A stretch of 47,397 bases of DNA from a virus. Made by a program: the position numbers and the translations under genes. The DNA lies in IMG/VR virus record IMGVR_UViG_3300009034_000065, positions 1 through 47,397 of that record; one strand, given 5' to 3'. This document shows, piece by piece, positions 1-47,397 of this stretch. The notes under the pieces were generated by a model. It was not told the origin of the DNA. It saw only the letters and a list, made by a program, of their open reading frames with translations, and ran no database searches. The number at the start of each line of letters is the position of its first letter. Positions within the stretch are counted from its first letter, which is position 1.

Positions 1-1008
1 AGTATTTTTTTCACTCTGGGAATATGATATTTCTACATTATCTACTTCTGCAGGACCAATATTTACTTTTGGAGAAACGGTCGTCGAAATTGCAAGAGAA
101 CTCACATTATTAGTACTAACTGAATATATACACGCAGTATATATATGATCATTTTCTAGTCCACTAACTACATAGTGGTTATAAGATGAGTTAACGGTAT
201 ATGATGTGATCGCTCCTACTGGATTATTTTCAAAATCAAGTTCTTGTATTGTAATTAAAAAATGATCTAACAAAGAATCATATATATCACCCCATATAAA
301 ACTAATCTCTCCATCAATAGAAAAACCAAGAAAATAAGGTACAATTTGCGGAGAAGTAAGATTAGCAAGCGTTGTTGCATTTACGCCTGCACAAAATGCA
401 CTACTATTTCCAGACATATCTACCGCATTTATTCTATATGTATAAGTTATTTGTTCAGTTAAATTAGAATCATCATAGGACGAATTGGTTGAAGTAGCTA
501 TTTGCGTATATGTAGCTCCTCCATCCGAGCTACGTTCTATAGTATAATGTGATAAGTCAGATTCTACATTATTAGCCCAAGTAAGAGCTAATGAATTATA
601 TGTTATATTAGAGGCAGCCAATAGTACTGGTACTGCTGGGGCTGTAATATCAACATATGTGATAAACGATGGTGTAGAAAAGGGTCCATATAAACCCGTT
701 AAATTGGGTTTTCTCTGCATATATATATAGTATGTTGCATTATCGTTAAGTTCAACTACTAAATCATTAACAGTGATAGTGACAAAATCACCAATTATGC
801 CCATCCCAAAATCAACAGTTACGCTTGCTTGTCCCGCAGCACTTGTATCCGATATAGCCCATCCTTGAATAATTCCACTATTTATAATTTGTGGTATAAA
901 TTCAAGCTGATAATCGATAAATTCCATGCGCTCTTTATCAAGAGACGCACTATATGCCGTATCCGATGAAAATGCTGGCAGATGATAATATGGAGTAAAA
1001 ACAGGCAT
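1..1008 (-). CDS. Fibronectin type III virion protein, 3' end cut by window edge
   Basis: The frame is open from an ATG at 1008 to the window edge (336 codons), so the C-terminus is missing. The ATG overlaps the stop of the upstream gene as TAATG, which suggests translational coupling. The N-terminal ~110 residues form a domain that resembles the start of the neighbouring 535-residue protein (short aromatic N-terminus, then a beta-rich stretch). After residue ~120 come segments typical of fibronectin type III repeats, such as 'LALTWANNVESDLSHYTIER' and 'YTYRINAVDMSGN', and at least one further FN3-like repeat follows. FN3 domains are common in phage tail and fibre proteins, where they are thought to bind surface carbohydrate. 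A distal tail or fibre role is inferred from the domain and the neighbours. Confidence 0.75.
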   Translation of the reverse strand, partial: MPVFTPYYHLPAFSSDTAYSASLDKERMEFIDYQLEFIPQIINSGIIQGWAISDTSAAGQASVTVDFGMGIIGDFVTITVNDLVVELNDNATYYIYMQRKPNLTGLYGPFSTPSFITYVDITAPAVPVLLAASNITYNSLALTWANNVESDLSHYTIERSSDGGATYTQIATSTNSSYDDSNLTEQITYTYRINAVDMSGNSSAFCAGVNATTLANLTSPQIVPYFLGFSIDGEISFIWGDIYDSLLDHFLITIQELDFENNPVGAITSYTVNSSYNHYVVSGLENDHIYTACIYSVSTNNVSSLAISTTVSPKVNIGPAEVDNVEISYSQSEKNT

Positions 1009-2615
1009 TATAAATTAAGCATAACTTTTTGGTTATTATCCAATTCGAATATTATTGAAAATCCATCTATATGCGGTATATTCTCATATTTTTCTTCAGA
1101 AGTAGGATCATTAATCATAAAAATCCATCCAGAGCCACCATCGCTAAACGCTGTACCATCCCAGATGTCAACATCTAAATAATAAACTAAACCAGCAGTA
1201 AAATCTTCATTTGGCGGGTATAAAGTGATATTAGCACTTTCTCCCGGATCCACCTCAACCCCACCAGATGGTATTGGAATTCTATCATTAATGATCCAAT
1301 TCTCTTGATCATCTAAACTATAAAATGTAGTATACAAATTAGTCATAGCAGCATCTGTATAAAATCTTATTCTAAAATGAAAATTTGCAGTTGATGTAGA
1401 GTCGTTGAAAAACTCAAAATCGACATAATCTACAAATAATGTTGCATATGGGTCATGTATATACAAATTAGATGGAGAAACAATTCTTATGCCTATTCTC
1501 ATATCTTGTCCAGAACTATCTACTGTATTAACAGTATTCCTTGTCAAAATATCATAATTACCAAAATCAACAGAATTATTCATATTGATTCCAAAAATAA
1601 TTTGTCCATCAGATAATACTTCTTGATTCGATGTGATAAAACATCTTGTGACAGATGCCGGTAGCGAGAAAGCTCTTGTGAAGAAATAAGCAGTAGTGCT
1701 GGCAAACGGAAATCCTGCAATTGTATGTGCAACCGTATCAACAATGGCTGTTGTATTTAATAAATCACAATAACTGGTTGGAGAAACACCAGCTATATAA
1801 TTAATTTCATTCACGAAACGTGCATCTACATTAGAATATCTTTCTTTCAAATATAATGTTTGTTTCATTCTATTTGCTGTAGATACTTCAGATAACAGAT
1901 TGGTTCCGCTAAAAGCGCCGATGTAAGTATCTAACTGAGCATGAGTTAATACACCCCTATAAATTAGATCATTATGATTTAATGCTGGTGCTCTTTCTAA
2001 ACCAAAACGACCTGATGATAATTGAGTTGCATCAACTGATTCTATTTTCGCACCAGATAATCTGTTTTTTGTTTCTGTTTCTAAATTTATTTTAGTAGGT
2101 TGTCCTCGATGCTTATGAGCAAAAATAGCGTTATTAATTTGTGTATCAACAATCAGATAATCTCTATCAGTATTATCTATAGTAGAAATTCCATTGCTTG
2201 TGGTTTCAACTCTTGCTATCTTAACAGCAGATGCCATTGTAGACGCAGTAGAAAATATGAATGATACATCATTTGTAGATGTAAACTCAATGCTATTATG
2301 TTGGGCATAAATATATAAAACAGAATTCGGTGTAAGATCAGGCAACAAAAACGGTGTATAAGTAAAAGCTGCCCTCGATTGTATTACGCCATTTCCAGAC
2401 GAAATTACTATGGAAATTCCAGTATTATTACTAAATCCGTTATTATATGCGTTCCAACCGTTTACAACACCATTCCCAAATATGGTATATAGACCATATA
2501 TTTGTTTATCAATTAATAAGAAACGATCTATTTCTCTTTCTACATTAAATGGCTCATTTAAATAATCACCAAAATCAAAATAAGCTAAATTAAAAAATTC
2601 TGTAAATCCTGCCAT
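1008..2615 (-). CDS. Probable tail fibre or baseplate-peripheral protein
   Basis: This 535-residue protein is beta-rich and has no catalytic motif that I recognise. Around residues 165-200 there is a polar segment containing 'HKHRGQPTKINL', a His-rich style common where trimeric phage fibres attach to a base. The C-terminal 150 residues are Asp- and aromatic-rich beta structure. It lies between a 67-residue protein and the FN3 protein and overlaps the latter by one base, so the three probably form one late operon. The ATG at 2615 has only a weak purine stretch upstream. The structural role rests on context and composition; the exact location in the virion is unknown. Confidence 0.5.
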   Translation of the reverse strand: MAGFTEFFNLAYFDFGDYLNEPFNVEREIDRFLLIDKQIYGLYTIFGNGVVNGWNAYNNGFSNNTGISIVISSGNGVIQSRAAFTYTPFLLPDLTPNSVLYIYAQHNSIEFTSTNDVSFIFSTASTMASAVKIARVETTSNGISTIDNTDRDYLIVDTQINNAIFAHKHRGQPTKINLETETKNRLSGAKIESVDATQLSSGRFGLERAPALNHNDLIYRGVLTHAQLDTYIGAFSGTNLLSEVSTANRMKQTLYLKERYSNVDARFVNEINYIAGVSPTSYCDLLNTTAIVDTVAHTIAGFPFASTTAYFFTRAFSLPASVTRCFITSNQEVLSDGQIIFGINMNNSVDFGNYDILTRNTVNTVDSSGQDMRIGIRIVSPSNLYIHDPYATLFVDYVDFEFFNDSTSTANFHFRIRFYTDAAMTNLYTTFYSLDDQENWIINDRIPIPSGGVEVDPGESANITLYPPNEDFTAGLVYYLDVDIWDGTAFSDGGSGWIFMINDPTSEEKYENIPHIDGFSIIFELDNNQKVMLNL

Positions 2616-2625
2616 TATTTATCCT

Positions 2626-2829
2626 TTATTTTACCACGCGGTATTTAGTCCCAGCAGAAAAACCAGGTTTAGCCAAACTGCCATATCCATATTTATTCAA
2701 TTGGTGAGCATGCAATCCCCTATAACCACTACTAATACCACTTATTACACCTTCTAAATTTTCATTAACAGCTACGGCAGCTTCAATAGTAGTAGCTACT
2801 TTTTGTTGTATTCTAGAAGCAATTGACAT
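2626..2829 (-). CDS. Small conserved-looking virion-cluster protein, 67 aa
   Basis: A 67-residue protein with a helical first half (about residues 5-32) and a Gly/Tyr-rich second half ending in basic residues. A clear GGAG ribosome-binding site lies upstream of the ATG. It is the first gene after a 58-base gap that carries a copy of the TTCCGAT motif (2862-2868), so it probably starts the transcript carrying the two fibre-type genes downstream. I do not recognise the family. A minor structural or fibre-assembly role is a guess from position only. Confidence 0.55.
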   Translation of the reverse strand: MSIASRIQQKVATTIEAAVAVNENLEGVISGISSGYRGLHAHQLNKYGYGSLAKPGFSAGTKYRVVK

Positions 2830-2861
2830 ATTAAATTCTCCAAAATTAATTTATATATAAA

Positions 2862-2868
2862 ATCGGAA
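2862..2868 (-). promoter_or_regulatory. TTCCGAT motif, candidate phage promoter
   Basis: On the minus strand TTCCGAT is followed by TTATATATAA and then, ~33 bases on, by the ATG of the 67-aa gene. Very similar sites recur upstream of other minus-strand genes (14541, 19587, 21097, 25611, 30284, 43430, 31173). The promoter role is inferred from this recurrence. Confidence 0.4.
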
Positions 2869-2887
2869 AAAAAACAAAATAATTATA

Positions 2888-5800
2888 TTATCCGCTCAAA
2901 ATATTACCATGCACCTCTCCACTTAACCATTCAGTTTCTACTGTCATCCACCATTTGTTCTCTTTGGCATCTAGACTGTGAGAAACAGAAAGAACAATTA
3001 ATTTTTGACCATCCACTTCCGCAACATCAAAACACCGTAATGGCAATCCGAATGTTTCAAATTTATATACAACTGGAGGTCTATAAAATTTCGTCAGATG
3101 ATTTGCATAATCCTCAGCAGCCTGTTCAGAACCAAAAACGCCATCCATCTGCAAAAATGTCTTCCTATAACCCAGAAATCCTTCCGTAGACGGATCTTTC
3201 ATGCTTTTCTCATTAATTCTGTCTGCCATAATATATTCACGTTTTGGTGAACTTGTAATAATATGTATATTATTATATACATCGCCAACAGCAAGTTCTC
3301 TTGTTAATATATTAAAAATAAGTTGACCATCTTCATCTGGCGATTCTGTAAAATACCACAAGGTATTTATATTAGCACCAGCTCCGCCTATTCCATAAAT
3401 TAAGTCGGCTATTGGGAAAGCTTCATAATGCAACATACCATCAACATCAAAAAATAATGGTTTTCCTGATCTTTCTGATATTTTATGTAACGAATCCATT
3501 ATTGAAGATCCATCACTGAATCTGAATTCTGGAGTCCCTTGTAATTTCTGATAAGAATGAGGTAAAGCATAAACTTTACTTAGAGAAACTACGCGACCAT
3601 CAAGTGGTCTACATGCATCGCCGATGCCACCCCATTCATTATGTTCCATCGCATGCTGTGCATGTCCTTGCAATAAAAATGCTGGATCACCCGGCTCATC
3701 CTCTTTAAATTGACAATATTTAAATAGTTCATAAATAGCGTTAATATCCCTCACGCCATCAAAAAATGGCGAATTGAATAACAATATATCTTTTGCCACT
3801 TTGCTATAATCATGAACTTTACAGCGCATTATTCTTTCACCGGGTCTTTCAGAAATTACACCACCATAACAAATACCGGTCATTAATTTATAAAATTTTG
3901 TATTTTCGTCATCAGCAGCCATCATGTCATCGTCACCTCCTCCTAACTTAGTATAATTACATCCCCAATAACCAGCCAATATTTGTACATAGAACGCCTT
4001 ATTCCTAAGATTTTCTATAACAATAGGATCTTTTGTGTTCGGACCCCTATTAATCAAAAATGTTAGCTCTCCATCATGTTCCATTTTGCTATAATCTTGA
4101 GCAGACCAATTATCATTATAATGCATTACATAATCGCTGGCATCTATTTCATCAGTTGCCCACGCATCTTCTTTTTTAGGTACGCCGATCAATCTCATAT
4201 TAGTCAATATCGGGGTTTTGCAATTCTTCAAGGACCACCCGCTCGGGAATACATGGCTGCCACATTTCATAAACACCTTTATGTACCAGGCTTCCATGTC
4301 TTCGCCAAGACCTTGTAATGCAGCATTTAGAGCTTCAGCATTTGTAGTGCTGGCTTCTGAAGCTCCCAAAAGAGTAGATTGAGCAACTGCTCCAGATATA
4401 GTCCCAAAATTAGATGATATAGCACCAGCAATACCGGCAGCAGCGGCGGCTCCTATACCTGCGTTTTCAGCGACAGCATTACTATGGGCAATGATTTTCG
4501 CATCTTTTTTTTCTATAAATAATCTACTTTTTTCGCCCTTTCTTTCATCTTTAATAAAACCGCCATAATCCATAAATTCAGATGGCCTCGTAACAAATCC
4601 CCCTCTCCATATAGGACTATATTCTTTTACCTCATGGGCATCACAGATATAAAATGGTATTTTTTCACCTTCCCTAATTTTAACTTTTCCCTTAAATTTT
4701 CCTGGATTTCTAGGAGTTGCGTCTTTATCTAATCCCATATCTCTTAAACTTAATAATATTTGAGTTTGTCCAGGAACAATAAATGGCATTACAGTGTCTT
4801 CTCCAGTCTTATCATATTTTTCCTTGCTAGGCAATGGTACTGGAATACTATAATGAGAAATATACTGTATAGGACTGAATAAAAATCCAGCACTTAAATT
4901 ACCACCCCATAGAGCCAAATGTCCATGAGGAACTTCAAATAAATCAGTAGGATCTTTCGGATCTTCGGGGGGAGTCGCAGGACACAATGAATTGTCTTGA
5001 TAGCCAGTACTATCTGTTGATGTAGATTCAACAGATGTAGAAGCTGGGTCTGTGCCAGAATTATTATCACCAGTATCAATATCCGCTCCAGTTCCAACAC
5101 TTTCAGATGATTCGTCAATCCAATCACCATACCCAATACCCATACTGCCTTCATATGCCGCTTGGACTTCAACACCCCCAACAGTTTGTACCACATAATT
5201 ATTATCTGAATAATAATCAGGCTCGTTATTAGATTCTGGTACATTCGTTTGGGGTTTATTGCCAGGTACACCCGCTTGTTGTCCACCACCCTTCTGCCCG
5301 TTAACTGTTCTAATATCTTCAACAACCCAAGGATCATTATAATTATTATTAAATACAATAACTATCTTTCCCAAATGATTTCTAATAGCTATTTTGAGAA
5401 CATCTTCATTAAACAACTCATTCCCAGTAGTACTTCCATACTCACTGATCAAATATGATTTCTTATCAACAATCTTAACAAATCTAGGAGCAGCTTTTTG
5501 TGTAATAATAATACAATATCTATAATTCAATCCTACGCCCATCTCAATAATAAAATATGCTTGTCTAGTAAAATCAAATAATTCTTTTGAAGAATCGATA
5601 GCGATTAATTTTCCTTCTTTATATCTATAAGAAACAACACCACCGTTAATTGGAATTTTATCATCTCCAACTTCGCATCTTGTTACATCCAATGTCCTAT
5701 ATATATTATCATCACCAAGCGTATTCTCAAATTTTGCAGTACCGTCCCTATTTTTAAGATCTGTTGAAACTGTAACCCTGCGCAGTTCAACAAAGAAATC

Positions 5801-6493
5801 TTCTCCACGAAACAGTGGAGTTCTTTTTCTCGCTCTCCAATGTATCCCACTTTGAAAGTATGGATTTGCAGCTACTTGAGCAGGCATAATAACATTACTA
5901 TCAGACGCCTCATTGGGGTCTCCGCTCTCATTACTATTTTCAACTTCTAAATTAATTCTCTCACATTCCCATCTAGATTTATCAGCATTGTCATCAGATG
6001 CGTTTGTTAAATATTCAGAAGGCTTCAATATTCTGTCCCCGTATTTTAAAAATACATGATCAGTGACATCCCATGTAAATTCTCTAACCATTGCCGCTGA
6101 AGCACCACTGGCAGCCATTAAAGAAGCAAGTCCTAATACTCCACCGACAACCGCAGAAGTTGTGGTAGATACAGTTGTTTGCCCAGTTAATTGTCCTATA
6201 TCCGGGCACAATGCTTCACAGCCTATAAATAAATATTGTGAATGGTAAAAATGCCTTTCTTTCAAAAATACACCAGTTTCTCCAAGTATTGACGATACAT
6301 GATCATTAATATAATCTGGAGCAGATTGCATAGTTTCATGGTTAAAAATAATATTTTGATCAGCAAATGGCGTCTTTTCAAATGGGCAATAACCATTAAT
6401 TATGCATTTTATCCTTAATGCACCGGCATTCCAATTACCATCTCTTGTATGTTTATTCGTTGGTATATCACTTACTTTTTGTCCTAAAACCAT
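2888..6493 (-). CDS. Large baseplate hub / tail-associated protein (predicted)
   Basis: A 1201-residue protein. The last ~200 residues look like the end of phage tail hub (gp27 / late-control D-like) proteins: a segment on Ser-rich, 'FDVDGMLHYEAFP'-type beta structure, then 'FGLPLRCFDVAEVDGQKLIV' and a closing 'WWMTVETEWL'. Such hubs form a ring at the tail tip onto which the spike docks. Two Gly/Ala-rich hydrophobic stretches, about residues 114-136 and around 700-735, could be membrane-active or simply flexible. Residues ~400-520 are a low-complexity Gly/Ser/Thr/Asp linker. It follows the giant 2660-residue gene by 10 bases and so belongs to its operon. Hub assignment is inference from the C-terminus and position. 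Confidence 0.5.
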   Translation of the reverse strand: MVLGQKVSDIPTNKHTRDGNWNAGALRIKCIINGYCPFEKTPFADQNIIFNHETMQSAPDYINDHVSSILGETGVFLKERHFYHSQYLFIGCEALCPDIGQLTGQTTVSTTTSAVVGGVLGLASLMAASGASAAMVREFTWDVTDHVFLKYGDRILKPSEYLTNASDDNADKSRWECERINLEVENSNESGDPNEASDSNVIMPAQVAANPYFQSGIHWRARKRTPLFRGEDFFVELRRVTVSTDLKNRDGTAKFENTLGDDNIYRTLDVTRCEVGDDKIPINGGVVSYRYKEGKLIAIDSSKELFDFTRQAYFIIEMGVGLNYRYCIIITQKAAPRFVKIVDKKSYLISEYGSTTGNELFNEDVLKIAIRNHLGKIVIVFNNNYNDPWVVEDIRTVNGQKGGGQQAGVPGNKPQTNVPESNNEPDYYSDNNYVVQTVGGVEVQAAYEGSMGIGYGDWIDESSESVGTGADIDTGDNNSGTDPASTSVESTSTDSTGYQDNSLCPATPPEDPKDPTDLFEVPHGHLALWGGNLSAGFLFSPIQYISHYSIPVPLPSKEKYDKTGEDTVMPFIVPGQTQILLSLRDMGLDKDATPRNPGKFKGKVKIREGEKIPFYICDAHEVKEYSPIWRGGFVTRPSEFMDYGGFIKDERKGEKSRLFIEKKDAKIIAHSNAVAENAGIGAAAAAGIAGAISSNFGTISGAVAQSTLLGASEASTTNAEALNAALQGLGEDMEAWYIKVFMKCGSHVFPSGWSLKNCKTPILTNMRLIGVPKKEDAWATDEIDASDYVMHYNDNWSAQDYSKMEHDGELTFLINRGPNTKDPIVIENLRNKAFYVQILAGYWGCNYTKLGGGDDDMMAADDENTKFYKLMTGICYGGVISERPGERIMRCKVHDYSKVAKDILLFNSPFFDGVRDINAIYELFKYCQFKEDEPGDPAFLLQGHAQHAMEHNEWGGIGDACRPLDGRVVSLSKVYALPHSYQKLQGTPEFRFSDGSSIMDSLHKISERSGKPLFFDVDGMLHYEAFPIADLIYGIGGAGANINTLWYFTESPDEDGQLIFNILTRELAVGDVYNNIHIITSSPKREYIMADRINEKSMKDPSTEGFLGYRKTFLQMDGVFGSEQAAEDYANHLTKFYRPPVVYKFETFGLPLRCFDVAEVDGQKLIVLSVSHSLDAKENKWWMTVETEWLSGEVHGNILSG

Positions 6494-6503
6494 TTTATAT
6501 TAC

Positions 6504-9500
6504 CTATGTTATATATGGAGTAAATTCTGGAGAATTCAACGTAATTGTCCAAATACTATGATCACAATCATTATAAAATACTTTTAAATACCCCTTACTG
6601 TCAAAATACCCTGCAGGTTGCACATCATGAGATACGGTAATATCAGAAGCTCCATCTGGCACTACATATAAATCCAAATCAGTGTCCGTAAGACTTCCGG
6701 ATAAAAATATAGCCTTATTTGGAGAGTCGCTACTCAAATTAAACATCTTCATCGCGAGAGTTAAATTAGTAATAGCATTTGTACTAATCAATTGCACAAC
6801 ACTATTATCAAATTTTCTCACGTACAATCCATGATCATAAATAAATATAAAACCTATCTTATCGCGCACAACATCATAAGACAACTGAATCTGTTTTAGT
6901 TTGGCAGCCGCCTCAAATAAATTAACAGAATCAACACCGATACCAAGCTCTTCTGTAGTAATTTCTTCTAAAGCTGATAATTCCCTCTCTTTTTCGATAA
7001 GATCTGCCTTCAAAGAAACTAACAATTGTCTATCTGCTTCTCCACTTGGGATTCCTATTGCTTCTATTAATGCTTTAATTCTTGCTATATCTTCTTTTAA
7101 TTTTTCTATTCTTTCTTCTAATGTTTTACACCTGGTCGGCTGGCTTCCCTCTTCATTAACAACATATTCGTCACTCTTAATGTCGCTCCCATAGCATGCT
7201 GGCACACTCCTAAATGTATTAAGATTATATGTGTTGCATATAAACGTATAGTAATTATAATATTCGGTAATACTATCATCGTCTAAAGTATCCAATAAAT
7301 CTTCATATGGATTACTAGCATGGAAACAAACATTATCCATGACTATATTCCAATGTAAGCCATTATGCGTATTTAAAATTGCTCCCATACCTCTATATTT
7401 ATCAATCGTCCACACACTTTGAACACCTTTATTATCTTTGATGCAAGCGAATAGAGTTCTACTATAAGCTCTTATTTTGTCAATAGATGAACATATCTCT
7501 GGAGTTAATTCTCCACCAGTTTCTTTAAAATCTTGATAGATTTTTTCAAATTCTAATTCTCTGCCAAATCTCATCCTTATTGTAAAATTAGTTTGCGAAG
7601 TATCAACTTTTGCCTGTTTAGGTCTTCTTTTAGTGCGAGCCGGATTAATTCTATCATTTTCGTCCTTTAATTCCTCATATTTTTCAATAGCTTTTACAAA
7701 TTCCTTTTTACTATCGTCTCTTATTCTATTATCAGCACATGGATCTCTCCAATATTTTTCATCAGCAATATTAATTATAATATCAGGACCACCATCTATG
7801 ATTGTGAAATATCTTTGTCTCATAATCATGCCTTTTTGATTGAACTGCTCAAGTCCAGCATTATCGACCGTATTTGTGTCCCATTGAGCTAAAGGAGTAT
7901 AATCAGAATATGCGTCATGCAAATCAAACAATGTACAATCAATATCCTGAACAGCCAAGTAATAATGATCAAAAACAAAATATAGATGAATTGTATTAGT
8001 TTTGAAATCAGAAACAGCATATGGTTTTGACGCACTTTCATCTACTTTAAGCCTAATTAATCCGCGAAAATCGAACCATGTATTTCCCCTATCATAAGAT
8101 ACAGCTACGGATATATTCCCTTCTCTTTCTGAATCTATTTTAACTTGATCTAATATAAATTGATTTATTGTATCTCCTTCCAAAGACCCATCTTTCGTCA
8201 AATCGATAGCCACGCACTCTTCTGAACTGGATGAGCTAGATTCACTTTCTTCATAGAATACATACATAACTCCTCTCGCATCGTATACCATAGAAGAATA
8301 TGGACCATTAATTTTAAAATCATGAAAATCGTCATAACTAAAACCTACTGCTGTAGCACTCTTAATTGGAAAATTAGCCACATTTTTACCAAATATTCCT
8401 ATTTTTCCAGCTTGCGAAAATCTTATATCTATATTTTTTCTAGTATTTTCAGCAACCGCTTTTTTATTAACTAAGTCTTCTGCCGCAGCACCAGCTATAA
8501 TTTCATCATCATCGTCAAAAAATATATCATCGTCATCCTCATTATCTTCACCTTCTGCCTCAACGACAACAGCCTCATTGCATACAGGCAATTGACTTCT
8601 AGTTAAAACCTGTATCTTGTCAACAACATTTAGAGATTCTCCTAAAGTAGCTATGGCTATTTCTCTAACATCAACATTTTTACATGCATCATATGTTAAA
8701 TCTATATATTTGATAAATCCCCAAATAAAATCAGCGCTACTTACATAAGAAGGAATATCGCCGATTTCTACCGCAAGATCTCCCCATACAGAAGCTAATG
8801 GCAAATAAGCTTCCAAAAATTTTGTTCTTCTGCCATTTTTAATATGAAACGATAATGGTATATTCATAGGGTCAAAGCTTACATCAACATCCTTTATCCC
8901 ATGTGTTGATAGATAAAGGACTCCTTCTTCAACAGAAACGATCCTCCCTCTCTTATAAGCAAATCGTTCAACACAACAAGTACCTTGTATATGATCTGCA
9001 CGAGGAGGACAAACACCTATTTCCTCACTAGAAGATGACGAAGTTTCAGATGAAGATGAAGACGAAGATGGCAAATCCCACCATCCGTCTTCTCCATATT
9101 TCCATGTTGATTTATCAAACCCTAAACATGTTGCTCTATCTAATTCTTTTCTAGTTTGAACTGCAGTAGTAGTAATCGTTGTATTATTAAAATCTCTAAA
9201 ACGAACCATATTGCCTGCATATATTGCAGGCAAAATATAATTATCAGCCTGAGATATATCTATTCCTCTATTATCAAAAATGGTATGTAAATCAGCTAAC
9301 CATGCATCATTATCTTGCAGTTCTTCTAATATTAATTGGACTTGTTCAAATGTGACACCATATATATCCCATGATTCTCTGGCTTCATCAACAATATCAT
9401 GGTAGGATATTGCCCCATTACAAAATTCAGGTCCAGTTAACGTTGAAGAAATTCTATGTGGCCTGCCCCCTATAGATAAGTTTCCCTTTGGGCAGTAATA

Positions 9501-12500
9501 TCTACCTTCAACCAAAATCGGAGGGTCATCATCAGGACATTTTATTAAATTTTCTCCTTGAAACACATTGGTTTGAACTCCCATCCATTCCAATGGTCTT
9601 GCTGTAAATATATTCATGCATTCTTCCATAGCCCTATTGCCAAACGCAAAATCATCTATTCCAAGGCCACCACAACCCCCTCCTCTTTCTACCGCAAAAG
9701 ATTCGACATAAAAACGCGTTGTACCACTTATTTGCGGTAAAGAAATACCAGTAGTAATGGTATCCAATTTAATGACAGATCTGGTATTGATAATTGTTTG
9801 ATCTATAAAAGTTGAATAAACCGTGATGGGATCTAACCTATATGTTAATTCATCTGGAGTGCCATCTACAGTCCCTATACTGATAATGCCTCCAAAATGA
9901 GCCATATATTTATATCTCCCATGGCCTATAACAGCAACTTGTAATATAGCAGGTATTGGAAATGTAAGTCTTCGACATTCATCTCCATCCTGTCGTACAT
10001 CTCCGGGAGTTAATCTAGGCCAACCAGGTACTCTTGAAGTATATGTGATATTACTACATGGTGGAGCAAAAGTGTATGAGAACATAACGCCATTACAAAT
10101 ATGATCTGGTGGATGGATAGAATATTCTCCACCACCGCCAGCCCATATCATCGCACTATTCACATTTCTTGGATATCCAGGTCTAATTCTAGAGTAGTTC
10201 TTATAAACATTCCACTGGACTTCCTCCGTTTCATATTTTATCCTATAAAACCCTGGTGGCAACCACGGGTGCACTGTTTCTGTATTTTTATCACCATAAA
10301 ATGAATAAGCCGTCATTATCTCTGTAATTGTATTCGAATCCCATATTTTTTCTGTAAACATTTGCCCCCAATGATCTGTATTCTGCATATCTTCATACAC
10401 ATCATTTGTATCATTATGTATTCCGACAGTACTTATTTCTCTAAAATACCCACAATTATATGATTCATATGATCTAAATTGATGAGCTAAATTGTTAGAA
10501 TGGATAGATGTATTTAATGGAGAACAGCCACTTGGAATAAACCATACTTCTGACAAGTCCCTATATTCATCTTCTTCTAAATTTTGTTTTGACTCTTCTA
10601 AAAATAAAATCCATATTTCCATATCTGCTATAGCTTCTTCGTCTCTATCTGCTTCCGGAGCAGACTTCAATTCAGATAAAGCATTATTCGCGACTCCTAA
10701 CATACTATCAATTTCATTTATCTGACTTTGTTCTTCTTCAGAAATTTCATATCTTCTGAATAAATCTAAAGGACGACACCCTATCGTAAACTTTGCCTCA
10801 CATAATACCTCTTTTATTCTATTGGTTTCATTCAATCTACGTAAAGCAAGAGCAAATGACCTTATATATGGTAATTTGCAATGGTCTGACATTTTATTGC
10901 ATGTTTCCTCGCTCACATCGAATAACATGCCACTAGTAAATTTTTCAGTAAAATCAGATTCTATTGCATTTAAAACACCATCTAACACTATATTAGTTAA
11001 CCCGGTAGCTGCAAGATAATTATCAAACCATTTCTGCACTTCTATATAATTCTCACTGCTAACATCATCGCCACCTATATCATCCTTCCTGACAAGAATC
11101 TCACTACTGAACAGACCATTCTGCCGCAATCTAAGTAAAATTATTCCTCTGCTATCAGCAGCATAACAAAACGGAAATGAAGTTCTTGTTCCACCGCTAT
11201 AGTTAAAGATAAATTTATCATCATCTGGAAACTGTTGTAACATTTTCCTATGAATCATACTAGCAGATGTCATTAACTCTGACATGCGCCACATATTAAT
11301 TAATCCAGGTCTACTAGTTTCTTTTTCAAAACATCGCAAAACGAAATTGATTGCTTCAACTTTTGTTTTTGGTATAATACAGTTATATTTATCATATGTC
11401 TCGAAACTTAAAGGATCATCTTCGCCAGGAGTACCATCCCAATTGTAATATTTATATAATCTAAACATATCATTTGAAACAGAAGTGTGTGTCTGTACGA
11501 TTTGTCTAAGATATCTATTAATCGCAAATTCTCCGGATATTTGTACTTTAACAACTGATTTTCCACCTTCTATTACTCCATCAAATTTATATATATCTGA
11601 TGACAAGTCATATTCATACCAAAATGGGCTTGTAGCTTCATCATCGCGACCATTTCTAGACAATCCATCTTCACCTTCATAACCAACTGCAGCATTCTCA
11701 GCATCAGTAACAAGATTTAAGTGCCTCAAATCATACATTGATTGTTGCCCTATAAATGGGTGTACACCCACAAATGGCATTTTCATCATTGGATCTCTCT
11801 TTCCCGGTTCTGTCGCTTCTATTTCTCTATCACCACCATATTTATCCAGAACACCATCTAAATAGATACTATTAAATTCGTTGGTTACTCTCTTGCAATC
11901 ATCTGTCAGAATGTTAAAGTCATCTTCATTAATCGAATCAGGCGTAATTGCCACTAACCCTGGCAATCTCACCAGACCATTTTGGGCATCAACGACTAAC
12001 CCCTCAACAACATCGCCCCCTAGAATATCTCCTTCGAAGATTCTCCTATCAAAAACATGATATGTATATGTATTATGAGATAATAAATATGGAGTAAATA
12101 CAGTTGTCGGTTTATTATCTTTATCTGTTTCTTTATATGTTTTATCTATACTATTAACTATGCTCGTCGCATTATAGTTAGAAGTATTATTTAAAAAGGC
12201 AAATGCCGGATTATCAGTATCAAAATACCCAGCATAATCTCTATTTGTAGAATTAGCGAGAGAATTGTTTAGCTTTTCTTCACATAATTTTTTAGGGTTA
12301 ATTATACCAGGAGAAGCAGTGATCGTGCCTCCATAGCCCACTTGCCAAAAATTATCAGAAGCATTAAGAAACATCTTATATGCCCAAAATTCATTTAACA
12401 AATACGCTAAGTCATCATTCTCCCATTCATAAGGCAAACCAGCACCGGCTTCTTCTAGTTCATTTTCAAAAGTAATAGCACCAGTAAATGGGAAAGTACG

Positions 12501-14486
12501 TATTGGCCATGGAGCTTTGCCCCTAAACAATAACAATCTAGTGCCATCTCTCAGTTCAAAATATACAAATATTTCTAAAACATGCTCTTCAACTGGGCAT
12601 AAAACAAATTCACTACTACTGCTGCTCTCCCAACCACTACTACTGCTGCTCTCCCAACCACTACTACTACTGCTACTACTACTGCTCCTAGCAGCTTCTT
12701 CACTGCTACTGCTGCTGCTTTTGCCACTTTCTTCACTGCTGCTGCTTTTGCCACTTTCTTCACTGCTGCTACTACTACTTTTGCCACTTTCTTCACTACT
12801 GCTACTACTACTTTTGCCACTTTCTTCACTACTGCTACTACTGGTACCTTCATCTATACAACATGGATCTATATCAGCCCGACCGCCATAGAATGTTACT
12901 GTTGTATTTCCACCGACATCATCACCACAATTAATAAGGTTATCTTGATTTGGAACATTACGTCTAATACAACATCTATTACCAGTAGGAGCCATAAAGA
13001 TCTCGGCATAAAATATTGATTCATAAGTAGCTCCATTATCATTTGTTCGGCTAACATAAACAACCATGGTCGTCCCCAAAACAAATATTTCACTGATATA
13101 TTGCCATCCAGCATCAGTATATTTATCATACCATGTGCAATCACCCTCACCATTTGCATCTTGCACCAAACATCTTCTTGGAAAAGCAACGATATTCTGT
13201 GTGATGCAATCTCTCACATTTTGCAATTCCAACCAATATGAATCAGGAGTTTGATCTGAACAATCGTCACAATCGTCGCCAGGGCATGGACATGGATCTT
13301 GGTAATAAATAAAATCATTCCATTCTGACTCATTATTTATTTCATAACCAAGAAATGGATCTTTTGGTGTCATAGGAAAATCTATTATAGCATTTTTTAA
13401 TTCTTCTAAACCATATATATCATCAGGAGCAAAAGCAAAATGCATTATAGTCGAAGCCCCTAAATTTTCGTCTGTTTGGTCCATATCCCAATGCCATTGA
13501 CGATCTTCCGGACACCTCGGGTCGTATATTGGATCATCCCATTTAATTCTTCTTCTTATAACTTGTATAACAAATTTAGATGGAATCCATGAATCCTCTT
13601 TCTTTAGATCTATACTCGCACCCGATTTTGCTATTCCCAATGCATGACATGTTCTTTGGTTTCTTTGTGAGTGATAAGATGGTAATATTATTGGTGGCAG
13701 CATTTCAGTAAGATCTGTCCTCTGATCTTCTGGATCATGCATAAATACTTCTTTTGTATTCTGTCTAAAGCCCCAAGCAGGAGCACCATATGACTTTTCT
13801 GCTCCTTCGTCTATATCCCAAGACAAAGTAGACATGTCTACTACCCATGTACTCTCACCTGTTTCTACATTATAACCTGTTAAAGTTTCTATATGCGGTT
13901 TTCTCGCTTGATAATCATCCCACGCTATTTTGCTAGTCACATCAGTGTAATCATGATTTATAAAAGTGCCGAATATCCCATTTAAAGAAGTCTTATTTGT
14001 GCGAATCTGTATAATAGCAGGACCATCAAGACCATGAGCAGCTAAGAAATTTTCTCTATTAATAATTGATCTGCTAATACTAATATCAGATAAATGCAAA
14101 GCCCAATATATTTCACTGCATGTATATTGTTTGAATTCAATATCACCATCTGGGGGATCTCTTTTTTTATAATATTCTATTGGGTTAATATGATGCGGTA
14201 TATTAGTAAATGAAAAACCATATCTAAGAGAGTTAGATGGAAGTAAATCCACAGGAACTGTACCCCAAGGTTCAACGGTATTAATATTTCTACATTCTCC
14301 CAAATCATCGATACAGCATAAATCTGTAGAATAGTATCCTGGATGTAGAACACCAGTCACAGCGGGAGGAGGAACTTGATTAAATTCTTCAGGCGTAGTT
14401 GTAAGATCATTAGTAGCAGGATCTTCTGCCGCAATTTTCTCTGCAATTTCCTCCGAAAACTCTATATATCCATCTGCTTCAGCCAT
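6504..14486 (-). CDS. Giant 2660-residue virion protein with poly-Ser linkers
   Basis: At 2660 residues this is by far the largest gene in the window. Three Ser/Glu-rich linkers divide it: a long repeated one at about residues 546-624, and short ones near 1803-1822 and 2070-2085. An Asp/Glu run lies near 1985 and a predicted coiled coil near 2440-2495. Two stretches fit sialidase-type Asp boxes (S-x-D-x-G-x-T-W/Y): 'SYDRGNTW' in the C-terminal third and 'TNDNGATY' near residue 480, suggesting beta-propeller modules. Cysteines are frequent, often paired, as in 'CPCPGDDCDDC'. It is directly downstream of the tape measure gene and upstream of the hub-like gene, so a distal-tail, side-fibre or adhesin role fits. 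No enzymatic activity can be claimed. Confidence 0.6.
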   Translation of the reverse strand: MAEADGYIEFSEEIAEKIAAEDPATNDLTTTPEEFNQVPPPAVTGVLHPGYYSTDLCCIDDLGECRNINTVEPWGTVPVDLLPSNSLRYGFSFTNIPHHINPIEYYKKRDPPDGDIEFKQYTCSEIYWALHLSDISISRSIINRENFLAAHGLDGPAIIQIRTNKTSLNGIFGTFINHDYTDVTSKIAWDDYQARKPHIETLTGYNVETGESTWVVDMSTLSWDIDEGAEKSYGAPAWGFRQNTKEVFMHDPEDQRTDLTEMLPPIILPSYHSQRNQRTCHALGIAKSGASIDLKKEDSWIPSKFVIQVIRRRIKWDDPIYDPRCPEDRQWHWDMDQTDENLGASTIMHFAFAPDDIYGLEELKNAIIDFPMTPKDPFLGYEINNESEWNDFIYYQDPCPCPGDDCDDCSDQTPDSYWLELQNVRDCITQNIVAFPRRCLVQDANGEGDCTWYDKYTDAGWQYISEIFVLGTTMVVYVSRTNDNGATYESIFYAEIFMAPTGNRCCIRRNVPNQDNLINCGDDVGGNTTVTFYGGRADIDPCCIDEGTSSSSSEESGKSSSSSSEESGKSSSSSSEESGKSSSSEESGKSSSSSSEEAARSSSSSSSSSGWESSSSSGWESSSSSEFVLCPVEEHVLEIFVYFELRDGTRLLLFRGKAPWPIRTFPFTGAITFENELEEAGAGLPYEWENDDLAYLLNEFWAYKMFLNASDNFWQVGYGGTITASPGIINPKKLCEEKLNNSLANSTNRDYAGYFDTDNPAFAFLNNTSNYNATSIVNSIDKTYKETDKDNKPTTVFTPYLLSHNTYTYHVFDRRIFEGDILGGDVVEGLVVDAQNGLVRLPGLVAITPDSINEDDFNILTDDCKRVTNEFNSIYLDGVLDKYGGDREIEATEPGKRDPMMKMPFVGVHPFIGQQSMYDLRHLNLVTDAENAAVGYEGEDGLSRNGRDDEATSPFWYEYDLSSDIYKFDGVIEGGKSVVKVQISGEFAINRYLRQIVQTHTSVSNDMFRLYKYYNWDGTPGEDDPLSFETYDKYNCIIPKTKVEAINFVLRCFEKETSRPGLINMWRMSELMTSASMIHRKMLQQFPDDDKFIFNYSGGTRTSFPFCYAADSRGIILLRLRQNGLFSSEILVRKDDIGGDDVSSENYIEVQKWFDNYLAATGLTNIVLDGVLNAIESDFTEKFTSGMLFDVSEETCNKMSDHCKLPYIRSFALALRRLNETNRIKEVLCEAKFTIGCRPLDLFRRYEISEEEQSQINEIDSMLGVANNALSELKSAPEADRDEEAIADMEIWILFLEESKQNLEEDEYRDLSEVWFIPSGCSPLNTSIHSNNLAHQFRSYESYNCGYFREISTVGIHNDTNDVYEDMQNTDHWGQMFTEKIWDSNTITEIMTAYSFYGDKNTETVHPWLPPGFYRIKYETEEVQWNVYKNYSRIRPGYPRNVNSAMIWAGGGGEYSIHPPDHICNGVMFSYTFAPPCSNITYTSRVPGWPRLTPGDVRQDGDECRRLTFPIPAILQVAVIGHGRYKYMAHFGGIISIGTVDGTPDELTYRLDPITVYSTFIDQTIINTRSVIKLDTITTGISLPQISGTTRFYVESFAVERGGGCGGLGIDDFAFGNRAMEECMNIFTARPLEWMGVQTNVFQGENLIKCPDDDPPILVEGRYYCPKGNLSIGGRPHRISSTLTGPEFCNGAISYHDIVDEARESWDIYGVTFEQVQLILEELQDNDAWLADLHTIFDNRGIDISQADNYILPAIYAGNMVRFRDFNNTTITTTAVQTRKELDRATCLGFDKSTWKYGEDGWWDLPSSSSSSSETSSSSSEEIGVCPPRADHIQGTCCVERFAYKRGRIVSVEEGVLYLSTHGIKDVDVSFDPMNIPLSFHIKNGRRTKFLEAYLPLASVWGDLAVEIGDIPSYVSSADFIWGFIKYIDLTYDACKNVDVREIAIATLGESLNVVDKIQVLTRSQLPVCNEAVVVEAEGEDNEDDDDIFFDDDDEIIAGAAAEDLVNKKAVAENTRKNIDIRFSQAGKIGIFGKNVANFPIKSATAVGFSYDDFHDFKINGPYSSMVYDARGVMYVFYEESESSSSSSEECVAIDLTKDGSLEGDTINQFILDQVKIDSEREGNISVAVSYDRGNTWFDFRGLIRLKVDESASKPYAVSDFKTNTIHLYFVFDHYYLAVQDIDCTLFDLHDAYSDYTPLAQWDTNTVDNAGLEQFNQKGMIMRQRYFTIIDGGPDIIINIADEKYWRDPCADNRIRDDSKKEFVKAIEKYEELKDENDRINPARTKRRPKQAKVDTSQTNFTIRMRFGRELEFEKIYQDFKETGGELTPEICSSIDKIRAYSRTLFACIKDNKGVQSVWTIDKYRGMGAILNTHNGLHWNIVMDNVCFHASNPYEDLLDTLDDDSITEYYNYYTFICNTYNLNTFRSVPACYGSDIKSDEYVVNEEGSQPTRCKTLEERIEKLKEDIARIKALIEAIGIPSGEADRQLLVSLKADLIEKERELSALEEITTEELGIGVDSVNLFEAAAKLKQIQLSYDVVRDKIGFIFIYDHGLYVRKFDNSVVQLISTNAITNLTLAMKMFNLSSDSPNKAIFLSGSLTDTDLDLYVVPDGASDITVSHDVQPAGYFDSKGYLKVFYNDCDHSIWTITLNSPEFTPYIT
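12611..12843 (-). repeat. Ser-codon tandem repeat within the giant protein gene
   Basis: About 230 bases of imperfect tandem repeat encode blocks of 4-9 Ser separated by EESGK (four times), EEAAR and then GWE (twice). Nearly all serines use AGT or AGC, so the plus strand reads as runs of act/gct. Block lengths differ between units, which suggests length change by slippage or recombination. Confidence 0.9.
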
Positions 14487-14540
14487 AAATATTGTTATAC
14501 CAGTAATCTAAAATACATAAAAAAATAAACTATAAATTAA

Positions 14541-14547
14541 ATCGGAA
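14541..14547 (-). promoter_or_regulatory. TTCCGAT motif, candidate phage promoter
   Basis: TTCCGAT followed by TTAATTTATAG on the minus strand, in the 97-base gap between the tape measure stop and the giant gene, about 55 bases before the ATG. Same motif as at 2862 and elsewhere. Promoter role inferred. Confidence 0.4.
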
Positions 14548-14583
14548 TTTATAGCATTATTTATTATTTTATAATACTATTTT

Positions 14584-17500
14584 TTAATCTTTTGCAGTTG
14601 GTGTTCGCCCTGTACCAGTCCAAGGTGTTAATTCCCCGGTCATTGCTTTATTCACGATATTATTAATTAACTCTTGAAATTGATCTTGTGCCGATAATAC
14701 TGCTGATTTAAGTCGTTCGGCTAAACCAACACCTTCTACTTTTAAATTCACCTGTATTGGCAAATTACCGCCTACACCCCTAGCTCCAGCACCTCCTCTT
14801 CCTAGTTCTCTAGCTATAATTTCTCCATGTCTCTTCGGTTGCCCAGCCCACCCAAGCATTCCACCACCCGCTGCTTGTCTAGAAGCCTGTCGTGCAGCAG
14901 CAGCCATTCCTTCTCTAGAAGCCCCCATCCGACCAGCTAATTGATTGACCAAAGCAGCTTCAGCAGTAGATGCACCTGCGGCAAATAATGGATATGGACC
15001 AAGTAATTTTCCACCGATAATTTCTCCAAATCGTGGACCAAATCTTTCAGAAGTTGCATACCCGACACCTGCTCCACCCATAGCACCAGTTTTACCAGCT
15101 TGTACTATTCCTCTCACATACTGCATCATAAGACCGGTATTTTTAGTTTGTGTCATAACAATTTTTGAAATACGTCCACTTCCAACAGTCATAGCATTTA
15201 TTGCAGTTATCCAACCATCACGCATTTGTCGAGCAGCAGCCATTTCCTTTTGAGTTAATTGCCATCTTTCTAATTGAGCCTTTGCAATTTCTTTTTCAGC
15301 CTCAACCCTTCTTTCAGGAAATTTTGCAAGCATTTCTTGAGCGCGTATTATTTTCCTATCAGCCATTTCTGCTTGTTTTCTTATCTGTTCTAACAATTGT
15401 ATTCTTAACTGAGCGCTTGCCCCAACACCCATCATCGCGTTATCCATTGTGCTAATCATAGTTTCAGTTTGACTTATTATGAGACCTTGCAATTCCATTT
15501 GATCACTTTCCTGATGAATATATACTTGCATCTGCTTTCCTATCGTTTCGTATGCCTGCGCTGCATCTGCTAAGGATTTTCTATAATCCCCCATCAATCT
15601 ATTTAATTGCTGTTGCAATCTTACCCTTCTATCACCAGAAGACCTCTCTATTTCAGAACGAATTATTTTAATTTGCGTGGCAAGTTCTTTATGAATATTT
15701 ATGGCTTTTATCGCTTGCTCATATGTAATATTAGCTAATTTAGAAATTCTTTCTCTACCTTTTTCATCAAGACCTCTCAACTTAATCATCCTCGATTCAG
15801 CATCTAACAATGCAACAGTTGAAGATAAAACACCACTAATTACTGACGCTTCTTGTTGTTTCAATGCAAAATTATATTCTGCCAATTTGAGTCTATCCAT
15901 CTCTAATGTAACTAAATCAGCATTATATTTTTTTATGTCTGCTTGATTTCTACGCAAATTATCATTAGCCAAATAAAGAGCAGCACTCAATCGTATTCTT
16001 TCCTTCTCAATTTTTTCTATTTTCTCTTCATCATCCTTGGCTTCTTTACGTTTAACATTAAGAGCAGTTATATCATCCTGTACTTTTTCTATATATTGTT
16101 TTTCAGTAATCACCGCTGTTTTGGATGCCTTTCTCAATGCAACTATCTGAACCATCTCTTCATTTATTGTCTTCTGAGTATTTTCTATATCTTTACTAAA
16201 TTTACTCAATTCTCGTTCAGTTAGTCCTATAGTACCCATTTTAGTAACTATTGCATCCAAAAATCCCACTTCTGCTTGCCTTTTTTCAGTTATATACCCA
16301 AGTATTATCCTGCTATGGGACAATAATTGTACTCCTTCTATGCTAATACTATTAATCTCCGTCCTCACGTCTCTTATTTTATGGTATAAATACAATACTT
16401 CTTCAACATCGCCCTTTCCTGCGACTCTACCTATAGCAGTTCTTAATCTTTCTTCTTCGGTCAAACCAGCACCAGAAGCGCCTGCTCGTTCTGCAAACCT
16501 TCCTATTCTACCGAAACTAACTCCACCAGTTAGTTCTCTCCACCTAGCCATATATGATGCTAATTGCCCTTCTCTAGCAGTAGATAATGCAGCAAGTCCA
16601 CTATAACGAGACGGAAAACCAGCAGTAGCGCCAGCCAATCTAGCAGAAAGTTGTGCAGATTTTATTCTTGCTCTCTCTTTACTCGCTTCCTGGTCACGCT
16701 CTTTAGTAGCCTGTCTCTGTATATCAGATAATTTTCTTAATGCATCATATTCATCTTTTAATAGCTTATTTCTTTTTCTTCGCTCAGCAGAAATTCTTTC
16801 TGCAATTTCAGGATGAAGAAAGTCAATCCATCCTTCCTTAGTAAATACACTTTCTTTTTTTGCCTTAAATAATCTTTCTCCTAATTCACCTCTTCTAAAT
16901 TTTTCACCAGCAGCAGCTAACCCACGAGGAGCTACGCCAGCTTTTTCCCACGCTCTTTCCATCTTATCCCATGCCTCTACTTCTTCTTCGCCCATTTTAG
17001 TTATATCACTCAGCGCTTTAGCAGCAGCCCGAGCAGCATCTGCCATTTCAAGAAGGGCTCCTGTGACGATACCTCCAACAAGACCAATAGGGGCTCCAAA
17101 AGGTCCACCAATCATAGCTCCAGCAGCCAAACCACCCAAAGCACTACCAGCCATTCTTGTTCCTGATCTAATAGCTCCAGCTTCAACTCCTCTAGCTCCA
17201 GCTATATTAGCTATTGCACCACCAGCCAAATGCCCTAATCCATATCCTGCCAAACTTAAAGCGCCAACTCCTAATGCTCGACGGCCAAAAGTCGCAACAG
17301 CGCCAGGAGCAGCACCCATTCCAAGAGAAGGAGGCCAGTTAGTAACAAAAACTCTTTGCCCACCAACGCCTCCTCTAATTCCACCAAAAATACCACGGAC
17401 TTGTGAGAGTATACCTGCCCCAGCGCCAACGACCATTTTTCCAATCATCAAAGGTACAATATATTTACCAAATATTTCAGCCAAACGAATTAATTTAGGA

Positions 17501-18345
17501 AGATTATCTCTAAGAATTTCAGAAAATCTTTGCATATATGGCAAAAGTTGTTCGCCAACAGAAATAGCAATTTCTTCAAATGATTTTCTCAAACGCTGGA
17601 TATCTTCTATTTGTTTCTTTCTTACAGCAAGTGCTTTTTCATCCTCTTTTGTCGCTTGCCTATGTTGAGCAACATAATCCAACATCATTCTAGCCTGCCT
17701 CAAATCTAATCTTCCAATAGCGACTTCAGAAGCAACTATATTACGCAACCTTGCCTTATCAAGCTTATTCAAATCTGCGGCAGATTTCTGCAAAGAAGGA
17801 TATCTACTAACCAATTCCATAACGCCCTGTGCCATACGAGCAATTTCATCAGCACTAGAACCAACGACATTTCTGATGTTTACTAATATCTTTTCACTCG
17901 CTACAAACGAAGCATATGGCAAACCACGTTCAAATTCTCTTAACAAGCCTATTGTTTCTTTACGCGTCAAAGCCAATTGTTTACCAAGGCTTAATACTTG
18001 ATCTTCAACTTGTCTTATATTAATTCCGTATTTAGCAAATTGAGATGACAAAGCAACTAATGAACGTGAAAACTCAAGAGCTTGCTGTACACCAGTTTCA
18101 AGAGATAAAGTTACGCCAGCAAATGATCCAATTTTCCCAATAGTATTAAATATGCTTTTAAAAACACCATCTACCTTATCAAGTGTACCACTTACTTTTC
18201 TAACACTATCACGCCACGTACCTGTTTGCTTATTAATTCTATTTAGATTTGATAATACGCTCTTACTAGACTTTTCAATATCAATAAGCCCACCTGGCTG
18301 TGATGCCAATTTAATTACAATTGTTCTTGTATCAGGATCAGGCAT
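14584..18345 (-). CDS. Tail tape measure protein
   Basis: A 1253-residue protein with the hallmarks of a tape measure: long amphipathic helices with Arg/Lys/Glu-rich coiled coils (about 520-1000), and Gly/Ala-rich hydrophobic stretches around residues 290-320 and 355-435 that could span a membrane during DNA ejection. A further Gly-rich region lies near the C-terminus. It sits directly after the tail assembly chaperone genes, the usual place. Tape measure length sets tail length at roughly 0.15 nm per residue, which would predict a tail near 190 nm. No lytic or peptidase domain is visible. The ATG at 18345 has a modest upstream GGGAT. Confidence in the general assignment is high. Confidence 0.88.
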   Translation of the reverse strand: MPDPDTRTIVIKLASQPGGLIDIEKSSKSVLSNLNRINKQTGTWRDSVRKVSGTLDKVDGVFKSIFNTIGKIGSFAGVTLSLETGVQQALEFSRSLVALSSQFAKYGINIRQVEDQVLSLGKQLALTRKETIGLLREFERGLPYASFVASEKILVNIRNVVGSSADEIARMAQGVMELVSRYPSLQKSAADLNKLDKARLRNIVASEVAIGRLDLRQARMMLDYVAQHRQATKEDEKALAVRKKQIEDIQRLRKSFEEIAISVGEQLLPYMQRFSEILRDNLPKLIRLAEIFGKYIVPLMIGKMVVGAGAGILSQVRGIFGGIRGGVGGQRVFVTNWPPSLGMGAAPGAVATFGRRALGVGALSLAGYGLGHLAGGAIANIAGARGVEAGAIRSGTRMAGSALGGLAAGAMIGGPFGAPIGLVGGIVTGALLEMADAARAAAKALSDITKMGEEEVEAWDKMERAWEKAGVAPRGLAAAGEKFRRGELGERLFKAKKESVFTKEGWIDFLHPEIAERISAERRKRNKLLKDEYDALRKLSDIQRQATKERDQEASKERARIKSAQLSARLAGATAGFPSRYSGLAALSTAREGQLASYMARWRELTGGVSFGRIGRFAERAGASGAGLTEEERLRTAIGRVAGKGDVEEVLYLYHKIRDVRTEINSISIEGVQLLSHSRIILGYITEKRQAEVGFLDAIVTKMGTIGLTERELSKFSKDIENTQKTINEEMVQIVALRKASKTAVITEKQYIEKVQDDITALNVKRKEAKDDEEKIEKIEKERIRLSAALYLANDNLRRNQADIKKYNADLVTLEMDRLKLAEYNFALKQQEASVISGVLSSTVALLDAESRMIKLRGLDEKGRERISKLANITYEQAIKAINIHKELATQIKIIRSEIERSSGDRRVRLQQQLNRLMGDYRKSLADAAQAYETIGKQMQVYIHQESDQMELQGLIISQTETMISTMDNAMMGVGASAQLRIQLLEQIRKQAEMADRKIIRAQEMLAKFPERRVEAEKEIAKAQLERWQLTQKEMAAARQMRDGWITAINAMTVGSGRISKIVMTQTKNTGLMMQYVRGIVQAGKTGAMGGAGVGYATSERFGPRFGEIIGGKLLGPYPLFAAGASTAEAALVNQLAGRMGASREGMAAAARQASRQAAGGGMLGWAGQPKRHGEIIARELGRGGAGARGVGGNLPIQVNLKVEGVGLAERLKSAVLSAQDQFQELINNIVNKAMTGELTPWTGTGRTPTAKD

Positions 18346-18364
18346 TCTTATATCCCATTACCTT

Positions 18365-18406
18365 AAAAAATATAGTTGCCATACTAATCATTCAATAAAG
18401 CAACTA
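18365..18406 (-). terminator. Hairpin with T-run before the tape measure gene
   Basis: On the minus strand a stem pairs 18406-18400 (TAGTTGC) with 18379-18373 (GCAACTA), with a ~20-base loop, followed by TATTTTTT. It lies between the second chaperone-like gene and the tape measure start. It could act as a partial terminator that lowers tape measure expression relative to the tube and chaperones. Confidence 0.45.
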
Positions 18407-18459
18407 CATGTCCTCTAAAAACAATAGAAATAGCTATTTAATCTATATGAAATAATGCT

Positions 18460-18861
18460 CTATGGTGTCAATCTTTCTAATTCATCAAGAATAAAATTAG
18501 CCAAATCCGGATGTAATGCATTAATATTATCTTCACTAACCTTTAGCGATTTTCCATCTTCATCCGTAAATGTCCAATCTTTTATCAATGTTATAAATCT
18601 CTTATATCTAACTGCCATAGGGTCAACTTTGACGCTATTACCTTCGATATTAACACTATTGCTATAAATATTAACACTGTCTCCATAATCAGAATGTTTA
18701 AATCTTACTTCATATTCTTCTAGTGAATCTTTATCTACTTCTTTCTTGCCTAATAAATCTTCTTTGCTATTGGATATATAAAGATTTTCATTTTTTTTAT
18801 CTTTCGCAACAACTACTTTCACTACAATAAGATCCTTCTGATTAACGAATAAACTTTTCAT
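18460..18861 (-). CDS. Second tail assembly chaperone-like protein
   Basis: A 133-residue protein just upstream of the tape measure gene. Its C-terminal part ('LIKDWTFTDEDGKSLK', then 'ALHPDLANFILDEL') aligns by eye with the C-terminal part of the chaperone encoded at 19121-19552 ('CLKKWDMKDDDGKEIP', then 'MLPAHIVNELV'). This is the W-x-(x)-D-x-x-G pattern seen in phage tail assembly chaperones. The two genes therefore look like paralogues. A good ribosome-binding site (TAGGAGATAAGA) precedes the ATG. No slippery sequence is seen at its end. It may be a second chaperone or a specialised partner of the first. Confidence 0.55.
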   Translation of the reverse strand: MKSLFVNQKDLIVVKVVVAKDKKNENLYISNSKEDLLGKKEVDKDSLEEYEVRFKHSDYGDSVNIYSNSVNIEGNSVKVDPMAVRYKRFITLIKDWTFTDEDGKSLKVSEDNINALHPDLANFILDELERLTP

Positions 18862-18875
18862 TCTTATCTCCTAAT

Positions 18876-19124
18876 TTAAAATATCCCTGATGGAGCATTA
18901 GCAGCGATTTTTAATTTTACTGATTCTAACTCAACATCAAGTTTTTGTCTACATTGAGCTAAAGAAGAATAGACAATATGATCTTTCACTGACAAATTCC
19001 TAACATAATCAATCGTCCAACCGGTATCCTTTACTATTAAATAGTTTATAAACTCTCTCGGTAATTCATTGGGCAACGACTGATTTTCATCTGTTTTCCA
19101 AAAATCTATCGCTGCCCTTACTAT
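18876..19124 (-). CDS. -1 frameshift extension of the tail assembly chaperone
   Basis: This frame has no convincing start of its own; the only candidate near its beginning is a TTG at 19076 with no ribosome-binding site. It is open backwards, without a stop, to the slippery A7 tract at the end of the 19121-19552 gene. A -1 slip there adds 82 residues starting I-V-R-A-A-I-D-F-W, giving a ~225-residue fusion. The extension contains 'WTIDYVRNLSVKDHIVY', the helical type of segment found in the downstream domain of lambda-type gpG-T proteins. In lambda the fusion binds the tape measure while the shorter product covers it. The same division of labour is inferred. Confidence 0.75.
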   Translation of the reverse strand: MVRAAIDFWKTDENQSLPNELPREFINYLIVKDTGWTIDYVRNLSVKDHIVYSSLAQCRQKLDVELESVKLKIAANAPSGIF

Positions 19125-19552
19125 TTTTTTAATTCTTCATCATCTAACAATACTTCAATATCATATTTTGTTACTAATTCATTGACAATATGAGCAGGTA
19201 ACATATTAATATGAACAGAATCACACGGAATTTCTTTACCATCATCATCTTTCATATCCCATTTCTTCAAACATGTTTTTATTCTTAAATCACGATACCT
19301 GAATTGATCTACATCACCATACGTACCATCTTCATTCTGAATGACAGAATTCTTACCGATATTATTCTGATCCTGCCATGACAGAACTTTCCAAAATGTC
19401 TCTAAAACCTTTATTTTTTCTTTTTGTTCGTCGTCGTCAAGCATTTCTTTGACTTTATCATCACTTAAAACAATGATTTTTGTATATCCTTCTTTTTCTA
19501 TCTCCTTATAATGCAATCTTATTTTGACTAGCTGTTCTTTGATAATTGACAT
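19121..19552 (-). CDS. Tail assembly chaperone (gpG-like), frameshift donor
   Basis: A 143-residue acidic, helical protein between the tail tube and tape measure genes, the canonical place for a tail assembly chaperone. It ends in codons GAA-TTA-AAA-AAA-TAG, so an A-AAA-AAA heptamer directly precedes the stop, the classical -1 programmed frameshift arrangement. The stop is a tandem TAG-TAA. The C-terminal half carries 'CLKKWDMKDDDGKEIP', which recurs in the neighbouring 133-residue protein. The ATG at 19552 has a strong CAGGAGATAATTCA ribosome-binding site, and a TTCCGA motif lies ~37 bases upstream of the ATG. Function by analogy: it holds the tape measure soluble while the tube is built around it. 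Confidence 0.75.
   Translation of the reverse strand: MSIIKEQLVKIRLHYKEIEKEGYTKIIVLSDDKVKEMLDDDEQKEKIKVLETFWKVLSWQDQNNIGKNSVIQNEDGTYGDVDQFRYRDLRIKTCLKKWDMKDDDGKEIPCDSVHINMLPAHIVNELVTKYDIEVLLDDEELKK
19124..19130 (-). promoter_or_regulatory. Slippery heptamer A-AAA-AAA for -1 frameshifting
   Basis: Seven consecutive A on the minus strand, read in frame as (TT)A-AAA-AAA and followed at once by TAG. This fits the X-XXY-YYZ rule with tandem Lys codons. The -1 frame downstream is open for 82 codons. I did not find an obvious strong stem-loop just downstream. Confidence 0.75.
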
Positions 19553-19586
19553 TGAATTATCTCCTGTATATACTATCAGATATATA

Positions 19587-19593
19587 TTCGGAA
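19587..19593 (-). promoter_or_regulatory. TTCCGAA motif, candidate phage promoter
   Basis: TTCCGAA followed by TATATATC on the minus strand, between the tube gene's terminator and the chaperone gene and ~37 bases before its ATG. This would restart transcription of the chaperone/tape measure operon after the terminator at 19611-19649. Confidence 0.45.
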
Positions 19594-19610
19594 ATAATTG
19601 TGCAATAATT

Positions 19611-19649
19611 AAATAAAAAAGCGAACAAAATTGTTTCGCTTTTTTATTT
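19611..19649 (-). terminator. Strong intrinsic terminator after the tail tube gene
   Basis: A 15-bp perfect inverted repeat: AAATAAAAAAGCGAA at 19611-19625 against 19635-19649, so the GCG core is flanked by T-runs on both strands. It lies ~30 bases after the tube gene stop on the minus strand. Its position fits separation of the highly expressed tube gene from the chaperone operon. Confidence 0.8.
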
Positions 19650-19681
19650 GAATTTTGTGATTTATATAATTTTATGAAATA

Positions 19682-20617
19682 TTAGACCTTGTAATCATAT
19701 ATTCCTATGTTGCTAACGACAAAATCTTCTGTAGAATCACCACCTGGCAAACAGTGCCAATTGATCGTGCTTTCCATCAAATCATTTCTTAAACTCATTT
19801 GTTCGATTTCAAATACACAACCCTCTAACCTAACACCCCAATTAGTATTACAAATACCAAAAATATTATATCCAAATACAATATTGCTTGTCTCATAACA
19901 TCTATTTTCATTAGCCAAAGCCAATTCAGCCACAACAGTATTTCTGCCCATAACAGTCATTGTGCCAGTTATTTCTCTCAGTTTAGGAGCAATATCTTGT
20001 GGAGCAAGTTTTCTATTCATCGTATAAAAACGTTCAACATTATTATTAACATTGCATTCGAAATTTCTTATCCATGTGCCATTCATAGAACCTCCGACAG
20101 ATGCTTGAACTACTAATATAACATCATTCCATGTAACTGCTCTCGCATTCCGTTGGGCGAATGTTAGAAATGTACTATGAGAATTAATAAATTGCTCTCT
20201 GTCCGTACCTATAACATCGATTTCCATATTAACAAGTTCACCATGTGCAACGGTAAATCTCAGAGTATTGATAACACAATTATTAAATGTAAAACCAGCA
20301 TTATCACTGGTATATTTTACTTGCGAAACGAATGGTACTAAATATCCTTCTTGTGTTCTTGTTATCGCTCTTCCCCAAAGAAATGGTATTAAATATGTTG
20401 AAGCCGCTCCACCTGTTTCCAATACCGCTGGAAAACCTATTGTCCCTCCTACCTCTTTTGGACCAAGCTTGTAAACAGTATAATCGAACTTACTTGAAAC
20501 AACTTCTGGTTTTTCAATAGCCTGTGTTAACTTCAATTCGCATGATGTGGCACGTAACCCTCTATCCGCGATTTTCACAAAGCCAATATAACCCATATAT
20601 GCTGGTGGATAAGGCAT
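19682..20617 (-). CDS. Major tail tube protein (predicted)
   Basis: A 311-residue, beta-rich protein two genes upstream of the tape measure and directly upstream of the chaperones. The pattern 'NVNNNVERFY' ... 'APQDIAPKLREITGTMTVM' resembles the part of tube proteins where a strand is followed by 'p-I-x-x-x-x-R-x-I-x-G-x-x-x-V'. Tube proteins polymerise as hexameric rings around the tape measure to form the DNA conduit. It is longer than simple tubes of about 160-200 residues, so an extra surface domain is likely. It carries its own terminator, as expected for a very abundant product. The ATG at 20617 is preceded by AAGGAGT. Whether the tail is contractile cannot be told; no sheath gene is recognised here. 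Confidence 0.7.
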   Translation of the reverse strand: MPYPPAYMGYIGFVKIADRGLRATSCELKLTQAIEKPEVVSSKFDYTVYKLGPKEVGGTIGFPAVLETGGAASTYLIPFLWGRAITRTQEGYLVPFVSQVKYTSDNAGFTFNNCVINTLRFTVAHGELVNMEIDVIGTDREQFINSHSTFLTFAQRNARAVTWNDVILVVQASVGGSMNGTWIRNFECNVNNNVERFYTMNRKLAPQDIAPKLREITGTMTVMGRNTVVAELALANENRCYETSNIVFGYNIFGICNTNWGVRLEGCVFEIEQMSLRNDLMESTINWHCLPGGDSTEDFVVSNIGIYDYKV

Positions 20618-20650
20618 TATTTACTCCTTGTTAATTAATTTTTAATTTTA

Positions 20651-21031
20651 TTATGACCAATCCACGTAACTTGCATCTATATCATATCCTGCTCTCGCAG
20701 AAAGATCATAGAATGTAGGATCTAACAAATTAGGCCAAACGTTGTTAAATATATAACCATTCACCGTACCAGATGTAGACCTCTCAACCACATGCTGTTG
20801 TAAAGAACTAACAGCAGGCAGTATGTTGGTTGGCGAAGTAAGCAATTCTACATTTGAAACATAAGTTTGCCAAAAATCGTTAAGCAAATCTACCTCTGGC
20901 ATAATAACTTGCAACATAACAACTTTGTATACCGCATCAAAAAGATCCTGCTGAGCAGAAACTATTGTATCTCTTGCATTAGCCAAATCATTCGAAATTG
21001 ACAAATAATCTGCACCATTAATAACAGGCAT
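20651..21031 (-). CDS. Structural-cluster protein of unknown function, 126 aa
   Basis: A 126-residue protein with a helical N-terminal half (residues ~10-60, beginning 'MPVINGADYLSISND') and a Trp/Tyr-containing C-terminus. It is 33 bases upstream of the tail tube gene, with a clear TGGGAGATATATA ribosome-binding site. Its position before the tube suggests a tail completion or minor tail role, but no family is recognised. Upstream lies an inverted repeat that contains the TTCCGA motif. Confidence 0.5.
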   Translation of the reverse strand: MPVINGADYLSISNDLANARDTIVSAQQDLFDAVYKVVMLQVIMPEVDLLNDFWQTYVSNVELLTSPTNILPAVSSLQQHVVERSTSGTVNGYIFNNVWPNLLDPTFYDLSARAGYDIDASYVDWS

Positions 21032-21070
21032 TATATATCTCCCATATATTCTTATACTTATATGTTATAT

Positions 21071-21104
21071 TTTCCGATACATGGTAAAAATCCTTCTTCG
21101 GAAA
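21071..21104 (-). promoter_or_regulatory. Inverted repeat carrying the TTCCGA motif
   Basis: TTTTCCGA at 21071-21078 is the exact inverted complement of TCGGAAAA at 21097-21104, with an 18-base spacer. On the minus strand this reads TTTTCCGA...TCGGAAAA, upstream of the 126-aa and tube genes. It may combine a promoter-like motif with a hairpin, or be an operator with dyad symmetry. Confidence 0.4.
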
Positions 21105-21119
21105 ATATTTTTTTTATTC

Positions 21120-22316
21120 CTAAAATACCTCTATAGATATACTTCTACTATTTACTTTTATTCCCTCTACAACTTCTTTTACTTTTTCTGCAAAAAATTT
21201 ATTACAAAACTTTTTAGAAATTCCAACAACACAATTTCTTATTCCATCAAACAATGTAGGATTTCTATCTCTAATGTTTTTAATATACAAGATTTTCTTA
21301 GCTATTCCTTCTGGCGATGCAACTTGATATTCTTTTCCATTATCTCCAATATAAGTAATACTTTCTACTATAAATCTATAAGATCGAGGAAGCATCTCTA
21401 CCACTTCTTTTAAAGCTCCGACATTTGTTATCACTGGTATGCACCCAGCAGACATTCCTTCTAATAAACTTAGTGCTGTTGAAGATCGAACAGAAACATC
21501 AACTATAATATCAGATTTATTATATTCCTTGTTTAACTCACAAGCGTCTATACCATCATTTATAGAAACAAATTTTTTAGGCAATTCAATTACAGAAGAT
21601 AAATCATATCTCTCAATTAATGTTTCCAAATCATAATCACCCAAAGACGAATGATTTGTATGTAAATATCCAGCTACATCACCATGCATATATTTTATAG
21701 ACAAAATAAATGCCGCTATATTGGATGATTGAGAATTTTTAGCACAACTCATTATTCTCATTGGGGATACAATTTTGTCTTCTCTGTCCACAAAAAATAC
21801 ATCATGGTCTGATCCATACGGAATATATTGACAATCTACATTTATATTTTCAGAAATTTCTTTGTTGGCCTGCTTCGTTGTGGTAATTATAGAATCCATA
21901 GATACAAAAAACTCTATCATCTTTTCATTGATAGGAGATGAATCTATGGCCAAAATTGATATCCACTTAAAAGCGTTTGGATCTAATGTTTTTATCGCAT
22001 TCAATGGAGACATATCCACATAATCGAATATAGAAACTACTACATCTGGCTTAATTTTTTTAACGATTTCATATAAACCGATTGTTGCTTTGTCCACTGG
22101 AACCTTCGAAAATGGATGCATTTCACATTTTTTCTTTCCATCCTGTTCGAATATGTATTTCCCATTATCATTTGGCATAAACCAAGATAAATCGAGATGC
22201 CACACTGCACTATTAATGATATGATCATCTTTCGATAAAATATTAATAACATCAGTATGAATTTTTCCCAATTTAGTCAATAAATATGGACATGGGCCAA
22301 CTGTTAAAATATTCAT
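21120..22316 (-). CDS. GT-B fold glycosyltransferase, group 1 type
   Basis: A 398-residue protein if it begins at the ATG at 22316 (MNILTVGP), which has AGGAGATTGTACG upstream; a longer reading to 22403 would overlap the previous gene. The C-terminal half holds 'SLLEGMSAGCIPVITNVGAL', the E-x7-E region in which glycosyltransferases of the group 1/GT4 type bind the donor nucleotide-sugar. 'MRIMSCAKNSQSSN' marks the start of that domain. The N-terminal domain is Rossmann-like ('KPDVVVSIFDYVDMS'). It sits inside the tail-morphogenesis block, so it could modify virion proteins, for instance the Ser-rich tail protein, or host surface sugars. Substrate unknown. Confidence 0.8.
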   Translation of the reverse strand: MNILTVGPCPYLLTKLGKIHTDVINILSKDDHIINSAVWHLDLSWFMPNDNGKYIFEQDGKKKCEMHPFSKVPVDKATIGLYEIVKKIKPDVVVSIFDYVDMSPLNAIKTLDPNAFKWISILAIDSSPINEKMIEFFVSMDSIITTTKQANKEISENINVDCQYIPYGSDHDVFFVDREDKIVSPMRIMSCAKNSQSSNIAAFILSIKYMHGDVAGYLHTNHSSLGDYDLETLIERYDLSSVIELPKKFVSINDGIDACELNKEYNKSDIIVDVSVRSSTALSLLEGMSAGCIPVITNVGALKEVVEMLPRSYRFIVESITYIGDNGKEYQVASPEGIAKKILYIKNIRDRNPTLFDGIRNCVVGISKKFCNKFFAEKVKEVVEGIKVNSRSISIEVF

Positions 22317-22347
22317 CGTACAATCTCCTATCTCTAATATAAGCGTA

Positions 22348-23256
22348 TTAATGTAAATGAACTTCTCTTGGTGGATACAACCAAATAAGTTCTTCCCATG
22401 CAAACCAACTAATTCTTGCAGCTTTTAATAATGTACCCTTAAAAATTTCTCCATAAGTTACAGAAGCTGGCCAAGAATTATATATAAATCTTTCGCAAAA
22501 AATAACCAATGGATTATCTGTTAATAAAAAACTACAACCAGGATTTGCAGTCAATTCTAATGTCTGCTCGTCTACAACGCTTTTTAAAACCAATTCTGAT
22601 TGTTTCCATTCATCCTCAATAATTACACGACCAGGAGCTAAAAATCCATCTGTGCTACTTACTCTGATATACATATCACTAGCATCGATATTTGCTATAG
22701 CGGAAGTGGCGGTATAAGGAGCAACCAGAGGATATATATTTTGTTTCAAACCAAAAATAATTGATTCAGTCAATTTTATATTAGTGACATATCCCTTCTC
22801 TTGCGCTGCGGCTTTATTATATATGGTCAAATCAATTTGAAAGTTTTCTTTCGTGCTATCTATAGTCAGCCATTCAGAATCTAAAGATTTCGCATTTATT
22901 GTGATGGCAGGAAATCTTGGTATATTTTCTGGTTCTCCCATATAAATTCCCTCTATCATCTTCTCGCCAAAAGTTTTCTGCAAAACAGAAGCTTGATCAG
23001 TAGTCCAATTATTTTGTAACGGATATACTAACTCTAAATAAGTATCATCAACAATACTAGAAACCGTATTACCTAATTCGCCCCCTCTAATCGGGTCTCT
23101 AATCATAATTTCATCGCCAACTTGGAATCTACCAGTGTTTTTAATTTCGATAAGAGTATCACCAGCATACACGTCTGATTCTAATGGCATTTGCGTATTA
23201 GTCCAATTATTTACGATATTTTTCAAACTACTAATTATTTCTGACGCACCAGCCAT
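22348..23256 (-). CDS. Tail terminator/completion-like protein with two inserted repeats
   Basis: A 302-residue protein between the neck-like protein and the tail genes. Residues ~95-180 ('IPRFPAITINAKS', then a strand and the helix 'NIKLTESIIFGLKQNIYP') resemble tail terminator proteins. Two copies of a ~55-residue beta module are inserted, at about 28-85 ('GRFQVGDEIMIRDP' ... 'VDDTYLELVYPL') and 190-250 ('DGFLAPGRVIIEDE' ... 'VDEQTLELTANPG'). A third copy occurs in the 241-aa protein two genes upstream. In known phages such proteins cap the tube and join it to the head. The assignment rests on gene order and weak pattern similarity. Confidence 0.45.
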   Translation of the reverse strand: MAGASEIISSLKNIVNNWTNTQMPLESDVYAGDTLIEIKNTGRFQVGDEIMIRDPIRGGELGNTVSSIVDDTYLELVYPLQNNWTTDQASVLQKTFGEKMIEGIYMGEPENIPRFPAITINAKSLDSEWLTIDSTKENFQIDLTIYNKAAAQEKGYVTNIKLTESIIFGLKQNIYPLVAPYTATSAIANIDASDMYIRVSSTDGFLAPGRVIIEDEWKQSELVLKSVVDEQTLELTANPGCSFLLTDNPLVIFCERFIYNSWPASVTYGEIFKGTLLKAARISWFAWEELIWLYPPREVHLH

Positions 23257-23258
23257 AA

Positions 23259-23594
23259 TTATATTCCTTTTAATACATCATCTAAATAATCACGTATAAA
23301 TCTATTCACAATTTCATCTTCCACTTTTTCTTGATTTTTTATAGACTTCTTGGCTAAAAAAGCATTTTCCTTATTATAATTTGTTGGTTTTATCTCAGAT
23401 TGATAAATGACCTCATAGATCGCTTGTGGAACATCACCTTTACCGCCCTCTTGGCTTAATGGAACAGAATCTCTCATCGTTTTTTTCACTTCTTTTACTA
23501 TATCCACACCATCACTACTAGATATCTTCTTAGCCATATTTTCTATGCCTCTTAAAGCCTTTCTAATCTGACTTAAATTTATTATTTCGAACAT
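23259..23594 (-). CDS. Neck / head-tail joining-like protein, 111 aa
   Basis: A 111-residue basic protein between the connector-like and terminator-like genes, where HK97 gp10-type neck proteins usually sit. It has an N-terminal helix ('NLSQIRKALRGIENMAKK'), a middle part with 'MRDSVPLSQEGG', which resembles the 'P-x-x-T-G-x-L' loop region of that family, and a C-terminal helix. Its ATG overlaps the stop of the upstream gene (TAATG) and the next ATG follows its stop by two bases, so translation is tightly coupled. Assignment is inference. Confidence 0.4.
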   Translation of the reverse strand: MFEIINLSQIRKALRGIENMAKKISSSDGVDIVKEVKKTMRDSVPLSQEGGKGDVPQAIYEVIYQSEIKPTNYNKENAFLAKKSIKNQEKVEDEIVNRFIRDYLDDVLKGI

Positions 23595-24319
23595 TATGTC
23601 GGAATCTCCATATCATTTTCTCCCTTCGCATGAGGTAATCCATATTGGTCAGAAAGAGTAGGATTATAAAATCTTCGACCGATACGATGGGCTCCATGAA
23701 GAATTGTTCTTCCATTTAAAATATTATTGAGATCTGCCCTAACCAGACCCCTCATCCATTTTCCATAGTCAGATTCTGACGGAGAAGCTTCAGCCATAAA
23801 ATATTTTTCATATATAGTGGCGGCAGCCCACCTCATTGACATTAGAGGAACAGGATCTGGATACTTTATTCTCAAAACTCTCGTATTAGACGCAGAGAAC
23901 ATATATACTATTGGTTCTGCTGTTTCAAATATATTCATATTTACTGGATCTATAACTTCTTCTATGAGATGCCTTTCTTCTACAGTTCCATTTGTCAACA
24001 AAATTTCATCGCCCACATAAAATGGGCAATAATCTGTAGTAATGATAAAATCATTATAATCATTTATATCGCTTAAAAGACTCGTTTCAAAATCAGCCGT
24101 TTGGCTCAATGGCGTTCTATATAACTCACTAATAGTAGAATCAATTTCCTCATCTGCTCGTTTTATATATTCATCAGCGATATTCTCATCAACTACATTA
24201 AAATCAAATGTATTGCCTATTCTCATTAAATCAGTAGGCGCACTTAAATTCTGAGGAGATGCGCTAGTAAGAGTATTTGCCATTAAATTTTGGACTTGAA
24301 TAATATTGCAATATGCCAT
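23594..24319 (-). CDS. Head-tail connector-like protein, 241 aa
   Basis: A 241-residue protein. It begins with a short helix, then 'ENIADEYIKRADEEIDSTIS' followed by 'LYRTPL', and later 'MRWAAATIYEKYFM' and 'LVRADLNNILNGR'. This helix order is typical of gp6/gp36-like head-completion connectors that bind below the portal. A ~65-residue beta module containing 'FYVGDEILLTNGT' is inserted at residues ~84-150 and matches modules in the 302-aa protein downstream. GGGAGAATAAATTGA precedes the ATG. The connector role is inferred from pattern and gene order, because the portal gene is not in the window. Confidence 0.55.
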   Translation of the reverse strand: MAYCNIIQVQNLMANTLTSASPQNLSAPTDLMRIGNTFDFNVVDENIADEYIKRADEEIDSTISELYRTPLSQTADFETSLLSDINDYNDFIITTDYCPFYVGDEILLTNGTVEERHLIEEVIDPVNMNIFETAEPIVYMFSASNTRVLRIKYPDPVPLMSMRWAAATIYEKYFMAEASPSESDYGKWMRGLVRADLNNILNGRTILHGAHRIGRRFYNPTLSDQYGLPHAKGENDMEIPT

Positions 24320-24445
24320 TCAATTTATTCTCCCAAAAATATAGATAAACCATATTCCCTTTTCTTTTATTTCATTTTTTGGGAGGATTATCCTTTATGC
24401 ATATTTCAATCATATCTTATAGTGATAGAATCAAACAATACGTCA

Positions 24446-25567
24446 TTAATCATCAGTATTTTGTTCCCCCAATATCTCAGATAAATCGTTATCTACAACC
24501 GCTTCATCGTTTTCTTTTTTTGCTTTCTTTCCAGAATTTTTCATAAGTTTTTTCTGAACAACAACTGCTTTTGTCAAACAACCTTTAACAACGGCATTTT
24601 TCGGATCTGATGCAATCTTAATTTCCTTAATTTTAAATGGGAGTTCTAGTTTTCCGATAACTCTTTCAAGCTTCCCACAAAATCCATTAGGCAAAGATGT
24701 ACCACCAGCAACAACGATATCAAGAGGAGTATCAAATTCACTTTTAATCTCCATAAATTTCTTAGAAAAACTGTTCATAACATTTTTAATCATCTTCTCA
24801 TAATATACATCCAATGCGAAAATAACATCATCATCATAATCTAAATTATCAAAATCTAAAAATCTTTCTTTTTTCGCAGTAACTTGAGCCACACTAACAT
24901 CTGTATGATTTGATACTTGTTCATCTACAAAATCACCAGCGCATGCGATGCTTATTCCTATAATTGGCATCCCTTTATAGGCAACAACGCAATTTGTTCT
25001 TCCAGAGCCCCAACTAATTCCAATCCCACTATATGGTGATTCACTACCATCTTTTTCTACTATTGTTGGACGTTCAGATAGAACAACCGCTAAGCCCTCT
25101 TCAATAACTTGAATATTCCATCCATTTCTTTTAAGCATTCCTTCCAATCGAGCCCTATGAAATGCATTATCTTGAGAGCCATCTATCGGATCAGATGATA
25201 CACATGTGCAAACAACAGATTTGTCATCCGGTGCGTTCCCCAAAGAATAATTAATTAATTCAGCAAGAATAAGCATTTTTTTCTTCTCTTTCTTATTTAA
25301 TACACCATCTTTAAGAGGTCTGCGCAATTCGACCTTGTTGGGAAACATCATTGCAAATTTCATAGCATCTTCACCGATGATATAATATTTATTGCCGTCT
25401 CTAACATAATGCCACTTATTCTGCAATAAAATATCTTCTGTGTCTTCGTCGGCATCTAAATCGACAAAAACATTACGAATTGTCTTTATATTTATTTTAT
25501 TTTTATCTCCCATTTCTGCCACTTGGAAAAACATAGTTCCAGGGTCAAGGGCACACGTTCTGCTCAT
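24446..25567 (-). CDS. Actin-like ATPase-fold protein (ParM/MreB type)
   Basis: A 373-residue protein when started at the ATG at 25567, which has AAGGAGATAAAATT upstream. Actin-superfamily landmarks appear in order: phosphate-1 'ALDPGTMFFQVAEM' at residues ~5-18, phosphate-2 'GIGISWGSGRTNCVV' near the middle, and the adenosine motif 'LDIVVAGGTSLPNGF' near residue 300. The Asp usual in phosphate-2 (D-x-G-x-G-T) is replaced by Ser, so hydrolysis may be altered. The C-terminal ~40 residues are Lys-rich, then acidic, a likely disordered tail. Known relatives form filaments for DNA segregation or cell shape. Its place beside connector genes is unusual; role unknown. Confidence 0.7.
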   Translation of the reverse strand: MSRTCALDPGTMFFQVAEMGDKNKINIKTIRNVFVDLDADEDTEDILLQNKWHYVRDGNKYYIIGEDAMKFAMMFPNKVELRRPLKDGVLNKKEKKKMLILAELINYSLGNAPDDKSVVCTCVSSDPIDGSQDNAFHRARLEGMLKRNGWNIQVIEEGLAVVLSERPTIVEKDGSESPYSGIGISWGSGRTNCVVAYKGMPIIGISIACAGDFVDEQVSNHTDVSVAQVTAKKERFLDFDNLDYDDDVIFALDVYYEKMIKNVMNSFSKKFMEIKSEFDTPLDIVVAGGTSLPNGFCGKLERVIGKLELPFKIKEIKIASDPKNAVVKGCLTKAVVVQKKLMKNSGKKAKKENDEAVVDNDLSEILGEQNTDD

Positions 25568-25610
25568 AATTTTATCTCCTTTATTTTTAGATACTTGATC
25601 CATTGAATAT

Positions 25611-25617
25611 ATCGGAA
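25611..25617 (-). promoter_or_regulatory. TTCCGAT motif, candidate phage promoter
   Basis: TTCCGAT followed by ATATTC on the minus strand, ~44 bases before the ATG of the actin-like gene, in the 64-base gap after the 189-aa gene. Same motif family as at 2862 and 14541. Confidence 0.4.
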
Positions 25618-25631
25618 TATGGTCCCGAAAA

Positions 25632-26201
25632 TTAAATTAAATCCTCTAATTCAGATGCTTTTTCATCTATTGAATCATCGATCTTGTCTTCTTGTTTGTA
25701 ATTTATAGAACCATCAGCATTTTCTACAATTCTATTAACGGCCCTAGCATGTATTTCTCTTAAAACACTTTCATCGATTTGATCATTTATTGATTCTTCA
25801 TCCGTGGATTTGTTGGAAGATGGGATGATTGTATCCATCTTTTTCATCATCTTTAAAATCATTTTTTGTGTTTCCTTTTGTGATACTTGTTGCATATTAT
25901 TTGAATTTGATGATAGATAATTTTGAATTTCTTCTCTAATAACCTGCAACATTTTATCGCTAAGGACTTCTTTCTTTTTAATAACAGTTTTTTTCTCAAC
26001 AATTTTCTTTTTCTCTTCTGGGATATCATGTTTTAAAACACGCAGGAACCCTCTACTCTTTGCAATTGATAAATGCTTTGAATCCTCTGGCTTTATTGGC
26101 AAATCCATATTATGTAAATCCCTACATTGGTTTGGAGGGATTTCTACATTTAGATCACTAATACATATTGTTTTTTTGGATGTATTTGCTACTAAATACA
26201 T
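25632..26201 (-). CDS. Protein of unknown function with Lys-rich helical centre, 189 aa
   Basis: The N-terminal ~60 residues form a small beta domain ('VANTSKKTICISDLNVEIPP') of a kind often seen in phage head-tail gene clusters. Next comes a Lys-rich stretch ('EEKKKIVEKKTVIKKKE'), a long helix rich in Gln/Met, and an acidic tail ending 'DEKASELEDLI'. The protein is thus a small domain plus a charged, probably extended region. It starts 3 bases after the stop of the zinc-ribbon gene. No function is assigned; a scaffold or assembly role is possible but unproven. Confidence 0.5.
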   Translation of the reverse strand: MYLVANTSKKTICISDLNVEIPPNQCRDLHNMDLPIKPEDSKHLSIAKSRGFLRVLKHDIPEEKKKIVEKKTVIKKKEVLSDKMLQVIREEIQNYLSSNSNNMQQVSQKETQKMILKMMKKMDTIIPSSNKSTDEESINDQIDESVLREIHARAVNRIVENADGSINYKQEDKIDDSIDEKASELEDLI

Positions 26202-26204
26202 AGA

Positions 26205-26381
26205 TTATATTCTCGTTATTTTAGGTAAAGCTTGAGATGGAGCCTTCAACTTCATTTCATTCATCTTATTACACGAAGGACAAACAAAATAGATCTTATC
26301 ATCGCGAAAATTTATTTCGATTGTGCCTTCATCCTTATCATGATGTCCACAAAATTTACATACACAAATAAACTTAATCAA
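26205..26381 (-). CDS. Small zinc-ribbon protein, 58 aa, TTG start
   Basis: A 58-codon reading frame between the 889-aa and 189-aa genes, filling an otherwise empty gap. It starts at TTG (26381) with GGGGAGATAAT upstream. The protein has a CVCKFCGHH knuckle at residues 6-14 and a second CPSC at 34-37, so four cysteines (C8, C11, C34, C37) can hold a zinc ion in a zinc-ribbon fold. The end is basic and proline-containing. It would bind nucleic acid or protein. It begins 2 bases after the upstream stop, which supports it as a real, coupled gene. Confidence 0.6.
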   Translation of the reverse strand: MIKFICVCKFCGHHDKDEGTIEINFRDDKIYFVCPSCNKMNEMKLKAPSQALPKITRI

Positions 26382-26383
26382 AA

Positions 26384-29053
26384 TTATCTCCCCAAGTTCA
26401 TATAAAATTCCATCTCATCGATAACGTTACTAGCTATTTTTTCCATACTCCTATTAACAGTTAAGACTATCTCTGCATTATTAGTGAACCTTTTTGTTTT
26501 CTCTAACTGCTTTATTATTTTTTCGGCACGATTGAAGGCCAATAATATCATAATATCAGAACTTGATTGTACAGGAGCATCTAATGAAAAAATATTGTTC
26601 TCCGCTAGTTTTGCCTGTACATCTTCAGGAAGCTTATCTATGTGATCATATCCATACAGTTTCCACAATAATCGAGTTGAATTTGGATATTTTATTCCAA
26701 ATTTTATTTTATTGTGAGGATTAATAAACATTAAGAATAATTTCATTGACTCATAATCTATTTCACCACCTTGTACCATCGCAAGAAGTTCCTCAAGCCA
26801 ATAGACCAAATCCCATCGCAATGAATCCCCAGTAATCCTCTTTCTATAAGAACTTTTCTTGAATTTCTTCGCATAATCAGTCTCAACCTCTTGATCTGAA
26901 GGCATTTGCGCAGACGATAATGCATCAGATGCCCCTCTAACACTCACTTTTTCTCTTATATTTTGAAGATCTTTGTCACTAAATGATACCGAATATCCCT
27001 TAGATATAGTTTCGCTTATCATTTTATTTTTCAAAGTAGAAAATGCGATATCTGGATACGTATTCAAATATGAAATTAAATATCTTTCAAGATTTATTCT
27101 TTGCAACAAGATCTCTTTATATTTTTCTGGTGACGGTAATCTATATATCGTTTCTATATCTTGTTTTGCGATAGTCAACAAATAATTGATATAATTTATA
27201 TCTAGACCTCTGCTATTTGCTATAAATTCTGCAGAACTGCCTCTCTTAAAATCTTCTCTAACAGAATCAACCAAATTTTCTTTTTCATTAGTAAGATTTA
27301 TAAAATTCCCAACAACAGTATTTTCTAACTCCTTCTTATCTTTTAATTCTCCAGAGCCCTCATCTTTTTTTCTTCCTCTTTTTTTTCCACCACCATATTG
27401 AGTAATTAAACGGCTGAAATTAATATCTTGTATTTTGTTGGGATCTAATGACATCGCTACGTATCCTGTTTTGCCAGCTTCGCTAATTCTAAAGCGAATC
27501 ATATCTTTCAATGTGGTAAAATCGCCAACATCTAACATAGAATTCAATTGTTTTTCGTATGTTCCAATTAAATTACTTAATACATTTGCTTTAAAATATT
27601 GATTGTGAGATCCTTGAGCGGCTAAACGTGTCATGATGTCTATGACAATATCAGCTATTTTTTTTACGCCACTGAATTTTTGTCGCATAAAATCTGCGAT
27701 TTGTTTTCTTTGTTCCTCTACCTGTTCTATGCTCATCTCTCTAACTTGTTCAGATGTCGGCTCACCCTCTATCTCATATGCTCTGCCACCTTCATCATCT
27801 CTAATCTCTAATGGTCTTATTCTGATACTATCATAATATTCTCCGACCAAGATCTTCTGTGCACATTTTTTAATCCAATCCTTGATAATATCAAAATTAT
27901 CGTGCATCATATGACCAATAAAATCAGACAAACCATTATTTGGATTTTTTATAAGAGCGCCCAAAACGGCATTATATACAGATTGTTTTTTCAAAGAATT
28001 TAAATCAAGACTTTCTATACCAGTTTTTTCTTGAATAATTTTTTCTAAATCCAATCCAGTACGTTTATGGAATATGGCACTATATTCTTTAAAAACTTTT
28101 GGATATGATAATATAAATTCTACTCTACCATCACGCTTATATTCTAATTCACGTCTTCTATGGCCTTTTGACATATATTCAACAACTGCGATTGATGGAG
28201 AAAACGAAATCTGCATTGCTTTGCTAATAGCGTCTTCTACATTGGCAGATTGATCTCTTGCCGCTCTTCCCTCTCCAACTAACAATTTTACTAATTCTTG
28301 TTCTATGTTGGGATCTTTTTCTAAAATTCTCATAGATAATTGTGATATATCTGTATATATATCACCAACTTTATACCTACTAGGTCTTCTTCCCCGCCAA
28401 CGCCTTAAAGACATTGGCAAATCTTTGTTCTGAGCAAGGAATTGTTTGAACTCACTATCAAATGGAGAACTGATTAATTTCCCATGCCAGACATCTTCAT
28501 CAATTTCTATATCTTCTTGAGTTTCAGAAGACATCTTCATATTATGAATAAATAGATGTACTATTCGATCATTTATATTTTCATTATAAGTATGTGTATA
28601 TCTAGATATATTATCATCTAAATATGCCATAAAAGCATTTTCATTATTTACGATTTCAACCGGAGGGGGTAAAAATGCAGAATGTTCTTTAACTCCAACC
28701 ACATTACCATCTTCAAATATTAAATTATTTTTAATATATTCGTCAAATATTTTGCTTTCTATAATGTCTTTAGATACCTCTGGCACCCGAGCTTGTTCTT
28801 CTGGTTCTTGCATTTGGTCGATTCTATCATTTATAATATGATATCCTTCTTCCGGAGAAACGCTGCCACTTTGAATTCTTTCAGACATCTGTTGAATAAA
28901 AGCATTTAATACAGCTATTTGTCCAACACCAATACCTCTCGCTCTCTGCATTAATGCCATATTTTGTTCTGGCGTTAAACCATAAACTTGAGCTATTTTT
29001 ATTAATCCAATATTATATTTTTGAACATTAAAAGCCTGACATTGCATAGACAC
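26384..29053 (-). CDS. Large helical protein of unknown function, 889 aa
   Basis: A mostly alpha-helical, strongly charged protein of 889 residues. No catalytic motif or known fold stands out. Features are an N-terminal helix 'NIGLIKIAQVYGLTPEQNM', a basic loop 'RRWRGRRPSRYKVGD' near residue 220, a Lys/Gly-rich loop 'YGGGKKRGRKKDEG' near 560, and 'SSAEFIANSRGLDINYINYL', which resembles a helix-turn-helix, near 620. The best start is GTG at 29053, 7 bases after GGAGA; an in-frame ATG lies 6 bases later. Its size and place before connector genes would fit a portal-proximal or internal virion protein, but I cannot identify it. Confidence 0.5.
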   Translation of the reverse strand: MSMQCQAFNVQKYNIGLIKIAQVYGLTPEQNMALMQRARGIGVGQIAVLNAFIQQMSERIQSGSVSPEEGYHIINDRIDQMQEPEEQARVPEVSKDIIESKIFDEYIKNNLIFEDGNVVGVKEHSAFLPPPVEIVNNENAFMAYLDDNISRYTHTYNENINDRIVHLFIHNMKMSSETQEDIEIDEDVWHGKLISSPFDSEFKQFLAQNKDLPMSLRRWRGRRPSRYKVGDIYTDISQLSMRILEKDPNIEQELVKLLVGEGRAARDQSANVEDAISKAMQISFSPSIAVVEYMSKGHRRRELEYKRDGRVEFILSYPKVFKEYSAIFHKRTGLDLEKIIQEKTGIESLDLNSLKKQSVYNAVLGALIKNPNNGLSDFIGHMMHDNFDIIKDWIKKCAQKILVGEYYDSIRIRPLEIRDDEGGRAYEIEGEPTSEQVREMSIEQVEEQRKQIADFMRQKFSGVKKIADIVIDIMTRLAAQGSHNQYFKANVLSNLIGTYEKQLNSMLDVGDFTTLKDMIRFRISEAGKTGYVAMSLDPNKIQDINFSRLITQYGGGKKRGRKKDEGSGELKDKKELENTVVGNFINLTNEKENLVDSVREDFKRGSSAEFIANSRGLDINYINYLLTIAKQDIETIYRLPSPEKYKEILLQRINLERYLISYLNTYPDIAFSTLKNKMISETISKGYSVSFSDKDLQNIREKVSVRGASDALSSAQMPSDQEVETDYAKKFKKSSYRKRITGDSLRWDLVYWLEELLAMVQGGEIDYESMKLFLMFINPHNKIKFGIKYPNSTRLLWKLYGYDHIDKLPEDVQAKLAENNIFSLDAPVQSSSDIMILLAFNRAEKIIKQLEKTKRFTNNAEIVLTVNRSMEKIASNVIDEMEFYMNLGR

Positions 29054-29116
29054 AATAATATCTCCATTATACCGATCTTTTGTATAATTACATAAAAATA
29101 GCTAAAATCCTTTTTG

Positions 29117-29506
29117 TCATATCTTTACCAAAAGTATATTTTCGCTATCTAATTTTTCTACACGCATATTGCCGAAGATGTGTTTTGTGTGTCCCTTTTT
29201 ATATTTTTTAAATAAGCTGCATATATGATCCCAGTCTATTTTCCTTATTGGTATGCTTTTACCAGACATGATTTTACAACGATAATATATTAAATTAATA
29301 TTAAATTCTTTCTCAACTGCATCAACCAACATATCTATTTCATTCCTCATAACTAGATCTTCCCACCCACCATTATGATATGAATATATTAAATTCTTTC
29401 TTTGTTTAGTTGTTAAACTACTTAAAATTATCTCTCTTTGATTGATGGTTAATAATTTTGCATAAGACCAATATTCTTCAAAATCTTTAAACACAGTCTC
29501 ATTCAT
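29117..29506 (-). CDS. Protein of unknown function, 129 aa
   Basis: A 129-residue, mixed helical and basic protein. It begins 'MNETVFKDFEEYWSYAKLL' and contains 'LTTKQRKNLIYSYHNGGWED' in the middle. No motif is recognised. The ATG at 29506 has a weak TGGAT upstream, so it may be coupled to upstream translation. It lies in a group of short genes (29.1-30.2 kb) that precedes the 889-aa gene and probably shares its transcript. Confidence 0.45.
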   Translation of the reverse strand: MNETVFKDFEEYWSYAKLLTINQREIILSSLTTKQRKNLIYSYHNGGWEDLVMRNEIDMLVDAVEKEFNINLIYYRCKIMSGKSIPIRKIDWDHICSLFKKYKKGHTKHIFGNMRVEKLDSENILLVKI

Positions 29507-29568
29507 TTTTACAATCCAAAATAAATTAAACTCCAGTTTAATTTCTGTTCTTAAATAAAAAATCCTAC

Positions 29569-29871
29569 CTATCCTATTATATTAATTTCTACATCAGACG
29601 GTGTAACATATACAGCACAATTCTTTACTTTGAAGTTATTAAGAAGCTCGTTGATTTCTTTATAAATTTTTTCTAATCTTATATCAAATTCTTCATCATA
29701 CACAGTATCTTTATCCCCGACTTTTACATGCAATAGTTTTCTTTCCAATCCTTCAAATAAACTATATGTTTGTGTTTTTTCATCGTATTCCATAACTGCT
29801 TTTTCACCTTCTTTTTTTGTGGTTATTCTTTTAACCTTTCTTTTTTTTCTTTTTTTGGGTTTATCATCCAT
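29569..29871 (-). CDS. Protein of unknown function with Lys/Arg N-terminus, 100 aa
   Basis: A 100-residue protein whose first ~18 residues are extremely basic ('DDKPKKRKKRKVKRITTKK'), suggesting binding to nucleic acid or an acidic partner. The rest is a helix around residues 65-82 and a short beta end. The ATG directly follows the stop of the upstream gene, and its AAGGGATAATTAA ribosome-binding site lies inside that gene. No family recognised. Confidence 0.45.
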   Translation of the reverse strand: MDDKPKKRKKRKVKRITTKKEGEKAVMEYDEKTQTYSLFEGLERKLLHVKVGDKDTVYDEEFDIRLEKIYKEINELLNNFKVKNCAVYVTPSDVEINIIG

Positions 29872-30246
29872 TTAATTATCCCTTGTTTTTATAATTGGTT
29901 CATGATGAACCATGGATTTACCTTGATGTACAACTCTAATTTCTCCATTACTGAGAATAAAAGTATTTTTTTTATCCAACTTGCCTGTTAAAAAGTCATA
30001 AACCATCTTTTTTTGTATGCCATGCCCTACTCCACTTAAAATTAATTCTTTCATCTTATCTGGCATATCCTTGATTAAAGGTTCTTCCCCTTTCGCAACT
30101 ATTCCCCTCAATTCAGGAGAAGGAATAAAATAAAATACAATAGTACTATCAAAATTAAGAAGAATTTTTTTTAATCGAGCCTTATTATTTTTTAGTTTTT
30201 CAGCAAATTTTTTATCAAATATTCCATCTATTGGCGGTAAATCCAT
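29872..30246 (-). CDS. Protein of unknown function, 124 aa
   Basis: The ATG at 30246 is preferred because AAGGAGATATATC lies just upstream; an ATG at 30264 would place that site inside the coding region. The 124-residue protein begins 'MDLPPIDGIF', has a basic helix near the start and a His-containing end ('VVHQGKSMVHHEP'). It is probably the first gene of the transcript that runs through the two small genes to the 889-aa gene, since a TTCCGAT-like motif lies ~39 bases upstream. Function unknown. Confidence 0.5.
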   Translation of the reverse strand: MDLPPIDGIFDKKFAEKLKNNKARLKKILLNFDSTIVFYFIPSPELRGIVAKGEEPLIKDMPDKMKELILSGVGHGIQKKMVYDFLTGKLDKKNTFILSNGEIRVVHQGKSMVHHEPIIKTRDN

Positions 30247-30283
30247 GATATATCTCCTTTTCATTTAATACACTTACTATTAT

Positions 30284-30290
30284 CGGATTT
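30284..30290 (-). promoter_or_regulatory. ATCCGAT motif, candidate phage promoter
   Basis: ATCCGAT followed by AATAGTAAG on the minus strand, ~38 bases before the ATG at 30246 and within the 94-base gap after the KTSC-like gene. It differs from the main motif by one base. Promoter role inferred. Confidence 0.35.
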
Positions 30291-30340
30291 CTCAGAAATG
30301 CTTTAAAATACACCAGATTAGCTTGTTCTTATTATACGCC

Positions 30341-30580
30341 TCAAACTACATTTCTTTCATTTCGAGCGATTCTGGCTAAATCCCGAAGGATCTGGGCTAC
30401 TTTAGAGAAGTTTCCCCTAAACAACAATGCTCTAATCTTTTCATATAAAAAAGGAGATACATTATGATATTCATAAACTTTATCACTACTAACAAAATTA
30501 ACACTTAATTCATTAAAATCTTGGTTATATCCAACAATCCTAATTTTAGGCAATTTAGTTGAAATTCTATACCAATTCAT
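30341..30580 (-). CDS. KTSC-like domain protein with N-terminal NWY tag
   Basis: A 79-residue protein. Residues ~12-60 ('IRIVGYNQDFNELSVNFVSS' then 'YEYHNVSPFLYEKI') match the pattern of the KTSC domain family: a strand, a Y-D/N-x-x-x-x-x-L-x-V-x-F strand, 'vYeY', and a helix. Function of that family is not established. The N-terminus 'MNWYRIS' shares the NWY tag of several neighbours. It starts ~13 bases after the T-run of the terminator that closes the candidate RNA. No good ribosome-binding site is visible. Confidence 0.6.
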   Translation of the reverse strand: MNWYRISTKLPKIRIVGYNQDFNELSVNFVSSDKVYEYHNVSPFLYEKIRALLFRGNFSKVAQILRDLARIARNERNVV

Positions 30581-30592
30581 ACAGCACCATGT

Positions 30593-30646
30593 ATAAAAAA
30601 ATAAAGCCCTATTATATAAATATATTATATAAGTAGAGCTTTATTT
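30593..30646 (-). terminator. Strong intrinsic terminator 3' of the candidate RNA
   Basis: On the minus strand AAATAAAGC (30646-30638) pairs with GCTTTATTT (30607-30599), with a long AT inner stem formed by two TTATATAA copies, then a run of T (30600-30594). It lies between the gene-free hairpin region and the KTSC-like gene. Confidence 0.75.
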
Positions 30647-31165
30647 CCTTTATTTCCCACTTCTATTACAACATATCAAGCTTTTTATTCTTAATGAGAA
30701 GTAGTTTATTTTGTTATAATAACGAACGTAGTTCGTTATTTGCGAGTGAAACGAGCATTTTCTTGACTCAATAAGCGCAGAAAAATCTAAAGTTCATATG
30801 AACGATTTCTGTTTATCAAAAAAATATATTGAAAAATTATTTAATTGATCTGGTAGATGCCTAGTTTCCTATCACTGGCTAATTGCCTCAAACTTATGCA
30901 ATTACTTATTAATTATAAGCGGGATATTCCACCTTTACAGATCTTGTTTGCCTCAGTCCTCAAACTTTGACTCTCGCAATATAGTCTTCCCGGCTCGACA
31001 TGACTGGCCCTTCTCTCTTTATGAGCATCAGGCAATCTTATTCTAGTAAAATACTAAATAAGCCCCTGTAAAACAGGAATCAAACCAATTAAAAAATTAT
31101 TATTCAATTTTCAAAACCTCTGCATTTTACCGCTAATTTTTCAACTTATCAGTTGAATCTGTTGA
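30600..31165 (-). ncRNA. Candidate large structured noncoding RNA, ~550 nt
   Basis: About 680 bases (30581-31263) hold no credible gene, the longest such stretch in a tightly packed window. Between 31160 and 30718 there is hairpin after hairpin on the minus strand: 31157-31151/31146-31140 (7 bp), 31111-31106/31098-31093, 31077-31073/31069-31065, 31062-31052/31048-31037 (11 bp, one bulge), 30904-30898/30886-30880 (7 bp), 30879-30874/30865-30859, 30811-30804/30787-30778, and 30740-30731/30727-30718 (10 bp). Long-range stems close multiloops: 31035-31030 with 30953-30948, and 30943-30939 plus 30933-30929 with 30856-30847. GC content rises well above that of neighbouring genes. A CCGATAT motif lies at its 5' end and a terminator at its 3' end. 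Size, setting and 'ornate' look recall phage RNAs such as ROOL and GOLLD; identity unproven. Strand is inferred from flanks. Confidence 0.6.
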
Positions 31166-31172
31166 TATGTAT

Positions 31173-31179
31173 ATCGGCT
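31173..31179 (-). promoter_or_regulatory. CCGATAT motif at the 5' end of the candidate RNA
   Basis: AGCCGATATACATAT on the minus strand (31179-31165) resembles the CCGATATATAT site before the homing endonuclease at 43430. Placed just before the hairpin series, it could be the promoter of the noncoding RNA. Confidence 0.35.
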
Positions 31180-31263
31180 ATTCTGTGAAAAGTTTTTTTC
31201 CGCTTTTTCACATTAATTTATTCTTCTAAATAGTAGGTCCAAACATCAAAGTCTACACCCTGG

Positions 31264-31626
31264 TTATGCGTGTTGTTGAATCCATGGATGTTTTGCATCA
31301 ACTCCCCTAGCATTTGTTCTTAACTTATAATTATTATCTAAATTAAATGTAAGAGCGTCCATGTCTGTATAACCATTATATAAATTTTCTCGTGATATTC
31401 CTAATTTATCTGCAAAAAAAGCATGTATCGCATAATAAGCTGGCCAAACATATAAAATACCAGTTTTATGATCTATTAATGCTCTTGCTTCTTTTCCAGG
31501 ATTTGTTTCTATTAACACTGATATATCAAGAACAGAAGGGTTAATTAGATATTCAAATCTATCTCCCTTTCTTGTATGCATAAATCCTCTTCTACCAGAA
31601 ATTTTTATGATTTTATACCAATTTAT
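31264..31626 (-). CDS. NWY-tagged protein, probable non-ATG start
   Basis: The first ATG in frame is at 31581 (105 residues), only 3 bases after its nearest AGGA. Fifteen codons further upstream the frame reads ATA-AAT-TGG-TAT-AAA, i.e. (I)NWYK, the same tag that starts neighbours at 30580, 33421 and 33905 with an identical AATTGGTATA core. I therefore place the N-terminus at the ATA codon at 31626 (120 residues). ATA starts are rare and no good ribosome-binding site is present, so this is inference; an ancestral ATG may have mutated. The body has mixed alpha/beta character ('KTGILYVWPAYYAIHAFF') and no recognised family. It lies 11 bases after the VWA gene. Confidence 0.5.
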   Translation of the reverse strand: MNWYKIIKISGRRGFMHTRKGDRFEYLINPSVLDISVLIETNPGKEARALIDHKTGILYVWPAYYAIHAFFADKLGISRENLYNGYTDMDALTFNLDNNYKLRTNARGVDAKHPWIQQHA

Positions 31627-31637
31627 ATTTTTAATAA

Positions 31638-32753
31638 TTATTCATCTAAGCTTATGTATTTATAAATACCACCATTTTCAATGGCAATCTTTTTCATAAC
31701 TGATTCTGCACCAGGAGGGCGATTGCCATATAGATATGTATTAATGTGTATATTTTTGTTCTTATTCAATTGTCTAATAGCTAGTAAAACAGCATTATTA
31801 TCTGTAAAATTGCCATCGGTTAAAAAGAAAATAAGTTTACCAGGAAAGCGACTATGAGCATGAGATAATACAGAAAATGCTCGTTCCAAAGCAGGAATTG
31901 GATCTGTTTGGCTACTTGCAAAACAATTATTTAAAAACTCCGCAGCAGCAATTTTGTTTCTTGGCGTAGCTTTTACTAAACGTCGTGTCGGCAATTCTCT
32001 TGGGATTCCCTTAGAAAAAAGAATTACATGAAAATCTTGTATTTCAGATAAGTGGCCGATAGATATTAACATTTCCATTCGTACCGTATCAAATGTTTCA
32101 ACCATTGAACCAGATCTATCAATTACATAAACAATATGATAAATATTACCGATATTTCTTATTTTTTTATCAAAAAACGCAGGAGGAAAAAGTCGATTTT
32201 TTTCTCCCCACGGAGCTAAAGATCCTATTGAATGATTCCGTGATATACCAATCAACTCTACATGTTTGTCTGTTTCATATTCCCGTATAGAAGTACTTTC
32301 AGCATATTCTCGTATGTGGTTATCTTGTATAAGTCGTCCATATAAGCTATTTTTTATATATTTTTGTGTAGTTTTTTTATCGTTATACGAATATTTTTGT
32401 TGATATATATGCGTATCAAGAGCTACTGCTGGAATAATAACAGATTCACTTTTTGCATTTTTAATTATAGTAATCATTGATATAAATAATAAAATTAGAA
32501 ATAATCCGGCATGGAAAAAAACACTAATAACCCATGGCATAATATACGCCATTCCTCTTGTGATAATATTATTATTTATTTCTATTGTTTCTGCCTGTTG
32601 AAAATCTACCGCAGTTTGATAATGTGTTGGTGGAATTAAACCGTATGGTACTATTATTTTTTTATGGCAATGTGGGCATTCAACCAGATTGCCATATTCA
32701 GCATTCATATTAAGTAATTTGCCACATTTTTCACAACGAAATTCGATATTCAT
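31638..32753 (-). CDS. VWA-domain membrane protein with N-terminal zinc ribbon
   Basis: A 371-residue protein if begun at ATG 32753, which has AGGAGATTTCATT upstream. Order of parts: a zinc ribbon (C7, C10, C26, C29: 'RCEKCGKLL' and 'ECPHCHKK'), a membrane helix at ~72-97, a variable region, then a von Willebrand factor A domain from ~205 with the metal-site motif 'VIDRSGSM' (D212, S214, S216) and later 'LIFFLTDGNF'. The end, 'IAIENGGIYKYIS', matches the close of VWA proteins that are abundant in Planctomycetota, which also pair with such zinc ribbons. In bacteria these are thought to be surface or membrane adhesion/assembly proteins. Its presence in a phage suggests capture from a host. Confidence 0.8.
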   Translation of the reverse strand: MNIEFRCEKCGKLLNMNAEYGNLVECPHCHKKIIVPYGLIPPTHYQTAVDFQQAETIEINNNIITRGMAYIMPWVISVFFHAGLFLILLFISMITIIKNAKSESVIIPAVALDTHIYQQKYSYNDKKTTQKYIKNSLYGRLIQDNHIREYAESTSIREYETDKHVELIGISRNHSIGSLAPWGEKNRLFPPAFFDKKIRNIGNIYHIVYVIDRSGSMVETFDTVRMEMLISIGHLSEIQDFHVILFSKGIPRELPTRRLVKATPRNKIAAAEFLNNCFASSQTDPIPALERAFSVLSHAHSRFPGKLIFFLTDGNFTDNNAVLLAIRQLNKNKNIHINTYLYGNRPPGAESVMKKIAIENGGIYKYISLDE

Positions 32754-32782
32754 AATGAAATCTCCTATTTGTAATATTATAG

Positions 32783-33421
32783 TCAACCTATAGGAGTTAT
32801 TGTTACGTCTCTTCCCATAACTTTTGTGTCTATTTTCCATTCACCTGGATTAAATCCAGACAATATTCCCCATTCAACAGCTTTTTGTAATATGCCACGC
32901 ATTTCCATTATTATTAATTCTTCTACCCTTGGCAAAAGACCTGACTTCATTAAAATGTTGTATAATAAGCCTTGTCGTTGACCTTTATCTTTTCTTAATA
33001 TATTTGGTATAAGGTTTGGGCTCCATCTACGCAATGACCATAGTAATTTTCCAAGAATGGAGCGTCCTGCAGTTTCGCTATATTCTATCAAAACACTATC
33101 GCCAATAACACGAGAGGGGCTTAATAAATCAGAAATACTTTGTACAACATATTCAACATTGCCACCAGTATATACATCTCTGCCAGTTTCTTTTCTAAAA
33201 TATTCTTTCAACGCTTCTGTTTCTAGTGGGGGATTTTGACTTAATATTGCATTAACAGCCATACTCATATTTTGCAATCTATCTGGGTTGCTTGCAGAAA
33301 CATCATAAGACACCAAGAATCTTCTTTGTTTCTCTCTACCCCATTCTTGTGTAGCTGGATCAACCATAACTCTTGATTGTGCTTGAACAACTTTTCCACT
33401 GTTTCTCTTATACCAATTCAT
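32783..33421 (-). CDS. NWY-tagged protein of unknown function, 212 aa
   Basis: The ATG at 33421 (MNWYKRNSG) has TGGAGAATTCTT upstream and is preferred over an ATG at 33469. After the tag comes a region with 'REKQRRFLVSYDVSASN', a helical middle, a hydrophobic-basic stretch 'ILGKLLWSLRRWSPNLIP', and a C-terminal beta part ending 'VMGRDVTITPIG'. No family is recognised. It overlaps the end of the upstream NWY gene by 14 bases and precedes the VWA gene by 29, so the three are probably co-transcribed. Confidence 0.5.
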   Translation of the reverse strand: MNWYKRNSGKVVQAQSRVMVDPATQEWGREKQRRFLVSYDVSASNPDRLQNMSMAVNAILSQNPPLETEALKEYFRKETGRDVYTGGNVEYVVQSISDLLSPSRVIGDSVLIEYSETAGRSILGKLLWSLRRWSPNLIPNILRKDKGQRQGLLYNILMKSGLLPRVEELIIMEMRGILQKAVEWGILSGFNPGEWKIDTKVMGRDVTITPIG

Positions 33422-33905
33422 AAGAATTCTCCATTTTATAAGCATGACCAACGACAGCACGTTTTGCATCTTCCTCGGCTTTATCAGCCCGTTTTTCTAT
33501 TTGTAATCTAGTTTGTTTATCAATATTATCTGGAATATATCTAAGTATTAAATCTTTTATGGCTTTCCCAGCCTCTGATGCTATTTTAAATACAAGTTGA
33601 AAAGTTCCACCACCTACTTCATATACACCTTTTAGCTGTTTGCCAATACCATATATTATATCCATAAAAGCTTTGTTTACATTAATACCGGTATCTGCTA
33701 AAGCCATATTAGAAAGTGGTAGATCAACAAGATAATAAATAGTTGTTTTCAAAATACCCCATAAGCTTTGTGTTAATCCCACAAACATATTCTTAAAACC
33801 ACTTCCTATAGAAATGCCTTCTTTGCGCAAAGATTCTTCTATATCTTCTTGAGATAATACAAAACTGTCAAAAGCATTTAATTGCGTTTGTTTATACCAA
33901 TTCAT
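33408..33905 (-). CDS. NWY-tagged protein with hydrophobic centre, 165 aa
   Basis: It begins 'MNWYKQTQLNAFDSF', the NWY tag. Residues ~35-60 ('FKNMFVGLTQSLWGILKTTI') and ~85-115 are moderately hydrophobic and could associate with membrane, and a Lys/Glu-rich coiled helix follows ('RLQIEKRADKAEEDAKRA'). This mix recalls small internal virion or ejection-type proteins, but that is only a comparison. It is the leftmost-transcribed gene next to the divergent radical SAM gene, across a 114-base gap. Confidence 0.45.
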   Translation of the reverse strand: MNWYKQTQLNAFDSFVLSQEDIEESLRKEGISIGSGFKNMFVGLTQSLWGILKTTIYYLVDLPLSNMALADTGINVNKAFMDIIYGIGKQLKGVYEVGGGTFQLVFKIASEAGKAIKDLILRYIPDNIDKQTRLQIEKRADKAEEDAKRAVVGHAYKMENSYELV

Positions 33906-34019
33906 AATATCTATACATTTGTAAAATTATCTTTTTTCTTCTAATATCCTTTTATTTTATTTCCATACATACATACAATATTTCTTATCATTTGCCTTTA
34001 ATATGACGACAAGAAATGT
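33906..34019. other. Divergent intergenic region between NWY gene and radical SAM gene
   Basis: The 114-base gap separates the minus-strand block from the two plus-strand genes and must hold promoters in both directions. It contains a short CATA repeat (33964-33977) and AT-rich stretches, including TTTAATATG near the plus-strand gene. No copy of the TTCCGAT motif is seen. Confidence 0.3.
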
Positions 34020-35108
34020 ATGAATATATTGCTTGTAGAACCAAACATCCCAATAACTTATCCAAATCTGGCTCTTATGAAGATTTCAGCCAAACACAAG
34101 CTAAAAAACAATAATATCAGATATGTTAAAGGAGAACTTCCACCAAATTATGATATGTTTAGTTCAGATGATTATAAGCCTGATGTAATTTATATAGCAA
34201 CGATGTTCACATATGAGTCACGAAAAACAATTTCTTGTATAAATTATTATAAAAACAATTATCCAAACGCAAGAATTATTGTAGGTGGGATTTTTGCAAC
34301 ATTGATGCCAGATTATATCTATGGAAAAACAGGAACAAAACCCTTCACCGGATATTCACATTCATTAGATGCAATTAAACCAGATTATGAATTAGTAAAT
34401 ACTATGATAGAATATTCACCAAAGATAGAAAGATGGAAAAACTTTAGTTTTTTGTTTTCGATGAGAGGATGTCCTCGCAATTGCAAATTTTGTAGTATAA
34501 AAATTTTAGAACCAGAAATACATATAATAGAAAATTGGAAAGAACTTATAGATTATAACAAAAAGCATGTTATGTTTTTTGATAATAATTTAACAGCACA
34601 ACCTGATCATTTTAATAAAGTGATAAATTTTCTAATAAAAAAAAGACTTATAACATATTTTCATAATGGATTTGATGTTAGATTAATTACAGATGAACAG
34701 ATCAAATTATTGTCAAAAGTTAGATGGCAAGAAAACGGACTAAGAATCGCATTTGATAATATGAGTCAAGATGGATATTTCCAAAAATCAGTTAAAAAGT
34801 TATTAGCATTAGGCATACCTAAATATGCATTTTTTGTGTTTGTGTTATTTAATTTTAGAGATACATATGAAGAAGCAATGTATAGAGCATCCGAAGTAAG
34901 AAAGTTGGGAATTAGACCGTATCCACAACTATTTAAACCATTAGATGAATTAGATAATAAAATAGTTGCTTCAAAACATTGGACAGTTGCTCTAGCGAGA
35001 CAATTTAGATATTATTGGCTTATGGCTAAAGATTATAAGAAAAAAACATTTAAAGAATTTTTAAAAGAAAAGAATAAAAAACTCGAAGACTTGCTACCAA
35101 AAGGATAA
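34020..35108 (+). CDS. Radical SAM enzyme with B12-binding-like N-terminus
   Basis: A 362-residue protein and one of only two plus-strand genes. Residues ~50-100 ('DVIYIATMFTYES' ... 'YPNARIIVGGIFATLMPDYI') have the Rossmann-like pattern of the cobalamin-binding-type domain of class B radical SAM enzymes. Then comes 'RGCPRNCKFCSIK' with C151, C155 and C158, the C-x3-C-x2-C ligands of the catalytic 4Fe-4S cluster, and 'MFFDNNLTA' further on. The His of the usual B12 motif (D-x-H-x-x-G) is not seen, so cobalamin may not bind. Family members methylate or rearrange unactivated carbons; the substrate here is unknown. The ATG at 34020 has a weak AAGAAATGT before it. Confidence 0.8.
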   Translation: MNILLVEPNIPITYPNLALMKISAKHKLKNNNIRYVKGELPPNYDMFSSDDYKPDVIYIATMFTYESRKTISCINYYKNNYPNARIIVGGIFATLMPDYIYGKTGTKPFTGYSHSLDAIKPDYELVNTMIEYSPKIERWKNFSFLFSMRGCPRNCKFCSIKILEPEIHIIENWKELIDYNKKHVMFFDNNLTAQPDHFNKVINFLIKKRLITYFHNGFDVRLITDEQIKLLSKVRWQENGLRIAFDNMSQDGYFQKSVKKLLALGIPKYAFFVFVLFNFRDTYEEAMYRASEVRKLGIRPYPQLFKPLDELDNKIVASKHWTVALARQFRYYWLMAKDYKKKTFKEFLKEKNKKLEDLLPKG

Positions 35109-35134
35109 TGATATAAAATAATATATTTATATAT

Positions 35135-35743
35135 ATGCCAAATTGGTATCAAGAAAACTTGAAAAAGCACTGGAAAGATTACAGCAAAAGAGTCCTTATG
35201 TCTTTATGGCATTGTTCTCCAGATAAAATCACATCTCCTTCTGCTAAATCTGTATTCAAAGGTATCAACGGTATATATTTTTCCCCGTCCTATAATGGTG
35301 CTGTTCGTGATTGGGCAAACTGGGTTAGAGATAAAAAATTATTTTTAGATGATTTGAGTCGGAGAAAGGATGAAGTATTCAAAAAACAACTTGAAAAAGA
35401 AAATAAATATTTTTTAGAAGAGTTAGAATCAGATGATGAATATATAAAAATACGTGAAGAACTTAATAGAATAAATGATATACTAATCAATGAAAAATAT
35501 ACAAAATCTCATAAACCCTATGATTTTATATGGATAAGTAAATTTATTTTCCCTCGCTGGGCTTTTGATGAAATTAATAAATGGTTTCATAGTTTTATGG
35601 AATATGATAAAGATGGATTACCAAAACAAATTGGATTCTGGGCTTGGGGTGATCAAATTTTTATACCAGAAAAATACTTCAGATATTTAAAATTTGTATC
35701 AACAAATAAACTTACAAAAAAACAAATCTTAAATAAAATATAA
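35135..35743 (+). CDS. NWY-tagged protein, possible ADP-ribosyltransferase-like fold
   Basis: A 202-residue protein 26 bases downstream of the radical SAM gene and probably in its operon. It begins 'MPNWYQEN', a variant of the NWY tag. Next, 'VLMSLWHCSPDKI' and 'GIYFSPSYNGAVRDWAN' resemble the 'l-y-H-g-(S/T)-p' strand and '(I/V)-Y-F/L-S-P-s-x-x-x-A' strand of ADP-ribosyltransferase folds, and 'WGDQIFIPEKYF' could supply the last strand with a Glu. The middle (90-120) is a charged coiled helix. If correct, H, Y and E form the H-Y-E triad; this is a low-confidence inference from pattern alone. Confidence 0.55.
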   Translation: MPNWYQENLKKHWKDYSKRVLMSLWHCSPDKITSPSAKSVFKGINGIYFSPSYNGAVRDWANWVRDKKLFLDDLSRRKDEVFKKQLEKENKYFLEELESDDEYIKIREELNRINDILINEKYTKSHKPYDFIWISKFIFPRWAFDEINKWFHSFMEYDKDGLPKQIGFWAWGDQIFIPEKYFRYLKFVSTNKLTKKQILNKI

Positions 35744-35767
35744 TATCTCGCAATAAATTTCCTGAAA

Positions 35768-35986
35768 TTATTTATGTGATAAATGATATTTTATCATTTT
35801 TGGAATCTCATTTAATATTTCTTTTATTTCGCTTATTCCCGCCACATAAACATCATCAGAAATCCAATGAATAGTACCAGGTAGCCATATGCTCTTAAGT
35901 CCATCCCATAAATGCGGAGCTATAGAATTCTTGCCTTGTTTCTGTATTACATTATGCATAGATTTTTTACTTGATTTAGATAACAT
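35768..35986 (-). CDS. Protein of unknown function, 72 aa
   Basis: A 72-residue protein convergent with the plus-strand pair. It begins with a Lys/Ser-rich helix and has 'PHLWDGLKSIWLPGTIHWIS' in the middle. No recognised family and no clear ribosome-binding site. It is kept because the frame fills the space between neighbours and composition is normal for the region. Confidence 0.4.
   Translation of the reverse strand: MLSKSSKKSMHNVIQKQGKNSIAPHLWDGLKSIWLPGTIHWISDDVYVAGISEIKEILNEIPKMIKYHLSHK
35777..35801 (+). terminator. Terminator for the plus-strand pair
   Basis: TGATAAA (35777-35783) pairs with TTTATCA (35790-35796), with a 6-base loop, followed by TTTTT. It lies just after the 35743 stop and overlaps the 3' end of the convergent minus-strand gene. 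Confidence 0.55.
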
Positions 35987-36019
35987 ATATTAAAAATTCT
36001 TTGTTTAAAATAGATTTTT

Positions 36020-36211
36020 TTATCTCTGATATCCTATATCAAATCTTCGTTCTTTAATTATTGTTCTGTATTTTCCTCTACATTTATTGCAAAGAAAAAA
36101 TAAATATCTCATTTTTCCACTTATCATTTTTTTATCATGCCGTTGGCATTCATGTCTATTAATCCTTCTACCACAACCCAAACATATTACTTTATTTCTG
36201 TTCGTTATCAT
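36020..36211 (-). CDS. Small paired-CxxC zinc-finger protein, 63 aa
   Basis: A 63-residue, very basic protein with 'VICLGCGRR' and, ~30 residues later, 'FFLCNKCRGK': two C-x2-C knuckles able to hold one zinc ion. 'HECQRH' adds extra Cys/His between them. Similar small proteins are encoded at 38732, 39267 and 39470, so this is a local family. AGGGGTTTTT precedes the ATG. Zinc binding and nucleic-acid contact are inferred. Confidence 0.55.
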   Translation of the reverse strand: MITNRNKVICLGCGRRINRHECQRHDKKMISGKMRYLFFLCNKCRGKYRTIIKERRFDIGYQR

Positions 36212-36219
36212 AAAAACCC

Positions 36220-36561
36220 CTATTTATTTGTTCCAATTATACATCTTAATGTACTTGGGTCTTTAGACATCTTGTGTTCATAAAACGATTCTATAACAAT
36301 TGGAAAATACTTCGGTTCCGGAAAAGCATTCTTTCTTTTGTCTTCCCACATCTTTACAAATAAAGCATATTCATCGATATCTTTAATATCATCTGTCATA
36401 AGCTTTTTATCATAAGCATCTATATAATCATTCCATGCTATATGAATATTAACTTCTAATGGTTTCCCAATAGAAACGCTAAATGATGTGCAATATTTTA
36501 ATAGTGGGAAAATTTCTTCAAATACTTTAACAGATAAATCATACCATACCAATACTCTCAT
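36220..36561 (-). CDS. Protein of unknown function, 113 aa
   Basis: A 113-residue alpha/beta protein starting 'MRVLVWYDLSVKVFEEIFPL' and containing 'NIHIAWNDYIDAYDKKLM'. A strong AAGGAGAATTAACG ribosome-binding site precedes the ATG, which lies 2 bases after the upstream stop, so it is translated with the neighbours. No family recognised. Confidence 0.5.
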   Translation of the reverse strand: MRVLVWYDLSVKVFEEIFPLLKYCTSFSVSIGKPLEVNIHIAWNDYIDAYDKKLMTDDIKDIDEYALFVKMWEDKRKNAFPEPKYFPIVIESFYEHKMSKDPSTLRCIIGTNK

Positions 36562-36563
36562 CG

Positions 36564-36839
36564 TTAATTCTCCTTTTTATCTCGTAATTCGTGTAAAAAC
36601 TTTCTTTTTAAAAATTCTCTTAAATTATCCATCATTTTCTTAATACTATCTTGCTTTACAAAAGTCGCATCAAGAATCATAGCGAATCTTCTTTTTCTAA
36701 TATTAGATAATTTTACCATAGGTATTGTTTCATGTAATGGTTGTGATGGTATATATGGAGCATATACAAAGCCAGCAATTCCATTAGTTTTTATATCACG
36801 AATTTTATCTAATATTCTTTTAATTATTTCTTTGTCCAT
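36564..36839 (-). CDS. Protein of unknown function, 91 aa
   Basis: A 91-residue basic protein with an N-terminal helix ('EIIKRILDKIRDIKT'), a proline-rich turn ('YAPYIPSQPLHETIP') and a C-terminal basic helix. Its start overlaps the end of the 132-aa gene by 16 bases. No motif is recognised. Confidence 0.45.
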   Translation of the reverse strand: MDKEIIKRILDKIRDIKTNGIAGFVYAPYIPSQPLHETIPMVKLSNIRKRRFAMILDATFVKQDSIKKMMDNLREFLKRKFLHELRDKKEN

Positions 36840-37222
36840 GATATATAATATCGACGCGTTTCAAATACTATAAATGGTTTTTGATTTATATCAACATAAA
36901 TCATGTCTTCTCTTAATTTCGATTTGTCGAATGGCAAGCTCCATTTTTTTCTTTTTAATAAATAATCCATCACTATTTTCTTTTGTATATAATAGTTAAA
37001 AGAATCTAATAAATATTTAATACTTAAAATGATTCTTTTTTTCATATACTTTTTAAAATAATCTTTTATATATATTAATGATAAATCAAGCTGTATGAAA
37101 TTACATTTTCCTTCTTTTATAAGTTCGTATTCATGACCTAGTTGTTTCACATTCATTTTTGACCATCGTTCAGCTTTGATTTTGGCCATATACCATTTTT
37201 CAGAATATGGTTGATGAGACAT
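36824..37222 (-). CDS. Small helical protein, 'WSxMN' type, 132 aa
   Basis: A Lys-rich helical protein. Residues ~10-35 ('KAERWSKMNVKQLGHEYELI') closely resemble 'HCYWSRMNMHELQREYAKL' of the 110-aa protein at 39690, so the two share a domain of unknown function. The following part, 'YIKDYFKKYMKKRI', corresponds to the C-terminal helix of that relative. AGGTGAAAA precedes the ATG. The family is not one I can name. Confidence 0.5.
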   Translation of the reverse strand: MSHQPYSEKWYMAKIKAERWSKMNVKQLGHEYELIKEGKCNFIQLDLSLIYIKDYFKKYMKKRIILSIKYLLDSFNYYIQKKIVMDYLLKRKKWSLPFDKSKLREDMIYVDINQKPFIVFETRRYYISWTKK

Positions 37223-37232
37223 TTTTCACCTA

Positions 37233-37436
37233 CTAACTCTTCTTCTTCTTCATACAATTTTCTATCATATCACGAAATAATTCTACAATTCTTTTTATCT
37301 TCATTTTTTTATTATGTTCGCGAAAAACCCATTTAGATAATTCTTCTCTTTCTTGCTTTGTACCAGGAATTATTGGCTTAACAAATTCATAAAAATCAAT
37401 TATCGACTTCATAAATTCTTTTTTATTCTTTTCCAT
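37233..37436 (-). CDS. Small Lys-rich helical protein, 67 aa
   Basis: A 67-residue protein ending 'KIKRIVELFRDMIENCMKKK'. The block 'KWVFREHNKKMKIKRI' matches 'KWVYKFIGKNHKKTKIMKI' of the next gene upstream, so the pair are tandem paralogues. The ATG overlaps that gene by 14 bases and has no Shine-Dalgarno sequence, so it likely depends on coupled translation. Function unknown. Confidence 0.45.
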   Translation of the reverse strand: MEKNKKEFMKSIIDFYEFVKPIIPGTKQEREELSKWVFREHNKKMKIKRIVELFRDMIENCMKKKKS

Positions 37437-37611
37437 TATTTTTTTGGTTTCTTATGCGATTTTTTATCATGCGATGTAATGATCCCATGATTTTCATTAT
37501 TTTTGTTTTCTTGTGGTTTTTACCAATAAATTTATAAACCCATTTTTTTCTTCTGCGATTTTCTACCATGCGACGTAATAATTCTATAATGTATTTTCTT
37601 TCTATCTTCAT
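37423..37611 (-). CDS. Small Lys-rich helical protein, 62 aa
   Basis: The ATG at 37611 (MKIERKYII) is chosen because AAAGGAAATATA lies upstream. Two similar helical units occur inside it: 'YIIELLRRMVENRRRKKW' and 'IMGSLHRMIKNRIRNQ'. A similar unit ends the downstream 67-aa protein. This looks like local duplication of a short helical element. Function unknown. Confidence 0.45.
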   Translation of the reverse strand: MKIERKYIIELLRRMVENRRRKKWVYKFIGKNHKKTKIMKIMGSLHRMIKNRIRNQKNNGKE

Positions 37612-37690
37612 TATATTTCCTTTTGTCACTTTCATACTTATTAACATATTCATCAGAATATACTGCAACATATTTTTTATTCTTTTTCAT
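37532..37690 (-). CDS. Possible small overlapping gene, 52 aa
   Basis: An open frame from ATG 37690, which lies inside the last codons of the 93-aa gene, to 37532 inside the 62-aa gene. It would encode a Tyr/Lys-rich peptide beginning 'MKKNKKYVAVYSDEYVNKY'. It spans the 65-base gap between its neighbours, which is why I mention it. No ribosome-binding site is visible, and half of it overlaps another frame, so it is doubtful. Confidence 0.25.
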   Translation of the reverse strand: MKKNKKYVAVYSDEYVNKYESDKRKYNEDRKKIHYRIITSHGRKSQKKKMGL

Positions 37691-37958
37691 TCGGTAATTG
37701 TATGTTAATAAAAGAGTTAATATGACCATTATCTACTTGGAAATGCAAATCAATCGTATAATTAACTGGCATTTTTTTTTCATAAAAATAATTACATAAA
37801 AGATGGTGTATTTTTTGAATCGTTCCATCTTCAATATATTGACATTGAATATACATTTCATGCCCACATGAGCATTCAGTATTTACCCCATTATTTCGCA
37901 GATATTTTACTAAATCACGAACTGGCTCTTCTATGTTTTCTTTGTACCAATCAATCAT
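37677..37958 (-). CDS. NWY-like tagged conserved small protein with SCGH motif, 93 aa
   Basis: It begins 'MIDWYKENIEEPVRDLVKYL', a D-W-Y variant of the local tag, followed by 'NNGVNTECSCGHEMYIQCQY', a Cys/His cluster that looks metal-binding. The rest is a helix and a beta end. Short phage proteins with the order 'V-x-x-L-R-x-x-G-I-x-T-x-x-S-C-x-H' are widespread and uncharacterised. The tag here may be part of that domain rather than an added signal. No function is claimed. Confidence 0.5.
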   Translation of the reverse strand: MIDWYKENIEEPVRDLVKYLRNNGVNTECSCGHEMYIQCQYIEDGTIQKIHHLLCNYFYEKKMPVNYTIDLHFQVDNGHINSFINIQLPNEKE

Positions 37959-37960
37959 TT

Positions 37961-38161
37961 TTATCTACTCAGTTTCTTATGTAATTTCTCCCACAATGTT
38001 TCATAAAGGCAATAAAAGAAGATTTTTATTATTGTACTTATAATTGCAATTTTAAAAGCAATTGAAATACAACCAACTATTAATAAGGTAATAATAATAG
38101 TAATAAGAAAACTAAAAAATTTATAAATTAGAGCTTTAATTAAGTGTTCTCTTTTGAGCAT
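37961..38161 (-). CDS. DUF2061-like small membrane protein, 66 aa
   Basis: A 66-residue protein with two membrane helices (about residues 13-30 and 34-52). The pattern R-x-x-x-I-K-A-L at the start, hydrophobic helix, 'SIAFKIAIIS', then 'IKIFFYCLYETLWEKLH' matches DUF2061 proteins, which end in '(K)-x-x-x-Y-Y-x-H-E-R-x-W'. Function of that family is unknown. It ends directly against the 38163 gene upstream and the 93-aa gene downstream. Confidence 0.65.
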   Translation of the reverse strand: MLKREHLIKALIYKFFSFLITIIITLLIVGCISIAFKIAIISTIIKIFFYCLYETLWEKLHKKLSR

Positions 38162-38162
38162 G

Positions 38163-38495
38163 TTATTTACTCCAATGCTCTTTTGTAGCTTTTTGCTCCT
38201 TCAAAATTTTATCTAACTCTAATTCTAATCCTGTTTCTATCCATTTGCTAGGAGTTTTTTCAATAAGCTTTTTAATAGCCTTAGCCTGTTGATGCCATAA
38301 TTTTTGTGCATTAGGACATGTAAATTTATCTTTTACTGATTTTATTTTACCCATTACAGAAGCGTATGAAGTATAACCCTTCCAATTTCTCTCTATATCC
38401 ATAATTTCATTGCAAACAGGACAATTGCATTCTTTCAACTCTCCAGGAATATAAAGTATCACATCCCATCCGACTTCTAATGATTTGCTTTGCAT
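38163..38495 (-). CDS. Protein of unknown function with a CxxC knuckle, 110 aa
   Basis: The ATG at 38495 (MQSKSLEVGW) is preferred over a GTG at 38531. The protein carries 'ECNCPVCNEI' around residue 25 and a later Cys ('FTCPNAQKLWHQQ'), so a zinc site is possible, followed by a helical Lys/Glu-rich C-terminus. A purine-rich AGAAGAAGATAA precedes the ATG. Family not recognised. Confidence 0.45.
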   Translation of the reverse strand: MQSKSLEVGWDVILYIPGELKECNCPVCNEIMDIERNWKGYTSYASVMGKIKSVKDKFTCPNAQKLWHQQAKAIKKLIEKTPSKWIETGLELELDKILKEQKATKEHWSK

Positions 38496-38541
38496 ATTTA
38501 TCTTCTTCTCAAATACTATATCTAAACACACATCATTATAG

Positions 38542-38578
38542 TATCACTTATTGATTTTTAAATAATCAATAGGTGATA
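38542..38578. repeat. 15-bp near-perfect hairpin in an intergenic gap
   Basis: TATCACTTATTGATT at 38542-38556 pairs with 38564-38578 along all 15 positions (one G-T wobble), with a 7-base loop. Neither side has a T-run, so it is not a plain intrinsic terminator. It lies in the ~200-base gap 38532-38731, which otherwise holds only a doubtful 26-codon frame (38634-38714, minus) without a ribosome-binding site. Confidence 0.6.
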
Positions 38579-38731
38579 AACTCTTTGCTGCAGTTCTTGC
38601 ATGTCTTTGTTTATACTGCTTGATAAAATTATTTTATTTTATAGTTCGATACTTCAACAATATAACATCATATAATTTAGATACAATTTCTTTTATCTTT
38701 TTTTTATCTGCCATCTGATATACTTCACTTA

Positions 38732-38929
38732 TTACCAAGGAGATGTCAATACGGTTTTTGAATTTCTCATTATCCGCCTTCTTTCTTTTGGCTCATAACG
38801 TAAACATCTTTTGCAAAGATAAGATAATATACATATTGCCCCTATATTATATCTAATGCATTTTAAAGCTTTTGATGAATTAAATACTTTATGACATCTT
38901 GTGCATGTTCTATAAAATCTAGGAGTCAT
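38732..38929 (-). CDS. Small paired-CxxC zinc-finger protein, 65 aa
   Basis: A basic 65-residue protein with 'RTCTRCHKVF' near the N-terminus and 'YLCKRCLRYEPKERRR' ~30 residues later. Same layout as the proteins at 36020, 39267 and 39470. Four Cys would bind one zinc ion. No clear ribosome-binding site. Function inferred only as a probable nucleic-acid or protein-binding zinc finger. Confidence 0.5.
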   Translation of the reverse strand: MTPRFYRTCTRCHKVFNSSKALKCIRYNIGAICILSYLCKRCLRYEPKERRRIMRNSKTVLTSPW

Positions 38930-38941
38930 AATTATTATATT

Positions 38942-39256
38942 CTATATGATTTTGCCAGTGTATATATTTTTTACTTCTGCTCTTATGTATGGTTCGCCAC
39001 ACTCATTAACTCCTGGCGTAGTGTCTGCTAATAATTCGTCATTTGTTAAAACTCTAGGAACAATACCCTGTTCTAAAATCTCAGAATTATATATAGCACT
39101 ATTCTTAATAGACGATGGTTCTATGCCCATTCTTAAACATTTAAATGACAAATTGCATTCTTCTATTTTTGATTTGGGCTTTTCTGATAACTTCATCCAT
39201 CTTTGAACTGGAATTTGATTTACTTTACCATGTACATACAAATAATACTTTTTCAT
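38942..39256 (-). CDS. Protein of unknown function, 104 aa
   Basis: A 104-residue protein starting 'MKKYYLYVHGKVNQIPVQRW'. It contains 'LTNDELLADTTPGVNECGEP' and ends with a beta strand. A strong TAGGAGATAGATT ribosome-binding site precedes the ATG. Family not recognised; it lies between two zinc-finger genes. Confidence 0.5.
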   Translation of the reverse strand: MKKYYLYVHGKVNQIPVQRWMKLSEKPKSKIEECNLSFKCLRMGIEPSSIKNSAIYNSEILEQGIVPRVLTNDELLADTTPGVNECGEPYIRAEVKNIYTGKII

Positions 39257-39266
39257 AATCTATCTC

Positions 39267-39446
39267 CTACCCAGTATGTAATATTTTTCCCATTATTTTA
39301 CGTTCGTCATATTGACATATATCACAGAGAAAAATACGACTTAATCTTCTACCTCTGGGATTTCTCGCTTTTACAATTAAATAAGATGCTCCGCTTCTCT
39401 TTATATTAAACTTTCTTTTGCATCTATAACATTTTTTATAATTCAT
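39267..39446 (-). CDS. Small paired-CxxC zinc-finger protein, 59 aa
   Basis: A 59-codon gene (ATG 39446, TAG 39267-39269) with GAGAGATAGAT upstream. It encodes 'MNYKKCYRCKRKFNIKRSG', a basic middle, then 'RIFLCDICQYDERKIMG'. The two C-x2-C knuckles fit a single zinc site. It shows the family's features most clearly: C-x-R-C-K-R-x-F at the start and F-L-C-D-x-C ... E-R at the end. Function unknown. Confidence 0.6.
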   Translation of the reverse strand: MNYKKCYRCKRKFNIKRSGASYLIVKARNPRGRRLSRIFLCDICQYDERKIMGKILHTG

Positions 39447-39469
39447 ATCTATCTCTCTAAATTAAAATA

Positions 39470-39697
39470 TTATCTCGGCAATTCTGGAAATTTAAATTCA
39501 AGTATTCTGCTAATTATTTTTTTTATATTATATATTTTATCAATTTTTTCTTCCATATCTTTTCTTCTTTTTATACATTTATCGCAAATAAACCAACCTT
39601 TATTTTTGTTAAATCCTATATTCATCGAAATACTTACACCATCTATATTGTCATACTTCTTTTTGCATGCGATACATTTATGTATTTTATTATTCAT
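39470..39697 (-). CDS. Small paired-CxxC zinc-finger protein, 75 aa
   Basis: The ATG at 39697 is preferred (a TTG at 39718 is possible) and overlaps the end of the upstream gene by 8 bases. Two knuckles, 'HKCIACKKKY' and 'WFICDKCIKRRKD', are spaced as in the proteins at 36020, 38732 and 39267. A basic C-terminal helix ends 'ISRILEFKFPELPR'. Likely zinc-binding, function unknown. Confidence 0.5.
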   Translation of the reverse strand: MNNKIHKCIACKKKYDNIDGVSISMNIGFNKNKGWFICDKCIKRRKDMEEKIDKIYNIKKIISRILEFKFPELPR

Positions 39698-40022
39698 ATA
39701 AAAGAATCTGTGGTCCAATTATATATCTATTTTTTCTTAGTAAAGAATTTTCGCATTTAAGTGTGTATATGCGATTTTTAAAAGCATTTAATATATCTTT
39801 TATTCTTCTTATATGTATATATTTTCTAAGAGCTTCTAATGTGTTATTAGTATAAGTATTATGATTATCGTGCAAAGAAGAATCTCTATATTTTATATTA
39901 TTTAAATCCAACTCTGTCTGAATTAATTTTGCATATTCTCGTTGGAGTTCGTGCATATTCATACGCGACCAATAACAATGCTTTAGAATATATAATGAAG
40001 ATTCCGGTGATAAACCTGACAT
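39690..40022 (-). CDS. Small helical protein, 'WSxMN' type, 110 aa
   Basis: Residues ~15-35 ('HCYWSRMNMHELQREYAKL') match the 132-aa protein at 36824, and 'LEALRKYIHIRRIKDILNAF' matches 'ALKALKRYIKARKIKEILSH' in the 74-aa protein just upstream. The protein thus joins two shared elements, an N-terminal helix pair and a C-terminal basic helix. AGAGAAATAAAA precedes the ATG. Function unknown. Confidence 0.5.
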   Translation of the reverse strand: MSGLSPESSLYILKHCYWSRMNMHELQREYAKLIQTELDLNNIKYRDSSLHDNHNTYTNNTLEALRKYIHIRRIKDILNAFKNRIYTLKCENSLLRKNRYIIGPQILLYE

Positions 40023-40102
40023 TTTTATTTCTCTATGCTAAATGTTTTTTGCCATGTAAATTTGTGCCAATAAAATAAATTTTATCCGACCAGGATCGAG
40101 TA

Positions 40103-40327
40103 TCACAAATATAAATGAGATAATATTTCCTTTATTTTTCTTGCTTTTATATATCTTTTAAGAGCTTTTAATGCTAGAGTCAATGGTAAATCTTTGCTGT
40201 GTTCCCAACCCCAACTCATTTCTTTTTCTATTACTTTTTGCCTAGTTTTAAGCCTATCTTCGTCTGATCCTGACCAATAAGCTTTCTCTTCCTGCATCCA
40301 CAAAAGATGATATTGTAAAATTGTCAA
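40103..40327 (-). CDS. Small helical protein, 74 aa, TTG start
   Basis: It starts at TTG (40327) with a good AAGGAGAGAGATATA upstream. Residues ~14-45 ('KAYWSGSDEDRLKTRQKVIE') resemble the 'YWS' helix of the 110-aa neighbour, and 'ALKALKRYIKARKIKEILSH' matches its C-terminal helix, so it is a third member of the local family. Function unknown. Confidence 0.5.
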   Translation of the reverse strand: MTILQYHLLWMQEEKAYWSGSDEDRLKTRQKVIEKEMSWGWEHSKDLPLTLALKALKRYIKARKIKEILSHLYL

Positions 40328-40348
40328 TATATCTCTCTCCTTGTGTTA

Positions 40349-41767
40349 TTATAGAGTTTTGATATGCTTTACAAAATCATTTATATATGATTTTATTTTG
40401 TCAAAATCCCAATATGGAATTTCTAATAAAGGTATATTATTTTTCTTGCACCATTGCCTCTTTATTTTATCGCGTTTTTTGACTATTGCAAATCTCTTTT
40501 TTGCGTCTCCGCTGCCGCCAAACATCATTGGTGTATAATGTTGTTCTCCTTGATATTCTATAAGAGCCATTTTGCTTTTATGCCATATTATAAAATCAAA
40601 TCTTAAACGAATTTTGTTTTTACATGATGCAGATGAATATTGCCTTTGGAATTTAGTTCTTTTCTTTTTTAATATATTTTCTATTTCTTTTTCTCCTTTT
40701 GATTCATTGCAATAAGGACAATTTCTTTTATGTGTTGTTCTATTTGCTATACGACTTTTCCATTCATGATCTTTCGCTTTATTACATTGCCACCATACTT
40801 TTTTATCAGAACCAGCAGTTACCATATTGGCAGTAAGATCATTATTTTTGGCAGGATGCCATTGTTTAGCTAATTGAGGATGAGTTGTAGATAAACAATT
40901 AGATTTAACTACTTTTTTTCTGTCACAACAAGGACAACTATGTAATCGTTTTCCTGTTCTATTATATATATATGCTTCCCATTTATGATCTTTTGCTTTA
41001 TTGCATTGCCACCAAATTTTTTTATGAGAACTATGAGTAAACATCTCTGGCGTTAGATTGCCATTTTTGGTAGAATGCCATTCTTTGGCTATTTTCGGAT
41101 GCGTTGTAGATAAACAATTAGATTTAACTACTTTCTGTCCCACACAACATGGGCAACCTGATTTATATCCTGTTCTACTATTTATTGTTGTTCTCCATTC
41201 GTGATCATCTGCAACGTTACATTTCCACCAGACTTTTTTAGTAGAACCATAAGTAAGCATTTCTGGCGTTAGATTACCATTTTTGGTAGGATGCCATTGT
41301 TTTACTAGTTCTGGATGGGTAGTAGAAAGACAATTAGATTTACAGACTTTTTTATTTACACAATATGGACATCCCCTTTTCCTTGTTCTATTTGCTATGC
41401 GTGCTTCCCATTCATGACCAGTCTTTTCATCACATTTCCACCAGATTTTTTTATCAGAACTGTGAGTAAACATTTCCGGTGTTAAATTACCATTTTTGAT
41501 TGGGTGCCATTGTTCTATTAGTTCTGGATGGATAGTAGAAAGACAATTGGATTTAATGGCTTTCGAACCATGGCAACAAGGACAACCAGATTTGTTTATC
41601 GTCCTATTTGCTACTCTCGCTTCCCATTCATGATCATCTGCCTTATCGCATTTCCACCAAACTTTTTTGTCAGAACCGTGAGCAGTTATCTCTGGCGTTA
41701 GATCACCATTTTTGGTTGGATGCCATTGTTTTACTAATTCAGGATAATCTGCGACTGTTTTTTTCAT
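40349..41767 (-). CDS. Five-repeat zinc-finger protein fused to a Vsr-like nuclease
   Basis: A 472-residue protein. Five tandem ~70-residue repeats each have 'HPELVKQWHPTKNGDLTPE', then 'KKVWWKC', 'HEW' and a closing CP(C/Y)C knuckle, the pattern of the treble-clef/zinc-ribbon domain DUF4379. The C-terminal ~120 residues ('GEKEIENILKKKRTKFQRQY', 'LRFDFIIW', 'ALIEYQGEQHY', 'RDKIKRQWC') fit a Vsr/PD-(D/E)xK-type nuclease. Related fusions in phages and their hosts are thought to be site-specific mobile endonucleases, with the repeats reading DNA. It sits near the LAGLIDADG gene and is probably a mobile element. No ribosome-binding site is obvious. Confidence 0.8.
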   Translation of the reverse strand: MKKTVADYPELVKQWHPTKNGDLTPEITAHGSDKKVWWKCDKADDHEWEARVANRTINKSGCPCCHGSKAIKSNCLSTIHPELIEQWHPIKNGNLTPEMFTHSSDKKIWWKCDEKTGHEWEARIANRTRKRGCPYCVNKKVCKSNCLSTTHPELVKQWHPTKNGNLTPEMLTYGSTKKVWWKCNVADDHEWRTTINSRTGYKSGCPCCVGQKVVKSNCLSTTHPKIAKEWHSTKNGNLTPEMFTHSSHKKIWWQCNKAKDHKWEAYIYNRTGKRLHSCPCCDRKKVVKSNCLSTTHPQLAKQWHPAKNNDLTANMVTAGSDKKVWWQCNKAKDHEWKSRIANRTTHKRNCPYCNESKGEKEIENILKKKRTKFQRQYSSASCKNKIRLRFDFIIWHKSKMALIEYQGEQHYTPMMFGGSGDAKKRFAIVKKRDKIKRQWCKKNNIPLLEIPYWDFDKIKSYINDFVKHIKTL

Positions 41768-41791
41768 CTAAATTGGTTAACATGCCTTATA

Positions 41792-42364
41792 TTATTCTCG
41801 ATTGTTTAAAAATTTGTATAGTAGATCATTATATTTTGCACTAGAATTATCAAAATTATTAAATTGGGTAGGATAGAAATAAATTTTTTCTGTTGTTAAT
41901 TTTTCGAGAATTAAACGGAACGGGCTTTTTAGCCAATTGTTATGATAATTATCTAAACTAGAAATCATATTATTCACTTCTGCCATTTTATATGTTGTGT
42001 CGTCTGTTAAAAAATGTGCTTCTTCAGACATCTCTTTTTCTTCTTCAACTGCTCCAACATCTATGTCACATATTATATCTACAATCTTATTTATTTTTTT
42101 AAATACATCATCAATAATATATTTTTTATCTCTTTTAATGCGATGGAATGTTTTAATGATAACCTTGTAGTCAGATACGTCACATTTTTTTAATTTCTTA
42201 TTAAATCTTCCTGTATAAAAGTATGCACTAGAAAAACATTCATCAATATCGCGTTTTATTTCTCCTAGTTTATGCAATATATGCATATACCAAGCAATAA
42301 AAATAGGTGACAATACACCTATTATAATACCTGTTATACTTAGTACTATTACTATATTAGCCAT
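41792..42364 (-). CDS. Membrane-anchored protein of unknown function, 190 aa
   Basis: An N-terminal hydrophobic helix (residues ~3-27, 'IVIVLSITGIIIGVLSPIFI') probably anchors the protein, and the remaining ~160 residues are helical and charged and would face one side of the membrane. The start overlaps the last codons of the homing endonuclease gene by 8 bases. No family recognised. Its link to the endonuclease may be hitch-hiking. Confidence 0.5.
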   Translation of the reverse strand: MANIVIVLSITGIIIGVLSPIFIAWYMHILHKLGEIKRDIDECFSSAYFYTGRFNKKLKKCDVSDYKVIIKTFHRIKRDKKYIIDDVFKKINKIVDIICDIDVGAVEEEKEMSEEAHFLTDDTTYKMAEVNNMISSLDNYHNNWLKSPFRLILEKLTTEKIYFYPTQFNNFDNSSAKYNDLLYKFLNNRE

Positions 42365-43382
42365 TTTTTTTTCTCCGCTTTAAATATTTTTCATAATTTA
42401 TTTTATAACCGAACATCGGCAACACATGTGGACTAATTAGACGAATAAAATCTTCATTTGAATCATGTTCAACAATTATTCGATATTTAGGAACTCCATC
42501 TTTCCTACAACCGCGTTGTTTAATACGAACTTTTATATTATAGCTTTCAAAAAACCAATCTTTTATATTTCGACAAGATTCTAAAGAAAAAGAGTCTGTA
42601 CAAAAGGAATAATATTCCTTGACATGTTTTCCATATTTTCGTTTTCTATAATTCCAATCTGTTCTACCATCATCCATATACCACACGGCAATAGACAATG
42701 GCGTTAAATTTTTCAAAATTTTATTAGCGATTTGCTTTGATTCAGACCCATAAAATTGCTTATTAATTTCTTCTAATTCTGTATTTGAATAAGTATAAAA
42801 TCTATAAGAAACATGTGTATTTCCACTTCTTTTGTCATAATAAGCTTCTTTCTTTATTCCTCGTTTTGTAACAAGACTTTTTAATTCGTTATATTTCCAT
42901 TCTAAATATTCTTTTTGATTTTCACATTGTCCAAATCCTATTGATGCTTGTGCAAATTTTTTAGCATCACCCATCATCGAACCATAAATAATTTCCTTTT
43001 GCCGTGGAGTTAAAGCAACTTCAGTATTTTTTCTATTAATGAAAGTTGCTCCTTTTACTTTTATTTGATAAAGCTGACGTAAATACCCTATATAATCCTT
43101 AGATATATTATTTTCTTCTGCTATTTTTACCAATGATTTTCCTGAATTATATTCTTTTTCAAATATTTCTTTTGTAAGAGTTATAGCTCCTTTTGATAAT
43201 TTGCTAAAAAATACAACAAGATTTTTTGACGTTATTTTTCCTATTTGTACTACAGTAAGACCATTTTGTATATATTCTTTGAATTGTTTTAAAGTGATAT
43301 AATCATTTTTTCTTCCACGAGATGATAATGATAAGTCAACATCTAGATAAGGTTCTATTAAATCCCAATTATATTTGCCCAT
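42357..43382 (-). CDS. Free-standing LAGLIDADG homing endonuclease
   Basis: A 341-residue protein with both LAGLIDADG motifs: 'IIYGSMMGDA' at 131-140 and 'LSIAVWYMDDG' at 229-239, ~99 residues apart, as in single-chain enzymes. Each supplies an Asp for metal-dependent double-strand cleavage. The N-terminal ~110 residues include a helix-turn-helix ('SLVKIAEENNISKDYIGYL') that may help DNA recognition. It is not visibly inside an intron or protein, so it is probably free-standing and copies itself into relatives lacking it. Its AAAGGAGAACAAAT ribosome-binding site can be sequestered in a hairpin (43388-43446), and a CCGATATATAT motif lies inside that hairpin. Confidence 0.85.
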   Translation of the reverse strand: MGKYNWDLIEPYLDVDLSLSSRGRKNDYITLKQFKEYIQNGLTVVQIGKITSKNLVVFFSKLSKGAITLTKEIFEKEYNSGKSLVKIAEENNISKDYIGYLRQLYQIKVKGATFINRKNTEVALTPRQKEIIYGSMMGDAKKFAQASIGFGQCENQKEYLEWKYNELKSLVTKRGIKKEAYYDKRSGNTHVSYRFYTYSNTELEEINKQFYGSESKQIANKILKNLTPLSIAVWYMDDGRTDWNYRKRKYGKHVKEYYSFCTDSFSLESCRNIKDWFFESYNIKVRIKQRGCRKDGVPKYRIIVEHDSNEDFIRLISPHVLPMFGYKINYEKYLKRRKKNG

Positions 43383-43387
43383 ATTTG

Positions 43388-43446
43388 TTCTCCTTTATAC
43401 GATATATTATAGTGCCTTGCAATATATATATCGGCACAAAGGAGAA
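43388..43446 (-). promoter_or_regulatory. Hairpin sequestering the endonuclease ribosome-binding site
   Basis: TTCTCCTTT (43446-43438, minus strand) is fully complementary to AAAGGAGAA (43396-43388), which contains the Shine-Dalgarno sequence of the LAGLIDADG gene. Inside, CGATATAT (43433-43426) pairs with ATATATCG (43407-43400). A transcript covering both arms should be poorly translated, while one starting inside would lack the blocking arm. Confidence 0.7.
43430..43436 (-). promoter_or_regulatory. GCCGATATATAT motif, candidate promoter
   Basis: TGCCGATATATATATTG on the minus strand, ~48 bases before the endonuclease ATG and within the hairpin above. It belongs to the same motif family as the sites at 2862, 14541 and 25611. 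Confidence 0.35.
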
Positions 43447-43502
43447 AAAACTTTAATAGTGATTTTAAGCTGCTAATTGCAGTTTTAATTGATTATTGTA
43501 AG

Positions 43503-43519
43503 TCCTTATGAGATAAGGA
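43503..43519 (-). repeat. Hairpin at the stop codon of the 428-aa gene
   Basis: TCCTTAT (43503-43509) is the complement of ATAAGGA (43513-43519), with a GAG loop on the plus strand. It begins directly after the TAA at 43522-43520 and is not followed by a T-run. A second small dyad (CTGC/GCAG) lies near 43470-43483. It may protect the 3' end of the structural mRNA or mark the endonuclease insertion boundary. Confidence 0.4.
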
Positions 43520-44806
43520 TTACTGGCCCGAGCTAAACAAATATCTGAACCAACGACTTCGACCACCCGGCAAGGTATATTCAGGTATATCAACAATAGC
43601 CATTCTTGGATATGGGCCAAATTTTTTCTGTTCATACAACCATTTCCATTCTTCTTCATAATTCTTTTTTAATGTTTCAAGATTACCAAATATTTGTTGA
43701 TAGTCATCTTGACCGAATACTTGTCTTGGTTCTTGGAAATTAATACAAAGCAATAGTACTCTCAATGCTTCTGATGCCGCATGTTTAAGAACTGCCGGTT
43801 GCCAATTAATAGGTAGATCTGAAAAGTCATATTGATCTCCTGCTGGTGGCATAATATTAAAATCACCTAATGCATTTGTTAAAAATACATATAAATCTTC
43901 TTCTGAAAACCATCTAAATGTATAATCAACAAATACTCTATCAAATTCTGTTAAACGAGTATCAAAACGAATTGTACCATCAAAATAATTAACTTCTGCA
44001 CCGGCGGTTAATAAATCGTTTTGATTTCTATAAATTTTAATTCCTGGTGTTTGATTCCATCTAGAAAACGTTAATCTATATAATTGTCTATCTGGTGATG
44101 GTTTAGCTTGTTCAAAATATATTGGAATACTTTGGGCGCATCTTATCATAACTTCTAGTGCAGATATCATGTCTGAAACGATTCCGCTATGTATATCAGA
44201 ATCTTCTCCATCTTCGACAACGATAACTTCTTGTAATTCTGTTCTACTATCTCCACTTGCTGTATATGACCATACGACATTATATTTTCCAGGTTCTTGT
44301 GTGTCATCGATTTCCCATGGAAATACATAGAATCCTTCTCCGCTTTTTTCTGGAACACCGGATTCTGCTTCTACTCCTGATGCATCTTCTGTAATAGCTA
44401 CTGATATACTTTCTGGATCGATTGGTTCTCCATCGAAGTTTGTTATTCTTAATAATAATGTACCAGTTGTTCCTTGTATCATTTTGCCTCTAAAATCTGC
44501 AACTGCTCTGATATTATTTTGTCCAATTGGACCTATTTGTTGTACAACATATTTGGGTTGATATGTTGCATAGGGAACAACTCTCCACGAAACTATATAT
44601 ATTTCTCCTTCTTCTGCTGAAAATTCTCTTTGATAATATCCTGTTTCTGGGCGGGAAACTGATGTTCCGCTTGGAAGTATAACAGCATCATCGCTTGCTC
44701 TTTTTATCCCAAAAGTTCCATCTTCTGAGGCAAGAGTAACAGAATACGCATTTCTTCTTACGTTATCTTCTAAGTAATATATATAAACTGTTTCGCTAGT
44801 TGGCAT
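43520..44806 (-). CDS. Virion structural protein with Ig-like region, 428 aa
   Basis: A 428-residue acidic protein. The N-terminal half is beta-rich with Ig-like strands ('GTTGTLLLRITNFDGEPIDP' ... 'GEGFYVFPWEID') that resemble part of the 135-aa neighbour ('GRGSTGLILNARLVDSDNN' ... 'GTGFYLFHYES'). The C-terminal half has a short beta segment ('EVNYFDGTIRFD') and helices, then a Trp-rich end. It is the last gene of the right-hand structural block. Similar beta sandwiches occur in baseplate and fibre-connector proteins; the exact role is unknown. Stop 43520 is followed by a hairpin. Confidence 0.5.
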   Translation of the reverse strand: MPTSETVYIYYLEDNVRRNAYSVTLASEDGTFGIKRASDDAVILPSGTSVSRPETGYYQREFSAEEGEIYIVSWRVVPYATYQPKYVVQQIGPIGQNNIRAVADFRGKMIQGTTGTLLLRITNFDGEPIDPESISVAITEDASGVEAESGVPEKSGEGFYVFPWEIDDTQEPGKYNVVWSYTASGDSRTELQEVIVVEDGEDSDIHSGIVSDMISALEVMIRCAQSIPIYFEQAKPSPDRQLYRLTFSRWNQTPGIKIYRNQNDLLTAGAEVNYFDGTIRFDTRLTEFDRVFVDYTFRWFSEEDLYVFLTNALGDFNIMPPAGDQYDFSDLPINWQPAVLKHAASEALRVLLLCINFQEPRQVFGQDDYQQIFGNLETLKKNYEEEWKWLYEQKKFGPYPRMAIVDIPEYTLPGGRSRWFRYLFSSGQ

Positions 44807-44816
44807 AATTAATCTC

Positions 44817-45224
44817 TTATTGATCTATAGTATATATTGGTGCACCGCTTATTGATCCTGTTTGTATTTCTATATTTCTTCCAGTTCTCTCGTCTGCTAC
44901 ATTGGCAGTATGATATTGATCTTGTGAGTGTCCTACATTGACTTCTAATTGTCTATCTCTGGTTGGGTCCATTTCTTCTGGATTTAGTGCAGCAAATGCA
45001 AGAACTGTTCCTTCTATTCCTTCTTCGAAAAATTTAACTCCACCGCGAAAATTATCAGGATAGCTTTCATAATGAAATAAGTAAAAACCTGTTCCTATTT
45101 CTTCAAATCCTGACGAAATAGCGGATGTAACATTATTATTGTCAGAATCAACTAATCTTGCATTTAATATAAGACCAGTAGAACCCCTTCCTAAACCGAT
45201 TGAAATATCTAATGTAAAAGCCAT
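44817..45224 (-). CDS. Small beta-sandwich virion protein, 135 aa
   Basis: A 135-residue protein with one Ig-like beta module ('GSTGLILNARLVD' then 'IGTGFYLFHYES') related to the N-terminal half of the 428-aa protein 10 bases downstream. The C-terminal ~45 residues are polar with no clear fold ('VGHSQDQYHTANVAD'). It starts after a 105-base gap (45225-45329) that holds only AT-rich dyads and no clear promoter or terminator. Probably a minor structural protein. Confidence 0.5.
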   Translation of the reverse strand: MAFTLDISIGLGRGSTGLILNARLVDSDNNNVTSAISSGFEEIGTGFYLFHYESYPDNFRGGVKFFEEGIEGTVLAFAALNPEEMDPTRDRQLEVNVGHSQDQYHTANVADERTGRNIEIQTGSISGAPIYTIDQ

Positions 45225-45329
45225 TATATAATTATATTGTTATATATTTTTATAATACAATATTTTCTTTTTTTATCCTTATTTTAAAATTATTGATTCT
45301 TGCATATTATAATTATAACTTTTATCACT

Positions 45330-46079
45330 TTATTGTGCTGCAGCATGCACGGAACCTAATGCCGCCCATGCCCAAGATCGCTCTAATACTGCTGCAACAG
45401 TTGGCACTACTATACCACTATTGCGATAGATTAACTTCGTAGGATGATCTGTCCATGTAGGAGCATTTATAGGAGTCATATCATAACTGCCACAACTATC
45501 ATTATCATTTTGTCCATAGATTCCACCAAACGGGTAATAACAAAGTAACGAACCTGGTCTTATCATTAAAGGACAAAAACCTGCTGCTAACATTATAGCC
45601 TCACTTGCCGTTAGTGCTACATTCCATATCGCACATTCAGCAACTGCACCATCAAACGGATTATTAAAACCTCCATTCCACAAAAACGTTCCCGCACTGA
45701 TGCTATCTATATCAGTAACATTACAAGCATTATTATCCGTTGCGGAATTGCCACCGTCTAAATATATAGTTCTGCTATTAGCATTAGTAAAGACGCCGCA
45801 TACATGATGCCATTGATTTGGTGTGAATCCTATAGTCGATTCCGCAATTCTCCAATTAGCATCATCATAAGAAACTGCTGCTACTGGATCGCCTGCTACT
45901 AAACCGCGAAATTGCAGAAAGTGAGAATGCTGTCCTGCTTCCTCACAAAGAGCAAATGCAACATCCCAATTATTATTTCTATGACATTTTGCCCAACAAG
46001 CCAAAGTCAACGGTTCGCTTGTGATTGGCGTACTATTAACTTCGCAATATTGATTTGCACCATTAAACTCTCGTGCCAT
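45330..46079 (-). CDS. LamG/concanavalin A-like lectin virion protein
   Basis: A 249-residue protein. The ATG at 46079 (MAREFNGANQY) is chosen because it overlaps the upstream stop as TAATG and has GGGAAGATACATA before it. Residues ~1-170 fit a LamG/ConA-like jelly roll: 'FNGANQYCEVN', 'PLTLACWAK', 'NQWHHVCGVF', 'RTIYLDGG', 'FDGAVAECAIWNVALTASEA'. This fold binds carbohydrates in many phage and bacterial adhesins. The C-terminal ~60 residues end in an Ala/Trp-rich, weakly hydrophobic helix. Adhesin or decoration role inferred. Confidence 0.75.
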   Translation of the reverse strand: MAREFNGANQYCEVNSTPITSEPLTLACWAKCHRNNNWDVAFALCEEAGQHSHFLQFRGLVAGDPVAAVSYDDANWRIAESTIGFTPNQWHHVCGVFTNANSRTIYLDGGNSATDNNACNVTDIDSISAGTFLWNGGFNNPFDGAVAECAIWNVALTASEAIMLAAGFCPLMIRPGSLLCYYPFGGIYGQNDNDSCGSYDMTPINAPTWTDHPTKLIYRNSGIVVPTVAAVLERSWAWAALGSVHAAAQ

Positions 46080-46600
46080 TATGTATCTTCCCAAACCTCA
46101 ATTGCCCATACAAACAAATCCCCTGCTGCATCGTCATTGGCAGAATCGCAGTCTCGTCTAATTCCGAACCTAACTAAGTCACTTGCAGCAATGTTATCTT
46201 TATTTGTCAATGTTATTGTTAGTGCTAATGGATCTCCTGCTGTTGTTCCTGCTAAAGACATTGTGCCGCTATTAGCAACATCCCAACTTGTAGCTGCTTC
46301 CATGTCGAGAGTATCTGCATTGCAAGTCTTAGCTTCTACAAAAGCATCTAATGCAATGTCATTAGTATTATCACTTTCCATAGAGAAGAAAATCGTCATC
46401 TTAAGTGTCCCTGCTGCATATTGTCCTGGCATTGCATATTCAGGAGTTACAGCAGCTTCTTCTGCTGTATCATCAAATGTTAGGCAAGGTCGTTCCTTAT
46501 AACTTTCCCATGTTGCTCCTGCATCGCCAGCAACTAACTGTGCCGATTGGTCAGGGACAAACGCACTTGCAGGGATATCTAGTAATGTTACATGTGCCAT
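46079..46600 (-). CDS. Beta-rich virion protein, probable fibre or decoration, 173 aa
   Basis: A 173-residue acidic protein, rich in Ala, Thr and Asp, with alternating strands ('PGQYAAGTLKMTIFFSMES', 'PLALTITLTNKDNIAASD') typical of beta-sandwich virion proteins. It is coupled by overlapping TAATG junctions to genes on both sides. It lies between the collagen-like fibre and the LamG protein, so it may be part of the same appendage. Confidence 0.5.
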   Translation of the reverse strand: MAHVTLLDIPASAFVPDQSAQLVAGDAGATWESYKERPCLTFDDTAEEAAVTPEYAMPGQYAAGTLKMTIFFSMESDNTNDIALDAFVEAKTCNADTLDMEAATSWDVANSGTMSLAGTTAGDPLALTITLTNKDNIAASDLVRFGIRRDCDSANDDAAGDLFVWAIEVWEDT

Positions 46601-46881
46601 TAGTCATTCACTCCTATAATTGTTAGTGCCTTTGACCTGTGCGATTTCACATATCTATTTTGCGAAGCCTCTATAATTTTATTCTCTGCAAGCGATGCTA
46701 GATCCGTTACAAAACTGTTCAATGCACCTAATTCTTGTGGCGAGAAAAATTCTGTCAAGTCGTTATCAATTACTATTTGTCTAAGTTTGTCGGCAACATC
46801 ATTTGCTTCTACGATTTTGTTTGTAACTCTATCTCTTAATAAATTGAGAATCGTTTGCACTTGTTTCGTTTTTGCTATCAT
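46600..46881 (-). CDS. Small helical protein of the fibre cluster, 93 aa
   Basis: A 93-residue helical protein ('QTILNLLRDRVTNKIVEAND', then 'SFVTDLASLAENKI') with a basic end. It is translationally coupled on both sides. Possibly a fibre-associated chaperone or coiled-coil connector; this rests on size and position only. Confidence 0.45.
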   Translation of the reverse strand: MIAKTKQVQTILNLLRDRVTNKIVEANDVADKLRQIVIDNDLTEFFSPQELGALNSFVTDLASLAENKIIEASQNRYVKSHRSKALTIIGVND

Positions 46882-47397
46882 TATGTCACCTTAATTGTTA
46901 GATGAATACGTTCTGCGTTATCATTTAGATCCACATTAAATTTAAGAATATCCTGTGCATTAACTCCGGTTGTCCACCCCGGCACTGTTCCCGATCCTGT
47001 TATACCTGTTGCAATAGCTGGTGGTGCTGTGCCAACTATTGAATCTGCGTTTGTAGGTGGAAAATTTCCAATTGTATCATTCCATACATCCATTTGTACA
47101 CTTGCTGTCGGCTCGGCTAATAATACCCATTCCGTTATTGTACATCCAAATGGTACAACAACAGAAGCTTTTGGACCTGTGCTAATAGCTGCTCCTCCCC
47201 CGTCTAAACTTAATTGAATAGCTCCTGTTGGCATTGAACCTGTTGGACCTGCTGCCCCCGTTGGACCTTGTGGACCTGTTGGACCTGTTGGGCCTTGTGC
47301 ACCAGTTGGACCAGTTAGTTGTGCCGCTGTACCTTGTGGCCCCGTTGGGCCTGTGGGGCCTTGTGCACCGGTTGGACCAGTTAACTGTGCCGCTGTA
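46881..47397 (-). CDS. Collagen-like tail fibre protein, 5' end cut by window edge
   Basis: At least 172 residues; the frame runs off the right edge, so the start is missing. The visible N-terminal ~55 residues are Gly-x-Y repeats ([10 protein letters not shown] and [10 protein letters not shown] type), with two copies of a 66-base unit beginning TAAQLTG. The last ~115 residues form a beta-rich globular tip ('[16 protein letters not shown]' ... 'ERIHLTIKV'). Collagen-like triple helices form rigid trimeric stalks in phage fibres, and the C-terminal domain usually contacts the receptor. Confidence 0.75.

Follow-up and report, generated by a model that had tools for sequence, protein, structure and literature searches.

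The window analysed here is the whole of a 47.4 kb virus record, IMGVR_UViG_3300009034_000065, which encodes a tape-measure-like protein and a minor tail protein. Within it, a stretch of 683 nt (30581-31263) separates a 105-aa ORF on its upstream side (31264-31581, function unassigned, coding score 0.67) from a KTSC-domain gene downstream (30341-30580; Pfam PF13619, E 8.9e-7), both of these flanking genes lying on the minus strand. When ORFs of at least 65 aa are counted, this is the window's only gap of at least 280 nt; if the genes are picked by hand instead, the longest intergenic stretches after it measure 476 and 410 nt. An in-frame dicodon score trained on the window's own genes served to compare the gap with coding DNA: none of the gap's six frames rose above -0.24, whereas the leave-one-out scores of 22 small genes, our control, ranged from +0.12 to +0.76. 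PHROGs gave no match for those frames of the stretch that were tested, a 40-aa minus-strand ORF inside it had no match in any phage record, and tblastx against relatives of the virus gave nothing credible, so that these checks brought out no protein reading frame through the region. Consistent with an earlier reading of the letters alone (the sequence-only reading), which had seen no credible reading frame on either strand, the stretch is noncoding.

At the downstream end of the stretch lies an intrinsic terminator hairpin of 17+8 pairs followed by a U tract (30594-30650, minus strand, -23 kcal/mol). The strong terminator previously proposed at 30593-30646 is thus real, running from 30650 to 30594, and it ranks first among the window's 224 terminator-like hairpins on both strands, even though a stock terminator scanner left it unlisted. 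The start codon of the KTSC gene follows 13 nt past the hairpin, and a search for a Shine-Dalgarno sequence ahead of that gene found no clear one. We took the terminator as the 3' end of a putative minus-strand transcript, 30594-31179, whose 5' end is the guess of the sequence-only reading. That reading had framed the 5' end with a CCGATAT motif, an argument that fails on frequency, as the motif occurs 7 times in the window where 4.6 occurrences are expected, which is chance level. No promoter for the putative transcript stands out in a scan. Upstream of it, an 8-bp hairpin formed by UGUGAAAA/UUUUCACA (31184-31212, minus strand) lacks a U tract on that strand.

The composition of the stretch is uneven. 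A core at 30850-31070 has a GC content of 0.40, compared with 0.31 for the whole gap, 0.24 for its 3' part, 0.25 for other intergenic DNA and 0.33 for the window. The rise against an AT-rich background that had been described is therefore real in relation to intergenic DNA, and it is matched or exceeded by 9% of all 220-nt windows. Viewed as a whole, the candidate noncoding RNA of the sequence-only reading keeps its noncoding status, its raised GC, its orientation with its neighbours and its outstanding terminator, and loses its CCGATAT-framed 5' end.

Predicted folding gave a similarly divided outcome. On the minus strand, individual stems can indeed be drawn: a perfect 10-bp hairpin with a 3-nt loop, AATAACGAAC/GTTCGTTATT (30718-30740, mean pair probability 0.97); an 8-bp stem, CUACUUCU/AGAAGUGG, upstream of the terminator (30657-30704, mean pair probability 0.70); and a stretch, 30840-31093, closed by a predicted AU-rich long-range helix of 13 pairs (31093-31081/30852-30840, mean pair probability 0.89). 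The proposed 587-nt transcript has a fold z-score of -5.1, most of which stems from the last 150-200 nt at its 3' end. Divided into parts, the z-score is -5.2 for 30601-30800 (third of 472 windows of 200 nt), -0.8 for 30801-31000 and -2.3 for 31001-31200; without the terminator it is -2.5, and the opposite strand gives -3.4. For the core region 30800-31160 we obtained values of -2.27 to -2.63, and a comparison set of 95 other minus-strand windows, equal to it in size (mean -0.47, sd 1.26), contains 7 that reach -2.27 or lower. Apart from its last 150 bases or so, the predicted fold of the stretch does not surpass that of the virus's ordinary genes. Thus, of the hairpin-dense fold that had been described, the named stems and the long-range helix stand, such a density of stems is ordinary for this phage, and the further claim of an exceptional, large and complex structure finds no support in the z-scores.

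The sequence-only reading had suggested a likeness to the large phage RNAs ROOL and GOLLD. Covariance-model searches with the families of Rfam 15, which include HEARO and, as we take it, also ROOL, GOLLD, OLE and raiA, gave no match anywhere in the window at gathering thresholds, and only chance-level matches in the region 30400-31400 at E<=10. ROOL, GOLLD, OLE, HEARO, raiA, introns, tmRNA and tRNA were all without a match in the window, as were the Rfam riboswitches. As a control, the same search recovered HEARO in one relative (L115) and many tRNAs in others, and so it works on sequence of this kind. Identity as ROOL, GOLLD or HEARO is accordingly rejected by sequence-structure search. A group I or group II intron was considered and set aside, there being no Rfam intron match and the stretch lying between two complete ORFs with no gene interrupted.

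Searches for homologues of the stretch itself were equally negative. None was found in 50,697 phage records or 72,556 plasmids, nor by nhmmer against the assembled relatives (whole or partial records); in eight and a further fourteen related or linked records the best match, at E about 7e-4, covered 25-27 AT-rich bases. Two exact patterns of 16 to 17 letters, scanned against IMG/VR, returned chance matches only, and a 65-aa open frame across the core, converted to six degenerate peptide-derived patterns, returned nothing from the same database. With no homologue found, there is no sign of selection on the stretch. A 9-mer, GGCAUCUAC, is common to the stretch and to relative L123, and AAGUUUGAGG is repeated; by our own estimate both are at about the level of chance.

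To place the virus among its relatives we used its proteins as bait. The KTSC, 105-aa and vWA neighbour proteins found no relatives in IMG/VR or in 18 related records. The clade was located through a 385-aa ParM-like protein (named by eye), relatives of which are 47-64% identical and occur on IMG/VR contigs 13 to 494 kb long. Judged from this protein similarity, the window represents part of the genome of a phage whose clade includes jumbo-size records of up to 494 kb. No tRNA genes were found in the 47.4 kb window; ARAGORN counts 71 and 42 in the relatives G003 (494 kb) and G007 (334 kb). The KTSC protein of the window begins MNWYR, and starts of the type M(N/x)WY(K/R/Q), for example MNWYK, are common to many otherwise unrelated proteins, being present in the window at 30341-30580, 32783-33469, 33408-33905, 35135-35743 and 37677-37958 and also in G010, G018 and G021. 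Matches to M..WY in the window number 7, against about 2.5 expected, and such a start may act as an N-terminal tag common to these proteins, for instance one that targets them to the virion.

Comparison of gene order in the clade bears more directly on the stretch. In nine relatives (L003, L004, L005, L008, L009, L118, L122, L124 and L125), homologues of the genes at 43523-44806 and 29872-30264 are roughly 0.1 to 1.9 kb apart. The approximately 13 kb that separate these genes in the window, the stretch included, therefore constitute a variable insert. The insert also carries a gene with DUF4379 repeats and DUF2726 (40349-41767) and a LAGLIDADG homing endonuclease gene (42357-43382), the latter with a homologue at the same place in G008/L009. 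G008 has a low coding density and protein matches in pieces, as if from frameshift errors, and no single stop reassignment clearly repairs it.

We scored ORFs in fourteen relatives, in this interval or, for want of a visible homologue, in the adjacent one; L009, which has the LAGLIDADG homologue in its interval, lies outside the fourteen on account of its fragmented protein matches. Of the scored relatives, all three with nuclease-type genes have noncoding stretches of similar size near the site, compared with one of the eleven without. L115 has a 695-nt noncoding stretch (1304-1998) beside an HNH gene, in addition to HEARO with IscB. In L123, 883 and 417 noncoding nt surround a TnpB-like gene, and in L116 ORF scoring leaves 173 (3979-4151) and 289 noncoding nt around an HNH gene, the 3' stretch becoming 502 nt (4812-5313) if a weak 63-aa ORF with a score of 0.19 is discounted. 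Ten of the eleven whose interval is free of nuclease genes have no noncoding stretch of at least 120 nt; the exception is L006, with 418 noncoding nt (5696-6113, GC 0.45) and no nuclease gene seen in its interval. This association between nuclease genes and noncoding stretches is post hoc, small and not clean, yet because of it, origin from a mobile element has to be counted as a serious rival to the reading we prefer.

Several further observations concern these relatives. In L115, an omega-RNA of the HEARO family (103 bits) is followed by an IscB gene (RRXRR + HNH) at 2785-4329, near the same site in the structural operon. The stretches L115:1304-1998, L116:3979-4151 and 4812-5313, and L123:2562-3200 are raised in GC, lack a strong coding frame, have no Rfam match and lie beside HNH or TnpB-like genes. 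L115 and L116 have related HNH proteins (41% over 99 aa), and when their noncoding stretches were aligned by structure, the score exceeded ten natural controls. The surroundings of an HNH gene in Tunturi_5 show similar spacing, but a reading of its letters pointed to tRNA-like stretches on the opposite strand, and this candidate was rejected. An ATPase in L127 (4603-6309, PhoH-like by eye) has a P-loop, GPPGTGK, apparently split by an intein-like insert that ends in HN before SFLAV.

A noncoding, GC-raised stretch that ends in the window's strongest terminator and lies inside a segment absent from nine relatives could represent an accessory noncoding transcription unit on the minus strand, and this is the reading we tentatively favour, at a confidence somewhat short of even. 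The stretch would be read together with its neighbours on the minus strand, and transcription would stop at the strong intrinsic terminator, immediately ahead of the KTSC gene. The product would be an RNA of roughly 500-650 nt working, if at all, as RNA in trans, and the stretch would be cargo of the variable insert, not belonging to what is conserved in the structural operon. The stretch is probably transcribed; that transcription, the stability of the RNA and its function are all three what we infer.

A second way to view the stretch is as the RNA-bearing debris of a selfish nuclease element, or as a solo RNA left by one, omega-RNA-like or intron-like, that has lost its nuclease gene. The site is a homing-nuclease hotspot: the window's insert holds the LAGLIDADG gene and the DUF4379/DUF2726 gene, noncoding stretches lie beside HNH, IscB/HEARO or TnpB-like genes near the site in L115, L123 and L116, and such a stretch is missing from 10 of the 11 relatives whose interval lacks a nuclease gene. 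However, the nuclease gene nearest to the window stretch is about 9 kb away and none adjoins it, the HEARO and intron models are unmatched by it, and L006 has a stretch of this kind without a nuclease. The window stretch could not be aligned by sequence with the noncoding DNA near the site in L115, L116 and L123. We also ran a home-made structural alignment in the style of LocARNA beside shuffled, reverse-complement and natural controls, in which its score against them fell within the natural controls, leaving no detectable sequence or fold in common. We consider this origin unlikely, though to be taken seriously.

Alternatively, the stretch may be the long 3' untranslated region of the upstream operon, or a spacer, with no function beyond its terminator, which may just end that operon. 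The terminator sits where an operon end would, the core folds at background level and no conservation was found, yet 683 nt is long for this phage and the core exceeds other intergenic DNA in GC; we regard this explanation as rather improbable. A leader of the KTSC gene with a switchable terminator (an attenuator or riboswitch) 13 nt before the start codon would account for the order of structured leader, terminator and start codon, but no antiterminator pairing was seen by eye, no Rfam riboswitch matched and the gene lacks a clear Shine-Dalgarno sequence, making such a leader very unlikely. There is a similarly slim chance that the window stretch and those of L115, L116 and L123 are members of an undescribed class of large phage RNA, about 500-700 nt long and too fast-varying for detection by sequence, at a nuclease-rich hotspot that a jumbo-phage clade has in its structural operon. 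A decayed protein gene, which the gene-packed location might suggest, deserves almost no weight given six clearly noncoding frames, no PHROGs trace in the frames tested and a 40-aa ORF without a phage match.

Thus, the accessory transcription unit that we favour is best described as a plausible noncoding transcript, an orphan that may stem from a mobile element; it does not amount to a demonstrated new class of RNA. Were it both transcribed and structured, it would add one more large phage-encoded RNA with no function assigned, and the finding at present is a single orphan sequence. The site near IscB/HEARO, HNH and TnpB genes is, additionally, a concrete place in which to seek RNA-bearing selfish elements in jumbo phages.

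Among known systems, ROOL, which assembles as a homo-octameric nanocage, is phage-borne, several hundred nt long and unassigned in function, as the putative window RNA would be; the window stretch differs in having no Rfam match at a useful score, no tRNA island and no sign of ROOL's conserved, ornate fold. The HEARO/IscB omega-RNA is brought to mind by the HEARO-IscB unit near the same site in L115, although the window stretch has no RF02033 match and no iscB among its neighbouring ORFs. ROOL and GOLLD are frequent near tRNA islands (PMC12286853), a setting typical for ROOL and not required. GOLLD is likewise a phage-borne large noncoding RNA, but many of its members exceed 800 nt and their 3' region is universally conserved (PMC12286853), whereas the window stretch gave no match to it. 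Raised GC of intergenic regions is the signature used by the GC-IGR pipeline for noncoding RNAs (PMC11109978). The orphan GC-rich intergenic regions of such screens advance once similar sequences from other genomes yield an alignment and a structure model (PMC11109978); the window stretch, for which no similar sequences were found, resembles those orphans in being likewise long, raised in GC and unassigned in function.
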